Shown: one piece after another, positions 1-54,820 of the stretch
Layout: the number at the start of each line of letters is the position of its first letter
Numbering within the stretch: position 1 is the first letter of the stretch
Origin: Nitratifractor sp.
GTDB taxonomy: Bacteria; Campylobacterota; Campylobacteria; Campylobacterales; Sulfurovaceae
Length of the DNA: 54,820 nt
Assembly (NCBI GenBank): GCA_015488535.1
Contig: WFNP01000047.1
Location: forward strand, 1-54,820
Direction: 5' to 3'
The notes under the pieces: generated by a model
The model's database searches: none
What the model was told of the DNA's origin: nothing
The model's input: only the letters and a program-made list of their open reading frames with translations
Position numbers and translations under genes: made by a program

Positions 1-2
1 AT

Positions 3-311
3 ACTCTTTATGCATTAGGACAAGAATCACAAGAGGATGCTCTAAAGGTTGGTTGTATGGTAGAGGTAACAGATGTGAATGATTTAGATAAGTATATAAA
101 ACAAGCACAAGACTCTAATGCACAAGATGTAGTTTCAGCATTTGAATTTTTGCGAAAAGGGAGCTACAGCCACTACTGGGCATTTGATAAAGCACTCAAA
201 AACTTAGGTGTTACTAATGGTTGTTACTATGAAGGTGATGAACTTTTAACAAATAAAGAGGGAGTTTATCCTAAAGACGAAGAAAAAGGAAAAGGAAAAG
301 GACGCTCTTAA
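3..311 (+). CDS. DUF2202 (ferritin-like) domain protein, 5'-truncated by the window edge
   Basis: Only the C-terminal part, about 102 residues, is present; the frame is open back to base 3, so the gene starts outside the window. The visible text, including the stretch VGCMVEVTDVNDLDKYI and then FLRKGSYSHYWAFDKALK, matches my memory of the DUF2202 family, small alpha-helical proteins with a ferritin-like fold and no firmly established function. The tail is charged and repetitive (KDEEKGKGKGRS). The ATG at 57 is internal to the domain and is unlikely to be the true start. Family call is recognition from sequence; the function is unknown. Confidence 0.7.
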   Translation, partial: TLYALGQESQEDALKVGCMVEVTDVNDLDKYIKQAQDSNAQDVVSAFEFLRKGSYSHYWAFDKALKNLGVTNGCYYEGDELLTNKEGVYPKDEEKGKGKGRS

Positions 312-371
312 AAGTTACTAACACAGAGTTTTGAATGGTCTCCACTTAAACAAGTGAGTAATCAAAGAAAT

Positions 372-480
372 TTGATAGAATATCTATAGTTATCTCTTAT
401 CCGATACTCGCATTAAATAATATAGGAGTAGGAGTGAAATCCAGCATTTTTACTCATCCCAAAGCTCCAGCTTTGGGATG
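372..480. repeat. Interspersed repeat locus: 52-nt module plus 12-bp hairpin
   Basis: Bases 372-423 resemble 49378-49431: both begin TTGATAGA, share TCTCTTATC followed by a GA(T/G)ACTCGC(A/G)TTA segment, and end in AATAT. About 30 bases downstream, 455-480 is a perfect inverted repeat with 12-bp arms (CATCCCAAAGCT, a CC loop, then the complement). No T-run follows it, so it is not an obvious intrinsic terminator. The locus lies between the convergent DUF2202 and restriction-modification genes. Apart from the RAYT relic at 497-646, nothing else is visible between 312 and 662. Confidence 0.55.
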
Positions 481-496
481 CATATTTAAGCTAAAT

Positions 497-646
497 TTAC
501 CGTAATCTTTCAATATCAATCAAACCTTTAATTCCTTTATAATCCCTGGCACTCGAATATCTCCAATGTTCGGCTTTATCAACATATCCACTTTTGATTA
601 GATTTTGATGAATATGTAACAGGTGCCAGGTGATAGTAATAGACTT
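497..646 (-). pseudogene. C-terminal relic of a REP-associated tyrosine transposase (RAYT, IS200-like Y1 fold)
   Basis: Translation of the minus strand from about 646 to the TAA at 499-497 gives an uninterrupted run of 49 codons containing HIHQNLIKSGYVDKAEHWRY and then SSARDYKGIKGLIDIE. This matches the conserved C-terminal part of RAYT/TnpA-REP proteins as I know it (YIHxNPVKxG..., WxYSSAxxY, GLLDI). There is no room for the catalytic HUH and Tyr portion, because the restriction-modification gene ends at 663 immediately upstream. It is therefore a fragment, possibly cut off when that gene arrived. It sits beside a REP-like hairpin at 455-480. The family call is recognition from sequence; the cause of truncation is inference. 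Confidence 0.75.
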
Positions 647-662
647 AAAAGTGGGGAGGGGT

Positions 663-3515
663 CTAATAAGCCCCCTCTACAATATTAATCTCATCGCTAC
701 TCAATCCATAGAGTTTATAAATTAATCTATCAATCTCTTCAATACTCTCATTTACTATATTTTCTAATTTTTCAATCTCCTCTTTTATCTCTATCTTATC
801 GACTGCATTTAGGCTATCGAAGTGTTTTTTATATTTGGCGATTTTTTCTTTGGAGTTTATGATTTTATCTACCAAATCTATAAATGGCTTCTGCTCATCT
901 TCTGAAATTTTTAGGATTGGGAGTTTTTTAAAACTATCTTTTCCTTTACCTCCTCCAAAATTAAAAATTAATTTAAAGTAAAAATCATATAAGTTAGAAT
1001 TAAAAATAGCAATAGCGTATTTTAAATTTAAATTTGTAGATGTTATAAAATATAATTTGTTATTACAATAAAATTTTTTATTATCAAAACAAAAATCTAT
1101 TCCATTACCTATTTCACTATAAAATATTTTATCTTTCTCAAACTCTTTATAATAAGCAATTTGGTCTTGTGTCTCAAACCATTTATTATTTGTTTTTTTT
1201 CTACTCCCTTTTTCACCACTTTGTTCTAATCTCTTACCAAAACTTGCTAAATACTCCTTTATTAGTGGATAATCATCAATATTTATATGCAAAGCTGGAA
1301 ATGTAGTAATTATCCACTTATCAGCAAAATTTATCTCATACTTTTTTATATCCCTACCTCTTAAAAGTGGCTTTATTATCTCTTTGTTTTTACTATCAAG
1401 TTTTATCAGTTCATCTTTTTTGGCTCCATCAATAATAAAAGCTTCATTTAGACCTGTTTTAATTCCATAATTTATATTTATATCCCACTCTTTTAGTGGA
1501 GTGCCTACTTTTTCTATCTTTTTCTTGATAGCCAACTCTTGTGGTGTTACAAATGAAAAGCTATCTTTGCTCAAATCATTTTGAGACATATCAAAGCAGT
1601 TATCAAAATCTTTTAGACAGACTTTGAAAATGTTATTATCTTTATAACCTTTTTCCAAAATGGTAATAGCACTATCTACTGTGGCATCTTCAAATACTTT
1701 TACTCCATTAAAATCAACAATACTTTTAATGGTAGTTTTGCTTAAAATCATCTCTCTTAATTTTTCACCATATTTTGCTCTAAAAAATTTATTTGAACAG
1801 ATATACCCATTTAAGCCACTATCTTTTGAGATATTTTGAGCCAATTCATAAAAATAGACGAATAAATCGGCTGTGCCACTATATACGCTATAAATCTCTT
1901 TTAATTGTGGTTTTAACTCTTTGATACTCTCTTGACGGACATAGGGAGGATTACCAATAACTACATCAAAGCCACCATTGTCCATAATTTGAGGGAATAA
2001 CTCTCTCCAATCACTTAGCAAAGAGTTGGCACATTTGATATTATTTGCCAAGTCTGATAAAGCTCTGTCTCTTTTGGCTGTTTGAAGCCAGAGGCTCAAT
2101 TTACTAATGCCAACACTTGCACTGTTTATATCCACTCCAAATAGATTATTTTCTATAATTTGCTTATCTATATCGTGATGTTCAAAGAGTCCTGCATCTG
2201 CTAACTGCAACTCTTTTTGTATCCATTGATGCTCATTTAAAAGATAGCGAAAAGAGGCATTTAAAAATGCACCGCTTCCACAAGCTGGATCAACTATTTT
2301 TAAATTTTCAAGATACTCTTTGTATTTATTTAGAGCCTCTCTTCTTTTTGCTTTTGCTCTTTTGTTATCTTTTGACTCATCTAAGAGTTTTAATTCATCT
2401 TTTTTGTTTTGACACAATTTTCCAATAGTATTGCTAATTATATATTCTGTTATAAATTTGGGAGTATAAAAGACTCCATCTTTTTTCCTTTTGTCTGCTA
2501 CTTTATGCTCTTGAATTAGTGTCTCTTTGATTTTTTCCAAATCATTGATAGATTGCTCAAATATATGCCCTAAAACTTCTACATCTACATCATCACTAAA
2601 ATCATAAGCTGATAGATGAGACAAATCATCTTTTATAACTTCATCATCTATGATTAGAGTATCCAATATCTCATCAGGCTTGAATAGGTTTCCATTATAT
2701 TTTGGGATAGATATTTTGGGATTTCCTACATCAATGAAGTGAAAATATTTTTTATAATACTCATACAAAGGAGTATCATCTCCCCACTCTTGAGAACTCT
2801 CATACTGTTTTATTACTGTATCAATACTGTTTGGTGGAATAAGTCCTCTATCTTCGGCAAATAGAATAAACATAAATCTATCAAGTAATTTATTGGTAGC
2901 TTCAAATATAAGCTCTTTTGAAAGGTTTGGATTGTTTTTGATGAGATTATTTAAAAGCTTCAATCGAAAATCACTATACTCTTTATATACTTCTTTTGTG
3001 ATTTGCTCTTGGGATTTTGATATTTTTTTAAGTCTTGCTATCTCATTATTTTCTAAAGAGGCTTGATTTAATAGAGCATATAGCGTTTTATAATTTTCTG
3101 CCTCTGTCAAATCAACAGAGTAAGATGTTTCATTACTATCACTATAAATATCTAAGCGTTTAAAGTTTGAGATAATTACATAACGACAGGTTGGCTTTTC
3201 ATTTTTGTATCTGAAAGCTTGAGCGATAATATCTCTGTTTGATATATCTTTATCGCTTGATTTTAGCTCAATTATTGCTATTGGATTGCCATCTTTATCA
3301 TATATTACCCCATCAGCCTTTTTTCTATCGGTATCATTTTTTACCTCTCGGCTGTAATTTGTCCAATTTAACATCTTGGCTAAGAGTGCTATAAACTCTG
3401 CACCATTTGCATCTTCGGCTATAAATTTATCTTTGGTCACAAAATTGTATAGAGATTGATAATCAGGCAAAGAGAATGATTTGACAAAATTTTTTAGTAG
3501 TGATTTTTGAAACAT
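663..3515 (-). CDS. Single-chain restriction-modification enzyme (type IIG-like; Eco57I/TaqI-C-type N6-adenine methyltransferase)
   Basis: The 950-residue protein looks like a fusion of nuclease, adenine methyltransferase and target recognition. The N-terminal domain has a PD-(D/E)xK-type pattern, D68 in KKADGV followed by E83-L84-K85 in IIELKSS. A helical linker precedes methyltransferase motif X (FYTPKFITEYI, about 349-359), motif I DPACGSGAF (409-417) and motif IV NPPY (522-525). The remainder (NINYGIKTGLNEAF, LLRGRDIKKY, PILKIS) resembles TaqI-type specificity domains. A Shine-Dalgarno AAAAGGA precedes the ATG. No separate specificity, methylase or nuclease gene lies nearby, consistent with a self-contained system. 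Position next to a transposase relic and a repeat suggests an accessory, transferable gene. The target sequence cannot be read from this. Confidence 0.85.
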   Translation of the reverse strand: MFQKSLLKNFVKSFSLPDYQSLYNFVTKDKFIAEDANGAEFIALLAKMLNWTNYSREVKNDTDRKKADGVIYDKDGNPIAIIELKSSDKDISNRDIIAQAFRYKNEKPTCRYVIISNFKRLDIYSDSNETSYSVDLTEAENYKTLYALLNQASLENNEIARLKKISKSQEQITKEVYKEYSDFRLKLLNNLIKNNPNLSKELIFEATNKLLDRFMFILFAEDRGLIPPNSIDTVIKQYESSQEWGDDTPLYEYYKKYFHFIDVGNPKISIPKYNGNLFKPDEILDTLIIDDEVIKDDLSHLSAYDFSDDVDVEVLGHIFEQSINDLEKIKETLIQEHKVADKRKKDGVFYTPKFITEYIISNTIGKLCQNKKDELKLLDESKDNKRAKAKRREALNKYKEYLENLKIVDPACGSGAFLNASFRYLLNEHQWIQKELQLADAGLFEHHDIDKQIIENNLFGVDINSASVGISKLSLWLQTAKRDRALSDLANNIKCANSLLSDWRELFPQIMDNGGFDVVIGNPPYVRQESIKELKPQLKEIYSVYSGTADLFVYFYELAQNISKDSGLNGYICSNKFFRAKYGEKLREMILSKTTIKSIVDFNGVKVFEDATVDSAITILEKGYKDNNIFKVCLKDFDNCFDMSQNDLSKDSFSFVTPQELAIKKKIEKVGTPLKEWDININYGIKTGLNEAFIIDGAKKDELIKLDSKNKEIIKPLLRGRDIKKYEINFADKWIITTFPALHINIDDYPLIKEYLASFGKRLEQSGEKGSRKKTNNKWFETQDQIAYYKEFEKDKIFYSEIGNGIDFCFDNKKFYCNNKLYFITSTNLNLKYAIAIFNSNLYDFYFKLIFNFGGGKGKDSFKKLPILKISEDEQKPFIDLVDKIINSKEKIAKYKKHFDSLNAVDKIEIKEEIEKLENIVNESIEEIDRLIYKLYGLSSDEINIVEGAY

Positions 3516-3547
3516 ATATTATTCCTTTTAAAATAAAATTAGTGAGC

Positions 3548-5911
3548 CTAAACTATTATCTCTCTTTGTCCCTTGCTGTTTGGAGAAGATAATACACCCA
3601 TCTTTTCTAACTGGTCTATGATATTGGCAGAGCGGTTATAACCGATTTGGAGCTTTCTTTGTAGATAAGATATTGAAGTCTTTCTGTCTGTAAGCACTAC
3701 CTCTTTGGCTTTTTCATACAGAGGATCCAAATCAGTGCCACTGACAAGCTCTTCGCCTCCACTACCTCCTTCACTACTTTCTAAAAAGCTGGTATCATAT
3801 TCCGGCTCTCTTTGGGCTTTTAGAAACTCTACTATCTTATCTATCTCCTCTTCGGTATTCCATGGTGCATGTATTCTGACAATTCCTGACATAGCAGGAG
3901 GTGTAAAGAGAGCATCTCCTCTACCTAACAGACTCTCTGCTCCCATCTGATCCAAAATTACTTTTGAATCAACCCTCTGCCCTACTCTGTAACTCAACCT
4001 CGAAGGCAAATTGGCTTTGATAAGACCTGTAACTACATCTACACTCGGTCTTTGGGTGGCAATAATGAGATGGATACCCGCAGCTCTTGCCATCTGTGCA
4101 AGTCTGGCTATGGAATACTCCACATCTTTGCCACCTGTCATCATCAAATCGGCAAGTTCATCTATTATTACTACAATATACGGTAACTCTTTGCCTCCCT
4201 CTTTTTTCATTTTGGCATTATAGTTGTCTATATTTTTGACTTTGTTTTCAGACATTAGTCTATATCTTCGCTCCATCTCACCTACTGTATTGGCAAGTGC
4301 GGCTATAGCCTTTTTTGGCTCGGTAATGACAGGTGTGAGTAGATGAGGGATATCATCATAAATTGAAAACTCCAGCATCTTGGGGTCTATCATAATCAGC
4401 TTCAATGAATCGGGGTCATTTCTGTATAGCAAAGATAGTATCATTGCATTTATTCCTACTGATTTACCACTTCCTGTGGTTCCTGCTATGAGTAGATGTG
4501 GCAGTTTTTTCAAATCAGTGATAAATGGATTGCCTACTATATCTTTGCCCAGTGCTACAGTCAGAGGAGATTTTGAGCGTTTAAACAAATCACTGTCTAA
4601 AATTTCTCTCAGATATATAGTATCAAACTCATCATTGGGTATCTCTATACCTACCACATCTTTACCCGGAATTGGTGCCTGGATTCTGATAGTCTCAGCC
4701 TTGAGTGCCATTGCCAAATCATCTTGGAGTCCTAATATTTTGGATACTTTTACATTAGGGGCAGGTTTAAACTCAAATGTAGTAACCAACGGTCCGCTAT
4801 ATGTGCGAATTACATCTCCTTCTATTTTGAATTTTCCCAATTTATCAAGAAGTTCACCTATTTTTCTATCAATCTCATCTTCATTAATTCTGTATTTGTT
4901 TCTGGGGGCTTTGCTCAAAAAGTCCAATTTTGGCAGTTTGAAATTTTTGGGCTTGTCTCTTTTGCCTTTTTCTATATTTTGTAACAGTTTTGTATTCTCT
5001 TCCAACTCATCTACTATCTCTACTTTTTTTGTACTCTTTTTTTTGCCCTTGGCAACTGTTGGCTTTTTGCTTCTTTCATTTTCGATAATTTGTGTTTTTT
5101 GCTCTCTAAAAGAGTCTAGTTCTACTTTTATATCTTTATCAAAATCAAACTCTTCAATATCATTTTCAGTTTCTGCTTCAGATGAGTGGAGCATATCATC
5201 TACTCTGTCTGTATCTTTGTTTAGAGCATCAATATATTCTCTTTTTCTTTTTGCCGTATTCAAATCCAAAGGGTCAAGCTTCATATCCAAAATCTCTTCT
5301 ATCTCTCTTTTTTTGGATGGTCTTATAATATAATCTATCATCATTTTTATATCTGTAAAGAGTTTGACAAATTTTGATTCAGCTTTGTTGTCACTTTTAT
5401 TGGATTTGAAATTGTCTATTTTGCTCTCTAAAAACTCTGCTGTAAAATAATATAAATTTTTAACTTTTTCCAAAAGATAGTCAAAAAATGCCCCAAAGTC
5501 AGGCAACTCTTCAAAAATCAATATAATTGATATTGTAAATATCATTACAAAAAATAGCCACAATCCGGCTTTGCCTATAAAAGGTGCCATTGTATTGTAT
5601 ATGCGGATACCTATTTGACCTCCGTCTATGCCCATTAGCAATACCTGCAATATGATGAGAGATATAAACAGAAGTATCCAGCCCACATACCCTTCGAGTC
5701 TCTTGAGCATATATGGCTTTTTAAAAAACATATAAAGCGGTATCATCAATAAAACAAAATCAACATAAGCCAAATAACCAAACATCTTGATATTGCTACT
5801 GCCTATGATACTGCCTATATCTCCTACAAGCTCTGTATTGTGAAAAAGTGTGGAAAACTCTCCATATATCAGAAATATACCTATAATCAAAAACAGTAAA
5901 CTACCCAACAA
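3548..5911 (-). CDS. ftsK: DNA translocase FtsK
   Basis: Hexameric septal motor that pumps chromosome ends and promotes dimer resolution at division. The N-terminus has about four membrane segments (such as LLFLIIGIFLIYG and LLMIPLYMFF), followed by a charged Lys/Glu-rich linker. The motor carries Walker A GTTGSGKS near residue 485 and Walker B VVIIDELADLM near 590. The C-terminal gamma domain (SISYLQRKLQIGYNRSANII) is the winged helix that reads KOPS-like sites. The open frame extends to a TTG at 5941, but GGAG at 5920-5917 stands 5 and 8 nt before two consecutive TTG codons at 5911 and 5908, so I place the start there. Length is normal for the shorter Campylobacterota FtsK. It is divergent from coaD. 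Confidence 0.93.
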   Translation of the reverse strand: MLGSLLFLIIGIFLIYGEFSTLFHNTELVGDIGSIIGSSNIKMFGYLAYVDFVLLMIPLYMFFKKPYMLKRLEGYVGWILLFISLIILQVLLMGIDGGQIGIRIYNTMAPFIGKAGLWLFFVMIFTISIILIFEELPDFGAFFDYLLEKVKNLYYFTAEFLESKIDNFKSNKSDNKAESKFVKLFTDIKMMIDYIIRPSKKREIEEILDMKLDPLDLNTAKRKREYIDALNKDTDRVDDMLHSSEAETENDIEEFDFDKDIKVELDSFREQKTQIIENERSKKPTVAKGKKKSTKKVEIVDELEENTKLLQNIEKGKRDKPKNFKLPKLDFLSKAPRNKYRINEDEIDRKIGELLDKLGKFKIEGDVIRTYSGPLVTTFEFKPAPNVKVSKILGLQDDLAMALKAETIRIQAPIPGKDVVGIEIPNDEFDTIYLREILDSDLFKRSKSPLTVALGKDIVGNPFITDLKKLPHLLIAGTTGSGKSVGINAMILSLLYRNDPDSLKLIMIDPKMLEFSIYDDIPHLLTPVITEPKKAIAALANTVGEMERRYRLMSENKVKNIDNYNAKMKKEGGKELPYIVVIIDELADLMMTGGKDVEYSIARLAQMARAAGIHLIIATQRPSVDVVTGLIKANLPSRLSYRVGQRVDSKVILDQMGAESLLGRGDALFTPPAMSGIVRIHAPWNTEEEIDKIVEFLKAQREPEYDTSFLESSEGGSGGEELVSGTDLDPLYEKAKEVVLTDRKTSISYLQRKLQIGYNRSANIIDQLEKMGVLSSPNSKGQREIIV

Positions 5912-6059
5912 TATATCTCCTTGACAAAATAGAGTATTCAATATTTTTATACATTAAATAAATATAATAGCTTTAATTATAACACATAGAGAAATATCCA
6001 ACCGAATTTATGGCTATTTGTTATAGAATACGGCAAAAATTGTATGATTAGGATATAGA

Positions 6060-6539
6060 GTGAAAAAAAGAGCCATTTATCCGGGAACATTTGACCCTGT
6101 AACAGTAGGTCATCTTGATATCATCAAAAGAGCGTGTAAAATTTTTGATGAAGTCATTGTAGCAGTAGCTGAATCCAACAGCAAAAAGCCTATGTTTTCT
6201 CATCAAGACAGAATAGTTTTTGTAGAATTGGCTACAAAAGAGTGGGAAAAAGTCAAAGTAACAGGTTTTGATGATTTGCTTGTAAATTTGTCTGAGAGAC
6301 TTCAAGCCAATACCATCATCAGAGGACTAAGAGCAATCAGTGATTTTGAATATGAGTTACAGATGGGATATGCCAACTCTTCACTCAAAAAAGATCTTGA
6401 GACAATATATCTGATGCCAAGTCTCGAACATGCGTTTGTAAGCTCTTCTGTAGTGAGAACAATACTTCAATTTGGTGGCAGAGTAGATCATCTGCTTCAT
6501 CCAAATGTGCATCAAATGATTATAAAAAGAGAGAATTAA
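6060..6539 (+). CDS. coaD: Pantetheine-phosphate adenylyltransferase
   Basis: Catalyses ATP + 4'-phosphopantetheine to dephospho-CoA + PPi, the penultimate step of CoA synthesis, in the cytoplasm. The 159 residues match the family length. Nucleotidyltransferase motifs are visible: YPGTFDPVTVGH with the T-x-G-H signature at 15-18, RGLR at 88-91, and VSSSVVR (127-133), the counterpart of ISSTxxR. The start is GTG, preceded by AGGATA. It is followed one base later by tmk, so coaD-tmk-hisS reads as one operon; coaD-tmk adjacency is also what I recall in H. pylori. Confidence 0.96.
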   Translation: MKKRAIYPGTFDPVTVGHLDIIKRACKIFDEVIVAVAESNSKKPMFSHQDRIVFVELATKEWEKVKVTGFDDLLVNLSERLQANTIIRGLRAISDFEYELQMGYANSSLKKDLETIYLMPSLEHAFVSSSVVRTILQFGGRVDHLLHPNVHQMIIKREN

Positions 6540-6540
6540 A

Positions 6541-7146
6541 ATGTATATACTCTTTGAGGGTATCGATACAAGCGGAAAAACGACCCAGCTTCAACTGCTA
6601 AAAAAGGCTATGCCAGATATTATCACCACAAGAGAACCCGGAGGCACGGTATTTGGTGAAAAAATCAGAGAAATTCTTCTAAATGAAGGTCTCTCATCAG
6701 ACAGAGCAGAGATTTTACTCTTTTTGTCTGACAGAGCAGAACACTATGCAGAAGTTGTAATGCCAATCAGAGATATGCAGACAGTAGTATCAGACAGAGG
6801 ATATATATCAGGTATAGCCTATGCCATGGCTCTTGGTGAAAACAATATAGACATACTGCTTCAGATGAACAGATTTGCAATGGATGACAGACTGCCTGAT
6901 GCGGTTATACTCTTTAGTATTGATGAAGAGAGTTACAGAAAAAGAATATCACAAAAGAGCAGTGACCTTATAGAAGCAAGAGGTATAGAGTATATGATGA
7001 GAGTCCAAAAATATATGATAGAGACTGCCAAAAAATCAAATATAGAACTGCTTGAGATAGATGCCACTGATTCGATAGAGAATATACATAAAAAAGTGGT
7101 AAATTATATTAAAAATTTGGATAATAAATTTAAAAAGGATTTATAA
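6541..7146 (+). CDS. tmk: Thymidylate kinase
   Basis: Phosphorylates dTMP to dTDP with ATP for DNA synthesis. The P-loop is FEGIDTSGKTTQ (G7 to T15). TREPGGT (about 31-37) is the dTMP-binding DR/EP segment, and SDRGYISGIAYAMALG carries the DR motif. The LID region around ISQKSSDLIEARG is Arg-poor at the P-loop but has Arg/Lys nearby, which I read as a type II-like arrangement. At 201 residues it has normal length. It follows coaD by 1 nt and its stop codon is immediately followed by the hisS ATG, so the three are probably translated from one message. Confidence 0.96.
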   Translation: MYILFEGIDTSGKTTQLQLLKKAMPDIITTREPGGTVFGEKIREILLNEGLSSDRAEILLFLSDRAEHYAEVVMPIRDMQTVVSDRGYISGIAYAMALGENNIDILLQMNRFAMDDRLPDAVILFSIDEESYRKRISQKSSDLIEARGIEYMMRVQKYMIETAKKSNIELLEIDATDSIENIHKKVVNYIKNLDNKFKKDL

Positions 7147-8373
7147 ATGATAAACGCACTCAGAGGAATGAAAGATCTGATTTTTGAAGATGCCCTAAAG
7201 TATAGATATATCACGGATACAGCTTCTTCTATAGCCCAAAGATACGGATTTGAGTTTATTGAGACTCCTATACTTGAAGAGACTACTCTGTTTAAACGCT
7301 CTGTGGGAGAGAGCAGTGATATAGTAGGCAAAGAGATGTATCGCTTTACAGACAAGGGTGGTAATGATGTATGTATGCGTCCTGAAGGCACAGCAGGAGT
7401 CGTTAGAGCTTTTATTCAAGCCAAACTTGACAGACAGCAAGGCTTTAAAGGAAAGTTTTTCTACTTTGGACCTATGTACAGGTATGAAAGACCACAAAAA
7501 GGAAGGCTCAGACAATTTCACCAGTTTGGAGTCGAAAGTTTTGGAGAGAGCAAAGTAGAAGAGGATTTTACTCTCATTCAGATGCTTAGTGATATATTTG
7601 ATACTTTGGGTATTGAGTATGAAGTGCTAATCAACTCTTTGGGCTGTCCAAAATGTATGCCTCCATACAGAGATAATCTATTGGGATATATTAAAGACAG
7701 AGCCGATAAGTTATGCGAAGATTGCAACAGAAGAATGGATACAAATCCAATCAGAGTGCTAGATTGCAAAAATGAGAAGTGCCAAGAAGAGCTAAAAGAT
7801 GCTCCAAGAATTACACATTCACTCTGCGAAGATTGCAACAGAGATTTTGACAGACTAAAAGAGCTGTTGGATAAATCAGGTATTTCATACAAAGTAGATT
7901 CCAATCTTGTAAGAGGCTTGGATTACTATACCAAGACGGCTTTTGAGTTCGTCAGCCAAAATATAGGTGCCCAAAGCTCCATAGCAGGAGGCGGTAGATA
8001 TGACAGACTTGTGGAGTTTTTAGATGGCAAACCGACACCGGGTGTAGGATTTGCTATAGGTATAGAAAGAATTATGGAGCTTGTAGAGCTACCACAACAG
8101 GAGAGAAGAGGTATCTATATGGGAGCTATGATTGATGAAGCAGTAGATACAATTATAGATATTGCCCACAAAAAGAGACAAACTGACAAAGTATCAGTAG
8201 AATACACTACCAAATCTCTAAAAGCCCATCTAAAAGGTGCAGATAGAGCAAATGCCAGATATGCGGTAATTATCGGTGAAGATGAGTATAAAAACGACTC
8301 AGTAATGGTAAGAGATTTGCAACAAAGAAGTGACAAAACAGTATCTATAGATGAGTTTGTTAAAATGTCTTAA
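7147..8373 (+). CDS. hisS: Histidine--tRNA ligase
   Basis: Class II aminoacyl-tRNA synthetase that charges tRNA-His. Motif 2 is seen as FGPMYRYERPQKGRLRQFHQ, the His-specific segments as RGLDYYTKTAFE and the glycine-rich AGGGRYDRLVE, and motif 3 as PGVGFAIGIERIM. A cysteine-rich insertion (CPKC, CEDC, CKNEKC, CEDC) is typical of the HisRS insertion region. The C-terminal anticodon-binding domain is present. The 408 residues are close to the family norm. The start follows the tmk stop without a gap. Confidence 0.96.
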   Translation: MINALRGMKDLIFEDALKYRYITDTASSIAQRYGFEFIETPILEETTLFKRSVGESSDIVGKEMYRFTDKGGNDVCMRPEGTAGVVRAFIQAKLDRQQGFKGKFFYFGPMYRYERPQKGRLRQFHQFGVESFGESKVEEDFTLIQMLSDIFDTLGIEYEVLINSLGCPKCMPPYRDNLLGYIKDRADKLCEDCNRRMDTNPIRVLDCKNEKCQEELKDAPRITHSLCEDCNRDFDRLKELLDKSGISYKVDSNLVRGLDYYTKTAFEFVSQNIGAQSSIAGGGRYDRLVEFLDGKPTPGVGFAIGIERIMELVELPQQERRGIYMGAMIDEAVDTIIDIAHKKRQTDKVSVEYTTKSLKAHLKGADRANARYAVIIGEDEYKNDSVMVRDLQQRSDKTVSIDEFVKMS

Positions 8374-8396
8374 AAAATTTGAGGGGGTATTACCCC

Positions 8397-8963
8397 TTAA
8401 TTGGCACTCTCTGATATCTTGCAGTGTGATTTTGGTGTCTCCCAAAACTCTACCGACTCGACTTTTATATTCATTTTACTCATTCTTCTTTTGACTACTT
8501 CAAATATCCAAGCTGTAAGATTTTCGCTTGTAGGGACAAAATCCACTATTACCATACCTTCATATTTTTCAATCAGTGCTTCGGGGGCTTTGTTTGATAA
8601 AAATGACAAATCCGGTATCCAGTATCCCAAAGAGTCATAAATCATCTTGGATTCATCCATTTCACCTCTGTTATTAGTGTAATGGCTCATAATATCGAAA
8701 AAAAGTGGGTCATCTCTATCTATAATAAATTTGTGGTCCAATACAGCATCCAACCAGACTTTGAACCAGTTTAAATGCTTGAAGTCTGTTACCATTCCAT
8801 TTTCAAGACTATCAGAAGAGAGAAATATTTTTATCTTTCCCTGATGTCCGTGAAGATGTCTACATGCCAAACAGGAGTCCAAACTATACTCAATATCCAA
8901 ATTTTGCGACCATACCCTATGCCCATAACAAAAATCAAAAGATTTATCTATAATCCACTTCAA
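8397..8963 (-). CDS. queD: 6-carboxy-5,6,7,8-tetrahydropterin synthase family (QueD-like)
   Basis: Converts dihydroneopterin triphosphate to 6-carboxytetrahydropterin in queuosine/7-deazapurine synthesis. H15 in FCYGH plus CxxxHGH (C34, H38, H40) give the zinc ligands and catalytic Cys. The catalytic His lies in LDHKFIID, and PTSENLTAW carries the conserved Glu of the PTxEN motif. The frame is open to 9005, but a strong GGGAGG lies upstream of a TTG at 8963 that begins the conserved KWIIDKSFDF, so I use that start (188 residues). It is slightly longer than E. coli QueD (about 120), with an insertion in the middle (DIMSHYTNNRGEMDE). It converges on hisS; other queuosine genes are not in the window. 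Confidence 0.85.
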   Translation of the reverse strand: MKWIIDKSFDFCYGHRVWSQNLDIEYSLDSCLACRHLHGHQGKIKIFLSSDSLENGMVTDFKHLNWFKVWLDAVLDHKFIIDRDDPLFFDIMSHYTNNRGEMDESKMIYDSLGYWIPDLSFLSNKAPEALIEKYEGMVIVDFVPTSENLTAWIFEVVKRRMSKMNIKVESVEFWETPKSHCKISESAN

Positions 8964-9055
8964 TATATTATTTTCCTCCCCACAGATATATCTGTGATTA
9001 TACAATGTTTTAATATAACGATATACTCTGTCATTTTTTGGCTAAAATAACATCT

Positions 9056-10279
9056 ATGAATAGATTGGTTTCCTTAATAGATGCAAGAGTTCCTGATAAT
9101 GTAGTAGAGATATTGGCTTTTTTTAATATTACAGCAGGTGAAATTATTGTATCTATCTTATTACTATTATCAGCATATATTATAAACTGGTTGCTTAGAA
9201 AACCTTTTGTAAAATTATTGAAACTAAAGTTATATCACAAAAGAAAACAGTTATTTTACAGATTACTCTTTTACAGAGTCGAAGAGGTAATGAGACCGAT
9301 AAGACTCTTGATTACTCTTTTGATTGTAAAAAAAGCCATATATATTTTTGAGATAAATAACACATTGGATATTGTGTTTTTTTCTCTGTATTGGTTTTTT
9401 TTCCTGTGGACTTTTTACAAAATAGTAAAAGTGTTTTTATACTGGATACTCTCTTCCAAAATCAAAAAAAGAAAAACAGCAAGAATGGAGCTGTTTAATC
9501 TCTCTTTGAATACTGCCCGTATCTTTATTGTATTTATACTTGCACTTATGATTCTGTCTCATATAGGTATAGATTTGACTGCTCTTATTACATCTCTTGG
9601 TATTGGTGGTGCAATTATAGGTCTGAGTGCAAAAGATACATTGATGAATTTTTTTGACTCTATCAGATTGATAAGTGAAGATGCTTTCAGGCAGGGTGAT
9701 TGGATAGAGACAAGAGATATAGAAGGGTTTGTGACAGAAATGGGAATTACCTCTACTAAAATCAGGACATTTGATAATGCTCTTGTAACCATTCCAAACA
9801 GCAAACTTGTAAATGACTATCTCAAAAACTGGTCAAGAAGAGTAGTAGGCAGGAGAATAAAATTTAAACTCAAAATCAAATATACAAATGATATCAAAGA
9901 GATAGAAAGAGTCATATATGAGATATATGAAATGCTACATAAACATCCTGATATTGTAAATGTAAATAAACTGCCCTATCTAAAGAGTATGAAAGTAATG
10001 CAACAGGACGGATTGTTTAATATAGAAGACAAATATGGAGTCAGAAGAACTCTGCTTGTATATTTGGATGAGATTGATGAATACTCTTTCAATATCTTGA
10101 TTTATGCGTTTTCTATCTCTGTAAATTGGGAAGAGTGGCTCAGAGTCAAGCAAGATGTAATCAAAAATATTATACAAATCTTAGATGAATCAGAGTTGGA
10201 ACTTGCTATACCAAGATACGAGATAGAAAAATTATATAAGCAGGAGCATATGCCAAAGGAAGGGAATTATAATGGATGA
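9056..10279 (+). CDS. mscS: Small-conductance mechanosensitive channel family protein (MscS)
   Basis: Inner-membrane channel that opens under osmotic downshift. Hydrophobic segments occur near residues 20-50, 75-130 and 150-190. They end in the pore helix GIGGAIIGLSAKDTLMNFFD, whose Gly/Ala pattern is the MscS TM3 signature. The beta domain follows (QGDWIETRDIEGFV, then ALVTIPNSKLVNDYLKNWSR), and a cytoplasmic alpha/beta domain completes about 407 residues. A TTG at 9038 is an alternative start; I prefer the ATG at 9056, though neither has a strong ribosome site. Its end overlaps the next gene by 8 bp, so channel and receiver-like protein are translationally coupled. Confidence 0.9.
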   Translation: MNRLVSLIDARVPDNVVEILAFFNITAGEIIVSILLLLSAYIINWLLRKPFVKLLKLKLYHKRKQLFYRLLFYRVEEVMRPIRLLITLLIVKKAIYIFEINNTLDIVFFSLYWFFFLWTFYKIVKVFLYWILSSKIKKRKTARMELFNLSLNTARIFIVFILALMILSHIGIDLTALITSLGIGGAIIGLSAKDTLMNFFDSIRLISEDAFRQGDWIETRDIEGFVTEMGITSTKIRTFDNALVTIPNSKLVNDYLKNWSRRVVGRRIKFKLKIKYTNDIKEIERVIYEIYEMLHKHPDIVNVNKLPYLKSMKVMQQDGLFNIEDKYGVRRTLLVYLDEIDEYSFNILIYAFSISVNWEEWLRVKQDVIKNIIQILDESELELAIPRYEIEKLYKQEHMPKEGNYNG

Positions 10280-11084
10280 TTTTGAATATGATATATACCG
10301 GCAGGCACCTGTAATATCTGGTGCAATAGATGCCAAAACAGGTATATCAGAAGATGAGCTGAAAAAGTATCAAGGCTGTAGAGTATTGGTAACTGACTCC
10401 AATAAAATAGATAACTCTATACTCTCTTCGATATTTCAAAGAATGGAGATAGATTACACTATCCAAACATCAGAAAATTCAGCTATTACCGAAATTGTAG
10501 AGTTTGGTAACTATTATGATATAGTATTGATAGATCAATATATAGAAGAGAATTTGGTTGTAAATTTGGTAAGCAGTATCAGATATGACAAGAGATTTGA
10601 TACTATGCCTATAGTGATAATGATACCTCTTGGAGAAGAGAAGCATACAAACTTGAGTAAATATGGTATAAATGCCATATTAAAAAAGCCTCTGATGGCA
10701 TCTCATATATACACTCTGTTTGATATATTTGTAGGTGATTTACATAAACATATACTCAATATAAACAGAGGTATGGAGCATACAAACGGTGATTTAGAGC
10801 TTTATCACACTATATTAAGAGAGTTTTTAAATAATTATTCACAAGCAGACAGAGATATCATCAAGTTTATATACAGAGAGGAGTATGACAGACTCGGACA
10901 ATTTATTGTAGATATAGAGGGACTGAGTGGGACAATAGGAGCAGATATATTTCATACAGTTACTGCTGAATTACTAAAAAAATACAGAGAAAACAATTAT
11001 CAGGATATCAGTTTTTTATTGCCTAGATTTAGAAATGAGTTATACAAAGTTTTAAACAGAATCAAAAAAAATCTTGATAAATAA
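10272..11084 (+). CDS. Receiver-domain protein with degenerate HPt-like C-terminal domain
   Basis: Residues about 36-150 form a receiver fold: CRVLVTD (acidic pocket D42), phosphoacceptor D88 in IVLIDQY, and the K139-P140 pair in ILKKPL. The usual switch Thr is not obvious in PIVIMIPL. Residues about 174-265 resemble an HPt four-helix bundle: the turn GLSGTIGAD aligns with the HPt consensus, but the position of the phosphorylated His (normally HxLKG) is hydrophobic or acidic here (FIVDIEG). A receiver fused to a non-phosphorylatable HPt suggests a docking or scaffold role, which is inference. The gene overlaps mscS by 8 bp. No histidine kinase is nearby. Confidence 0.65.
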   Translation: MDDFEYDIYRQAPVISGAIDAKTGISEDELKKYQGCRVLVTDSNKIDNSILSSIFQRMEIDYTIQTSENSAITEIVEFGNYYDIVLIDQYIEENLVVNLVSSIRYDKRFDTMPIVIMIPLGEEKHTNLSKYGINAILKKPLMASHIYTLFDIFVGDLHKHILNINRGMEHTNGDLELYHTILREFLNNYSQADRDIIKFIYREEYDRLGQFIVDIEGLSGTIGADIFHTVTAELLKKYRENNYQDISFLLPRFRNELYKVLNRIKKNLDK

Positions 11085-11109
11085 ATTTATGATATTACAA
11101 TTACAAAAC

Positions 11110-11115
11110 TAAAAT
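11110..11115 (+). promoter_or_regulatory. Candidate -10 box for the ABC-F gene
   Basis: TAAAAT lies 19 nt upstream of the ATG at 11134, with AAAGGA as ribosome site between them. There is no clear -35, which is usual for Campylobacterota sigma70 promoters. Confidence 0.35.
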
Positions 11116-11133
11116 CACATAAAGGAATACATA

Positions 11134-12729
11134 ATGTTAAGCACAGTCAATTTGACACAAAGATATGGTAAGAGAGTTCTATTTGAAAAGATAAATATTA
11201 CTCTTGACCCCGGTAAAAGATATGGATTAATCGGAGCAAACGGAGCCGGTAAATCTACATTTATGAAGATATTGGCAGGTGAAATTGAGCCAAGTGAAGG
11301 TGAAGTGCAAATTCAACCCGGAGCCAAACTCGGAATGCTTGGGCAAAATCAATATGCTTTTGAGGATTTTACTCTAAAAGATGCTGTTTTATATGGTAAC
11401 AAAAGATTGTATGAAGCCCAAAAAGAGAAAGAGAAGCTCTATATGGAGGGTAATTTTGATGATGATGCAGTCAATAACAGATTGGCTGAACTTGAGATAA
11501 TCTGTGCAGAAGAGGACCCAACCTATGAGAGTGATGTGCATATTGAAAAACTGCTTACTGCTCTTGGATTTCCGGTAGAGATTCACGATAATCTGATGAG
11601 TTCTCTCACCGGTGGAGACAAATTCAAAATCTTACTTGCACAGGTGCTGTTTTACAAACCGGATATTTTACTGCTCGATGAGCCTACAAACAACCTAGAT
11701 ATGGAGACTATTGCATGGCTTGAAAATGAATTAAAAAGACACGAAGGGGTATTGGTAGTAATATCTCACGACAGACACTTTTTAAATGCCGTAGTAAATC
11801 ATATACTTGACCTTGATTTTCAGACAATCAGAGAGTTTACAGGCAATTATGATGAGTGGTATATAGCTGCCAATCTAATCACCAAACAAAAAGAGATGGA
11901 GCGAAGTAAAAAACTCAAAGAGAAAGAGGAGCTTGAAAAATTCATCGCAAGATTTAGTGCCAATGCTTCAAAAGCCAAACAGGCAACCAGCCGACAAAAA
12001 CAGCTCGAAAAACTTGATATCGAAGAGATTAAAGTATCAAGCAGAAGAGACCCTTCTATTGTATTTAAAGCAAACAGAGAGATAGGCAATGAAGTATTGG
12101 ATGTAGAGCATTTAGCCAAAAGTTATGCAGACAAAAAAGTATTTGAAGATATTACATTCAAAGTAAATAAAGGTGACAAAATAGCTCTCATTGGCTCCAA
12201 CGGAGTGGGCAAAACTACCCTGCTAGAGATATTGATGGGTAATTTAGAGCCTGATAGTGGCACTTATAAGTGGGGGCAGACAGTTCATACTACATACTTC
12301 CCGCAAAATACTACTGATATTGTCAAAGGTGAAGAGAAGTTATATCAATGGATACAAAATCATAATCAAAAGTGGCATATAGATGAGATTAGAAAGTGTC
12401 TAGGCAGAATGCTCTTTAGCGGGGAGGAGCAGGAAAAGAGCGTAGAGGCTTGTTCTGGTGGAGAAAAACACCGAATTATGCTAAGTAAAATGATGATGGA
12501 TAGTGCCAACTTTTTAGTATTGGATGAGCCGGATAACCATTTGGATTTAGAGGCTATTGTTGCTTTAGGTGAAGCATTACATAACTATCAAGGTGGAGTT
12601 ATATGTGTAACACACGACAGAGAGCTTATTGATGCATTTGCCAACAGAATAATCAAAATCAATGATGATGGCACCATTACAGACTTTGAAGGTAATTATG
12701 AAGAGTTTGTAGAAGCTAACGGAAAATAA
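11134..12729 (+). CDS. ybiT: ABC-F family ATPase (YbiT-like)
   Basis: Soluble protein with two ABC domains and no membrane segments, of the ABC-F group that acts on the ribosome E site. Domain 1: Walker A GANGAGKST, signature LTGGDK, Walker B ILLLDEPTNNLD. A charged interdomain linker follows (KKLKEKEELEKFIARFSANA). Domain 2: GSNGVGKTT, CSGGEKHRI and FLVLDEPDNHLD. The N-terminus (YGLIGANGAGKSTFMKILAG) and length (531) fit YbiT better than EttA or Uup. The second Walker B has Asp where Thr is usual (DEPDNHLD). No resistance-type context is present, so I regard it as a housekeeping translation factor. Confidence 0.88.
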   Translation: MLSTVNLTQRYGKRVLFEKINITLDPGKRYGLIGANGAGKSTFMKILAGEIEPSEGEVQIQPGAKLGMLGQNQYAFEDFTLKDAVLYGNKRLYEAQKEKEKLYMEGNFDDDAVNNRLAELEIICAEEDPTYESDVHIEKLLTALGFPVEIHDNLMSSLTGGDKFKILLAQVLFYKPDILLLDEPTNNLDMETIAWLENELKRHEGVLVVISHDRHFLNAVVNHILDLDFQTIREFTGNYDEWYIAANLITKQKEMERSKKLKEKEELEKFIARFSANASKAKQATSRQKQLEKLDIEEIKVSSRRDPSIVFKANREIGNEVLDVEHLAKSYADKKVFEDITFKVNKGDKIALIGSNGVGKTTLLEILMGNLEPDSGTYKWGQTVHTTYFPQNTTDIVKGEEKLYQWIQNHNQKWHIDEIRKCLGRMLFSGEEQEKSVEACSGGEKHRIMLSKMMMDSANFLVLDEPDNHLDLEAIVALGEALHNYQGGVICVTHDRELIDAFANRIIKINDDGTITDFEGNYEEFVEANGK

Positions 12730-12738
12730 TATAATACA

Positions 12739-12760
12739 TCTTGTGCCAAATGGCACAAGA
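12739..12760. terminator. Perfect 10-bp hairpin between convergent genes, probable bidirectional terminator
   Basis: TCTTGTGCCA, an AA loop, then TGGCACAAGA. It sits 10 bp after the ABC-F stop and 10 bp before the stop of the convergent outer-membrane protein gene. Flanks are AT-rich but lack a long T-run. Confidence 0.6.
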
Positions 12761-12769
12761 TAAGAGTAT

Positions 12770-13720
12770 TTAAAACTTCATAATATTTAATGATACACTT
12801 GTCTTCCAACCGTCAAAATTATTATCTCCTACTGTGCCTTGCAGATTCCATGCCAAATCCACATCCTTGAATATTTCACCAAACGGCTTGGGAATATATG
12901 GTCCAATCAGCCAATGAACCGATGTGCCTCCGCTAAAAGCATTATCAAAACTGACATATTCAGATAAATCACTATCTAGTATATTTCCGGCTACAAAAAA
13001 CTCCATCCATAATGGTGTGCGATACAGAGTCATCAGAGTATTTGTATGAAATCCGGCTCTCATATCCAACTCAAATCCGTCTGTATCTGATACTCCATGG
13101 TCATAATCAAAACTTAGATAGTGCAGTATCCCTTTGAAATATGATTTATATCCTGATATTTCATTGTGATATATAGCACCTGTAAATATATCATAAAGTC
13201 TATTGTCACTCTCTTCATCAAAAAGCTCTTTTATCTTCCTGTCTTTTGGGTTACTCATATTCAGTTTTGCTTTGGTTCCGTAATTACCTCCATCACTGTT
13301 ATACCACATTACAGAGCCACCTGCAATAAATCCAAGATTTAGTGTAGGATTGTAATTTAGTCCGGCTCCAAGCTTCCAGTATGTAGCATCAAATTCGGCT
13401 TTGTCAACTGTGCCACTGCTTCTGTGCAGGTTGATATTATCCTGTGTGATATCTGTCAATCCAAATCCGCCAAGCACAAACACTCTGAAAGTATCACTCT
13501 TATCGCCAAAATAATAACTGCCTACGAAGTTGCTGTTATCCAAATCTGCATTCTCACCGCCTACACCATCAAGTTTATACCAACCGGTTTTCAAAGAGTA
13601 GCTGTTTGCAGTAAACATACTCGGAGCCACAAGTTGCTTGTATGCACTCTCTACTTCGTCGGCATTGAGTGTAATTAGCAGACTGCTTACACCCACAGCT
13701 ATCATTACAATTTTTTTCAT
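12770..13720 (-). CDS. Predicted outer-membrane beta-barrel protein of unknown function
   Basis: The N-terminus MKKIVMIAVGVSSLLITLNA is a signal peptide, probably cut after Ala20. The mature part is rich in alternating Gly/aromatic/polar strands (SYYFGDKSDTFRVFVLGGFG, YWKLGAGLNYNPTLNLGFIA, TLMTLYRTPLWMEFFVAG) and ends TSVSLNIMKF, with the terminal Phe typical of Bam-assembled barrels. I do not recognise a named family; it resembles solitary autotransporter-barrel-like proteins. It is a single gene between the ABC-F and saccharopine dehydrogenase-like genes, 17 bp after the latter, so it may share that transcript. Confidence 0.6.
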   Translation of the reverse strand: MKKIVMIAVGVSSLLITLNADEVESAYKQLVAPSMFTANSYSLKTGWYKLDGVGGENADLDNSNFVGSYYFGDKSDTFRVFVLGGFGLTDITQDNINLHRSSGTVDKAEFDATYWKLGAGLNYNPTLNLGFIAGGSVMWYNSDGGNYGTKAKLNMSNPKDRKIKELFDEESDNRLYDIFTGAIYHNEISGYKSYFKGILHYLSFDYDHGVSDTDGFELDMRAGFHTNTLMTLYRTPLWMEFFVAGNILDSDLSEYVSFDNAFSGGTSVHWLIGPYIPKPFGEIFKDVDLAWNLQGTVGDNNFDGWKTSVSLNIMKF

Positions 13721-13737
13721 AAACTTAATCCTCTTTT

Positions 13738-14955
13738 TTATTTTACTTCCAGTGTTTTACCGGCGTCTAGTTCCATTACTTGCCAAGGTAAGCCCTGAAT
13801 ATTCAACTCTTCCATAAACGGATCGGGGTCAAACTCTTCCATATTATGCACACCCTCTTTATACCATTTATGCTCCAGCATTAGTTTTGCTCCTATCATA
13901 GCAGGTACTCCGGTAGTGTAGCTCACGCCCTGACTCATCACTTCAGCATAGCACTTCTCATGGTCGCTTACCTGATAGATATATACTGTTTTTTCTTTGC
14001 CGTCTTTTATACCTTGCACAAATACTCCGATATTTGTCTTGCCTTTGGTTCTCTCTCCAAGACTTGCTGGATCAGGCAACAGAGCTTTTAGCAGATGAAG
14101 TGGTATTACTTTGCAACCATCTACCTCTACAGGGTCGATACGGGTCATACCTACATTATCCAATACTTTCAGATGAGTCAGATAACTCTGTGAAAATGTC
14201 ATCCAAAATCTGATTCTTTTTAAGTGAGGAATATTTTTGACCAGTGATTCTTCCTCTTCATGGTAGAGTAGGTAGCTATCTTTTGCTCCCACTTCTGGAT
14301 AATCCCATACCATCTTTATCTCCATAGGCTCTGTCTCTTTCCATTCGCCCTCTTCCCAGTATCTGCCTTTGGAGTTTACCTCTCTGATATTGATTTCGGG
14401 ATTGAAGTTGGTAGCAAAAGGGTATCCATGGTCTCCGGCATTACAATCAAGTATATCTATATAGTGTATTTCATCAAAATAGTGCTTTTGTGCATAGGCT
14501 ACAAATACATTTGTAACTCCCGGGTCAAATCCGCTGCCAAGCAGTCCCATAATACCTGCTTTTTTAAACTCTTCATCTTTTGCCCACTGCTCTTTGTATT
14601 CAAACTTTGCAGTATCGGGATGCTCATAGTTTGCAGTATCAAGATAATCTGTCCCCGTAGCTACACACGCATCCATAATTGTCAAATCCTGATAAGGCAG
14701 TGCTACATTGATAACGATATCCGCTTCGGTATTTCGTATCAAATCGATCACCTCTTCGGTATTGTCTGCATCTACTTTGGCTGTTTTTATTTTGACACCG
14801 GTTTTTTCATATACATTTTTGGCAATATCATCACATTTGGATACTGTTCTACTGGCTAAAACAATATCACCAAATGTCCCTTTGTTCATAGCACACTTAA
14901 ATGCTACAACATTACCTACTCCACCTGCACCGATAATCAGAGTCTTTTTTGACAT
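13738..14955 (-). CDS. Saccharopine dehydrogenase family: carboxynorspermidine/carboxyspermidine dehydrogenase
   Basis: NAD(P)-dependent enzyme that condenses aspartate semialdehyde with a diamine to give carboxyspermidine or carboxynorspermidine, the first step of the alternative polyamine pathway known in Campylobacter and Vibrio. The N-terminus carries the Rossmann motif GAGGVGNVVA (9-18), and NVALPYQDL, GLLGSGFDPGVTNVF and DYPEVG lie where this family has conserved blocks. The 405 residues match the family. The ATG is preceded by GAGGGGG. The partner decarboxylase (nspC) is not in the window. The assignment to polyamines rather than lysine is based on the bacterial family and phylum. Confidence 0.82.
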   Translation of the reverse strand: MSKKTLIIGAGGVGNVVAFKCAMNKGTFGDIVLASRTVSKCDDIAKNVYEKTGVKIKTAKVDADNTEEVIDLIRNTEADIVINVALPYQDLTIMDACVATGTDYLDTANYEHPDTAKFEYKEQWAKDEEFKKAGIMGLLGSGFDPGVTNVFVAYAQKHYFDEIHYIDILDCNAGDHGYPFATNFNPEINIREVNSKGRYWEEGEWKETEPMEIKMVWDYPEVGAKDSYLLYHEEEESLVKNIPHLKRIRFWMTFSQSYLTHLKVLDNVGMTRIDPVEVDGCKVIPLHLLKALLPDPASLGERTKGKTNIGVFVQGIKDGKEKTVYIYQVSDHEKCYAEVMSQGVSYTTGVPAMIGAKLMLEHKWYKEGVHNMEEFDPDPFMEELNIQGLPWQVMELDAGKTLEVK

Positions 14956-15018
14956 AATACCCCCTCTTTTAGATGATAAAAAACAAAATTACAATATTAT
15001 AACCTAAAAGGAGTCAAA

Positions 15019-15786
15019 TTGGATATTGTGCTGTTTTATTTAAAAAAAGTTATATCATTTTTTATAATGCCTTATGGGTTTGCTGTTACACTGCTGTTGG
15101 TATCTATATATCTGTTAGTTAAAAAAAGAGACAAATTGGCACTTTTGAGCCTATCTTTGGCGACAGTCACTCTGCTAATATTTTCATATAAATACTTTTC
15201 CAATATGCTTTTATACCCTGTAGAGAGAGAAACCTTTCCTTATACCAAGCAAAAAGTTGATGATATAAAATATATACATATACTCGGTAGCGGATACAGT
15301 GATGATATCAAAGTGCCAATATCTTCAAGATTGAGTGAAAGCGGTCTAAAGAGGATTATTGAAGGTGTTATAGAGTATAAAGAGCATAACGGAAGCAAAC
15401 TTATTGTAACAGGTTACAAATACCCATATGCAAAAACCACATATACCCAAACAGCTGTTGAGTTACTCACAAAACTGGGTATTCCAAAGAGTGATATTAT
15501 ATCATCAGAGCAGACAAAAGATACTGATGATGAGGCACTTTTTGCCAAAAAAATCGTAAAAGACAACAGATATATACTGGTAACATCAGCTTCTCATATG
15601 AAAAGAGCTTATTGGATAATGAAACAGCACGGATTGCACCCAATTCCTGTCAAAACAGACTATCATTCAGGAGACCTCAATAGCATTCTCTTCTTCCCGT
15701 CTCCCAACTCACTAAAAGAGTCTCATACAGCAATGCATGAGTATATAGGTATGCTCTGGCAAAAATTAAAGAGCTTTATATATTGA
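15019..15786 (+). CDS. YdcF/SanA/ElyC-like protein (DUF218)
   Basis: Two N-terminal membrane segments (about residues 12-30 and 38-58) precede a DUF218 domain with IHILGSGYSDD, SRLSESGLKRIIEGV, KLIVTGYKYPY, DTDDEALFAKKI and ILVTSASHMKRAYWIM. This domain order matches the ElyC/YdcF family, implicated in envelope maintenance in E. coli; the biochemical activity is not established. The start is TTG, chosen because AAAAGGAG sits 7 nt upstream. It is divergent from the saccharopine dehydrogenase-like gene and ends 2 bp from the convergent amidase gene. Confidence 0.8.
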   Translation: MDIVLFYLKKVISFFIMPYGFAVTLLLVSIYLLVKKRDKLALLSLSLATVTLLIFSYKYFSNMLLYPVERETFPYTKQKVDDIKYIHILGSGYSDDIKVPISSRLSESGLKRIIEGVIEYKEHNGSKLIVTGYKYPYAKTTYTQTAVELLTKLGIPKSDIISSEQTKDTDDEALFAKKIVKDNRYILVTSASHMKRAYWIMKQHGLHPIPVKTDYHSGDLNSILFFPSPNSLKESHTAMHEYIGMLWQKLKSFIY

Positions 15787-15788
15787 AT

Positions 15789-17069
15789 CTACTCCATCTC
15801 TTTTTCTCTGTTTGCCAGATATCTTGCTATTCCGGCAGCTATGCCTCTTGCCATCAAATCCTGATATTTTGGGTCAAATAATCTTTTTCTCTCCATTGGA
15901 TTGGTTATATATCCTGTCTCTATCAAAATAGCCGGCATCTCTGCTCCTACAAGCACCCAAAACGGAGCCGGTCTTACACCACCATCTTTAATCTTTTTAT
16001 ATTTGGCTCTTAGATGAGAGAGTATAGAACGCTGGACATCAAGTGCTAGTTTGTTGGACAATACAATTTTTGGTCCTGTGTATATAGCATCAAGTATTAC
16101 ATTTTTGCTCAATCTGTCTTTTCTGTTTAGCACTACACTATTCTCTCTGGCTGCTACTCTTTTGGCTCTGGCACTTCTTGTAACCTGTAGAAAGTAAGTC
16201 TCTATACCATGACTGACATTCCATTTTCTTCTAGGCACAGCATTTGCATGAATAGAGACAAATATATCTCCGTGCTTTTTGTTTGCAAAATGTGTGCGGT
16301 GTGAGAGTTTGATAAATCTGTCTGAATTTCTGGTCATCAAAACACTAAATCCCATATTTTTTAGATATCTTGCCACTCTTTTGGCTATCTGCAAAACAGC
16401 TGTTTTTTCCATTTTGCTTCTGTTACTGCCACCCAAAGCCCCACTGTCATGTCCACCATGACCAGGGTCTAAAACAATTCTGTAATGTTTCTTTGGCTTG
16501 ATTACAGGTTTGTTTTTCATAAAATAACTCTGTTTTACTGCATCTGGGACATTTTGAGCTGTCTTAAAATCACTCTGAGCCTGTTTTATGACTGCATTGT
16601 CTGCTTGTTTGTGACTATCAAGAGAGGAAAAGAGACCTTTGATGTCCATCTTTGAGCTACTGCCTTGAGGCAAAGTAATAATCAAAGTCTTTGTATCAGC
16701 TTTATAATATTTTATATCGTAGGAGGTTTCAGACTCTATTACTATTCTTGATACATCTCTTTTATATTGAGATGCTCTTATTGATAAAAGAGGTCTATTG
16801 AGATGAAACTTGTCTGTCAAACCTCTACATGCCAATTTGGTCTCTTTGAAATCAAATACATATCGTCTGCTTCTTTTGCCTTTTAATTCAAAATTGTGAA
16901 GATATGCGATATTGAAAGGTTTGTAAAATTTGACTGTAAGTCTGTCATAACCGTTTTGTATATCAATAATAGAGTTATAAGGATATAGTGCTATTGTGAG
17001 AAATAATAGCAACAATATTACCGATTTTCCGCAGGAGACTATTCCCCTGCCGGTCTTTTTACTCACCAT
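15789..17069 (-). CDS. amiA: N-acetylmuramoyl-L-alanine amidase (AmiA/AmiC type)
   Basis: Zinc hydrolase that cuts the bond between N-acetylmuramic acid and the stem peptide, for daughter-cell separation. A signal or anchor segment (SVILLLLFLTIALYPY) is followed by an AMIN-like domain, a spacer, and an Amidase_3 domain: VLDPGHGGHDSGA with the first Zn His, EKTAVLQ with the Zn Glu, SIHANA with the second Zn His, and catalytic Glu in ILIETGYITN. The N-terminus overlaps the end of the nitronate monooxygenase-like gene (ATG within ATGGTGAGTAA), so it ends the operon pyrH-rpoZ-spoT-tyrS-NMO-amiA. H. pylori HP0772-HP0777 has, as I recall, the same order. Confidence 0.92.
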   Translation of the reverse strand: MVSKKTGRGIVSCGKSVILLLLFLTIALYPYNSIIDIQNGYDRLTVKFYKPFNIAYLHNFELKGKRSRRYVFDFKETKLACRGLTDKFHLNRPLLSIRASQYKRDVSRIVIESETSYDIKYYKADTKTLIITLPQGSSSKMDIKGLFSSLDSHKQADNAVIKQAQSDFKTAQNVPDAVKQSYFMKNKPVIKPKKHYRIVLDPGHGGHDSGALGGSNRSKMEKTAVLQIAKRVARYLKNMGFSVLMTRNSDRFIKLSHRTHFANKKHGDIFVSIHANAVPRRKWNVSHGIETYFLQVTRSARAKRVAARENSVVLNRKDRLSKNVILDAIYTGPKIVLSNKLALDVQRSILSHLRAKYKKIKDGGVRPAPFWVLVGAEMPAILIETGYITNPMERKRLFDPKYQDLMARGIAAGIARYLANREKEME

Positions 17070-18153
17070 TTATCAATCTGTCCATTAACTCTTTGACGGT
17101 AATTATTTCATTTAATCTGTATCCATTGGCACCTGTAAAGAATAGTCCCGTCTCCTCTTTGCCCTCATACGCATCTGTCAATCTATCTGCTATACAATAA
17201 CCTACCTGCTTAGCCTCTTCTCCCCTGTGACAAGGTGCCACACAGTTGGATATACATGCAATTTTGGGTGCTGTGCCTTCTTCTATCTTTTTGTGTAGTG
17301 CTGTCTTTACACCTCTGGCGGGATAGCCTACTGGTGATTTGAAGAGTTTGATATCCTCTTCTTTTGCTTCTATTATTTTCTGTTTGAATGTATCACTGGC
17401 ATCACACTCAACTGTGCCTATAAATCTGGTGCCAAGTTGCACACCTGATGCACCAAGCTCAAACATTTTGAGAATATCATCTCTATCCCATATACCACCG
17501 GCTGCAATTACCGGCATATCTCCCCATTTTTTGGCTTCTTCTACTACAGGAGGTAAAATAGCTTCAAGTTGATTTTCAGGTTTGAAACAATCATCATATT
17601 TAAATCCCTGATGCCCACCGCTAAGAGGTCCCTCTACTATGACAGCATCAGGCAATCTACCATGAGCTTTTTCCCATCTTCTGCACAATATTCTCAATGC
17701 TTTGGCAGTAGATACGATAGGCACAAGAGCTACATCAGGATACTCTTTTGCCGCTTCAGGCATAGTCAGAGGCAATCCTGCACCGGTGATAATAATATCA
17801 GCTCCGGCTTCACAGCTGTCTTTTACAACTCTGTCATAATCATTGATAGCATACAACACATTACATGCCAAAGGAGCATCACCGCATATCTTTCTGGCAT
17901 TTTTAAATATCTCATGCAGAGCTTTTGTAGAGTAGAAGTTTAAAGCTTCATACGGTCTGCCGTCTCCTATTACTTTATCTGCAAATTTTCTATCGTGATA
18001 TACTCCTGTTCCTACTGAGCTGATTACTCCTAATCCTCCCTCGGCACTGACTGTTCCTGCCAATCTGTCCCATGATATTCCCAAACCCATACCACCTTGG
18101 ATAATAGGCTTTTGGATAATATGTTTTCCGATTTTCAAAGGTTTAAATTCCAT
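17059..18153 (-). CDS. Nitronate monooxygenase family flavoprotein (FabK-like fold)
   Basis: TIM-barrel FMN enzyme of the 2-nitropropane dioxygenase/FabK group. Visible motifs: KPIIQGGMGLGIS at the N-terminus, ADIIITGAGLPL, GPLSGGHQGF and VIAAGGIWDRDDI with the flavin phosphate site, then GASGVQLGTRFIGT. Near the C-terminus a cysteine set C300-x3-C304-x3-C308-x11-C320 (ISNCVAPC ... GYC) corresponds to a segment I associate with this branch of the family. I start at the ATG at 18153 rather than the TTG at 18159, because GTGAG precedes it by 6 nt. The substrate in vivo is unknown; it sits next to tyrS without obvious functional logic, but this order is conserved in Campylobacterota. Confidence 0.85.
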   Translation of the reverse strand: MEFKPLKIGKHIIQKPIIQGGMGLGISWDRLAGTVSAEGGLGVISSVGTGVYHDRKFADKVIGDGRPYEALNFYSTKALHEIFKNARKICGDAPLACNVLYAINDYDRVVKDSCEAGADIIITGAGLPLTMPEAAKEYPDVALVPIVSTAKALRILCRRWEKAHGRLPDAVIVEGPLSGGHQGFKYDDCFKPENQLEAILPPVVEEAKKWGDMPVIAAGGIWDRDDILKMFELGASGVQLGTRFIGTVECDASDTFKQKIIEAKEEDIKLFKSPVGYPARGVKTALHKKIEEGTAPKIACISNCVAPCHRGEEAKQVGYCIADRLTDAYEGKEETGLFFTGANGYRLNEIITVKELMDRLINGE

Positions 18154-18155
18154 TG

Positions 18156-19358
18156 TCAACTCACTTTTGCTTTTGCGAATTTTCTTTTTCCAACTTGCAG
18201 AACATACTCTCCACTATCTAGTTTCATCTGCTCATCGCTTATCTTTTCTTGGTCAATTCTGACAGCTCCCTGCTTGATATCTCTTCTGGCTTGTGATGTA
18301 GATGGAGAAATCCCGGCTTCTACAAGTGCTTTGCATATCCATATACCACTCTCCAACTCTACACACGGGATATCATCTGGTATCAGCTTTTGCTTAAATA
18401 GATTGTCAAATGCCTCTTTTGCCTCCTTTGCAGATGCTTCATCATGAAATCTTGCCGTAATTTCATAAGCCAACATCTCTTTGGCTTTTTTAGGATGCAA
18501 AGAGCCATTTTCTACATCACTCTTCATTTGTGATATCTCATCAAGGCTTCTGTCACTCAACAGCTCATAATATCTCCACATCAACTCATCAGAGATAGAC
18601 ATTACTTTAGCATATATATCATTTGGAGCCTCTGTAATACCTATATAATTGCCCAAAGATTTGCTCATTTTCTGCACACCGTCAAGACCTTCAAGAATAG
18701 GCATCATCAAAACAGCCTGTTCTTTGCCTACATTATAGGCTCTTTGAAGGTGTCTGCCCATCAAAAGATTAAATTTCTGGTCAGTTCCGCCAAGTTCTAT
18801 ATCGCTTTTGAGTGCTACACTGTCATACCCCTGTAGTAGAGGATATAAAAATTCAGATATGGATATACTCTGTCCGGATTTGTATCTCTTTTCAAAATCA
18901 TCTCTTTCGAGCATTCTTGCCACATTGAATTGTGTAGTCAGCTGAACCAATCCTGAAGCACCCAGTGCATCCAACCACTCTGAGTTAAATACCAATTCAG
19001 TCTTGTTTGGGTCCAATACTTTAAAAGCCTGTTCTTTATAAGTCTGGGCATTTTTGGCTACTGTCTCTCTATCCAATACTTTTCTAGTCTCACTCTTGCC
19101 TGTAGGATCACCTATCATAGCAGTAAAATCACCTATTAAGAGCTGAACAGTGCCTCCGTGCTTTTGAAAAACTGATAACTTTTGAAGAATTACAGTATGT
19201 CCCAAATGTAAATCAGGAGCAGTAGGGTCAAGCCCTAGTTTTACCTTGAATCTCTCTCCTGTTTCATAATATTTTCTTATTAGATTTTCGATTCTTTCTC
19301 TGTCTATTATCTCAGCCGTTCCTCTTTCTATCTCGGCTATGGCACTCTCTACACTCAT
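18156..19358 (-). CDS. tyrS: Tyrosine--tRNA ligase
   Basis: Class I synthetase for tRNA-Tyr. The ATP site signature is [11 protein letters not shown] (HIGH variant) and KMSKSLGN (KMSKS). Between them are [20 protein letters not shown] and the tyrosine pocket region around [22 protein letters not shown]. The C-terminus has an S4 RNA-binding domain ([20 protein letters not shown]). Its 400 residues and motif spacing place it in the second bacterial TyrRS group (TyrZ-like). It lies 12 bp after spoT and 2 bp before the next ATG. Confidence 0.96.
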
Positions 19359-19370
19359 AAATTCCTCCGT

Positions 19371-21527
19371 TTATTTATTATTGTAAGCATCATCAATGGA
19401 AGTAATTTCTACTACTTTAAAAGCTCCTGATAATACTGAAGCTATATCCTTTTTGCCCAATTTGTCAGACTCTACCTCTATTTTGCAATACTCTGCACTG
19501 TCACCGCTGTTTATTCCCATCTCTATACCTAAAATATTCATATCCATTTTTGATATTTTAGTCAGTAACTTTGCCAAAATACCTTTTTGGTTTTGCAGTG
19601 CCACTATGAGTCTGTATCTGCCTATCTTTTTCTTTTTCCATTGAACAAAAATCATATTTTCACCAGACTTTATCAAATTGTAAGCTTTTTTACACATTTT
19701 ATGGTGAATAATGACTCTGTTGTTTTTATATATAGCTACTATATCATCTCCGGATTTTGGGTGACAGCAATAATCAAACTCCACATGGTCTATAGCTTTA
19801 TTTGTATAAAATTTAAAGAAATCTATCTCTTTGACTGAAGGTTTTTTATAACCTCTTTTCAAAAGCTCCCATATTCTTACTTCACAAATCTTGGCACATT
19901 TGGAAATTTTACCTATCTTTTCTATAAGCACATCCATATTATCTGTAGCCATAAATATATTGTTGCTTATACCTGCTTCCTGGCTGATACTTCTAATCTC
20001 ATCAGGAGTTTTGTTGAATATGGTAGCAAGTATATTATATGCACTAAACTCATTTACCTCTCTTAATCGCTGTCTGCACCTGCTCTTGATACTCTCTTTT
20101 GCCTTTGAAGTCCTGACAGTATCAAGCCAAGAGCAGTGAAGCATAGGCTCATCTGATGTCTCTATTCTGATAATATCTCCGTTTTTGAGTATGGTCAAAA
20201 GAGAAGCTTTGAGTTTGTTGATATAGGCACTTGTAGCATAATCACCCACTTCTGTATGTATCTGATATGCAAAATCCAGAGCTACAGAGCCTTTTGGCAG
20301 AGTGAAACTGTCTCCTTTTGGAGAAAATACTACTATATCTTCGCTGAATAGATCACTCTTGGCAAGTTCATAAAACTCTTCAACAGAATCATCTTGATAT
20401 GGCAAACTTCTAAGCCAGTCAAGATTGAAGTTTTGAGTGCCTCCGTCTTTGTATTTCCAGTGTGCGGCTATACCGTATTCAGCCAACTTGTGCATCTCTT
20501 TTGTGCGTATTTGAGCTTCAAAAATACTCTCTTCTCCAAATAGTGTCGTATGTATCGTCTGATAACCATTATCTTTGGGAAGTGCAACATAATCTTTAAA
20601 ACGGGATATAAGAGGAGTAAAATCCAGATGTAAAACACCCAGCACCTGATAACACTCTATAGGCTCATTTACTATAATCCTGACTGCCAGTAAGTCAAGT
20701 ACCTCTTCTATACTGATACCCTTGCGGTGCATTTTCATATATATAGAGTAGTAGTGTTTGACTCTGCCTACAATTTCAAAGTCATCTCTGTGAAATCCTC
20801 TTTTGTTCAGACTCTCTTTTACTTTTGTAATAAAACTGTTGAGTTTGATATGGATACTCTGGTCATTTGATTCTATATATTCAGCTATCTGTCTGTAATC
20901 TTCGGGATATATTATTCTAAAACTCAAATCTTCAAGTAGATTTTTGATTTTACCAATACCTAGTCTATGGGCTATTGGTGCATATACCACCAGTGTCTCT
21001 TCGGCTATTCTTTTCTGCTTGGCTTCAGAAAGTGCATCGAGAGTGAGCATATTGTGCAGTCTGTCACATAACTTTATAACCAAAACTCTGACATCTTCAA
21101 TAGAAGCTATAAGCATCTTTCTAAATGTAAGTGCTGATCTAATCAATCTCTCATCAGAATGAGAAGGTGCCAGTTCACTCTCTCGTATCTCTACGATTTT
21201 GGTCAGCCCCTCGACTATATGTCTGACATCATATCCGAATCTCTTCTCTATATCCTCATCTGTAAATGGTGTATCTTCAACCACATCATGAAGCAGTGCA
21301 GATATAACCATAGTCTTGTCGTTGCTGATAGATGCTGTAATGGCTGCTACCAATATAGGATGCACAATATACGGTTCACCACTTTTGCGATACTGCCCAG
21401 AATGTGCTTCAATTGCAAAATCAAGAGCCTTTGTTATATCATCATCTATCTCAATCTGCGTGGAGAGTATCTCTATGGCATCATCTACACTTTTGAGTTT
21501 TTTGATGAGTTCAAGAAATTCATTCAA
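19371..21527 (-). CDS. spoT: Bifunctional (p)ppGpp synthetase/hydrolase
   Basis: The stringent-response enzyme, cytoplasmic. The hydrolase HD domain is intact (HDVVEDT, H80-D81 and E84-D85). The synthetase region shows RIIVNEPIECYQVLGVLH, RFKDYVALPKDNGYQTIHTT and HWKYK. A TGS domain (VVFSPKGDSFTLPKGSVALD), a zinc-finger/RIS-like part with Cys and His (DYCCHPKSGDDIV) and a C-terminal ACT domain follow. I see no second Rel homologue in the window, in line with a single Rel/SpoT in this phylum. The start is TTG, with GGAG about 10 nt upstream inside the end of rpoZ. Confidence 0.95.
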   Translation of the reverse strand: MNEFLELIKKLKSVDDAIEILSTQIEIDDDITKALDFAIEAHSGQYRKSGEPYIVHPILVAAITASISNDKTMVISALLHDVVEDTPFTDEDIEKRFGYDVRHIVEGLTKIVEIRESELAPSHSDERLIRSALTFRKMLIASIEDVRVLVIKLCDRLHNMLTLDALSEAKQKRIAEETLVVYAPIAHRLGIGKIKNLLEDLSFRIIYPEDYRQIAEYIESNDQSIHIKLNSFITKVKESLNKRGFHRDDFEIVGRVKHYYSIYMKMHRKGISIEEVLDLLAVRIIVNEPIECYQVLGVLHLDFTPLISRFKDYVALPKDNGYQTIHTTLFGEESIFEAQIRTKEMHKLAEYGIAAHWKYKDGGTQNFNLDWLRSLPYQDDSVEEFYELAKSDLFSEDIVVFSPKGDSFTLPKGSVALDFAYQIHTEVGDYATSAYINKLKASLLTILKNGDIIRIETSDEPMLHCSWLDTVRTSKAKESIKSRCRQRLREVNEFSAYNILATIFNKTPDEIRSISQEAGISNNIFMATDNMDVLIEKIGKISKCAKICEVRIWELLKRGYKKPSVKEIDFFKFYTNKAIDHVEFDYCCHPKSGDDIVAIYKNNRVIIHHKMCKKAYNLIKSGENMIFVQWKKKKIGRYRLIVALQNQKGILAKLLTKISKMDMNILGIEMGINSGDSAEYCKIEVESDKLGKKDIASVLSGAFKVVEITSIDDAYNNK

Positions 21528-21531
21528 GGGA

Positions 21532-21741
21532 CTACTTCTCCAATTCTACTTTTAGTTTACCTTCGGCTATCTCTTTGAGTGCTATATCTGTAGCTTTATG
21601 AGTCTTGATATCCATACCTTCTACAAGTGGTTTTGCTCCCTTGCTCAACTCTTCAGAGCGTTTACCTATTGTCTTTGCCAACAGGTATCTGTCGTGATTT
21701 AAATTATCCAATGCTTTTGCAGCTATCTGTTCCAATCTCAT
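21532..21741 (-). CDS. rpoZ: DNA-directed RNA polymerase omega subunit
   Basis: Small 69-residue protein that helps beta-prime fold and assemble. MRLEQIAAKALD and RYLLAKTIGKRSEELSKGAK are characteristic of omega. The gene sits directly between pyrH and spoT, the usual location, and its stop lies 5 bp before the spoT TTG. In many bacteria rpoZ is coupled to spoT, and omega contributes to a ppGpp site on RNA polymerase. That makes the pairing functionally sensible. Confidence 0.92.
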   Translation of the reverse strand: MRLEQIAAKALDNLNHDRYLLAKTIGKRSEELSKGAKPLVEGMDIKTHKATDIALKEIAEGKLKVELEK

Positions 21742-21762
21742 ATATATCTCCTTGCTTGATTT

Positions 21763-22488
<726 letters not shown>

Positions 22489-22653
22489 TTATTTTATCGC
22501 GATTATATCTAAAAACTCATATATTCATATTTTCAAAGACTCGATAACTACTCATTTTTGATAAAACTTTCAAAAATTTTAAATACTATTTATCATAAAT
22601 GCAGAAATTATGTGCTATATTTACAAATATGATTATTATCAAAAAGGTATTTT

Positions 22654-23814
22654 ATGAAAAAGAAGATATTTCTATCTGCAATATTATCAGTGGAGTTACT
22701 ATATGGTGTAGATGTGAGATTTGGTAAAGGCAAGCTCGATATGGATATGAATATGCTTGGCATTTTCAATATAAATGAATCAATAGATATCAATACATTA
22801 ACTATAGCCAATCCACATGACAATATAGGAGAGAGCAATTTCTATTTTTTCTATGATGCCGATGTCTATCAAAGTGATTATATAGATACCATGGTAGATA
22901 TGATGAAAATACCTTTAAATAATATTCCGGGATTATCTGATGTGCCAAATATTTCTGGTATTCCTAATGCTCCGAGTGTTCCGGGATTTTCTGACAGTCA
23001 GGATATACTGCCTATCCAAAACAGAAATTTGGTATCTGATACAATTGATGGGCTGGAAAATATATCAGGTATAGTGAAAAATACAGGTAAAAAGACACTG
23101 AATAAAGTGTCAGATACTTTGGACAGTGCAGGAGATAGCATCAAAAATACAGCCAAAAAAATAGGAAATACTGCAAATAATATAGCAGATACAGGTAAAA
23201 AGATAGCATCTAAAAATCCAGCTGATATCATAGATGATGCCAAAAAGATCATACCGACTCCTTTTGATATCAAAGTAAAAGGTTTTGATATGAATATAGG
23301 TGCAGGGTATGATGTATATAAAGACAGCAGAGGATATATAGGAGTAGGTGCAGCTACCGGTTTGAGTATGCCCTATTTTTATATGAAAAACAAACCCTCG
23401 GCAACAGCAGCCATTTTGACAGGATTGATGAAAAGCACCAATACATCTATGACTACATACAAAGCCTCCTTGAGTCTGCAAGGCTCATATATGATATTAG
23501 ATGGTCTCAATGTCGATACCACTATGCTCTATGGATACCAGTTTGGCAAAGTAGATAATGACTGGTTTGCTTCAGAGGTAGATATTGACGGGATAACCTC
23601 TATGATAGGCTTTTCTGTAAGTTACAATATGGGATATATTCTAAATTGGGCAGATGGTCTGACAGTAAGTGCCGGTTATACCAGAAAAAACTGGGATGTC
23701 GATCACACTGATGTCAAACTTATGGGAGGATTGCTCGGTGGAGACTTGTCTCAAAATATAGATGCCAAGTTTGATACCGAAAACTACTATCTAGGGATAG
23801 GATACAGATTTTAA
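22654..23814 (+). CDS. Predicted outer-membrane barrel protein with an internal amphipathic-helix segment
   Basis: A signal peptide-like start (MKKKIFLSAILSVELLYG) precedes an Asp/Met-rich N-terminal part. A proline-rich stretch follows (IPGLSDVPNISGIPNAPSV), then an approximately 70-residue segment with repeated NTGKK / SDTLDSAGDSIKNTAKKIG / NTANNIADTGKKIA units that would make amphipathic helices. After about residue 200 the sequence becomes barrel-like (GAGYDVYKDSRGYIGVGAAT) and ends YYLGIGYRF, with a terminal Phe. I do not recognise the family. The helix segment could be a periplasmic stalk or plug; that is inference. AAAAGG precedes the ATG; it is a single gene divergent from pyrH. Confidence 0.6.
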   Translation: MKKKIFLSAILSVELLYGVDVRFGKGKLDMDMNMLGIFNINESIDINTLTIANPHDNIGESNFYFFYDADVYQSDYIDTMVDMMKIPLNNIPGLSDVPNISGIPNAPSVPGFSDSQDILPIQNRNLVSDTIDGLENISGIVKNTGKKTLNKVSDTLDSAGDSIKNTAKKIGNTANNIADTGKKIASKNPADIIDDAKKIIPTPFDIKVKGFDMNIGAGYDVYKDSRGYIGVGAATGLSMPYFYMKNKPSATAAILTGLMKSTNTSMTTYKASLSLQGSYMILDGLNVDTTMLYGYQFGKVDNDWFASEVDIDGITSMIGFSVSYNMGYILNWADGLTVSAGYTRKNWDVDHTDVKLMGGLLGGDLSQNIDAKFDTENYYLGIGYRF

Positions 23815-23826
23815 TACCTCCTTAAA

Positions 23827-23846
23827 GAACTTTTCTAAAAAAGTTC
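23827..23846. terminator. 8-bp hairpin between convergent genes, possible terminator
   Basis: GAACTTTT, loop CTAA, AAAAGTTC, located just after the stop of the outer-membrane gene and before the stop of the convergent cbiA. The stem is AT-rich and the T-run is poor, so support is limited. Confidence 0.35.
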
Positions 23847-23880
23847 GCAAATCAATTTGGCTGATATTTAGTCCCTTTTT

Positions 23881-25149
23881 CTATAAATTTTTGTGCAAAA
23901 GCTCAGTAAAGATATCGTTTGTTCTCCAAAATGTATGTAGATATGTTCCTATAATATTGCCTTTTTCACTCCTCCACTCTCCATACTCTCCAATATCTTG
24001 TGAAAACTTTTTCAATCTTTTACAGCCTAGTGAGAGACTTTTTTTATCAGGTGCCGTGTAGTGAAAAGCATGACCTTTGATACCATCTTCTCTCTGATAG
24101 TATCCAAGTCTGACAAATCTCTTATTGAGATTAAATCTCAGTGGCAGTATTGCACTCATCTCTTTATCATCAACTGCTTCTGATAGATACAGTAATCCTG
24201 CACATTCAGCATATATTTTGCCACCTATATCAACATATTTTTGCAATGAGTCTTTGAATTTTTTGCTGTTTTTGACTCTGCTGTAAGCTCTATCACTCTC
24301 TACATAGCCACCACAAATAATAACAATATCACTATCCATATCTATCTCATCATCATTTACAGCAGATACTGTCTTGACTTCATCAAAAGTCTCTTTAAGA
24401 TAGACTAAATTATCATAATACAAAAATGAGAAATTTTCATCATATACGATTGTAGCTTTTTTACCGAGTCTGTATATATCTGAAGTCAAAGATATATTTT
24501 GTATATCTATATCAGATATACTGAGTAATCCATCTATATCTATATTTTCCAAAACATCATCAGCTATTAGATTCATCACTTCCATATCATCTAGTTCCAA
24601 TCCCAAATGAGTAGATGATATACTCTTTAGCCCCTTTTTTATCCAACCTGCTACGAAGATATCGGGATGGTCGTATTTCAAAATATCTACAATCCTCTTG
24701 AAGTGGGATTCAGAAGATACCCTGTTTAATACTACTGCTTTGATTGGATTTGGTTTTTTGTATTCTCTCAAACCTTTGAGCAGTGCAGATATGGTAATAT
24801 AGGAGCCTGAAGCATCCATTACCATTACTGTAGGGATATTCAACTCTTTTGAGAGAGAGTAACTGCTACATCCCCTGTCCATACCATCATAAAAGCCCAT
24901 GGCACCTTCTATTATATTTATCTCTTTGGCATATCTGTAAAATGTATCTCTCATCTGCTCTTGAGTCATCATAAATGAATCAAGATTTACAGAATCTGTC
25001 CCACACAATTTTTTGTGAAACTGTGTATCTATAAAATCGGGTCCTACCTTGTATGGTCTGACCCTGTTTTGTAATCTATACAAAAGAGCAGATGTCAAAA
25101 GAGTCTTGCCACTGCCTGATGCAGGAGATACTATGGATAAGGCTTTCAT
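23881..25149 (-). CDS. cbiA: Cobyrinate a,c-diamide synthase (CbiA/CobB)
   Basis: ATP- and glutamine-dependent amidation of the a and c side chains of (hydrogeno)cobyrinic acid in B12 synthesis. The N-terminal dethiobiotin synthetase-like domain has the P-loop SPASGSGKTLL and YKVGPDFIDTQFH. The C-terminal class I amidotransferase-like domain has nucleophile Cys in YAECAGLLYL and His in GTYLHTFWR. I start at the ATG at 25149 (422 residues) because GGAAGTG lies just upstream; the frame extends to 25161. No other cobalamin gene is in the window, so the gene stands alone here, as is common when B12 genes are scattered. Confidence 0.88.
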   Translation of the reverse strand: MKALSIVSPASGSGKTLLTSALLYRLQNRVRPYKVGPDFIDTQFHKKLCGTDSVNLDSFMMTQEQMRDTFYRYAKEINIIEGAMGFYDGMDRGCSSYSLSKELNIPTVMVMDASGSYITISALLKGLREYKKPNPIKAVVLNRVSSESHFKRIVDILKYDHPDIFVAGWIKKGLKSISSTHLGLELDDMEVMNLIADDVLENIDIDGLLSISDIDIQNISLTSDIYRLGKKATIVYDENFSFLYYDNLVYLKETFDEVKTVSAVNDDEIDMDSDIVIICGGYVESDRAYSRVKNSKKFKDSLQKYVDIGGKIYAECAGLLYLSEAVDDKEMSAILPLRFNLNKRFVRLGYYQREDGIKGHAFHYTAPDKKSLSLGCKRLKKFSQDIGEYGEWRSEKGNIIGTYLHTFWRTNDIFTELLHKNL

Positions 25150-25191
25150 TATCACTTCCAAAAAAAAATTACGATATATTAGCCAAATTTA

Positions 25192-25623
25192 TCACTCTTT
25201 TGAAAATGTCTTTTTCAAACCTTTTATGAGCATCTCTTTTTCTTCTTTTGATAATCGTGCCTCTTTATGCATGATAGTATATATCACCGGAGGCATATCA
25301 CCCTCTTCTACCTCTTCGGCTGCATCTTTTCCTTTGTTTCGCTTCTGCACACCCCACATAGATACATTAAATTTTTCTCTTGCTTCGGATACATCATGTG
25401 TAACTAACCATGATACAGGTGCCACAGAAGAATAAGCAGGCCATTTTGTCCTGTTGCTGTGACAATTGGCACATGCTCTGTCAAACAACTCCTTTGTTTG
25501 GGGACTGTCCCATTTTGGTGTGCTTATAACATCAGGATTGTAATGGTCTCTCCCATAAGGTATAAACTGTATTGCTACTGCTGTAGCTACTACTGCCAAT
25601 GTGATTTTTAGTGATTTTTTCAT
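25192..25623 (-). CDS. Haem-binding domain protein with one CxxCH (Haem_bd-like), membrane-anchored or periplasmic
   Basis: The N-terminus MKKSLKITLAVVATAVAIQF is a signal or anchor helix. A c-type haem site C51-A-N-C54-H55 follows, in the context TKELFDRACANCHSNRTKWP. The motifs YSSVAPVSWLVTHDV, FNVSMW and EEGDMPPVIYTIMH with LSKEEKEMLIKGL match my memory of the Haem_bd family. Two ATG codons are adjacent; AGGAGG is 5 nt from the second (25623), which I prefer. Likely an electron-transfer or haem-sensing component. It lies upstream of cbiA on the same strand and 60 bp after rpiB. Confidence 0.75.
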   Translation of the reverse strand: MKKSLKITLAVVATAVAIQFIPYGRDHYNPDVISTPKWDSPQTKELFDRACANCHSNRTKWPAYSSVAPVSWLVTHDVSEAREKFNVSMWGVQKRNKGKDAAEEVEEGDMPPVIYTIMHKEARLSKEEKEMLIKGLKKTFSKE

Positions 25624-25686
25624 CATCTCCTCCTATTTTTTGAAGAGATGATAAGATTTGAAGATGAAATGAAAATTAAATAAAGT

Positions 25687-26154
25687 TTATTTTATATCCG
25701 CTCCGTATGAGCATCTCTCCTTGTCTATTTCATTGATTTTTTCTACTCTTGCGGCGTGTCTGCCACCTTCAAATTCAGTCTCTATAAAAGCATCTATCAT
25801 ACTCTGCACTACTCCCATACCTACGACTCTCTCACCAAATGCCAAAATTTGGGCATTATTGTGTGCTCTTGCCATCGTAGCGGTATATGCATCATGGCAA
25901 AGGGCTGCTCTGATACCCTCTACTTTGTTTGCGGCCATACTGATACCTATACCTGTGCCACAGATAATGATACCAAAACTACCCTCATCATTTTTGACAG
26001 CTTCAGCACACTTTTTGCCATAATCAGGATAATCTACTCTATCAGCACTATCCGGACCCAAATCTATAATTTCAATACCTTTTGATTTGATATAATCTTT
26101 GACTTGCTCTTTGTAGTGAAATCCTGCATGGTCAGTAGCGATATAAAATTTCAT
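25687..26154 (-). CDS. rpiB: Ribose-5-phosphate isomerase B
   Basis: Interconverts ribose-5-phosphate and ribulose-5-phosphate in the pentose phosphate pathway. The RpiB/LacAB fold is shown by KFYIATDHAGFHYKEQVKDY at the start, catalytic Cys in IIICGTGIGISMAANK, RAALCHDAYTATMARAHNNA with the phosphate/substrate residues, and the late ESEFEGGRHAARV-like segment. At 155 residues it has the usual length. It follows the M50 protease gene after an intrinsic terminator, yet the order folD-lepB-M50-rpiB resembles that of H. pylori as I recall it. Confidence 0.93.
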   Translation of the reverse strand: MKFYIATDHAGFHYKEQVKDYIKSKGIEIIDLGPDSADRVDYPDYGKKCAEAVKNDEGSFGIIICGTGIGISMAANKVEGIRAALCHDAYTATMARAHNNAQILAFGERVVGMGVVQSMIDAFIETEFEGGRHAARVEKINEIDKERCSYGADIK

Positions 26155-26203
26155 TTTTTCCCTTTGTATCTAAAATAAAAGTTGATAAAAAAGTATATCC
26201 AAA

Positions 26204-26241
26204 AGGGATAAAAACAGAGCTTGTATATTTGCATATACAAG
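26204..26241 (-). terminator. Intrinsic terminator of the folD-lepB-M50 operon
   Basis: Perfect 9-bp arms (CTTGTATAT, loop TTGC, ATATACAAG at 26220-26241). On the minus strand the hairpin is followed by CTCTGTTTTTATCCC, a T-rich tract, 27 bp after the M50 stop codon. Confidence 0.65.
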
Positions 26242-26268
26242 ATAGCTTTTCCCCTATCCTGTAGATTT

Positions 26269-26919
26269 TTATGATGGTAGTATAAGATTTAAAATCACCC
26301 CTACAGGAGCGAAGAAGATATCTGCAATCGGTGTGAAGAGTATTGCAAAAAGGATTATCATTCCATAAGGGTATATTTTATTATAAAACTCTACAAATCT
26401 ATACCACTTCATCTTCATAGCCAAAAAATTCAGAGCCTGTGAGCCATCAAGTGGAGGGATTGGCCACAGGTTAAATACTGCCAAAACTACATTTATCATC
26501 ACACTTTGTGCTATCAGCAGATAAAAGAATGCTCCTATCATAGAGTGTGGTGGATATGCAAGAGGTAATAGTGTAGCAAATAAAAAAGCTATAATCAGAT
26601 TGTATGTAATACCTGCCAAAGATACAGCAATCGCAGCACCATATCCGCCCCTGTTGATGACTGTCTGCATATTTACAGGCACCGGTTTTGCCCAGCCAAA
26701 CAAAAACGGAGCGTGCATAATATACAAAACTGCCGGTATCAGCAGTGTGCCTACAGGGTCTATATGCACAATCGGGTTTATGCTCAGTCTTCCAGCATAT
26801 TTGGCTGTATTATCTCCATACTTGTATGCTACCCAGCCATGCATAATCTCATGTCCAATTACTGCTATCATCAATGCAAGTATAGATGCAACTACTCTTA
26901 TAATTTCTAGTTCACTCAT
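26269..26919 (-). CDS. Site-2 protease family M50 membrane metalloprotease
   Basis: Integral-membrane zinc protease of the small, PDZ-less S2P group. The active site HExxH is in AVIGHEIMHGW (H23, E24, H27); the third Zn ligand Asp is in FNLWPIPPLDGSQ. Several hydrophobic helices surround these motifs (LLIPAVLYIMHAPFLFGWA, IAVSLAGITYNLIIAFLFAT). I use the ATG at 26919, whose AT overlaps the lepB stop (TGATG), with GAGGG 7 nt upstream. The substrate is unknown. Coupling with lepB suggests a housekeeping envelope role. Confidence 0.86.
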   Translation of the reverse strand: MSELEIIRVVASILALMIAVIGHEIMHGWVAYKYGDNTAKYAGRLSINPIVHIDPVGTLLIPAVLYIMHAPFLFGWAKPVPVNMQTVINRGGYGAAIAVSLAGITYNLIIAFLFATLLPLAYPPHSMIGAFFYLLIAQSVMINVVLAVFNLWPIPPLDGSQALNFLAMKMKWYRFVEFYNKIYPYGMIILFAILFTPIADIFFAPVGVILNLILPS

Positions 26920-27881
26920 CAATCATCCCTCGGTATTTGATACTGAAATGTATCAACATATTTGCCTACTCTGTCCCAACGAATACTGTATCTATGCTTA
27001 TCCCACAATGCTCTACACTCATTAGAGCCTAACGGCACACTCTTACAGACTTTTGAGAGTGCCTGATGGTCTTTTCCTCCACCTTTACCATACATTACTC
27101 TGTCATAACTTCTGTATTCTATAGAGAAGTATATCACCCATGGTTTACCTATAATCAAACGATAAGGCACAGAACCCCAAAATCTGCTGTCATCAGAATT
27201 GTCTCTGTTATCACCTATCATATAGAAGTGATCCGGCTCTACCTTTTTGTAAAATACATTTACAGCACTACCTCCCAAATCATAAGCAGGAGCTGACAAA
27301 TCAGACAAAAACAGAGGTTTCATATCCACTTGCGATGCTCTGTATAACATCAACAAAAAGCTGTTAGCATCATATTCAGGTTTATACTGAATACCGGGAA
27401 ATTTGTCTTTGTATGGATTTACTACCCACAGTTTGTTTAATACTTTTACAATCTTTTTTGCCGGATAATTTTTTTGGATATATTTATCACCTTCATGGAA
27501 ATGTATCAACAGATGTTTATCATAATATAAGATTTCATCTCCACCGACAGCTACACATCTTTTGACGAAGTGTGTTTTACCATCTTTTGGAACAAAAAAT
27601 ATAACAATATCACCTCTTTTTGGACGAGGACCTTCTATCAAGTGTCCATTACCGTTAAAATCCGGTAACAGCTTCAACCCAAGCCACGGAAGCTCTGGAA
27701 TAGTGATACCATAACTGAACTTTTTGGCAAAAAGAAAATCACCAATCAAGAGTGTCCTCTTCATTGAGCCACTAGGAATCACAAATGATTGTGCTACAAA
27801 AAATATCAAAAACAGCACTATAATAATAGTCCCTGTCCAACTGCTGGAGAATCGGTATAGTTTTTCTAAAAAGTTTTTCAT
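26919..27881 (-). CDS. lepB: Signal peptidase I
   Basis: Removes signal peptides from secreted proteins at the outer face of the inner membrane. One N-terminal helix (about 17-34) leads into the catalytic IPSGSMKRTLLIGDFL with Ser39, and the general base is Lys107 in HFVKRCVAVGGD. The box MIGDNRDNSDDSRFWG is the classical signal peptidase box E. Its 320 residues are slightly above the family mean, with an insertion between the two catalytic boxes (KYIQKNYPAKKIVKVLNKLW). It overlaps folD by 4 bp (ATGA) and is followed by the M50 protease. Confidence 0.95.
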   Translation of the reverse strand: MKNFLEKLYRFSSSWTGTIIIVLFLIFFVAQSFVIPSGSMKRTLLIGDFLFAKKFSYGITIPELPWLGLKLLPDFNGNGHLIEGPRPKRGDIVIFFVPKDGKTHFVKRCVAVGGDEILYYDKHLLIHFHEGDKYIQKNYPAKKIVKVLNKLWVVNPYKDKFPGIQYKPEYDANSFLLMLYRASQVDMKPLFLSDLSAPAYDLGGSAVNVFYKKVEPDHFYMIGDNRDNSDDSRFWGSVPYRLIIGKPWVIYFSIEYRSYDRVMYGKGGGKDHQALSKVCKSVPLGSNECRALWDKHRYSIRWDRVGKYVDTFQYQIPRDD

Positions 27882-28729
27882 TTAGATATTCTCGCTTTGG
27901 CAGCCTTTAGAGTATTTGACAAAAGCATAGCTATTGTCATAGGTCCCACACCTCCCGGAACCGGTGTAATATAGCTACACTTCTGTTTTAGAGCTTCAAA
28001 GTCAGCATCACCTACAAGTGAGCCGTCTTCAATTCTGTTTATACCGATATCTATCAATACAGCTCCATCTTTGACCATATCAGCTTTGATTAAATGTGGA
28101 ACACCTACTCCTACTATAACGATATCTGCCTTTTTTGTATGAGATGCTAAATCTTTGGTATAGATGTGAGTTACTGTTACTGTAGCATTTGCATTTAACA
28201 GCAGTGCCGCCATAGGCTTGCCTACAATATTACTGGCACCCACTACACATACATCTTTACCCTCTAAATCTATATTGTATTTTTCAAACATCTTCATCAC
28301 ACCAAGAGGTGTACAAGGGACAAATCCGTCTAAATTGGTTACTAGTCTTCCTACATTATATGGATGAAAACCATCTACATCTTTGGCTGGGTCTATCACT
28401 TCCAAAATAGCATTGGTATCTATATGTTTTGGGAGGGGCAGTTGCACCAATATACCATCTATTCTGGGATTTTTATTTATCATCTCAATAGTGCCGATAA
28501 TCTCTTCTTGAGAAATAGTATCCGGCATATTGTGCGTAATTGAGTAAAATCCCACCTTTTCACACGCTTTTGCTTTCATCTTGACATAAGCTTGACTGGC
28601 AGGGTCATCACCTACCAAAATAACAGCAAGTCCCGGAACGATATCATAATTATCTTTTAAATTTTTGACCTCTTGGGCAACACTTTCTTGTATCTCCTGA
28701 GCCAATGATTTACCATCAATTATCTGCAT
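27878..28729 (-). CDS. folD: Bifunctional methylenetetrahydrofolate dehydrogenase / methenyltetrahydrofolate cyclohydrolase
   Basis: NADP-dependent one-carbon enzyme supplying 10-formyl-THF. Signatures: GLAVILVGDDPASQAYVKMK with the active-site Tyr and Lys, GILVQLPLPKHID, DPAKDVDGFHPYNVG, FVPCTPLGVM, VVGASNIVGKPMA for NADP, and the C-terminal YITPVPGGVGPMTIAML. Its 283 residues are typical. First gene of the folD-lepB-M50 operon and divergent from a small cytochrome c gene. Confidence 0.96.
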   Translation of the reverse strand: MQIIDGKSLAQEIQESVAQEVKNLKDNYDIVPGLAVILVGDDPASQAYVKMKAKACEKVGFYSITHNMPDTISQEEIIGTIEMINKNPRIDGILVQLPLPKHIDTNAILEVIDPAKDVDGFHPYNVGRLVTNLDGFVPCTPLGVMKMFEKYNIDLEGKDVCVVGASNIVGKPMAALLLNANATVTVTHIYTKDLASHTKKADIVIVGVGVPHLIKADMVKDGAVLIDIGINRIEDGSLVGDADFEALKQKCSYITPVPGGVGPMTIAMLLSNTLKAAKARISK

Positions 28730-28794
28730 ATTCTCTCTTTGTATTAAAATATAATTTTTGGGTATTATATCGAAAAATCATTAGGGGTATTTCG

Positions 28795-29163
28795 ATGAGA
28801 CATATAGTATTTATATCTCTTTTTATAGCTATATCTCTACATAGTGAAGATTTTATATCCCGCTTTGAATATGGTCAAATGTTATATGAAAACCCAAGAG
28901 GTGTAAGTTGTGTCCCATGCCATGGTGACAGAGGAGAAGGTAAAATTATAGCCTCATATATTACTGATGATGGAAAACAAAAGATACTAAAAGGTGCTGA
29001 TATAAGATTTGCAACCTTAGAGGATATGCTAAAAGCCGTGCATAATGGTCCTGGGGTAATGCCAAAATACTTTTTGACAAATGATGAGATAGAAGCAATT
29101 TATGAGTATATTCAAAAAGTAAATCAACCTGCTGATGAAAACAGCACAGATATGGATTGGTAA
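28795..29163 (+). CDS. Small monohaem c-type cytochrome
   Basis: Periplasmic electron carrier. The signal peptide MRHIVFISLFIAISLHS is followed by the haem site C39-V-P-C42-H43 in GVSCVPCHGDRGEGK. The distal Met ligand is probably M89 in NGPGVMPKYFL, followed by the class I closing helix TNDEIEAIYEYIQKV. The open frame begins at 28705, but the ATG at 28795 has AGGGG 9 nt upstream and starts the signal peptide, so I choose it (122 residues). The partner oxidase or reductase is not identifiable here. Confidence 0.88.
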   Translation: MRHIVFISLFIAISLHSEDFISRFEYGQMLYENPRGVSCVPCHGDRGEGKIIASYITDDGKQKILKGADIRFATLEDMLKAVHNGPGVMPKYFLTNDEIEAIYEYIQKVNQPADENSTDMDW

Positions 29164-29173
29164 TCAATTTATT

Positions 29174-29228
29174 TAACACGAATCTATTTTACAAGCTTGT
29201 TTCAAGTTATATGCGTAACATCAGTTAC
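29174..29228. repeat. Fragment of the interspersed element family (inverted module end plus one element end)
   Basis: TTAACACGAATCT at 29174-29186 matches TTAACGCGAGTCT at 49157-49169. Bases 29199-29228 carry the right end of the two-ended element (TTTCAAGT(A/T)ATATGCGTAAC, then ATCAGTTA), as at 29731-29756 and 49330-49354. No left end is visible here. The locus lies between convergent genes. Confidence 0.5.
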
Positions 29229-29267
29229 TTATAACAATAAGTAATACTATAATTTTTAAAAATATTC

Positions 29268-29573
29268 TTACCCCAATATACTTTTACCTGCTATCACACT
29301 GGCAATAATTACAAAAATCAAAATACCAAATATTTTCATATATCTTTGATTGGATATAAAAATAGATATTACTGTCCCAGCCAATGCTGTCAATGCCATA
29401 ATACCATACAGTATCAATATATAAGTTATCTTCTCGGTAGGTAATTCAATAGCAGGAGTATCAGGCAGTATAAAAGTCTGTATTATAATTGACAGTATTG
29501 TTATATATATAAACACTGCAACAAAAGCAAGCCAAAAGAGTAATTTTAATTTTCCACTTCTTTTATATGACAT
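29268..29573 (-). CDS. Small membrane protein of unknown function
   Basis: The 101-residue protein has a positive N-terminus (MSYKRSGKLK) and three hydrophobic helices at about 11-33, 48-70 and 78-97 (LLFWLAFVAVFIYITILSII, ILILYGIMALTALAGTVISI, IFGILIFVIIASVIAG). I do not recognise a family. The ATG at 29573 is the only reasonable start but lacks a clear ribosome site. It is isolated between repeats on both sides, converging on the cytochrome gene, so it could be a recent or poorly conserved gene. Confidence 0.55.
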   Translation of the reverse strand: MSYKRSGKLKLLFWLAFVAVFIYITILSIIIQTFILPDTPAIELPTEKITYILILYGIMALTALAGTVISIFISNQRYMKIFGILIFVIIASVIAGKSILG

Positions 29574-29596
29574 ATTTTTTACTTTCTATTCAGATA

Positions 29597-29756
29597 TATA
29601 ACTGAGCTTACGCACATAAAATACAATCCATTAATTATGATGCTAAAGCATCATCATCTGTAGTAGCTAAATCCCCGCCTCTTTAATAATCAAACACTCT
29701 TTAAAGCAAACTGCACTTAAACAAGATTATTTCAAGTAATATGCCCAACATAAGTA
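29597..29756. repeat. Complete two-ended interspersed element with CTAAAG-core hairpin (160 bp)
   Basis: The left end at 29597 reads TATAACTGAGCTTACGCACA, then TAAAAT. The right end, read on the minus strand from 29756, has TATGTTGGGCATATTACTTG. The two are related (AACTGA-n2-TTACGCA versus the ATGTT-n-GCATATTACTT type), making an imperfect terminal inverted repeat with two distinguishable ends. Inside, 29637-29654 is ATGATGC-TAAA-GCATCAT, a perfect 7-bp hairpin with the CTAAAG core also found at 41235 and 49433. The element lies between the small membrane protein gene and the 3' end of the tRNA. Nothing else is visible at 29574-29827. Confidence 0.6.
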
Positions 29757-29827
29757 TATAGTCATATTATCATAAAAAATATTAGAAATAAATAGTAAAG
29801 AATAATAGATGAAGTTATTTTCTGTAG

Positions 29828-29904
29828 TGGTGGGTCCTCGGAGACTCGAACTCCGGACCGCCCGGTTATGAGCCGGGAGCTCTAACCAACTGAGCTAAAG
29901 ACCC
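29828..29904 (-). tRNA. tRNA with CAU anticodon (tRNA-Met, or lysidine-modified tRNA-Ile)
   Basis: On the minus strand: 7-bp acceptor stem GGGTCTT with AGGACCC (one G-U pair), T8-A9, D-arm GCTCAGTTGGTTAGAGC, anticodon arm CCCGG-CTCATAA-CCGGG with anticodon CAT, T-arm GGAGTTCGAGTCTCC, discriminator A and encoded CCA, 77 nt in all. The G-C first pair and a T54-T55-C motif support a functional tRNA. It lacks initiator features (three G-C pairs closing the anticodon stem on the GGG/CCC pattern are only partly present), so elongator Met or Ile2 are both possible. Its 5' end directly abuts the rodA stop codon. Confidence 0.92.
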
Positions 29905-31101
29905 TTACTCTTGACTCTTTTTGAGTCTTAGAGATTTTTTTTCGAAGCGTTTGTGAGCGTCTTTTTCAATCATTGTTAACTTCGAGTCGGTATTATACAG
30001 AAAAATTCTTTTAAATGCAACCAAATTTAGCAAAATTCCGAAAAAAACTGCAAAAATTATAAAAGATGTCCCTCCATGGCTGAACATTGGCAGTGGAACA
30101 CCCACTACCGGAGCCATTCCTATAATCATATACATATTGACATTTGAATATATAAACAGCAAAAAAGCCATACCTGAAGCTACACTCTTAATCAGATAAT
30201 CTTTACTGTATATTCTGGCTATAGCCAAAAGATGCACAATCAATAATATATAAAGGACTATTACAAAAAGCATACCTTTAAATCCAAATCTCTCTCCCAA
30301 ATATGCGAATATAAAATCACTTGTAGAGATAGGCAGGAATTTTAACTGTGTCTGGGTGGCATCTTCTTTGGCTTTACCGTCAAGACCTCCTGAGCCTATG
30401 GCAATAAGAGCCTGTCTTACATGATAACTGGGTTTACCCAAGAAATTGGATATTCTTTTTTTCTGATAATCATGTAAATGATTATAGAGTAAGGGAGCCG
30501 ATACTGAAGCTATTATCAATACAGTCAGCCATACCCTCCACTTGACTCCTACATAAAAGAGTATTCCAAAACCTGTCAAGAGTAAGACCAATGCTGTCCC
30601 CAAATCAGGCTCTTTGGCTATCAGTAAAAAAGGTATCATAATAACTGCCGATAATTTGGCAAACATAACAAATCCATAACCCTCTTCTGAAGGTGGTTTT
30701 CTTTGAATAAGATATGCCAACATCAATACTACACTTATTTTGATAAATTCAGAAGGTTGAACAGTCAATCCGGTACCTGGAATCTCCAACCATCTTCTGG
30801 CACCCAAAATCTTTTTACCTGCAATATCTACTGCAAGAAGCAACAATATATTGATAAAGTAACTCAAAGGTGCAAACCACCACAAAATTTTTGACCACGG
30901 TATAAAGGCCGCAACAGTGAAGCCTATTGCACCGACTACATAATATATAAGCTGTTTGTGAAACAGTGCGGGATTTATCTCTTTGACAAGTATGGAAGAT
31001 ATTACCAACAGAGGTATGATTTGAATTATCAAAAGGTAATCAAATTTTTTAGGCAGAGAACGAAAATATTCGCTGACATCTTTCCAATCCCACTCACTCA
31101 C
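29905..31101 (-). CDS. rodA: Rod-shape-determining peptidoglycan polymerase RodA
   Basis: SEDS-family glycosyltransferase that polymerises lipid II with a class B PBP during elongation. About ten membrane helices are visible. Conserved SEDS blocks include GARRWLEIPGTGLTVQPSEF, KEPDLGTALVLLLTGF, FLPISTSDFIFAYLGERFGF and the late GVPLPMFSHGGTS. At 398 residues it is near the RodA norm, with a short Lys-rich cytoplasmic tail. RodA rather than FtsW is suggested by the sequence style, and this is less certain. The stop codon is immediately followed by a tRNA on the same strand, so the tRNA is probably cut out of the rodA transcript. Confidence 0.9.
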   Translation of the reverse strand: MSEWDWKDVSEYFRSLPKKFDYLLIIQIIPLLVISSILVKEINPALFHKQLIYYVVGAIGFTVAAFIPWSKILWWFAPLSYFINILLLLAVDIAGKKILGARRWLEIPGTGLTVQPSEFIKISVVLMLAYLIQRKPPSEEGYGFVMFAKLSAVIMIPFLLIAKEPDLGTALVLLLTGFGILFYVGVKWRVWLTVLIIASVSAPLLYNHLHDYQKKRISNFLGKPSYHVRQALIAIGSGGLDGKAKEDATQTQLKFLPISTSDFIFAYLGERFGFKGMLFVIVLYILLIVHLLAIARIYSKDYLIKSVASGMAFLLFIYSNVNMYMIIGMAPVVGVPLPMFSHGGTSFIIFAVFFGILLNLVAFKRIFLYNTDSKLTMIEKDAHKRFEKKSLRLKKSQE

Positions 31102-31201
31102 AATATATAATCCTTTGTTTAAAGTTCCGTAATTCTATCATTATTATTATTACTATTCATAAATCGGGCATAATATCATATATCATAAGAGGAGAATATA
31201 T

Positions 31202-31954
31202 ATGGAGTGTATAAAATATAAAATATTTGAAAACTTTAACAAACTCTTGGCCTGTACAACTCTAAAAAATCCCAATCTGCCATATCTTGGCTCATTGGCG
31301 ATGCATACAGGAGAAAATCTGGATATCATCAGAAAAAATAGAAAACTTTTGGAAAAATATTTTCCACAAACAGCATCTTTTGTATCGGTTTCTCAGGTAC
31401 ACGAAGATAAGATAATAGATATCACCTCTAAAACAGACAGAGGTTGGCAAAAGCTCGATGAGAATATAGAGGCTGATGCAATAGTTACTGCTATTGAGGA
31501 AGTAGTGCTGACAATACTCACTGCTGATTGTGTACCTGTTTTGATGTATGACCCTAAAAACAGAGTAATATCTGCTGTCCATGCCGGATGGAGAGGCAGT
31601 GAGAAAAATATTGTCGCAAAAACAGTAAAATATATGCAAAAAAAATATAAATGTAATCCATCTGATATAGTAGCACTCATAGCCCCTGCAATAGGCGGGT
31701 GCTGTTATGAGGTGGATAATTTTGTAGCTTCTAAATTTACAAACTACAAAGAGAGTGTAGTCAAAAAATCTGATACACACTATATGCTTGACTTAAAAAG
31801 TATAAATAAAGCTCAGCTGATAGAGAGTGGTTTAAAAGAGACAAATATTGAGCTGTCTTCTATATGCACTTCGTGTAACAGTAAAGAGTTTTTTTCATAT
31901 CGTAAAGAGAGAGGTTGCACAGGAAGATTTATCAGTGCTATTATGATGAAATAG
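31202..31954 (+). CDS. pgeF: Purine nucleoside phosphorylase / polyphenol oxidase family (YfiH/PgeF, laccase-domain)
   Basis: Family of YfiH proteins, reported to be multicopper-like phenol oxidases and more recently zinc-dependent purine nucleoside phosphorylases; E. coli PgeF corrects peptidoglycan errors. The metal site is visible: VSQVHEDKI (His), LTILTADCVPVLMYD (Cys), SAVHAGWRGS (His), and APAIGGCCYEVD. At 250 residues it is typical. AAGAGGAG lies about 8 nt before the ATG, and a CATAAT lies upstream at 31169-31174 as a possible -10. Single gene before pyrD. Confidence 0.9.
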   Translation: MECIKYKIFENFNKLLACTTLKNPNLPYLGSLAMHTGENLDIIRKNRKLLEKYFPQTASFVSVSQVHEDKIIDITSKTDRGWQKLDENIEADAIVTAIEEVVLTILTADCVPVLMYDPKNRVISAVHAGWRGSEKNIVAKTVKYMQKKYKCNPSDIVALIAPAIGGCCYEVDNFVASKFTNYKESVVKKSDTHYMLDLKSINKAQLIESGLKETNIELSSICTSCNSKEFFSYRKERGCTGRFISAIMMK

Positions 31955-31977
31955 AAAAGTATTTATTATATATAGGA

Positions 31978-31983
31978 TAAAAT
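31978..31983 (+). promoter_or_regulatory. Candidate -10 box for pyrD
   Basis: TAAAAT in the context ATAGGATAAAATACAATAA, 37 nt before the pyrD ATG. The region before it is A/T periodic, as in other Campylobacterota promoters; no -35 is seen. Confidence 0.4.
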
Positions 31984-32020
31984 ACAATAATTTTACTACT
32001 ATTTTAATATTGGAGACAAA

Positions 32021-33085
32021 ATGTCAATTTGCAGTTATGATAACTTAAAATCAATTATGTTCAAATTTGAGCCTGAAACAGCTCATACACTTGCCGGTAT
32101 AGGTCTGAAAGCCATTGCATTATGCCCTCCTGTGCAAAATATGCTGATAGATAGATATTTTATAGATGATAAAATCCTGCATCAACATATCTTTGGAAGA
32201 GTTGTTTCAAACCCTGTAGGTCTGGGGGCAGGATTTGATAAAAATGGTGAATATATCAAAGCAATGCCGGCTCTTGGATTCGGATTTACTGAAGTAGGCA
32301 CCGTTACACCAAGACCACAACCGGGTAATCCCAAACCAAGACTGTTTAGACTCGTAGAAGAGCAATCTATCCAAAATGCCATGGGATTTAACAACAAAGG
32401 CAGTTACTACCTGATACAAAAGATGAAAAAACTCAAATTTTTTGATTATCCGGTGGGAGTAAATATCGGCAAAAACAAAGTTACTCCCGAAAATGAAGCA
32501 TTGAATGATTATGAGACACTATTTAAGGCATTTAGAGATTATGGTGATTATATTGTAATAAATATCTCATCTCCAAATACTCCGGGATTGAGAGATTTGC
32601 AAAATGAGAATTTTATAAATGAGGTTTTCAGAATAGGAAAAAGTATCACAAACAAGCCTATACTGCTAAAAATAGCTCCTGATATGCCGGTTGATACAGC
32701 TTTGTCTTTGTGTAAATGTGCAGTATCAGCAGGTGCTAGTGGCATCATAGCTACAAATACTACGATAGATTATTCACTCACACCCAATGCCAAAGATTTC
32801 GGAGGTATCAGCGGAAAACTGCTCAAAGAGAAATCATACAATCTCTTCAAAGAGATAGGAAAAGAGTTTCATGATAAAACTCTCTTGATATCTGTAGGAG
32901 GAATAGACAGTGCCGAAGAGGCTTATCGTAGAATCAAAGCCGGTGCTTCACTTGTGCAGGTATTTTCAATGCTGATATACAAAGGACCCTCATTAATCAA
33001 AGAGATAAATGAGGGATTGATAAAATATCTAAAAAGAGACGGCTACAGTCACATCAGCGAAGCTATAGGTGCAGACTGGAAATAG
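32021..33085 (+). CDS. pyrD: Dihydroorotate dehydrogenase (quinone), class 2
   Basis: Oxidises dihydroorotate to orotate with FMN and passes electrons to the quinone pool. The N-terminal helical extension (LKSIMFKFEPETAHTLAG) marks the membrane-associated class 2. FMN and substrate motifs: NPVGLGAGFDKNGE, GFTEVGTVTPRPQPGNPKPR, NAMGFNNKG, VINISSPNTPGLRDLQ with the catalytic Ser, ATNTTIDYS, and ISVGGIDSAEEAY. Its 354 residues are typical. It ends before a repeat locus and the convergent RNase T2 gene. Confidence 0.95.
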   Translation: MSICSYDNLKSIMFKFEPETAHTLAGIGLKAIALCPPVQNMLIDRYFIDDKILHQHIFGRVVSNPVGLGAGFDKNGEYIKAMPALGFGFTEVGTVTPRPQPGNPKPRLFRLVEEQSIQNAMGFNNKGSYYLIQKMKKLKFFDYPVGVNIGKNKVTPENEALNDYETLFKAFRDYGDYIVINISSPNTPGLRDLQNENFINEVFRIGKSITNKPILLKIAPDMPVDTALSLCKCAVSAGASGIIATNTTIDYSLTPNAKDFGGISGKLLKEKSYNLFKEIGKEFHDKTLLISVGGIDSAEEAYRRIKAGASLVQVFSMLIYKGPSLIKEINEGLIKYLKRDGYSHISEAIGADWK

Positions 33086-33117
33086 ATATTTGAGTCGTAA
33101 TATTTTTGATTTTAGTT

Positions 33118-33194
33118 TAATTACTGATATTACGCACATAAAACTATATTAAGCAATCTTTATCTGTGGTAGGACTTTAGTCCCACTACTATCC
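33118..33194. repeat. Interspersed element, left end plus CTTTAG-core hairpin
   Basis: The left end TACTGATATTACGCACATAA (from 33122) matches the ends at 29600 and 49207. Downstream, GGACTTTAGTCC (33172-33183) is a perfect 12-nt palindrome, extended by GTAG/CTAC-like flanks. No right end is seen. It lies between convergent pyrD and RNase T2 genes; the rest of the 137-bp gap holds nothing else I can identify. Confidence 0.55.
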
Positions 33195-33222
33195 ATAAAA
33201 TTACCTTTTGTATTTTTGAGAT

Positions 33223-33891
33223 TTATCTGGCTACTATACCCTTTTTACAGCTTCTGGAATGATTTGACGGAGCTTTTTTCAAGAGCTTTTTGAGACTATC
33301 TCCTGAGCCTCTGAGCATAATTCTAAACTCTGTAATCATTCCATCTCTACACTTCATAGATATCTTTTTGGCACTGCCTTTACCAAATGATTTTTCAAAT
33401 ATCTTTTTGATATTATAAAGAGTCACTGTGCCACCGATATTGGCTCTGAGATACTCACCCAGCATAGAGTTGTCCGCCTCTTTACTCAAAGATACAGCAT
33501 CAGAAAAAAACTCTACAGGATCACTTGAGTAGCATGTGCCATGTTTGATCCACTCATGCCTGTCCAGTGCAGATAGAACTCCGGGCATATATCTGAGCAT
33601 ATCTTTACGCAAAGAGAGAGGATACTTTATAGGAGGCAAAGCTCTCCATCTTCTGTGTTTGTCTTTTGCTATCAAATCCTCAGAAACCGAGCAGTATTGT
33701 TTATGCTCCGGCCACAAACCGTGCAACACCAAATGATTGGCCCCAAGATTATACATAGGACGGCACTCTTTTCTGTTTTGATGTTTCACACAAAAAGCGT
33801 TGTGCCAGGATAGAGCCAGAAGTGAAACTCCATCATATTTGGCATATACAGATGTCACAGCCAGTAATATACTAAAAATAATAAATCTCAT
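33223..33891 (-). CDS. Secreted ribonuclease T2 family
   Basis: Periplasmic or secreted acid-type RNase that cleaves RNA via 2',3'-cyclic phosphates. The signal peptide is MRFIIFSILLAVTSVYA. Catalytic segments are LVLHGLWPEH (CAS I) and DRHEWIKHGTCY (CAS II), with Cys in FCVKH and CRPMYN probably in disulfides. The frame is open to 33969, but AAGGAGAT precedes the ATG at 33891, which starts the signal peptide (222 residues). The ribosome site lies within the last codons of the upstream response regulator, so the two genes are cotranscribed. Confidence 0.88.
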   Translation of the reverse strand: MRFIIFSILLAVTSVYAKYDGVSLLALSWHNAFCVKHQNRKECRPMYNLGANHLVLHGLWPEHKQYCSVSEDLIAKDKHRRWRALPPIKYPLSLRKDMLRYMPGVLSALDRHEWIKHGTCYSSDPVEFFSDAVSLSKEADNSMLGEYLRANIGGTVTLYNIKKIFEKSFGKGSAKKISMKCRDGMITEFRIMLRGSGDSLKKLLKKAPSNHSRSCKKGIVAR

Positions 33892-33895
33892 AATC

Positions 33896-34714
33896 TTATC
33901 TCCTTGCCATAAACAGTCTAAATGCATTATATAATCTGCCCAGTGCAACAGGTTTGAATATATAACCATTCATTCCGGATTTTAAAATCTTGACAATATC
34001 TTCTTTTTTGGTAGAAGAGGTAAGTGCCACTATTGGCAGTGATGCAAAATGTTTACTCTTTCGTATTTTTTTTGTAGCACTCAAACCATCAAGTTCAGGC
34101 ATCTCTATATCCATCAATACCAAATCAAATTTCATACCTTTGGAGAGATATTGCAGAGCTATTTTGCCATTTTCGGCAAATACCACATCTATACCGGTAC
34201 CCTTTAAAATCGCATCAAGCATTTTTCTATTTATCAAATTATCTTCGACAATCATTATTTTTTTACCTTTGAATTTGGAGAAATGCTCTTTTTTGACTGC
34301 CTGATTATCCGGAATCTGCTCTTTTATTACAGGCAGTTTCTCAGATGATGTATCTTTAATTTTGTGAGTTTTAGTGCTTTTGGCTTCTGCTTTGGCACTC
34401 TTTGTATATGACTTCTGCTCCTGCAAGAGTTTTTTGTATTTTAATACCGCTTTTTTCTCTTCGGGAGTGAGTCCTTTCATTCCCTTTTTTTTGGCACTCA
34501 TAAGGAGGCGTTTATCCTCTATAGTAAATGATTCTTTATGCTCTTTTGGTTTTTCTTTACTCTCTTTGGGTTTGGCTGACTTTTGCTTGTTTTGTGCCAA
34601 TATTTTTTTGTATTTTAATACCGCATCTTTTTCCTGAGGACTCAAACCTTTAAAGCCCTTTTTTTTGGCACTCAATACAAGTCTTTTCTCATCTTCACTT
34701 AACACAACCGCCAT
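33896..34714 (-). CDS. Orphan response regulator with a duplicated N-terminal Lys-rich module
   Basis: Residues 8-43 and 66-101 are near-identical copies of a module (core SAKKKGFKGLSPQEKDAVLK and SAKKKGMKGLTPEEKKAVLK), joined by Lys/Glu-rich spacers. The C-terminus from about 150 is a receiver domain: MIVEDN (E157, D158), phosphoacceptor D202 in LVLMDIEMPELDG, ALTSS, and K254 in FKPVA. It lacks a DNA-binding output domain and no kinase is nearby. The modules could bind nucleic acid or a partner protein; that is inference from charge. It overlaps the ribosome site of the RNase T2 gene, so they share a message. Confidence 0.78.
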   Translation of the reverse strand: MAVVLSEDEKRLVLSAKKKGFKGLSPQEKDAVLKYKKILAQNKQKSAKPKESKEKPKEHKESFTIEDKRLLMSAKKKGMKGLTPEEKKAVLKYKKLLQEQKSYTKSAKAEAKSTKTHKIKDTSSEKLPVIKEQIPDNQAVKKEHFSKFKGKKIMIVEDNLINRKMLDAILKGTGIDVVFAENGKIALQYLSKGMKFDLVLMDIEMPELDGLSATKKIRKSKHFASLPIVALTSSTKKEDIVKILKSGMNGYIFKPVALGRLYNAFRLFMARR

Positions 34715-34836
34715 ATATCTGCTCCTTTTTTCACACTTTTACAAATTATATCTTTAGAGTCTGAAAAAGATACCAAATAATGTGCTTTTTATTAAAGTAT
34801 GAGTAAATTCCACCCCTTTTTGATATATATATCAAT

Positions 34837-36333
34837 TTAACGATACCACTTCTCCCAGCCTTTATTATAATATTTGAGCAAAGGATGTTCAAATATTGTA
34901 TTGACTTTTGTATCTGTCTTACTCATATCTTTTGGAAAATGTTGCATAATATCAAACTCTTTGGCAGAAAAATATTTCAAATCTTTTGGTAACTTTGAAA
35001 AATCAAACTCAAAAGGCATATTGCCAAACAGTGTATATCCCCACTCTCCAAAGCTGGGTACATATGTATGATATGGCAATGTTACAGCCTTTGTAGCCTC
35101 AACGGTATGCACTATACACCAAAATGCTTTTCTTGCAAACAGAGGTGAAGTAGATTGCACTACACTTACACCGCCTTTTGAGAGATGATTTAAAATCATA
35201 GTATAAAATTTTCGGCTGTATAATCTGCCCAATGAAGGGTTGTTTGGGTCTGGCAAATCTACAACTATCACATTATATAGGCTCTTGCTCATCTCTAAAA
35301 ATTTCCATGCATCTTTGTGTATGACTTTTACTCTCTTGTCTAAAAAAGAGTCTTTGTTTAAATTTCTCAAAAGTCTGTTTGTAGAAAACAGTTTCGTCAT
35401 CTCAGGGTCTATATCTACCAGTGTAACACTCTTGACATCAGGATATTTCAGTATCTCTCTGAGTGCCAAACCGTCACCTCCGCCTATTACGAGTATATTA
35501 TCCCGCTTAAATACTGCCGACATTGCCGGATGTATAAGAGCTTCATGATATCTGTATTCATCTATGGAATCAAATTGCAATGCACCGTTTATAAATAATT
35601 TTATTCTCCCTTTGCTACCTGTAACGGTAATATTCTGATAAGGTGTATTGTGTGAGAAAATTACATTATCATTATAGAGTTTGTATTGAATATATGATGT
35701 AAACAGAGATACTCTCATCCATCCTGCAAAAATAATAAAAAATACAGAGATAATGATATAGAGTATTTTTTTATCAACTCTTTTGCGAAATACTCTCCAG
35801 ACCAGTAAAGCACAAAAAGCGTTCAAGGCACCGAAAAACAGAGCAGTCTCTATCAAGCCCAAATGAGGCAGAAAAAATACCGGAAAGAGTATAGATGCTA
35901 CCAATGCACCGATATAATCAGCAGTTAATACATTGGATATATTCATCTTCAGCTCATATCTTTGCTGAAGTATCCTAATAATCAACGGTATCTCCATACC
36001 TATCAATACACCTATAGCTACCGTCTCGATATACAAAGAGATATCATAACTCTCCAAAACGGCAAATGCATAAAATAAAACAGCAGCACTAAATCCACCG
36101 ATAAGAGCCAGAGATAACTGAATATATATAAAAGCTTTGACTATATCGCCTCTGATATACCGTGATGCCCATGCTCCAATTCCCATGGCACTCATAAATA
36201 TACCTATGACAAGCGAAAAGTGATAAACCGAATCACCCAGAAAGTAGCTTGAGACAGTCCCCTCAAGTAGCTCATATACCAATCCGCTGATTGATATCAT
36301 CAGCGTAACCAAAAGTAAAACACTCTCTCTCAT
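34837..36333 (-). CDS. Membrane-fused spermidine synthase-like protein (polyamine aminopropyltransferase family)
   Basis: Residues 1-215 hold about seven transmembrane helices (MRESVLLLVTLMISISGLVY, FSLVIGIFMSAMGIGAWAS). A soluble aminopropyltransferase/methyltransferase-like domain follows: ILVIGGGDGLALREIL for the nucleoside site, TLVDIDPEM, then VIVVDLPDPNNPSLGRLYS, where SpeE has a D-S-(T/S)-D-P motif. The active-site context is therefore altered (DLPDP). Proteins of this architecture are annotated as fused spermidine synthases, but activity is rarely shown. Last gene of an operon with the DUF4149 and glycosylase genes, coupled to the latter by ATGA. Confidence 0.82.
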   Translation of the reverse strand: MRESVLLLVTLMISISGLVYELLEGTVSSYFLGDSVYHFSLVIGIFMSAMGIGAWASRYIRGDIVKAFIYIQLSLALIGGFSAAVLFYAFAVLESYDISLYIETVAIGVLIGMEIPLIIRILQQRYELKMNISNVLTADYIGALVASILFPVFFLPHLGLIETALFFGALNAFCALLVWRVFRKRVDKKILYIIISVFFIIFAGWMRVSLFTSYIQYKLYNDNVIFSHNTPYQNITVTGSKGRIKLFINGALQFDSIDEYRYHEALIHPAMSAVFKRDNILVIGGGDGLALREILKYPDVKSVTLVDIDPEMTKLFSTNRLLRNLNKDSFLDKRVKVIHKDAWKFLEMSKSLYNVIVVDLPDPNNPSLGRLYSRKFYTMILNHLSKGGVSVVQSTSPLFARKAFWCIVHTVEATKAVTLPYHTYVPSFGEWGYTLFGNMPFEFDFSKLPKDLKYFSAKEFDIMQHFPKDMSKTDTKVNTIFEHPLLKYYNKGWEKWYR

Positions 36334-36830
36334 ATCAAACCGTTCATACTATCAATCAACAATCTTTTATACTCATCTCTTTTATCTTCATACTTCATCG
36401 AAGCAAATGCAGGTGATGGTGATGGCAGATATATCGTTTCAATATCCAAATTTGGGAATGATTTATGATACAGTTGCTGTGCTTTTTTGCCTGTAAAAGC
36501 TATCTTTTGGATAGTTGGATACTCATTTAGCAAAGATGAAATATCATTTACCTCTATAGATTTCAAAGATGTATCAAGTGAATTGTCTCTGTTGCAACTT
36601 TTTACCATATCCCACAATCCCCATTTCATCTGCTTTAGCAGCCAAATTTTCTGCTCTTTGATAGTGACAGGATATCCTGTGATATCAGAGAGTATTTTCC
36701 AAAACTGATTGCGGGGATGGGCATAATAAAAACTGTTTTCAAATGATTTGATACTCGGAAATGTCCCAAGTATCAAAATCTGAGTATCCCTAAAGAGTAT
36801 CGGGGCAAATGGATGCTCTAAATCAGACAT
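36330..36830 (-). CDS. DNA-deoxyinosine (hypoxanthine) glycosylase, UDG superfamily family 6
   Basis: Removes deaminated adenine from DNA. Motif A LGTFPSIKSFENSFYYAHPR and RNQFWKILSDITGYP, followed by WGLWDMVKSCNRDNSLD and the closing YLPSPSPAFA, match the hypoxanthine-DNA glycosylase family of 160-170 residues (here 166). The catalytic position follows the family-6 pattern with Asn in HPRNQFW. The stop overlaps the next ATG (ATGA), and the gene starts 7 bp after the DUF4149 gene. Confidence 0.82.
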   Translation of the reverse strand: MSDLEHPFAPILFRDTQILILGTFPSIKSFENSFYYAHPRNQFWKILSDITGYPVTIKEQKIWLLKQMKWGLWDMVKSCNRDNSLDTSLKSIEVNDISSLLNEYPTIQKIAFTGKKAQQLYHKSFPNLDIETIYLPSPSPAFASMKYEDKRDEYKRLLIDSMNGLI

Positions 36831-36837
36831 AATATTA

Positions 36838-37317
36838 CTATTTACACGCTTTTCTCATATTCTGTATTATCAATACCAAAATAGCCAAAGCCATAATTTT
36901 GAAATCAAGCTCACTGCCTTTGTGCGTATTGACAAACTGCTCTGATGCTGTCATAGCCGGACCTGCCAACTGCATATCCAGTATATCAGGAAGATAATAA
37001 AAATTAAACAAAGCCCCTGTCATAATCACAAGCAGTGCAGATGCTGTAGTAAGTTTGTCTCTTTCAAACATCTTGTATTTATATCCCTCATAGAGAAATA
37101 CAGAAATCATCACAACATTTATCAAATAAGAGAGCATCTTGAAATTTTGTGTCATCAACAGACCCTCTTGATAGTGCGTCAGCACACCCTCTCCTATATA
37201 TTTACCCGCATTGAATATCACAGGTGCAGTAACTGCTCCGGCAAACAAAACTGCTCCGAGTGTAACTCCCAGCAGTATAAGATAAGCCATAGTAGCTATT
37301 CTGAATTTAGTTTTCAT
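36838..37317 (-). CDS. DUF4149 membrane protein
   Basis: A 159-residue protein with four hydrophobic helices (AYLILLGVTLGAVLFAGAV, MLSYLINVVMISVFLYEG, ALLVIMTGALFNFYYLP, IMALAILVLIIQNM). FAGAVTAPVIFNA is characteristic of DUF4149 as I remember it. The function is unknown. First gene of a three-gene operon with a DNA glycosylase and the spermidine synthase-like protein. GAGAGG precedes the ATG by 9 nt. It is divergent from the oligopeptidase gene, with a repeat element in the gap. Confidence 0.72.
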   Translation of the reverse strand: MKTKFRIATMAYLILLGVTLGAVLFAGAVTAPVIFNAGKYIGEGVLTHYQEGLLMTQNFKMLSYLINVVMISVFLYEGYKYKMFERDKLTTASALLVIMTGALFNFYYLPDILDMQLAGPAMTASEQFVNTHKGSELDFKIMALAILVLIIQNMRKACK

Positions 37318-37364
37318 AGATTAAAACCTCTCAATTAAATTTTATATAATGATATCAGCAATTT

Positions 37365-37462
37365 AATAACTGATGTTATGCATATTACTTGAAATAATAT
37401 AAAAGTCAGAATATTTATGATTATTTTTAGAATATTGTTTTATTTGCGTAAGCTCAGTTATT
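37365..37462. repeat. Complete 98-bp two-ended element with near-perfect ends
   Basis: The left end AATAACTGATGTTATGCATA and the minus-strand reading of the right end AATAACTGAGCTTACGCAAA agree at the first 9 bases and at TTAyGCA. The left end continues as ATTACTTGAAA, which is the type seen on the right at 29756 and 49354, so this copy is inverted relative to those. There is no hairpin inside; it is the minimal form. It sits in the divergent promoter region of the DUF4149 and oligopeptidase genes. Confidence 0.65.
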
Positions 37463-37533
37463 CTATAGAATACAGCATATATTCAATATGCTACAATTCT
37501 TATAAATTTTTATATGTGAAGAAGGTATATATT

Positions 37534-39501
37534 ATGTTCAAAGAGTTTGATTTGACAATAGATGATTTGGATAATTTTCCATCAAAATTAGAAGAGTTGC
37601 TAAACAAGCAACAAAAAGAGATAGAGAAGTTGGCAAATTCAAAAAGCCAAGAGTATGACGATATCATAAAGCCTATGGAAGATATGGATGAGCAAAGGAG
37701 TCTTATGTTTACTCCGCTCTCTCATCTAAACAGCACAATGAATTGCGAAAAGACACAGAGAGCTTATGAACAGTGCATACCTCTGCTGAGTAAATTTCAC
37801 AGTGAGATATCCCAAAACAAAGCTCTGTATGAAAAGCTCAAATCAATAAAGAGTGATGATGAGCAGAAGCAAAAGGTTCTCTCAAATGAGCTTAGAGATT
37901 TTGTCCTATCCGGTGCCGAATTATCAGATGAAAAGAAAAAAAGAATCGAAGAGATAGATTTAAGACTCAGTGAACTCTCAAACAAATTCAGTCAAAATCT
38001 TCTCGATGCCACAAATGCATGGGAGATGATAATAGATAATCCCGAAGATGTAAAAGATATGCCAAAGAGTGAATTAAACAGAGTCAAATTTGAAGAAAAC
38101 GGAGAGATTAAATATAGATTTACACTTCAAATTCCGGACTATATAGCATATATCACTTACGGTCCCAATAGAGAATTGAGAGAAAAAATATACAAAGCAT
38201 ATACCACAAGAGCCCCCGATAATGCCCAAGTGATAGATGAAATTCTGTCTCTTCGTGATGAAAAAGCCAAAATTTTGGGATTTGACTCTTTTTCTGACTA
38301 CTCTTTGCAGACAAAAGATGCAAAAGATGTCTCAAGTGTTATAAACTTTTTGAAATCTCTGGTGGAGGTATCAAGAGAGCAAGGCAAAAAAGAGCTGCAA
38401 GAGTTGGCAGAGTTTGCCAAAGAGATGGATAATATAGAGGATTTGAAGAGTTATGATGTGGCATACTATTCAGAAAAATTGAAAAAGAGACTCTTTGATT
38501 ATGATGAAGCCCAGACAAAACCCTATTTTGAAAGAGACAGAGTATTAAATGGCTTACTCGATATCGTATCCGAACTCTTTGATGTAAGATTTGAAGAGGT
38601 ATCTGCTCCTGTCTGGCATGATAGCGTCAAAGTTTTTGATATTTACGAAAATGACAAAATTGCCGGCAGAATATATTTTGATTTGGAAGCAAGAGAGAGC
38701 AAAAGAGGCGGAGCATGGATGCATGACTGGGAGACACACTTCACAGACACTCAAAACAGACAGCATCTGCCAAGTGCCTTTGTAGTGGCAAATTTCCCTG
38801 CCCAAAGCTCTGAACAGCCAAGTCTGCTAAGACATGATGATGTAGTAACCCTGTTTCATGAGATGGGACATGCCATACATCATCTGTTTAGCAAAGTCAA
38901 AGAACACTCTGTCAGCGGTATCAACGGCGTAGCATGGGATGTGGTGGAGTTCCCCAGTCAGTTTTTGGAAAATTTTGCTTATGAAAAAAGCATACTCAAA
39001 AGATTTGCCATTCATTATAAAACAGGAGAAGAGATAGATGATGAACTCCTAAATAAAATAAAAAATGCCAAAAACTTCCAGTCGGCTATGGCGATGCTAA
39101 GACAGCTGGAGTTTGCTCTGTTTGATTTCAAACTCCATACCGGCTTGTATCAGGCAGATGAGGTGCAGAAACTTTTAGATGAGGTAAGAGAGTATTGCGG
39201 CACACTCAAACCGCCTTCATACAACAGATTTCAGCACGGTTTTGCACATATTTTTGCCGGAGGATATGCAGCCGGATACTATAGCTACAAATGGGCAGAA
39301 GTATTAAGTGCTGATGCATTCTTTGCATGTATAAACAGTGAAGGCTCATTTGATAAGCAAAAGGCAAAAGGATACAAAGAGCATATTTTACAAAAGGGCG
39401 GAAGCAAGGAGATGCGACAGTTGTATAAAGAGTGGCTACATAGAGAAGCCGATGTCAAATCTTTGGCAAAACTATATGATATAGGTACTGTTGATGAATA
39501 G
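37534..39501 (+). CDS. prlC: M3A family oligopeptidase (oligopeptidase A-like)
   Basis: Cytosolic zinc metallopeptidase that degrades short peptides, including cleaved signal peptides in E. coli. The catalytic motif is LFHEMGHAIHHLFS, with the third ligand in EFPSQFLENFAYE. Substrate loop features FQHGFAHIFAGGYAAGYYSY are seen near the C-terminus. The frame is open from 37417, but the first 39 codons come from a repeat element; GAAGAAGG stands 10 nt before the ATG at 37534, so I choose that start (655 residues, the usual length). Confidence 0.93.
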   Translation: MFKEFDLTIDDLDNFPSKLEELLNKQQKEIEKLANSKSQEYDDIIKPMEDMDEQRSLMFTPLSHLNSTMNCEKTQRAYEQCIPLLSKFHSEISQNKALYEKLKSIKSDDEQKQKVLSNELRDFVLSGAELSDEKKKRIEEIDLRLSELSNKFSQNLLDATNAWEMIIDNPEDVKDMPKSELNRVKFEENGEIKYRFTLQIPDYIAYITYGPNRELREKIYKAYTTRAPDNAQVIDEILSLRDEKAKILGFDSFSDYSLQTKDAKDVSSVINFLKSLVEVSREQGKKELQELAEFAKEMDNIEDLKSYDVAYYSEKLKKRLFDYDEAQTKPYFERDRVLNGLLDIVSELFDVRFEEVSAPVWHDSVKVFDIYENDKIAGRIYFDLEARESKRGGAWMHDWETHFTDTQNRQHLPSAFVVANFPAQSSEQPSLLRHDDVVTLFHEMGHAIHHLFSKVKEHSVSGINGVAWDVVEFPSQFLENFAYEKSILKRFAIHYKTGEEIDDELLNKIKNAKNFQSAMAMLRQLEFALFDFKLHTGLYQADEVQKLLDEVREYCGTLKPPSYNRFQHGFAHIFAGGYAAGYYSYKWAEVLSADAFFACINSEGSFDKQKAKGYKEHILQKGGSKEMRQLYKEWLHREADVKSLAKLYDIGTVDE

Positions 39502-40012
39502 AGAGCTACTGATATATATAGCCACGCTGATAGCCGGTTTTGCGATACTGTTGGCAGGAGCTTACAGTAGTCCTTCATTTAGTGAAGAGATGGATTATAT
39601 AGAGGCTATGGGAATATTGACAGCTTTAATAATGGTATTTTCCATAGTTGTCATTGCGGCTCATTTGGGATTTAGGTCTTTTGCTCTGTTTATGGCTCTG
39701 TTTATGGCTATGGCTATATCACTCTATGGTATATATGCCGGTATTATTGTAACTGTTATGACCTATATAGTATGGGGGTTTGTCTTCTCTATACAGCTTC
39801 TTCTGGTCCATAACCAATCTGCTTCTGCTATAGAGTGGTTTAAGAGATATTACAGTTATAAAAGTTTTGAACTGGAGTATAAAATATTTTATCCAATGGT
39901 ATGGATATTTTATTTTCTATGGGATTATCTGCCGGCTATATTTTATAAAGACAAAGATAAACAATTCTCCCCTGAGAGTATAAAAGAGAGTATGAAGAGC
40001 ATACTATCTTGA
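39494..40012 (+). CDS. Multi-pass membrane protein of unknown function
   Basis: 172 residues with four or five hydrophobic segments (IYIATLIAGFAILLAGAYSS, MGILTALIMVFSIVVIAAHL, LFMALFMAMAISLYGIYAGI, YIVWGFVFSIQLLLVH, MVWIFYFLWDYLPAIFY) and a charged C-terminal tail. I do not recognise the family. It starts at an ATG overlapping the last codons of the oligopeptidase gene (8 bp), so the two are coupled, and is followed 27 bp later by the GGDEF gene. Confidence 0.7.
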   Translation: MNRELLIYIATLIAGFAILLAGAYSSPSFSEEMDYIEAMGILTALIMVFSIVVIAAHLGFRSFALFMALFMAMAISLYGIYAGIIVTVMTYIVWGFVFSIQLLLVHNQSASAIEWFKRYYSYKSFELEYKIFYPMVWIFYFLWDYLPAIFYKDKDKQFSPESIKESMKSILS

Positions 40013-40039
40013 TAATTATACAAGAAACAAAGGCACAAT

Positions 40040-41140
40040 ATGGAATTAGACGGAACGGAGAGGGTGAGAATAGCCGAAGAGCTGAAGCAGTCATATACAA
40101 GATTTGGATATATTATATTTTTAGCTCCTGTTCTTACATATTGTAATATAGTATTAAAGCTGGATATTACAAAACTGAATATCATATATATCATATACAC
40201 TATTATCACTGTTACATATTTTGTCTTTATAAAAAGATATACTCAAAAATTTATAAAAATCAGACGATATATAATGGCAACTATAGATATCATAGGCACT
40301 ACTGCCATCATAAACTATCTGGGATATTATGGATTTATATTCAATCTTTTATATCTATGGATAGCAATAGGCAATCTCATAAGATTTGGAGAAAAAAATC
40401 TTATATTTACCATAGCTGTCTCTCTTATGTCATTGTCTGTTATATATTTTTCAAATACATTTTGGCATCAACATCCATATATGATAATATATATGATGAT
40501 ATCAGTTACCATTATTCCATCTTTTGTAGCCATCATTATAAATAAACTTATCAAAGAAAACAAAGAACTATCCAAACTGTTACAGTTTTTAGAAATGAAA
40601 TCTAAAATAGACTCTCTTACAAATATCCCAAACCGCTTATCTTTTGAAATAGAAATCAAAAAATTTATGAGTAAAAATATCCCTTTTGCACTACTATTTA
40701 TCGATATAGATGGTTTCAAAGATGTAAATGACAATTATGGTCATGATATAGGAGATGCAGTACTCAAAGAGATTGCAGAGCGTTTAAAATACACTATAGA
40801 CAATAGTGATTTTGTTGCAAGACTTGGCGGAGATGAGTTTGTAGTAATAAGTTTCAAAAATAAAAATGGTGTAAGAGAATTGAGTGAAAAAATCTGCAAA
40901 ACTCTTAGTCTGCCCTATGGACCTCGCAAAAATATAAAAAATATCTCAGCAAGTATAGGTATTAGCTATTTTCCTGAAGATACCACAGATGAATTTATGC
41001 TCAAACGATACGCAGATATTGCCATGTATGCAGTCAAATATAGTGGCAAACACGGTTTTGTGGAGTATTGTTCATGCTGGAAAAATAAAAAACATATGGG
41101 AATAAATGAGACAGTAAAAATCAATCATTGTGATGATTAA
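40040..41140 (+). CDS. Membrane-bound diguanylate cyclase (GGDEF)
   Basis: Makes cyclic di-GMP from two GTP. About six transmembrane helices fill residues 22-170 (YIIFLAPVLTYCNIVL, IIYIIYTIITVTYFVFI, FNLLYLWIAIGNLI, YMMISVTIIPSFVAIII). A short helix leads to the GGDEF domain: DSLTNIPNRLSFEIE, IDIDGFKDVNDNYGHDIGD, and the active site RLGGDEFVVI (263-267). The RxxD inhibitory site five residues upstream is absent (DNSD), so product inhibition is probably lacking. No sensory domain other than the membrane part is apparent. The start is ATG; ribosome site weak (AAGGCA). Confidence 0.87.
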   Translation: MELDGTERVRIAEELKQSYTRFGYIIFLAPVLTYCNIVLKLDITKLNIIYIIYTIITVTYFVFIKRYTQKFIKIRRYIMATIDIIGTTAIINYLGYYGFIFNLLYLWIAIGNLIRFGEKNLIFTIAVSLMSLSVIYFSNTFWHQHPYMIIYMMISVTIIPSFVAIIINKLIKENKELSKLLQFLEMKSKIDSLTNIPNRLSFEIEIKKFMSKNIPFALLFIDIDGFKDVNDNYGHDIGDAVLKEIAERLKYTIDNSDFVARLGGDEFVVISFKNKNGVRELSEKICKTLSLPYGPRKNIKNISASIGISYFPEDTTDEFMLKRYADIAMYAVKYSGKHGFVEYCSCWKNKKHMGINETVKINHCDD

Positions 41141-41158
41141 ATAGGAGTTATATATTTT

Positions 41159-41257
41159 AGGAGACTAGGTTTCAACCTCGCATAAAAAAAGTTTAACTGA
41201 CTTTATAGAAAACTGTAATAACACCTCTTAATATGTGAGGCTAAAGCCTCACCTCCG
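41159..41257. repeat. Double-hairpin REP-like locus with one element end
   Basis: AGGTT-TC-AACCT (41167-41178) is a perfect 5-bp hairpin. GTGAGGC-TAAA-GCCTCAC (41235-41252) is a perfect 7-bp hairpin with a CTAAAG core. GGAG near 41160 and CTCC near 41253 could close an outer stem, as at 49251-49299. Between them TTAACTGACTTTATAGAAAA (41193 on) resembles the left end of the two-ended element. It lies between the convergent GGDEF and argG genes and may also terminate transcription. Confidence 0.6.
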
Positions 41258-41274
41258 AGATAATTAGAAATTTT

Positions 41275-42501
41275 TTATTTTCTTCTCTCAGGCTGTTTTT
41301 TGCCCTCAATAATAAATCTCAAAGCATTTAGTCTGATGAAGCCTTCGGCATCTTTTTGGTTATATACCTCATCTTCCTCAAATGTGCTGTGCTCTTCAGA
41401 GTATAGGGATTTTTCAGAGCTTCTGCCTACTACTGTTACATTACCTTTGTATAGCTTGAGTCTTACATCTCCTTCTACAAATCTTTGGGTTCTGTCAATA
41501 GCAGCCTGAAGCATCTCTCTTTCAGGCGACCACCAGTAACCGTTGTATATCAAAGAAGCATACTTTGGCATCATCTCATCTTTCATATGTGCCTCTTCTC
41601 TGTCGAGTGTGATAGACTCTATTGCTCTGTGGGCTTTTAGCATAATAGTTCCGCCCGGTGTCTCATAACAACCTCTTGCTTTCATACCTACATATCTGTT
41701 TTCTACGATATCTATTCTACCGATACCGTGTTTGTTTCCGTATTCATTAAGAGTTTTTAAAATTGTAGCCGGACTCATCTCTTCACCATTTATTGCTACA
41801 GGGTCTCCGTTTTTGTAGCTGATAGTGATATATTCTGGAGTATCAGGTGCCTCTTCTGGAGAGTTTGTCCACAGCCACATATCCTCTTCCGGCTCTGCTG
41901 AAGGATCTTCAAGTATTTGACCCTCATAAGAGATATGTAGTAAATTGGCATCCATGGAGTATGGAGATTTTTTACCCTTTTTCTCTATCTTGATACCATG
42001 CTCTTGAGCATAGGCAAGTAGCTTCTCTCTACTGTTAAGATCCCACTCTCTCCATGGAGCAATTACGGCAATATCCGGATCAAGCCCCAAATAACCAAGC
42101 TCAAATCTTACCTGATCATTACCCTTGCCTGTAGCTCCGTGAGCGACTGCATCAGCTCCTACTTTATGAGCTATCTCTATCTGCTTTTTGGCAATCAACG
42201 GTCTGGCTATTGATGTGCCAAGCAGATATTCACCCTCATATATAGCATTTGCTCTAAACATAGGAAATACAAAATCTCTTACAAACTCTTCTCTCAAATC
42301 TTCAATGAAGATATTTTCAGGCTTTATACCCAAATCAAGTGCCTTTTGTCTGGCAGGTTCTACCTCTTCACCCTGACCCAAATCAGCTGTAAATGTAACT
42401 ACTTCACATCCATACTCATCTTGTAGCCATTTTAAAATAATACTGGTATCCAATCCGCCAGAATAGGCTAATACTGCTTTTTTAATCTCTCTTTTTGACA
42501 T
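41275..42501 (-). CDS. argG: Argininosuccinate synthase
   Basis: Condenses citrulline and aspartate with ATP in arginine synthesis. The N-type ATP pyrophosphatase motif is [14 protein letters not shown]. Family segments [51 protein letters not shown] and [19 protein letters not shown] are clear. Its 408 residues are standard. The ATG at 42501 has AGGATGG 8 nt upstream on the minus strand. It is divergent from pdxJ. argH is not in the window. Confidence 0.97.
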
Positions 42502-42545
42502 TTGCCATCCTCAAAATTTTTCAATGATTTTATCACAATATTGGT

Positions 42546-42551
42546 TATAAT
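42546..42551 (+). promoter_or_regulatory. -10 box for the pdxJ-pdxA operon
   Basis: TATAAT in GGTTATAATCATC, 27 nt before the pdxJ ATG, with TAAGGAG as ribosome site in between. It is an exact sigma70 -10; no -35 is recognisable. Confidence 0.6.
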
Positions 42552-42577
42552 CATCATCAAATCTGTAAGGAGTCGAT

Positions 42578-43378
42578 ATGAAAAGCAAAGATATAAAACT
42601 TGGAGTCAATATTGACCATATAGCGGTCTTGAGAGAAGCCAGAAAAGTAAATGACCCTGACCCGATACAGGCTATAGGAATATGCCAAAGAGCAGGTGCT
42701 GAGCAAATCACTATACATCTTAGAGAGGACAGACGGCATATCAATGACACAGATGCCAAATTTATCATCAGACACTCCCCTCTGCCTGTAAATCTGGAGT
42801 GTGCCGTAAATGATGAGATTATAGATTTTGTAGTAGCCAACAGACCTATGAGAGCGACAATTGTGCCGGAAAAAAGAGAAGAGATTACAACCGAAGGCGG
42901 ACTAGATGTAGAAAGCGGTTTTGAGAAATTAAAAAGTGTCATAAAAAGACTGCACGAAGCAGAAGTTGAAGTATCTCTGTTTATAGACCCAAATCCCGTA
43001 TCTTTGCTCAAAGCCAAAGAGTTGGGTGTGGGGTGGGTAGAGTTTCATACAGGAAAATATGCCAATATATATGCGATGCTATACAGCAATTTGGCTGATA
43101 CACCCCACTCTGTCAAAGAGCTTGAGCTTGACAGAGCTACACTTAAAAAGATGCTAAACAGTGAGATAGAAAATCTCAATGAGATATGCGAACATGCAAG
43201 AGGATTACATATAAAAGTAGCCGCAGGACATGGACTCAATTATCAAAATGTATCAGCCATAGCTGAGATAGAGAGTATCCAAGAGTTGAATATAGGACAA
43301 AGTATCATAGCCCGTTCCGTATTCACAGGATTGGAAAAGGCAATTACAGATATGAAAGAGGCGATAAAAAGAGTATGA
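42578..43378 (+). CDS. pdxJ: Pyridoxine 5'-phosphate synthase
   Basis: Joins deoxyxylulose-5-phosphate and 3-amino-2-oxopropyl phosphate to make pyridoxine phosphate. KLGVNIDHIAVLREARKVND is the family signature. EQITIHLREDRRHI, VNLECAVNDEI, ATIVPEKREEITTEGGLDVE, VSLFIDPN, EFHTGKYAN and VAAGHGLNYQN follow in the usual order. At 266 residues it is slightly above E. coli PdxJ. It overlaps pdxA by 4 bp (ATGA); the two act in consecutive steps. Confidence 0.97.
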   Translation: MKSKDIKLGVNIDHIAVLREARKVNDPDPIQAIGICQRAGAEQITIHLREDRRHINDTDAKFIIRHSPLPVNLECAVNDEIIDFVVANRPMRATIVPEKREEITTEGGLDVESGFEKLKSVIKRLHEAEVEVSLFIDPNPVSLLKAKELGVGWVEFHTGKYANIYAMLYSNLADTPHSVKELELDRATLKKMLNSEIENLNEICEHARGLHIKVAAGHGLNYQNVSAIAEIESIQELNIGQSIIARSVFTGLEKAITDMKEAIKRV

Positions 43379-44550
43379 AACTTAGAAAAAAAGTAGCTGT
43401 ATCAGTAGGAGATTTAAACGGTATCGGTATAGAGTTGGCATTAAAAAACCATACAACAATATCAAAGTATGTAGAGCCTTTGTATGTGATTGATGATTAT
43501 ATGCTCTATCAGGCATGTGATATACTGGGGATGGATTTGCCAAAAAATTTCAAAACAGTATGCCTTGATGGTGCAGAAGGGTTTGAAATCACCCCTTCCA
43601 AAATATCTGCAAAAGCCGGTGCATATTCCTTTGCATCATTCAAAAAAGCTGTAGAGCTTACAAAAAACGCAGAGACTGATGCACTCTGCACTCTTCCTAT
43701 ACACAAAAAAGCATGGGAGATGGCAAATATCCCATACAAAGGTCATACAGATGCTTTAAGAAGCTTTTTCAACAAAGAAGCCATTATGATGTTGGGATGT
43801 GATGAACTGTTTGTAGCACTATATACAGAGCATGTGCCACTCAGTTATGTTCCCAAAGCCATAAACAAAGGTAAATTAATTGAATTTATGCTCAATTTCA
43901 AAAAAGAGGTAAATCCTGAGCGGGTAGGAGTATTGGCACTCAATCCTCATGCAGGAGATGGAGGCGTCCTTGGAGATGAAGAGATTATCATAAGCAAAGC
44001 CATAGAAGAGGCAAACAAAGAAGAGAATATATTTAATGGTCCACTTGTGCCTGATGTGGCATTTATACCATCTATGCGTAAAAAATACAGATACTATATA
44101 GCAATGTATCATGATCAGGGGTTGGCACCTCTAAAGGCTCTATATTTTGATGAGAGTATCAATGTATCACTAAATCTACCTATACTCCGCACGAGTGTTG
44201 ACCATGGCACGGCTATGGATATAGCATACAAAAATGCCGATATCAATCCCAAAAGCTATATAAATGCCATAAAATATATCAGAGATTATAACAATCCATT
44301 CAAATTTAAAAGAGTCCAACGAAAACGAGAGTTTGTAAATCTCACACCAATCAGCTACAAAGATTTGAGAGAAATACTCGAAGATGGTATAGATGGCAAA
44401 GATATAAGTATCAGTGATGATGATATAGAGTTGGCAATGCATAAAGGCAAATCAAATAAAATGGCAGGTTATTTGGCTACGGATGATAATATGAACTACT
44501 GGTTTATCAATAGAACTTTTGCCCAACAGCACTATGAGTTAGATATCTAA
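43375..44550 (+). CDS. pdxA: 4-hydroxythreonine-4-phosphate dehydrogenase
   Basis: NAD-dependent oxidation and decarboxylation that supplies the 3-amino-2-oxopropyl phosphate used by PdxJ. SVGDLNGIGIELAL is the N-terminal signature. Zn-binding His residues are in YKGHTDAL, MYHDQGLAPLK and TSVDHGTAMDIA. GVLALNPHAGDGG is also diagnostic. At 391 residues it is longer than E. coli PdxA (329), with a C-terminal extension after FKRVQRKREFV that contains an Asp-rich tract (GIDGKDISISDDDIEL). I see no homology for this tail from sequence alone. Confidence 0.94.
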   Translation: MKLRKKVAVSVGDLNGIGIELALKNHTTISKYVEPLYVIDDYMLYQACDILGMDLPKNFKTVCLDGAEGFEITPSKISAKAGAYSFASFKKAVELTKNAETDALCTLPIHKKAWEMANIPYKGHTDALRSFFNKEAIMMLGCDELFVALYTEHVPLSYVPKAINKGKLIEFMLNFKKEVNPERVGVLALNPHAGDGGVLGDEEIIISKAIEEANKEENIFNGPLVPDVAFIPSMRKKYRYYIAMYHDQGLAPLKALYFDESINVSLNLPILRTSVDHGTAMDIAYKNADINPKSYINAIKYIRDYNNPFKFKRVQRKREFVNLTPISYKDLREILEDGIDGKDISISDDDIELAMHKGKSNKMAGYLATDDNMNYWFINRTFAQQHYELDI

Positions 44551-44606
44551 AAGAGTTTATATTATGGTGAGAGGCTTTATACACCATCTCCTTAACCAAA
44601 AAAAGG

Positions 44607-44612
44607 TATAAT
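44607..44612 (+). promoter_or_regulatory. -10 box for the yidC-jag-mnmE operon
   Basis: TATAAT in AAAAAAAGGTATAATCGCG, 46 nt before the yidC TTG start, after an A-rich stretch. There is no recognisable -35, which fits promoters of this phylum. Confidence 0.6.
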
Positions 44613-44657
44613 CGCGTCTCAATATATAAAAACTACATTAAAATAAAAGGTTGTATT

Positions 44658-46274
44658 TTGGAACAGATGGATATGAACAAACGATTACTGATAGCTATTG
44701 TGCTGTCATTCAGTGTATTAATAGGATTTAGTTACCTTTTCCCAAAGGCAAAACCAAATCAAACAATAGTCAAAAATGAAAAAAATGCTACATCAGCTCC
44801 GAGTGTAGATATAAAAAATGCACAAACAGCAGACAAAATAGCTACACCTACAGCTTCTGTATCTACCAAAACAGCTCCTGGTATCAATAAGCAAGATATT
44901 ATCTCTACTATTCAGACAAAAAGATATACTCTGAGCATAGACAAACTAGGTAGAATCAACAGTGCAATACTGGCTGATGACAAATACAGAGACAAAAATG
45001 GAAAAAAACTGGATTTGATAGACAGAAGCAAGACTATGCCCCTGGAAGTAAGATTTGCTGATGCTACATTGAATGAAAAAGCTTTTAAGACATCTTATAC
45101 TGCATCTACAAAAGAGTTAAACGCAACGAACTCTCCTTCACTCCTCACGCTTACACAGAAGTTGGGTGATGTTACATTTGTCAAAAAACTTACATTTTAT
45201 CCAGATGGACACTATGATATAGATACTTCCGTAACAGGTGCCAAAGAGTATTTTATTACAGTAGGTCACAGACCTATGGCTGACAAATCCAGATATCTTA
45301 TAGTTAGAGGCTCTTTGGTAAGAGATGCAAAAGGTATAATTACTACTATCGAAGATGGCAAAGCAAAAGAGGTTCAAAAATTTAATAATATTAATATAGT
45401 ATCATCATTTGACAGATACTATGCATCACTGTTTTACAATTTCAAACAGCCATACAATGTAGTAGTTATGCCTGACAGTAACCATGACCCTGTTCCTTTT
45501 GTAGATAGCAAAGGCGAATTAAAACTAAACGGATATATAGGTGCCAAAGAGTGGAAACTGTTTAAAAAGCTTGACCCAAGACTTACAGATGCGATAGAGT
45601 TTGGTTGGTTTACATTCCTATCCAAACCATTCTTTGCCATTATGCTCTCTATCTATAATTTTGTGGGCAACTGGGGATGGGCTATTGTGTTGTTTACACT
45701 GCTTGTAAAACTTGTGCTTTTCCCTCTCTCATACAAAGGTATGATGTCTATGCAAAAGCTTAAAGACCTCGCTCCAAAAATGAAAGAGATAAAAGAGAAA
45801 TACGGTAAAGATCCTGCCAAGATGAATCAGCAAATGATGGAACTCTATAAAAAGAACGGTGCCAATCCAATGGGTGGATGTCTGCCTATGCTGTTGCAGA
45901 TTCCGGTATTTTTCGCACTATACAGAGTATTGTTAAATGCTGATGAGCTTCAAGGGGCTCCATGGATATTGTGGATACATGACCTCTCAAGACAAGATCC
46001 ATATTTCATACTGCCTATTTTAATGGGTGTTACTATGTTTATACAGCAACATATTACGCCAAACAATATGACTGACCCTCTGCAGCAGAAGATATTTAAA
46101 TGGTTCCCTGTAATTATGACATTCTTCTTCCTTACATTCCCGTCAGGATTGGTGCTTTACTGGCTGACAAACAATATACTATCTATTGCACAGCAATACT
46201 ATATAAACCATGCATATGAAAAATATAAAATGAAAGTTAAAGCAGCCTCAGCAGCAAAAAAGAAAACGGAGTAG
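44658..46274 (+). CDS. yidC: Membrane protein insertase YidC
   Basis: Inserts and folds inner-membrane proteins with or without Sec. The N-terminal helix (RLLIAIVLSFSVLIGFSYLF) is followed by a periplasmic domain (about 30-320) with a Thr/Ala/Lys-rich spacer. The conserved core has five helices (FVGNWGWAIVLFTLLVKLVL, FPLSYKGMMSMQKLKDLAPK, GGCLPMLLQIPVFFALYRVL, GVTMFIQQHITPNNMTDPLQ, WFPVIMTFFFLTFPSGLVLY), and the pore-facing Arg is not evident by eye. The start is TTG, 7 nt after AAAAGG. It is 538 residues, normal for Gram-negatives, and heads yidC-jag-mnmE. Confidence 0.95.
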   Translation: MEQMDMNKRLLIAIVLSFSVLIGFSYLFPKAKPNQTIVKNEKNATSAPSVDIKNAQTADKIATPTASVSTKTAPGINKQDIISTIQTKRYTLSIDKLGRINSAILADDKYRDKNGKKLDLIDRSKTMPLEVRFADATLNEKAFKTSYTASTKELNATNSPSLLTLTQKLGDVTFVKKLTFYPDGHYDIDTSVTGAKEYFITVGHRPMADKSRYLIVRGSLVRDAKGIITTIEDGKAKEVQKFNNINIVSSFDRYYASLFYNFKQPYNVVVMPDSNHDPVPFVDSKGELKLNGYIGAKEWKLFKKLDPRLTDAIEFGWFTFLSKPFFAIMLSIYNFVGNWGWAIVLFTLLVKLVLFPLSYKGMMSMQKLKDLAPKMKEIKEKYGKDPAKMNQQMMELYKKNGANPMGGCLPMLLQIPVFFALYRVLLNADELQGAPWILWIHDLSRQDPYFILPILMGVTMFIQQHITPNNMTDPLQQKIFKWFPVIMTFFFLTFPSGLVLYWLTNNILSIAQQYYINHAYEKYKMKVKAASAAKKKTE

Positions 46275-46281
46275 ATAAATT

Positions 46282-47178
46282 ATGAAAAAATTTGAAGCAG
46301 ACAGACTTGAAGAAGCATACGATATTGCATGTAAAGAGTTCGGATGCTCTATTACCGAACTTGAGTATGAAATAATACAATACCCTACCAAAGGGGTATT
46401 GGGACTATTTGCAAAAAAGGCGATTATAATTGCCGATATAAAAAAAGATATTCAAAAAGATACTACCAAAGCTGAAACAATAGAGAATAAAACAGAAAAA
46501 GATGAGACTATCAAAAATGATACAGAAACAGAAGTAAAACAGACAGAAACTGATACTAAAGAGATATCAGATGAAGTAGTATCTGATAATAACGATGCAG
46601 AAAATCAAGATGAAATACTAAAGAGTTTTTTTACAGAAAGCAGTGAAACCACAAAAGATAAAAAAGTAGTCGAAAGTAACAAAGAGACAGAGAGTAAAAA
46701 AACTCAAATAAACAGCAGTGAAGTAGCAAAAGAGATTGAAACTCATTTGAAAAAACTCATAGAATCACTCTGTTTTGATATAGATACGGTTGAAGTAGAT
46801 GTAGAGGATAATACTGCATATATATTTATAGATGGTGAAGATGCGGCTCTTTTGATAGGTAAAGAGGGCTACAGATATAATGCTCTGTCTTATCTTCTTT
46901 TCAACTGGATAAACCAAAACTATAATCTATATATCAAACTGGAGATAGCAAGATTTTTACAGTCTCAGGAAGAGATGATAAAAAACTATATCCAACCTGT
47001 AGTAGAACATGTAGAGCAGGAGGGTTGGGGACGAACAAAACCTCTTGATGGAATATTGGCCCAAATAGCTCTTGAACAGTTGAGAAAAAGATTTCCAAAC
47101 AAATATGTAGCTATGAAAAAAAACCGTATTGATAACAAAAGATATATAATAGTAAATGATTTTATCAACTATAATTGA
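46282..47178 (+). CDS. jag: Jag/KhpB-like RNA-binding protein
   Basis: Jag-N domain (KKFEADRLEEAYDIACKEFG, YEIIQYPTKGVLGLFAKKA), then a long acidic Glu/Lys/Thr-rich linker (residues about 52-145), a KH-like domain (DGEDAALLIGKEGYRYNALS), and an R3H-like C-terminus (LEQLRKRFPNKYVAMKKNRI). These are the domains of the KhpB/Jag family, which binds RNA and affects cell division in Gram-positives. At 298 residues it is typical for the phylum. It sits between yidC and mnmE, the conserved order. The stop TGA lies within the start region of mnmE. Confidence 0.9.
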   Translation: MKKFEADRLEEAYDIACKEFGCSITELEYEIIQYPTKGVLGLFAKKAIIIADIKKDIQKDTTKAETIENKTEKDETIKNDTETEVKQTETDTKEISDEVVSDNNDAENQDEILKSFFTESSETTKDKKVVESNKETESKKTQINSSEVAKEIETHLKKLIESLCFDIDTVEVDVEDNTAYIFIDGEDAALLIGKEGYRYNALSYLLFNWINQNYNLYIKLEIARFLQSQEEMIKNYIQPVVEHVEQEGWGRTKPLDGILAQIALEQLRKRFPNKYVAMKKNRIDNKRYIIVNDFINYN

Positions 47179-47180
47179 AA

Positions 47181-48539
47181 ATGTATCAGGAAATGACAAA
47201 AAACACAATAACAGCTACTGCCACATCAGGTGGTAGCTCATCTATATCTATCGTAAGGGTTAGCGGAGAGAATGCTCTTGATATAGCCTCAAAAATCACA
47301 AATAAAACAATAGACTCTTTCACTCCAAGAGAGGCAATACTCTCATCGCTTTATGACAAAGAAAACAGTCTCATAGACAGAGGTATCGTCATTTACTTCA
47401 AATCTCCAAACAGTTATACAGGTGAAGATGTAGTAGAGTTTCAATGTCACGGCGGAGATTTGATAGCCTCTGAAATACTATCTGCTACCATAGAAGCAGG
47501 AGCCAGATTGGCTGAGCCGGGTGAATTTACAAGAAGAGCTTTTTTAAATGGTAAAATAGATATGAGTGAAGCTGAAGCCATCGCCAAGCTCATAGAAGCC
47601 AAGAGTGTAGATGCAGCCAGAATACTCGCCAAACAGCTCAAAGGCGAAGTTGGGATATTTGTAAATAATATCAGAGAAAAGATACTTCATGCACTGGCAT
47701 ACTCCGAAGTAATGATTGATTATGCCGAAGAAGATATACCAGATGATATTATAGAGAGTCTGAAAACAAAACTTCAAAACCTTAAAAATATTCTCACTAA
47801 GACAATCCAAAGCAGTGAGAGAAGAAAAGGCTTGATAGAGGGTTTCAGTATAGCTTTTATTGGCAAACCAAATGTAGGGAAAAGCTCTCTTTTAAATGCA
47901 CTGCTTAGCTATGACAGAGCTATAGTCAGCGATATAGCCGGGACCACCAGAGATACTATTGAAGAGAGGATAAGGATAGGTTCTCATATCGTCAGAGTTA
48001 TAGACACAGCAGGTATTCGTGAAGCCAAAGACAAAATAGAAGAGATTGGAGTAGCCCGTTCTATAGATACATTAAAGAGTGCTGATATCATCGTAGCACT
48101 GTTTGATATAAGCCAAGAGTTGGATAATGAAGACAAAAAGATATTGAAGCATTTGGAAAATATAGATAAAAATATTATTGTAGCACTGAATAAATCTGAT
48201 TTGAAACATAAAATAGATATATCCGCTTTTGAAAAATATAATCCTGTAAAAATAAGCACAAAAGATGATTTTGAGCCTTTGATAGAGAGATTAAAAGATA
48301 TTTTGGATAGTTACAGCACAGAAGAGGATTTGATGCTCATATCCCAAAGACAGATAGATGCAGTCAAAGAGTGTGCATCAGAGATAGAGTTGTCTATTAC
48401 TCCTCTTGAAGATGGAGAGTTGGAATTTTTCAGCTATCATTTAAAAGAGGCAGCAGAAAAGATAGGTAAAATAACCAATCCATACGATAATGAAGAGATG
48501 TTGGATAGAATGTTTGGAGAGTTTTGCCTTGGTAAATAA
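47181..48539 (+). CDS. mnmE: tRNA modification GTPase MnmE
   Basis: With MnmG makes the cmnm5U modification at U34 of several tRNAs. N-terminal tetrahydrofolate-binding domain (TATATSGGSSSISIVRVSGE; QCHGGDLIASEIL; RRAFLNGKIDMSEAEAI). G domain with GKPNVGKSSL, DIAGTTRDT, DTAGIREAKD and NKSD. The C-terminal FCLGK contains the invariant Cys. Length is typical at about 452. Possible starts are a TTG at 47175 overlapping the jag stop, the ATG at 47181 (used) and an ATG at 47193; none has a strong ribosome site. Confidence 0.95.
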   Translation: MYQEMTKNTITATATSGGSSSISIVRVSGENALDIASKITNKTIDSFTPREAILSSLYDKENSLIDRGIVIYFKSPNSYTGEDVVEFQCHGGDLIASEILSATIEAGARLAEPGEFTRRAFLNGKIDMSEAEAIAKLIEAKSVDAARILAKQLKGEVGIFVNNIREKILHALAYSEVMIDYAEEDIPDDIIESLKTKLQNLKNILTKTIQSSERRKGLIEGFSIAFIGKPNVGKSSLLNALLSYDRAIVSDIAGTTRDTIEERIRIGSHIVRVIDTAGIREAKDKIEEIGVARSIDTLKSADIIVALFDISQELDNEDKKILKHLENIDKNIIVALNKSDLKHKIDISAFEKYNPVKISTKDDFEPLIERLKDILDSYSTEEDLMLISQRQIDAVKECASEIELSITPLEDGELEFFSYHLKEAAEKIGKITNPYDNEEMLDRMFGEFCLGK

Positions 48540-48559
48540 TATTAAAATAGGAGAAGATT

Positions 48560-49156
48560 ATGTGTAGATTTATGATAAAGAGTATGACGGTATCAGTGCT
48601 TATTTTCTCATTGACAGGATGTGTCCATCAAGAGCTTGTGCTTCCATCACTGCCTGGAGGGACAGGTGAACAGCAACAGCAAAGCTCAGTAGATGTATCC
48701 GATTTGAATGCCACCCCTGTAGGAGAGAGTAGAGTAGCTAGAATACCATTTCCTGTAGAAGAGTATAAAAGATTGAGTCAAATAGGAGAAGGCACAGTAA
48801 AAGGAAGTATATATCTAAAAGATGCCTATGGAAACAAAATTATAGGCAAACAGGTAAGACTATATCTAAATCCTGTCACAAGCTACTCCAGACAGTGGTA
48901 TCAAGAGAGTTATCTCAATGGCAAAAAGATGGACAAAGCCGATCCAAGACTCTTTAATTATCTTAAATTTACTACATCTGATACCCTCGGTCACTTCTCA
49001 TTTTATGGTGTGCCATCAGGAAAATATTACCTAATAGGTGTAGTAAGATGCTCTCAAGAGTGTGGTTATGACTCCCCTGTCAATATAAGAATAGCCAAAG
49101 AGATAGAGGTAAATGACAAAGAGACTGTAAATGTGGATTTGAGTAAGTCTATATAG
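48560..49156 (+). CDS. Lipoprotein with carboxypeptidase-regulatory/CNA-B-like beta-sandwich
   Basis: A lipobox LTGC places the lipidated Cys at residue 21 after a hydrophobic signal peptide (MTVSVLIFSLTGC). A Gln/Ser-rich spacer follows (GGTGEQQQQSSVDVSD). The rest reads as a beta-sandwich: EGTVKGSIYLKDAYGNKIIG, VRLYLNPVTSYS, TSDTLGHFSFYGVPSGKYYL and KEIEVNDKETVNVDLSKS, which is the pattern of regulatory/transthyretin-like domains. A single Cys pair in RCSQECGYD may form a disulfide. GGAGAAG precedes the ATG. The function is unknown; separated from mnmE by 20 bp, it may be cotranscribed. Confidence 0.72.
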   Translation: MCRFMIKSMTVSVLIFSLTGCVHQELVLPSLPGGTGEQQQQSSVDVSDLNATPVGESRVARIPFPVEEYKRLSQIGEGTVKGSIYLKDAYGNKIIGKQVRLYLNPVTSYSRQWYQESYLNGKKMDKADPRLFNYLKFTTSDTLGHFSFYGVPSGKYYLIGVVRCSQECGYDSPVNIRIAKEIEVNDKETVNVDLSKSI

Positions 49157-49448
49157 TTAACGCGAGTCTAGTTTAAGCTCTAATCACTCTAAAAAGCTAA
49201 ATTTTTAACTGACCTTACGCAGATAAAATTATATTGAACGATATAGCATAGGAGGCGGGGTTTTAACCCCGTATTGTGCAGGACTGAAGTCCTGCCTCCG
49301 AATAAATTGCATTATAAATTATAGTTGTTTTAAGTAATATGTGTAACATCAGTTTTCAACTTCATATCTATAGCAATTTGATAGACAAATATTATACTTG
49401 TCTCTTATCAGAGACTCGCGTTAGTTAATATGTGGGGCTAAAGCCCCA
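49157..49448. repeat. Composite repeat locus: element in inverted outer module, cloverleaf and CTAAAG hairpin
   Basis: The outer inverted pair is TTAACGCGAGTCT (49157-49169) and AGACTCGCGTTAGTTAA (from about 49412). Inside, a complete two-ended element (49206-49354) has the left end TAACTGACCTTACGCAGATA, and the right end reads on the minus strand AACTGATGTTACACATATTA. Within it, GGAGGC at 49251 and GCCTCC at 49294 can pair around two palindromes, CGGGGTT-TT-AACCCCG (49256-49271) and CAGGACT-GA-AGTCCTG (49279-49294), giving a three-way junction. TGGGGC-TAAA-GCCCCA follows at 49433-49448. The locus separates the convergent lipoprotein and trpB genes; I see no gene within 49157-49480. Confidence 0.65.
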
Positions 49449-49480
49449 TACTCTAAAAAACTAAAGCCAACTGACAAAAA

Positions 49481-50701
49481 TTACTCAGCCCCACCAAATG
49501 ACAACATCTCTTTAGCCTGTATCATATCTTTATCACCCCTGCCTGATACATTTACAAGAATTACTCTGCCTTCTACCTCATCTTTTGGCATCTTTTTCAG
49601 ATACGCTACGGCGTGAGAACTTTCAAATGCCGGAATGATTCCCTCTTTTTGAGACAGCCATACAAAAGCATCAAGAGCCTCTTTATCTGTGATATTATCA
49701 TATTTTACAACACCCTGCTCTTTCAGATAAGCGTGTTCCGGTCCAATTCCGGGATAATCAAGTCCAGCTGATATAGAGTGAGCTTCAAGGATTTGACCAT
49801 CTTCATCTTGAAGTAGATAACTCATCTGACCATGCAATACCCCCGGAGAGCCTTTAGCTAAACTTGCTCCGTGTTTGCTGTCAAGCCCTAAGCCTCCTGC
49901 TTCTATTCCGATACACTCAACCTCTTTATCTTCCAAAAAGTGGTTAAATATACCAATGGCATTAGAGCCTCCTCCAATACAAGCTATAACTTTATCCGGT
50001 AATCTTCCCTCAGCTTTTAGTATTTGAGATTTTGCTTCCCAGCCTATGATACTTTGGATATCTCTTATCATCATAGGATATGGATGAGGTCCTGCTACGG
50101 TGCCAATTACATAAAATGTATCTCTTGCATTTGTTACCCAATGTCTGATAGCATCATTCATAGCATCTTTCAGCGTCTTTGAGCCACTCTGCACCGCATG
50201 GACTTTGGCTCCGAGCAATTTCATTCTAAAAACATTCAGCTCTTGTCTTGCCACATCTTTAGCACCCATAAAAATTTCACACTCCAAGCCAAAGAGTGCC
50301 GCAACTGTCGCAGTAGCTACCCCGTGTTGTCCTGCTCCAGTTTCTGCGATTATCTTCTTTTTGCCCAGTCTTTTGGCTAAAATTGCCTGAGCTACGGTAT
50401 GGTTTATTTTATGAGCTCCGGTATGATTGAGGTCTTCTCTTTTTAGATAAATTTTAGCATTTAACTCTTTGGATAAATTCTCAGCAAAATACAGACTGCT
50501 TGGTCTGCCTACATAATTTTTATAATAGTAATCGACCTCAGCCCAAAAATCTCTATCAAATCTGACAGCTTCATAATCTCTTTTTAACTCTTCTAATACA
50601 GGCATAAGTGTCTCTGGCACATATCTTCCGCCAAATATGCCAAAATGTCCCAATTCATCCGGGTCATAAGGACTCTTTTTAGGTATATAAAACTCACTCA
50701 T
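49481..50701 (-). CDS. trpB: Tryptophan synthase beta chain
   Basis: PLP enzyme that condenses indole with serine. [20 protein letters not shown] carries the PLP Lys. [36 protein letters not shown]-like segment, [23 protein letters not shown] and VSGRGDKDM complete the family set. The frame extends to a GTG at 50713, but I use the ATG at 50701 (406 residues) because it begins [20 protein letters not shown], closer to known N-termini. trpA is not adjacent; in this phylum trp genes can be dispersed. Confidence 0.95.
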
Positions 50702-50806
50702 TCTTCTACTCACTTTAAGATATTTTTGGTTAGATTATATCCAATTACTGTATAGTTATATCTTTACGAAGGATATTTATGAGACTCTCTGCTTATAAAA
50801 AGAGTT

Positions 50807-52771
50807 CTATTTAATCTCTTTAATTTTCTCTCTCAATTGCTTACACGCTTTGATATCATCATCATATCTACATCTAATATAAAGCTCATCAATTTGCCTA
50901 ATTATTGAATCATCATCCAAGCTACTGGCATATCTTTTTAGTAGTGCTGAAATGCTCTCTTGCTCACCTTTAACAAAGCCTCTTTTAGCTAACTTTTTAA
51001 GTAGTGGTGATATTTCACAAACTCCTATATCTTTGCAAGGTGTTTTTGTAAAGTATATATATAAAAGTATGATTAAAACTACTATGCCAATTAGACTCAA
51101 TACAAAAATTAGAGCAAATTTTGTATCGCTTTTAAATCTATTTAGCAGTGTCATTTGACGATAGTGGCTGTAATTGAGTATCCAACTCTCAATAGTGTAT
51201 TTAATATACAGATAGTATAGTGTAGCTCTGTTTGTATTTTGAGTCTGTATTAGAGGCTCTTTTTTATTATTGACTATCTGCACTGATGAATCTTGAATTG
51301 AAGAAGATGCCAAAAGGCTTGGGTCTATCCTGAGCCAACTTTTATCTATATATACCTCAACCCACGCATGGGCATCCATCTCCCTAATTAATAGATAATT
51401 TTTAATACTATTTTGACTAAATCCTCTATATCCGGTTACAATCCTGGCTGGAATACCCACAAATCTGCTCATCAAAGTAAAAGCATCGGCAAAATGGACA
51501 CAATAGCCCTGCTTTGATTTGAATAAGAAGCTATCTGTAACTCTTTTTTTATCCAAACCTTTTGGAGAGGTAGAATATACTAACTTTTGAGATTTGAAAA
51601 ACTCTATTATTGCTTTTAATCTATCTTTTGGATTTTTAAACTTCTTTTTAATCTCTTTGGCTTTTTGATATGTCTTTGGAGCTAAATTTTTATTAGCTTT
51701 CAAGGCTTCACCTAAGATAACTCTTCTAATTACTTTGCCATATCTATAATTTAGGGCTGATGTGGCATTATAACTTAGCTTATCTCTAACGCCACCTTTA
51801 TAAGTTACACTAAAATCGGCATCTATATAACCACCTATTGGAGCTTTTATTGGAAGGTCTAACATATATATCCATCTTTTATATGTTGGATACAATACTA
51901 CATTATATTCTATTTTGTCTTTGGCATAATCATAGCTATCTTTTGGTGCTATTTGAGATGGAGAGAATGCTCTTTTTAGATATACCGGCAGTGGCAACCA
52001 TCTATTACCCCTTTTTTGATAGAGAACAGAGCCTCTAAAATATAATCTATTTGATGGTGGAATTTGTTTATCTTTGAATGATACTTCCATCACTACCCTC
52101 TTAGATAGCACTCTCATAGCTCTATCATCAGTAAACATTGTGCCATCATGACCGGCTCTAAAAATGCCATCACCTCTAAATCCATAACTTGCGTGCTCAA
52201 ATGAGATACGAGGGAAAAATATAAATAGCACTATCACCCAAGGCAAAGATAATAGATACATCCTAATTGCCATATTGAGTGATTCTTTAAATCCAGCCCC
52301 CATTGTAAAGGCAAGTATTAGCCACAAAAGGATAAATATCTCAAATACTACATATAAAAGCATAGCAATAGAGTCAAAGAAAAACAGAGATATAGCCAAT
52401 ATTAAAATAGGGGATATGATTTGGTAAAAGTTGATATTTTTAGTCAATCTTTGCAAAGTTACAGCCAAAATCAATAGATACAATATAGCCTCTACAAATA
52501 TTTTTAGTCTTGATAATCCGGCTAAATTTAATTCACCAAACAAAGAGAGTATTATCATAAACAGCCCAAAAAGAGCTACTCCAACTAAGGCTATATTTGA
52601 TAATTTTTTATCTCTAAATATAAGTATAAAAAAGAACAACAAATATATAATCATAGGCAATTTTATCACTGCAATAAGTGGCAAAGATACCACCAGATAG
52701 CCTATATCAAGCAGTTGCTGAGGTGAGAGCTTTTTATCAGTAAAGAGCCAATGTTTGAAGAATTTTTTCAA
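50807..52771 (-). CDS. TgpA-like transglutaminase with DUF3488 and DUF4129 domains
   Basis: Membrane protein of the TgpA family. The N-terminal DUF3488 part has about seven helices (residues 20-200). A periplasmic transglutaminase-like core has the catalytic triad visible: Cys in QGYCVHFADAFTLMS, His in MDAHAWVEVY and Asp in LRIDPS. Another helix (FALIFVLSLIGIVVLIILLY) and a DUF4129-like tail (LLKKLAKRGFVKGEQESISA) follow. The start is TTG, supported by AAGGAGG 6 nt upstream inside the DUF58 gene; the overlap is 35 bp. The substrate is unknown. It ends the MoxR-DUF58-TgpA operon, a widespread gene trio. Confidence 0.88.
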   Translation of the reverse strand: MKKFFKHWLFTDKKLSPQQLLDIGYLVVSLPLIAVIKLPMIIYLLFFFILIFRDKKLSNIALVGVALFGLFMIILSLFGELNLAGLSRLKIFVEAILYLLILAVTLQRLTKNINFYQIISPILILAISLFFFDSIAMLLYVVFEIFILLWLILAFTMGAGFKESLNMAIRMYLLSLPWVIVLFIFFPRISFEHASYGFRGDGIFRAGHDGTMFTDDRAMRVLSKRVVMEVSFKDKQIPPSNRLYFRGSVLYQKRGNRWLPLPVYLKRAFSPSQIAPKDSYDYAKDKIEYNVVLYPTYKRWIYMLDLPIKAPIGGYIDADFSVTYKGGVRDKLSYNATSALNYRYGKVIRRVILGEALKANKNLAPKTYQKAKEIKKKFKNPKDRLKAIIEFFKSQKLVYSTSPKGLDKKRVTDSFLFKSKQGYCVHFADAFTLMSRFVGIPARIVTGYRGFSQNSIKNYLLIREMDAHAWVEVYIDKSWLRIDPSLLASSSIQDSSVQIVNNKKEPLIQTQNTNRATLYYLYIKYTIESWILNYSHYRQMTLLNRFKSDTKFALIFVLSLIGIVVLIILLYIYFTKTPCKDIGVCEISPLLKKLAKRGFVKGEQESISALLKRYASSLDDDSIIRQIDELYIRCRYDDDIKACKQLREKIKEIK

Positions 52772-53609
52772 CTCCCACCTCCTTGCTATTAAATCTATTA
52801 GAGCCTAAGATTATCTCAAAATCAAGCTCTTTTCTTTCACACTCCAATACCCATAGTGTAAGTTGGGATAATCTATCCTCTTTATCACCTTTTAATCTAT
52901 CATAATCAAATAGTAACTCTTGATTTTTGATACTCTTTTCAAATATCTTTTGAGAAATTTCACCCTTTGCTACTGACGCCCAGTGAATCCTAGAGGCTGA
53001 AATTTTGCCATCACTTGAAGATATACCATCAAAATCCCCCTCTTCACCTATTAGATCCAATCTAATATTTAAATACTCATCTAGGCTTTTTCCCTTTGGA
53101 TTTGGATAAACAATAGCTTCACACTCATTTTGGATATAGTTTTGAAATCTAACTGTATATAGAGGGAATCTGCTTTGGGCATAACACTCTTTTAGTCTAA
53201 ATTTTCCTCTTTTTTGTGGGAATACTTTAATATTAGCTACTTTGATTTTGTGGGCTTCAATTTTACCTAAATAATCGCTTGAGATATCGGCAAACACTTC
53301 TATATCCCATACCGGATATGAGGCACTGTTTTGAACCTTTATTTTACAAATACCCTCTTTTTTTGCAAACAATCTGCCACATCCGGCAAAGTTTAATTTA
53401 ATCGCTTTTATATTTCTCATTCCAAACGGACCGGCACTAAAAGCCAAAGCAAATACAAAAAAGAGAGTAATATATACCAAATTGAAATTGTGCATATAGG
53501 CTTCAAAAAACAGTCCAAACAGAAGCAGAGTTACAAGCAGACTAAATTTGGTAGCTCTTTGTCTGATTTGTCTATATCTGTAACGAAATATGTGAGGTAA
53601 TTTCATCAT
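52737..53609 (-). CDS. DUF58 domain protein
   Basis: Two N-terminal hydrophobic helices (KFSLLVTLLLFGLFF, LVYITLFFVFALAFSAGPFG) precede a soluble domain with the DUF58 core: YPNPKGKSLDEYLN, LIGEEGDFDGISSSDGKISA, SRIHWASVAKGEISQKIFEK (the conserved D-W-...-A region) and LLFDYDRLKG, which resembles a von Willebrand A-like strand. The function is unknown. It overlaps the MoxR gene by 38 bp upstream and TgpA by 35 bp downstream, so the three proteins are tightly co-expressed. Confidence 0.82.
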   Translation of the reverse strand: MMKLPHIFRYRYRQIRQRATKFSLLVTLLLFGLFFEAYMHNFNLVYITLFFVFALAFSAGPFGMRNIKAIKLNFAGCGRLFAKKEGICKIKVQNSASYPVWDIEVFADISSDYLGKIEAHKIKVANIKVFPQKRGKFRLKECYAQSRFPLYTVRFQNYIQNECEAIVYPNPKGKSLDEYLNIRLDLIGEEGDFDGISSSDGKISASRIHWASVAKGEISQKIFEKSIKNQELLFDYDRLKGDKEDRLSQLTLWVLECERKELDFEIILGSNRFNSKEVGVEKILQTLALY

Positions 53610-54489
53610 ATATTCTTTTTGGTGTAGTCTCTCCCTCTAAAAAGCTAAGTCTATGATAACAGACATCAGCTAATATTGATAGCATATCATCAGCTATGGC
53701 GTAATCTCTACCGTGCAACCTTGCCCATGAGCGAGTCATAGCAGCCAATGCCAAAGCTCCCCTTGTGGATAATCCATATCTAAATATTCCACTCTCACGG
53801 GTAAATGATATAACCTCTTGCAAAATATCAAGCATACTATCAGATAATTTTACCTCTTTTACACTCTGCATAATATCCTCAATCTGCTCTAATGACATCA
53901 CAACTTTTTTATTCTCTTTTTCTTCTATCAAGCCTTTTAATATCTCTCTTTCAGACTCTCTATTTGGATATCCAATCGAAAATGAGCATAAAAATCTATC
54001 AAGCTGAGAGTGAGGCAGAGCAAAGGTGCCTTTTTCTTCATACGGGTTTTGGGTAGCCATTACAAAAAATGGCTTTGGCAAGGGATAGCTTATACCATCA
54101 ATAGTTACTTTTCCCTCTTCCATCGCTTCAAGAAGAGCTGATTGAGTTTTGGGCATAGAGCGGTTTATCTCATCAGCCAAAAGAAACTGGGTAAATATTG
54201 GACCTTTTTTAAATATAAATTTAGCCTCATTTACATCAAAGTAATTGACCCCAATAATATCACTTGGAAGCATATCAGCAGTAAATTGCACTCTTGAAAA
54301 CTCCAACCCTAAAGATGAAGCAAAACTCTTAGCTAATGTTGTCTTGCCAACACCTGGAATATCTTCAAGCAACAGATGCCCACCTGCAAAAAATGTGGCT
54401 ACTGTCTTTTTGATAATCTCCTCTTTACCTTTTAAATCTTTTGAAATTTGCTCAATTAGAGGCTTAAACTCATTGGCAATATCTTGCAT
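53572..54489 (-). CDS. MoxR-family AAA ATPase
   Basis: Chaperone-like ATPase that typically acts with a DUF58 or VWA partner. Walker A GVGKTTLAKSFA is near residue 47, Walker B LLADEINRSMPK near 110, sensor 1 MATQNPYEEKGT, and the C-terminal helical part has sensor 2 YGLSTRGALALAAMTR. At 305 residues it has the family length. GAGGAGAG precedes the ATG by a few bases. First gene of a three-gene operon; the client is presumably the DUF58/TgpA pair, by analogy with known clusters. Confidence 0.9.
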   Translation of the reverse strand: MQDIANEFKPLIEQISKDLKGKEEIIKKTVATFFAGGHLLLEDIPGVGKTTLAKSFASSLGLEFSRVQFTADMLPSDIIGVNYFDVNEAKFIFKKGPIFTQFLLADEINRSMPKTQSALLEAMEEGKVTIDGISYPLPKPFFVMATQNPYEEKGTFALPHSQLDRFLCSFSIGYPNRESEREILKGLIEEKENKKVVMSLEQIEDIMQSVKEVKLSDSMLDILQEVISFTRESGIFRYGLSTRGALALAAMTRSWARLHGRDYAIADDMLSILADVCYHRLSFLEGETTPKRIYDEITSHISLQI

Positions 54490-54508
54490 TTACTCTCCTC
54501 ACTCTCTT

Positions 54509-54514
54509 ATAATA
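54509..54514 (-). promoter_or_regulatory. Candidate -10 box for the MoxR operon
   Basis: Minus-strand TATTAT (context AGTATTATAAGAG) lies 20 nt upstream of the ATG at 54489. No -35 is apparent. Confidence 0.4.
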
Positions 54515-54616
54515 CTATGAAATATATACCTTTTTATCTTAAACAATGAGACAGATAAGATGATATGTATAGCTGATAACCATCTATTAGCTTATCAAAT
54601 ATCTAAACAATTAATA

Positions 54617-54820
54617 TTAGATACTCAAACTCTCACCAAAGTGCAATAGTTTAAAATCAAAAAATCTATATTCACAAAAAGTTTGCATAATTGGTATTTT
54701 ATCTCTATTTTTATATACACTGTCAAATAGATTATATTTATAGGAATTAGTAGTTTTTAGATTTTGATAATCAAGTTTTAGTTTATTATCATCTATTGCA
54801 ATAAAAAAATAGTATTTTAC
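54617..54820 (-). CDS. C-terminal end of an unidentified protein, truncated by the window edge
   Basis: The minus strand is open from base 54820 to a TAA at 54619-54617, giving 67 residues with a sensible composition: VKYYFFIAIDDNKLKLDYQN, then KYNLFDSVYKNRDKIPIMQT, then FCEYRFFDFKLLHFGESLSI. The start is outside the window. I do not recognise the family. The 127 bp between this stop and the MoxR ATG hold the putative MoxR promoter and no terminator I can see. Confidence 0.5.
   Translation of the reverse strand, partial: VKYYFFIAIDDNKLKLDYQNLKTTNSYKYNLFDSVYKNRDKIPIMQTFCEYRFFDFKLLHFGESLSI

Follow-up and report, generated by a model that had tools for sequence, protein, structure and literature searches.

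The window analysed here, a 54,820-nucleotide stretch of contig WFNP01000047.1 from Nitratifractor sp. (assembly GCA_015488535.1), carries at positions 49251-49299 the sequence GGAGGCGGGGTTTTAACCCCGTATTGTGCAGGACTGAAGTCCTGCCTCC, which a sequence-only reading had described as a three-way-junction palindrome, a GGAGGC/GCCTCC stem enclosing two 16-nt palindromes. Both near-palindromes were found, each with two unpaired nucleotides at its centre, and so was the outer GGAG(GC)/(GC)CTCC. Inside each hairpin the GC of the outer GGAGGC finds an equally good partner, so that each hairpin can be read as GCxGGRYT-TY-ARYCCxGC preceded by the tag GGAG; the outer GGAGGC/GCCTCC is thus made up of the GGAG tags of two inverted units, each tag being followed by the first two bases of its unit's stem. 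The locus is accordingly composed of the tag of unit 1 (49251..49254, plus strand), its hairpin GCGGGGTT-TT-AACCCCGT (49255..49272, plus strand), a 5-nt spacer, the hairpin of unit 2, GCAGGACT-TC-AGTCCTGC on the minus strand (49278..49295), and the second GGAG tag (49296..49299, minus strand). The consensus of the subfamily to which unit 1 belongs is GGAG-GCGGGGTT-TC-AACCCCGC, and unit 2 reads GGAG-GCAGGACT-TC-AGTCCTGC on the other strand. The inverted dimer as a whole (no strand assigned) recurs in other genomes. Its predicted minimum-energy fold was a three-way junction both as DNA (-14.3 kcal/mol, z -4.95) and as RNA (-28.0, z -5.1); the fold energy was matched by none of 200 shuffles, and the predicted structure is real in the sense of lying beyond chance. 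A T-run is absent after both hairpins, indicating that this is not an ordinary intrinsic terminator, and an Rfam scan of the whole window returned a tRNA alone, with no match at 49251-49299.

The dimer lies inside a 262-bp MITE of subfamily A (49160..49421, no strand assigned), bounded by the left terminal inverted repeat ACGCGAGTCTAG (49160..49171, plus strand; consensus ACGCGAGTCTCG) and the right one AGAGACTCGCGT (49410..49421, minus strand; consensus CGAGACTCGCGT). The target-site duplication TAGTTA (no strand assigned) is present on the left at 49154..49159, where it overlaps the stop codon of the ORF 48560-49156, and on the right at 49422..49427. The element has terminal inverted repeats and a target-site duplication without coding capacity, and an empty-site comparison indicated that the two genes flanking it stand apart in relatives of the genus. 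The same genome contains 42-46 full or partial matches to the window repeat and about 20 good MITE copies. Many copies are at contig ends, as is expected of repeats that break the assembly; 6-8-bp duplications of an A+T-rich target were present in nine of the 14 complete copies listed. A second MITE subfamily of about 160 bp has identical ends and another hairpin pair (GGGGGTGGGACTTTAGTCCCAC / GTGGGGCTGAAGCCCCACCCCC), and a derivative of 75 bp lacks the hairpins. These features identify the carrier as a MITE. No long element with the MITE ends was recognised among the matches to the terminal inverted repeats in this genome. One MITE copy (L064, G000:C42:57970-58040) has the loop CTAAAG versus CTTTAG in its sister copies, its tip being inverted and its stem unchanged, suggesting template switching or an inversion across the stem.

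A covariance model of the unit detected 136-137 copies in this genome and up to 90 in relatives, the 20-40-nt imperfect palindrome in high copy number that is typical of REPs. In a common orientation, a unit has GG[A/G]G at its 5' side, to which an 8-bp stem is attached without a gap; the loop is TY, two bases long, and the tail behind the stem usually has A as its first base. The location is extragenic: none of the 126 units tested falls within an ORF of at least 90 aa, and the flanking ORFs are convergent in 37 cases and divergent in three (the ORFs are approximate, and not all of the units are independent). Adjacent units have their tags outward in 35 pairs versus inward in one, about 30 of the 35 tags-outward pairs having an identical short spacer; together with dimer-only matches in relatives, this shows the inverted doublet recurring as a unit, as in REPINs and BIMEs. 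Forty-five of 128 units stand alone, some of these apparent singles possibly having a diverged partner that the model missed.

Among 80 genomes (this one included), matches to the unit at E <=0.001 were obtained in 31 and none in the other 49, and the units are common to several genera of one Campylobacterota family. The whole MITE used as a query gave matches in 16 of the 80 genomes (this one included); outside its own genome nearly all of them are confined to the dimer (query positions 102-153) and its immediate surroundings, at about 98-165 of the query, and the MITE ends were private to its own genome within this set. The dimer is thus an independent entity, for which the MITE serves as local carrier. 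An IUPAC pattern of the dimer, searched against 84,980 named species, matched only Campylobacterota MAGs labelled Campylobacteraceae or Nitratifractor. In sister species (L148, L149, L150, L239) the dimer forms part of a larger composite repeat (TATTGGTGTATTGGTATAT - dimer - AAAAATACGCGTTGC..GCAACGCCC), which was seen at two or more loci. The dimer could alternatively be merely an internal part of the MITE without a separate life, the repeats elsewhere being relics of the same MITE, and the approximately 20 good copies that sit inside the MITE here would suit that explanation. It is already contradicted by the matches in relatives, which stop at or near the dimer, by the many single units and dimers located outside the MITE in this genome, and by the second MITE subfamily, whose identical ends enclose a different REP pair; we therefore regard it as highly improbable.

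The same plan had been claimed for a second locus of the window, 41159-41257. Its parts are present (GGAG at 41160-41163, AGGTTTCAACCT at 41167-41178, GAGGCTAAAGCCTC at 41236-41249, CTCC at 41253-41256), but the units are about 50 nt apart, versus 5 at 49251-49299, and the predicted RNA fold is one long arm with no three-way junction of these hairpins. The covariance model places one REP unit in each half of this locus, GGAG-ACTAGGTTTCAACCTCGC on the left (41158..41185, plus strand, E 1.6e-6) and GGAG-GTGAGGCTTTAGCCTCAC on the right (41231..41258, minus strand, E 5.6e-8). It also detected a single unit with a degenerate tag adjoining the right end of the MITE (49428..49455, minus strand, E 4.1e-6) and a weak possible unit at 33163..33190 (plus strand, E 0.003). 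Two further palindromic sequences were observed in the window: an intergenic hairpin with an 11-bp stem at 12738-12761 (ATCTTGTGCCAAATGGCACAAGAT), and a 26-nt palindrome at 455-480 (CATCCCAAAGCTCCAGCTTTGGGATG) that resembles those around a 177-aa Y1 gene of a relative (G048:C92; L191: CGTCCCAAAGCTTCAGCTTTGGGATG, GCGTCCCAAAGCTGGAGCTTTGGGAC) and possibly represents another REP-like family.

A second unit model that omits the tag (R2) was built against circularity and run on the other genomes. It recovered a tetranucleotide conserved immediately 5' of the hairpin: GG occupied positions -4/-3 in all 43 distinct complete units sampled from other genomes, and all 18 apparent singles there were within one mismatch of GGAG (some may have a diverged partner missed by the model). 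Singles in the window's own genome, which were detected with a model that includes the tag, hold it less strictly, 18 of 45 having exactly GG[AG]G and 32 of 45 being within one mismatch. Retention of the tag by units without a detected partner indicates that it belongs to the individual unit, not to the pair as such. By its sequence, the 5' tag here is GGAG (variants GGAA and GGGG) in place of GTAG.

For the covariation analysis, 36 different dimers were collected in this genome and in relatives, mostly by sequence similarity to the window element. The compensatory change proposed in the sequence-only reading holds for the hairpin stems, where both sides had changed 50 times versus 18.4 in shuffles and nine of 20 pairs had double changes (examples are GCGGGACT..AGTCCCGC versus GCAGGACT..AGTCCTGC, and GGGGTT..AACCCC versus AGGGCT..AGCCCT); an earlier count on 58 units gave a similar result for the stems, but those units had been preselected for pairing. 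Compensatory stem changes of this kind are a REP feature. The proposal fails for the outer GGAGGC/GCCTCC stem, which had no double change in the 36 dimers and a covariation score at or below shuffles whether four or six pairs were counted; covariation in all three helices, as a structured RNA would have, was thus not found. The outer stem is conserved as sequence because it consists of the tags of two inverted units. Inside the MITE copies the stems have changed mostly without compensation, a state that the same reading had taken to speak against its claim (15 broken, seven G-T, four compensated, and one doubly changed and broken), and their divergence of 4.7% is similar to the flank rates of 3.9% and 10%. 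Stem pairing has so been maintained over long times in the REP families and not in the recent MITE copies. Of the selected structure that had been proposed, the palindrome can be retained, and there is no evidence for a selected three-way junction.

The outer stem of the junction largely arises as a side effect of having two identical tags in inverted orientation, although the three-way fold may form, being the predicted minimum-energy state. That fold, the location of most units between convergent genes and the almost fixed spacing of the dimer would also agree with a selected structured RNA or DNA cruciform whose outer helix is functional, for instance an element that stabilises or terminates mRNA at convergent gene ends. 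We consider this unlikely: the outer helix is without covariation, apparent single units retain the tag, the stems decay in MITE copies, and the locus lacks both an Rfam match and a T-run 3' of either hairpin. REPs have known effects on mRNA ends, and by analogy a secondary effect of this kind is possible for the units described here.

The units are REPs as judged by their palindromic form and copy number, their location, the position of the tag, the loop and the orientation of the dimers (PMC3733652, PMC2817692). They share with the GTAG REP superfamily (Di Nocera et al. 2013, PMC3733652) the short tagged palindrome, a stem of 6-9 bp, TY loops, subfamilies with alternative complementary stem bases, the extragenic location and a preference for tags-outward dimers. 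They differ from it in the tag: GTAG variants occur at positions 2-3 (GYAG, GYRG, GTRG, GTMG, GTGG; PMC3733652), and the tags GGAG, GGAA and GGGG do not fit GTAG, GTRG or GYRG. The string GGAG is absent from the text of PMC3733652, and a GGAG tag was not found in the REP literature searched for that string, a search that covered little of the subscription literature. With REPINs (the REP doublet as a replicative unit; Bertels and Rainey 2011, PMC3116915) and BIMEs, the dimer has in common two inverted REPs with a short spacer that recur as one, the formation of hairpins and reported compensatory changes; it differs in that its arms are different palindromes, each self-pairing, with no full-length hairpin kept between the units. 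The carrier resembles MITEs such as NEMIS/Correia, RUP, ERIC and Nezha in being non-coding, with terminal inverted repeats, target duplications and many copies, and differs from them in having a REP dimer as cargo in the middle of its 262 bp and in being private to this genome. REP dimers within larger palindromes have precedents in GTAG-15 of A. variabilis and CGTC-1 of H. neapolitanus (PMC3733652). We conclude, with a probability of nearly four in five, that 49251-49299 is an inverted, tags-outward dimer of GGAG-tagged REPs, similar to BIMEs and REPINs, that was captured by a MITE.

A REPtron is a RAYT (TnpA-REP) gene flanked by its REPs (PMC2817692, PMC6006769, PMC8266576), and none was found in the window's own genome. 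The only Y1 transposase there (C36, 256 aa, NHYH...YIEQNP) was rejected as the mobiliser: no REP occurs at its ends, its surroundings carry inverted repeats of AGGGGTCAGGTGATAGTAATAG, and it resembles subclass 2.1, listed as not REP-associated (PMC6006769). Directly upstream of this gene is a 723-aa RTX/S-layer-like gene enclosed by the inverted repeat CTATTACTATCACCTGACCCCT / AGGGGTCAGGTGATAGTAATAG (L046, G000:C36, 2253-2276 and 4611-4634), which contains GGGGTCAG, fitting the GGGGWSAS motif of the 'TIRYT' genes (PMC3733652). As the units have REP features and lack both the GTAG tag and a REPtron in their own genome, they are best described as a tag variant of REP/REPIN repeats. Alternatively, the 49 bp could be a shortened IS200/IS605-like element, with one hairpin as its left end and the other as its right end in place of two REPs; in IS200/IS605 ends a tetranucleotide also lies 5' of the hairpin (PMC6006769). 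The units that stand alone, the inverted orientation of the pairs and the type of the genome's one Y1 gene, which is another one and not flanked by units, argue against such ends, and no complete IS200/IS605 copy with these hairpins as directly oriented boundaries was seen, making this origin very improbable.

In other genera a Y1 lineage of 171-175 aa was found, with identities to the G027 protein of 46-47% (G036, G013) and 89% (G044). In G027, G044 and G013 the gene is flanked on both sides by inverted GGAA-tagged hairpins of the GACTTCAGTC type and of the same design as the window's units (GGAA-GTGGCGACTTCAGTCCCAC, GGAA-ATGAGACTTCAGTCTCAT and similar), with TY loops and in most cases a GACT-TC/TT-AGTC core, in the manner of a REPtron from which they differ in having GGAA as the tag. 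The candidate RAYT matches REP_Tyr_transpos at 1.8e-17, under the curated cut-off, and its flanking hairpins have in two of the three genomes a one-base bulge that is absent from the window's units. An automatic scan found no tagged hairpins around one homologue (L209); another (L211, G058:C182) was observed beside an array of CTTGAACAAGTTCAAG-type palindromes (91-239 and 797-820), several with a GGAA foot. Nothing strong of the GGAA-type lineage was detected in the window's genus (G000-G012). A Y1 gene is missing from several species of this genus that carry 23-55 units, among them G005 and G009 (96-99% complete), with 40-50 REPs, and across the 80 genomes there was no evident correlation between presence of a Y1 gene and REP number. 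As the candidate RAYT was not found in the genus, the REPs of these species are probably orphans, either passed on by descent or remaining from an enzyme since lost.

Classical GTAG REPtrons occur in the same family, with GTAG-GTTCGGCTTTAGCCGAAC around a 175-aa RAYT (L187, G022:C58; L188, G039:C41); both host genomes also hold many GGAA/GGAG REPs. In the E. coli TnpA-REP, the region meeting the GTAG guide includes W94, Q95, E100, H101 and R104 (PMC6006769). In our alignment the GTAG-type RAYTs of the family keep WQ..EH..R, and the GGAA lineage has WA/WE/FA at the equivalents of W94 Q95 and DK at those of E100 H101, with R kept; these residue changes are consistent with a changed guide. It is tentatively proposed, at somewhat less than even odds, that GGRR-tagged REPs form a tag class additional to GTAG and CGTC and have their own RAYT lineage, whose guide-reading residues changed together with the tag. 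Independently of that proposal, we infer that the units were spread as single-stranded DNA by a RAYT-type tyrosine (HUH) transposase that reads the tag as its guide and the hairpin as its binding site, the candidate enzyme being the lineage flanked by GGAA-tagged hairpins with the same loop. In the window's own genome, one dimer was caught in the 262-bp MITE and multiplied, probably by the MITE's own transposase.

For claims of three-way junctions, the locus illustrates that paired tags can mimic a selected one. The interesting part of the finding is the combination of an unusual tag and a putatively matching RAYT lineage with a REP dimer multiplied by a MITE. In this genome a MITE has amplified a REP dimer, and by this route REPs can spread without a RAYT. 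The differently tagged REP family, taken together with a RAYT lineage whose hairpins share its design and whose residues at the guide contacts are altered, offers a natural experiment on guide recognition, and if the GGRR class is real, the guide specificity of TnpA-REP would be readable from natural enzyme-repeat pairs.
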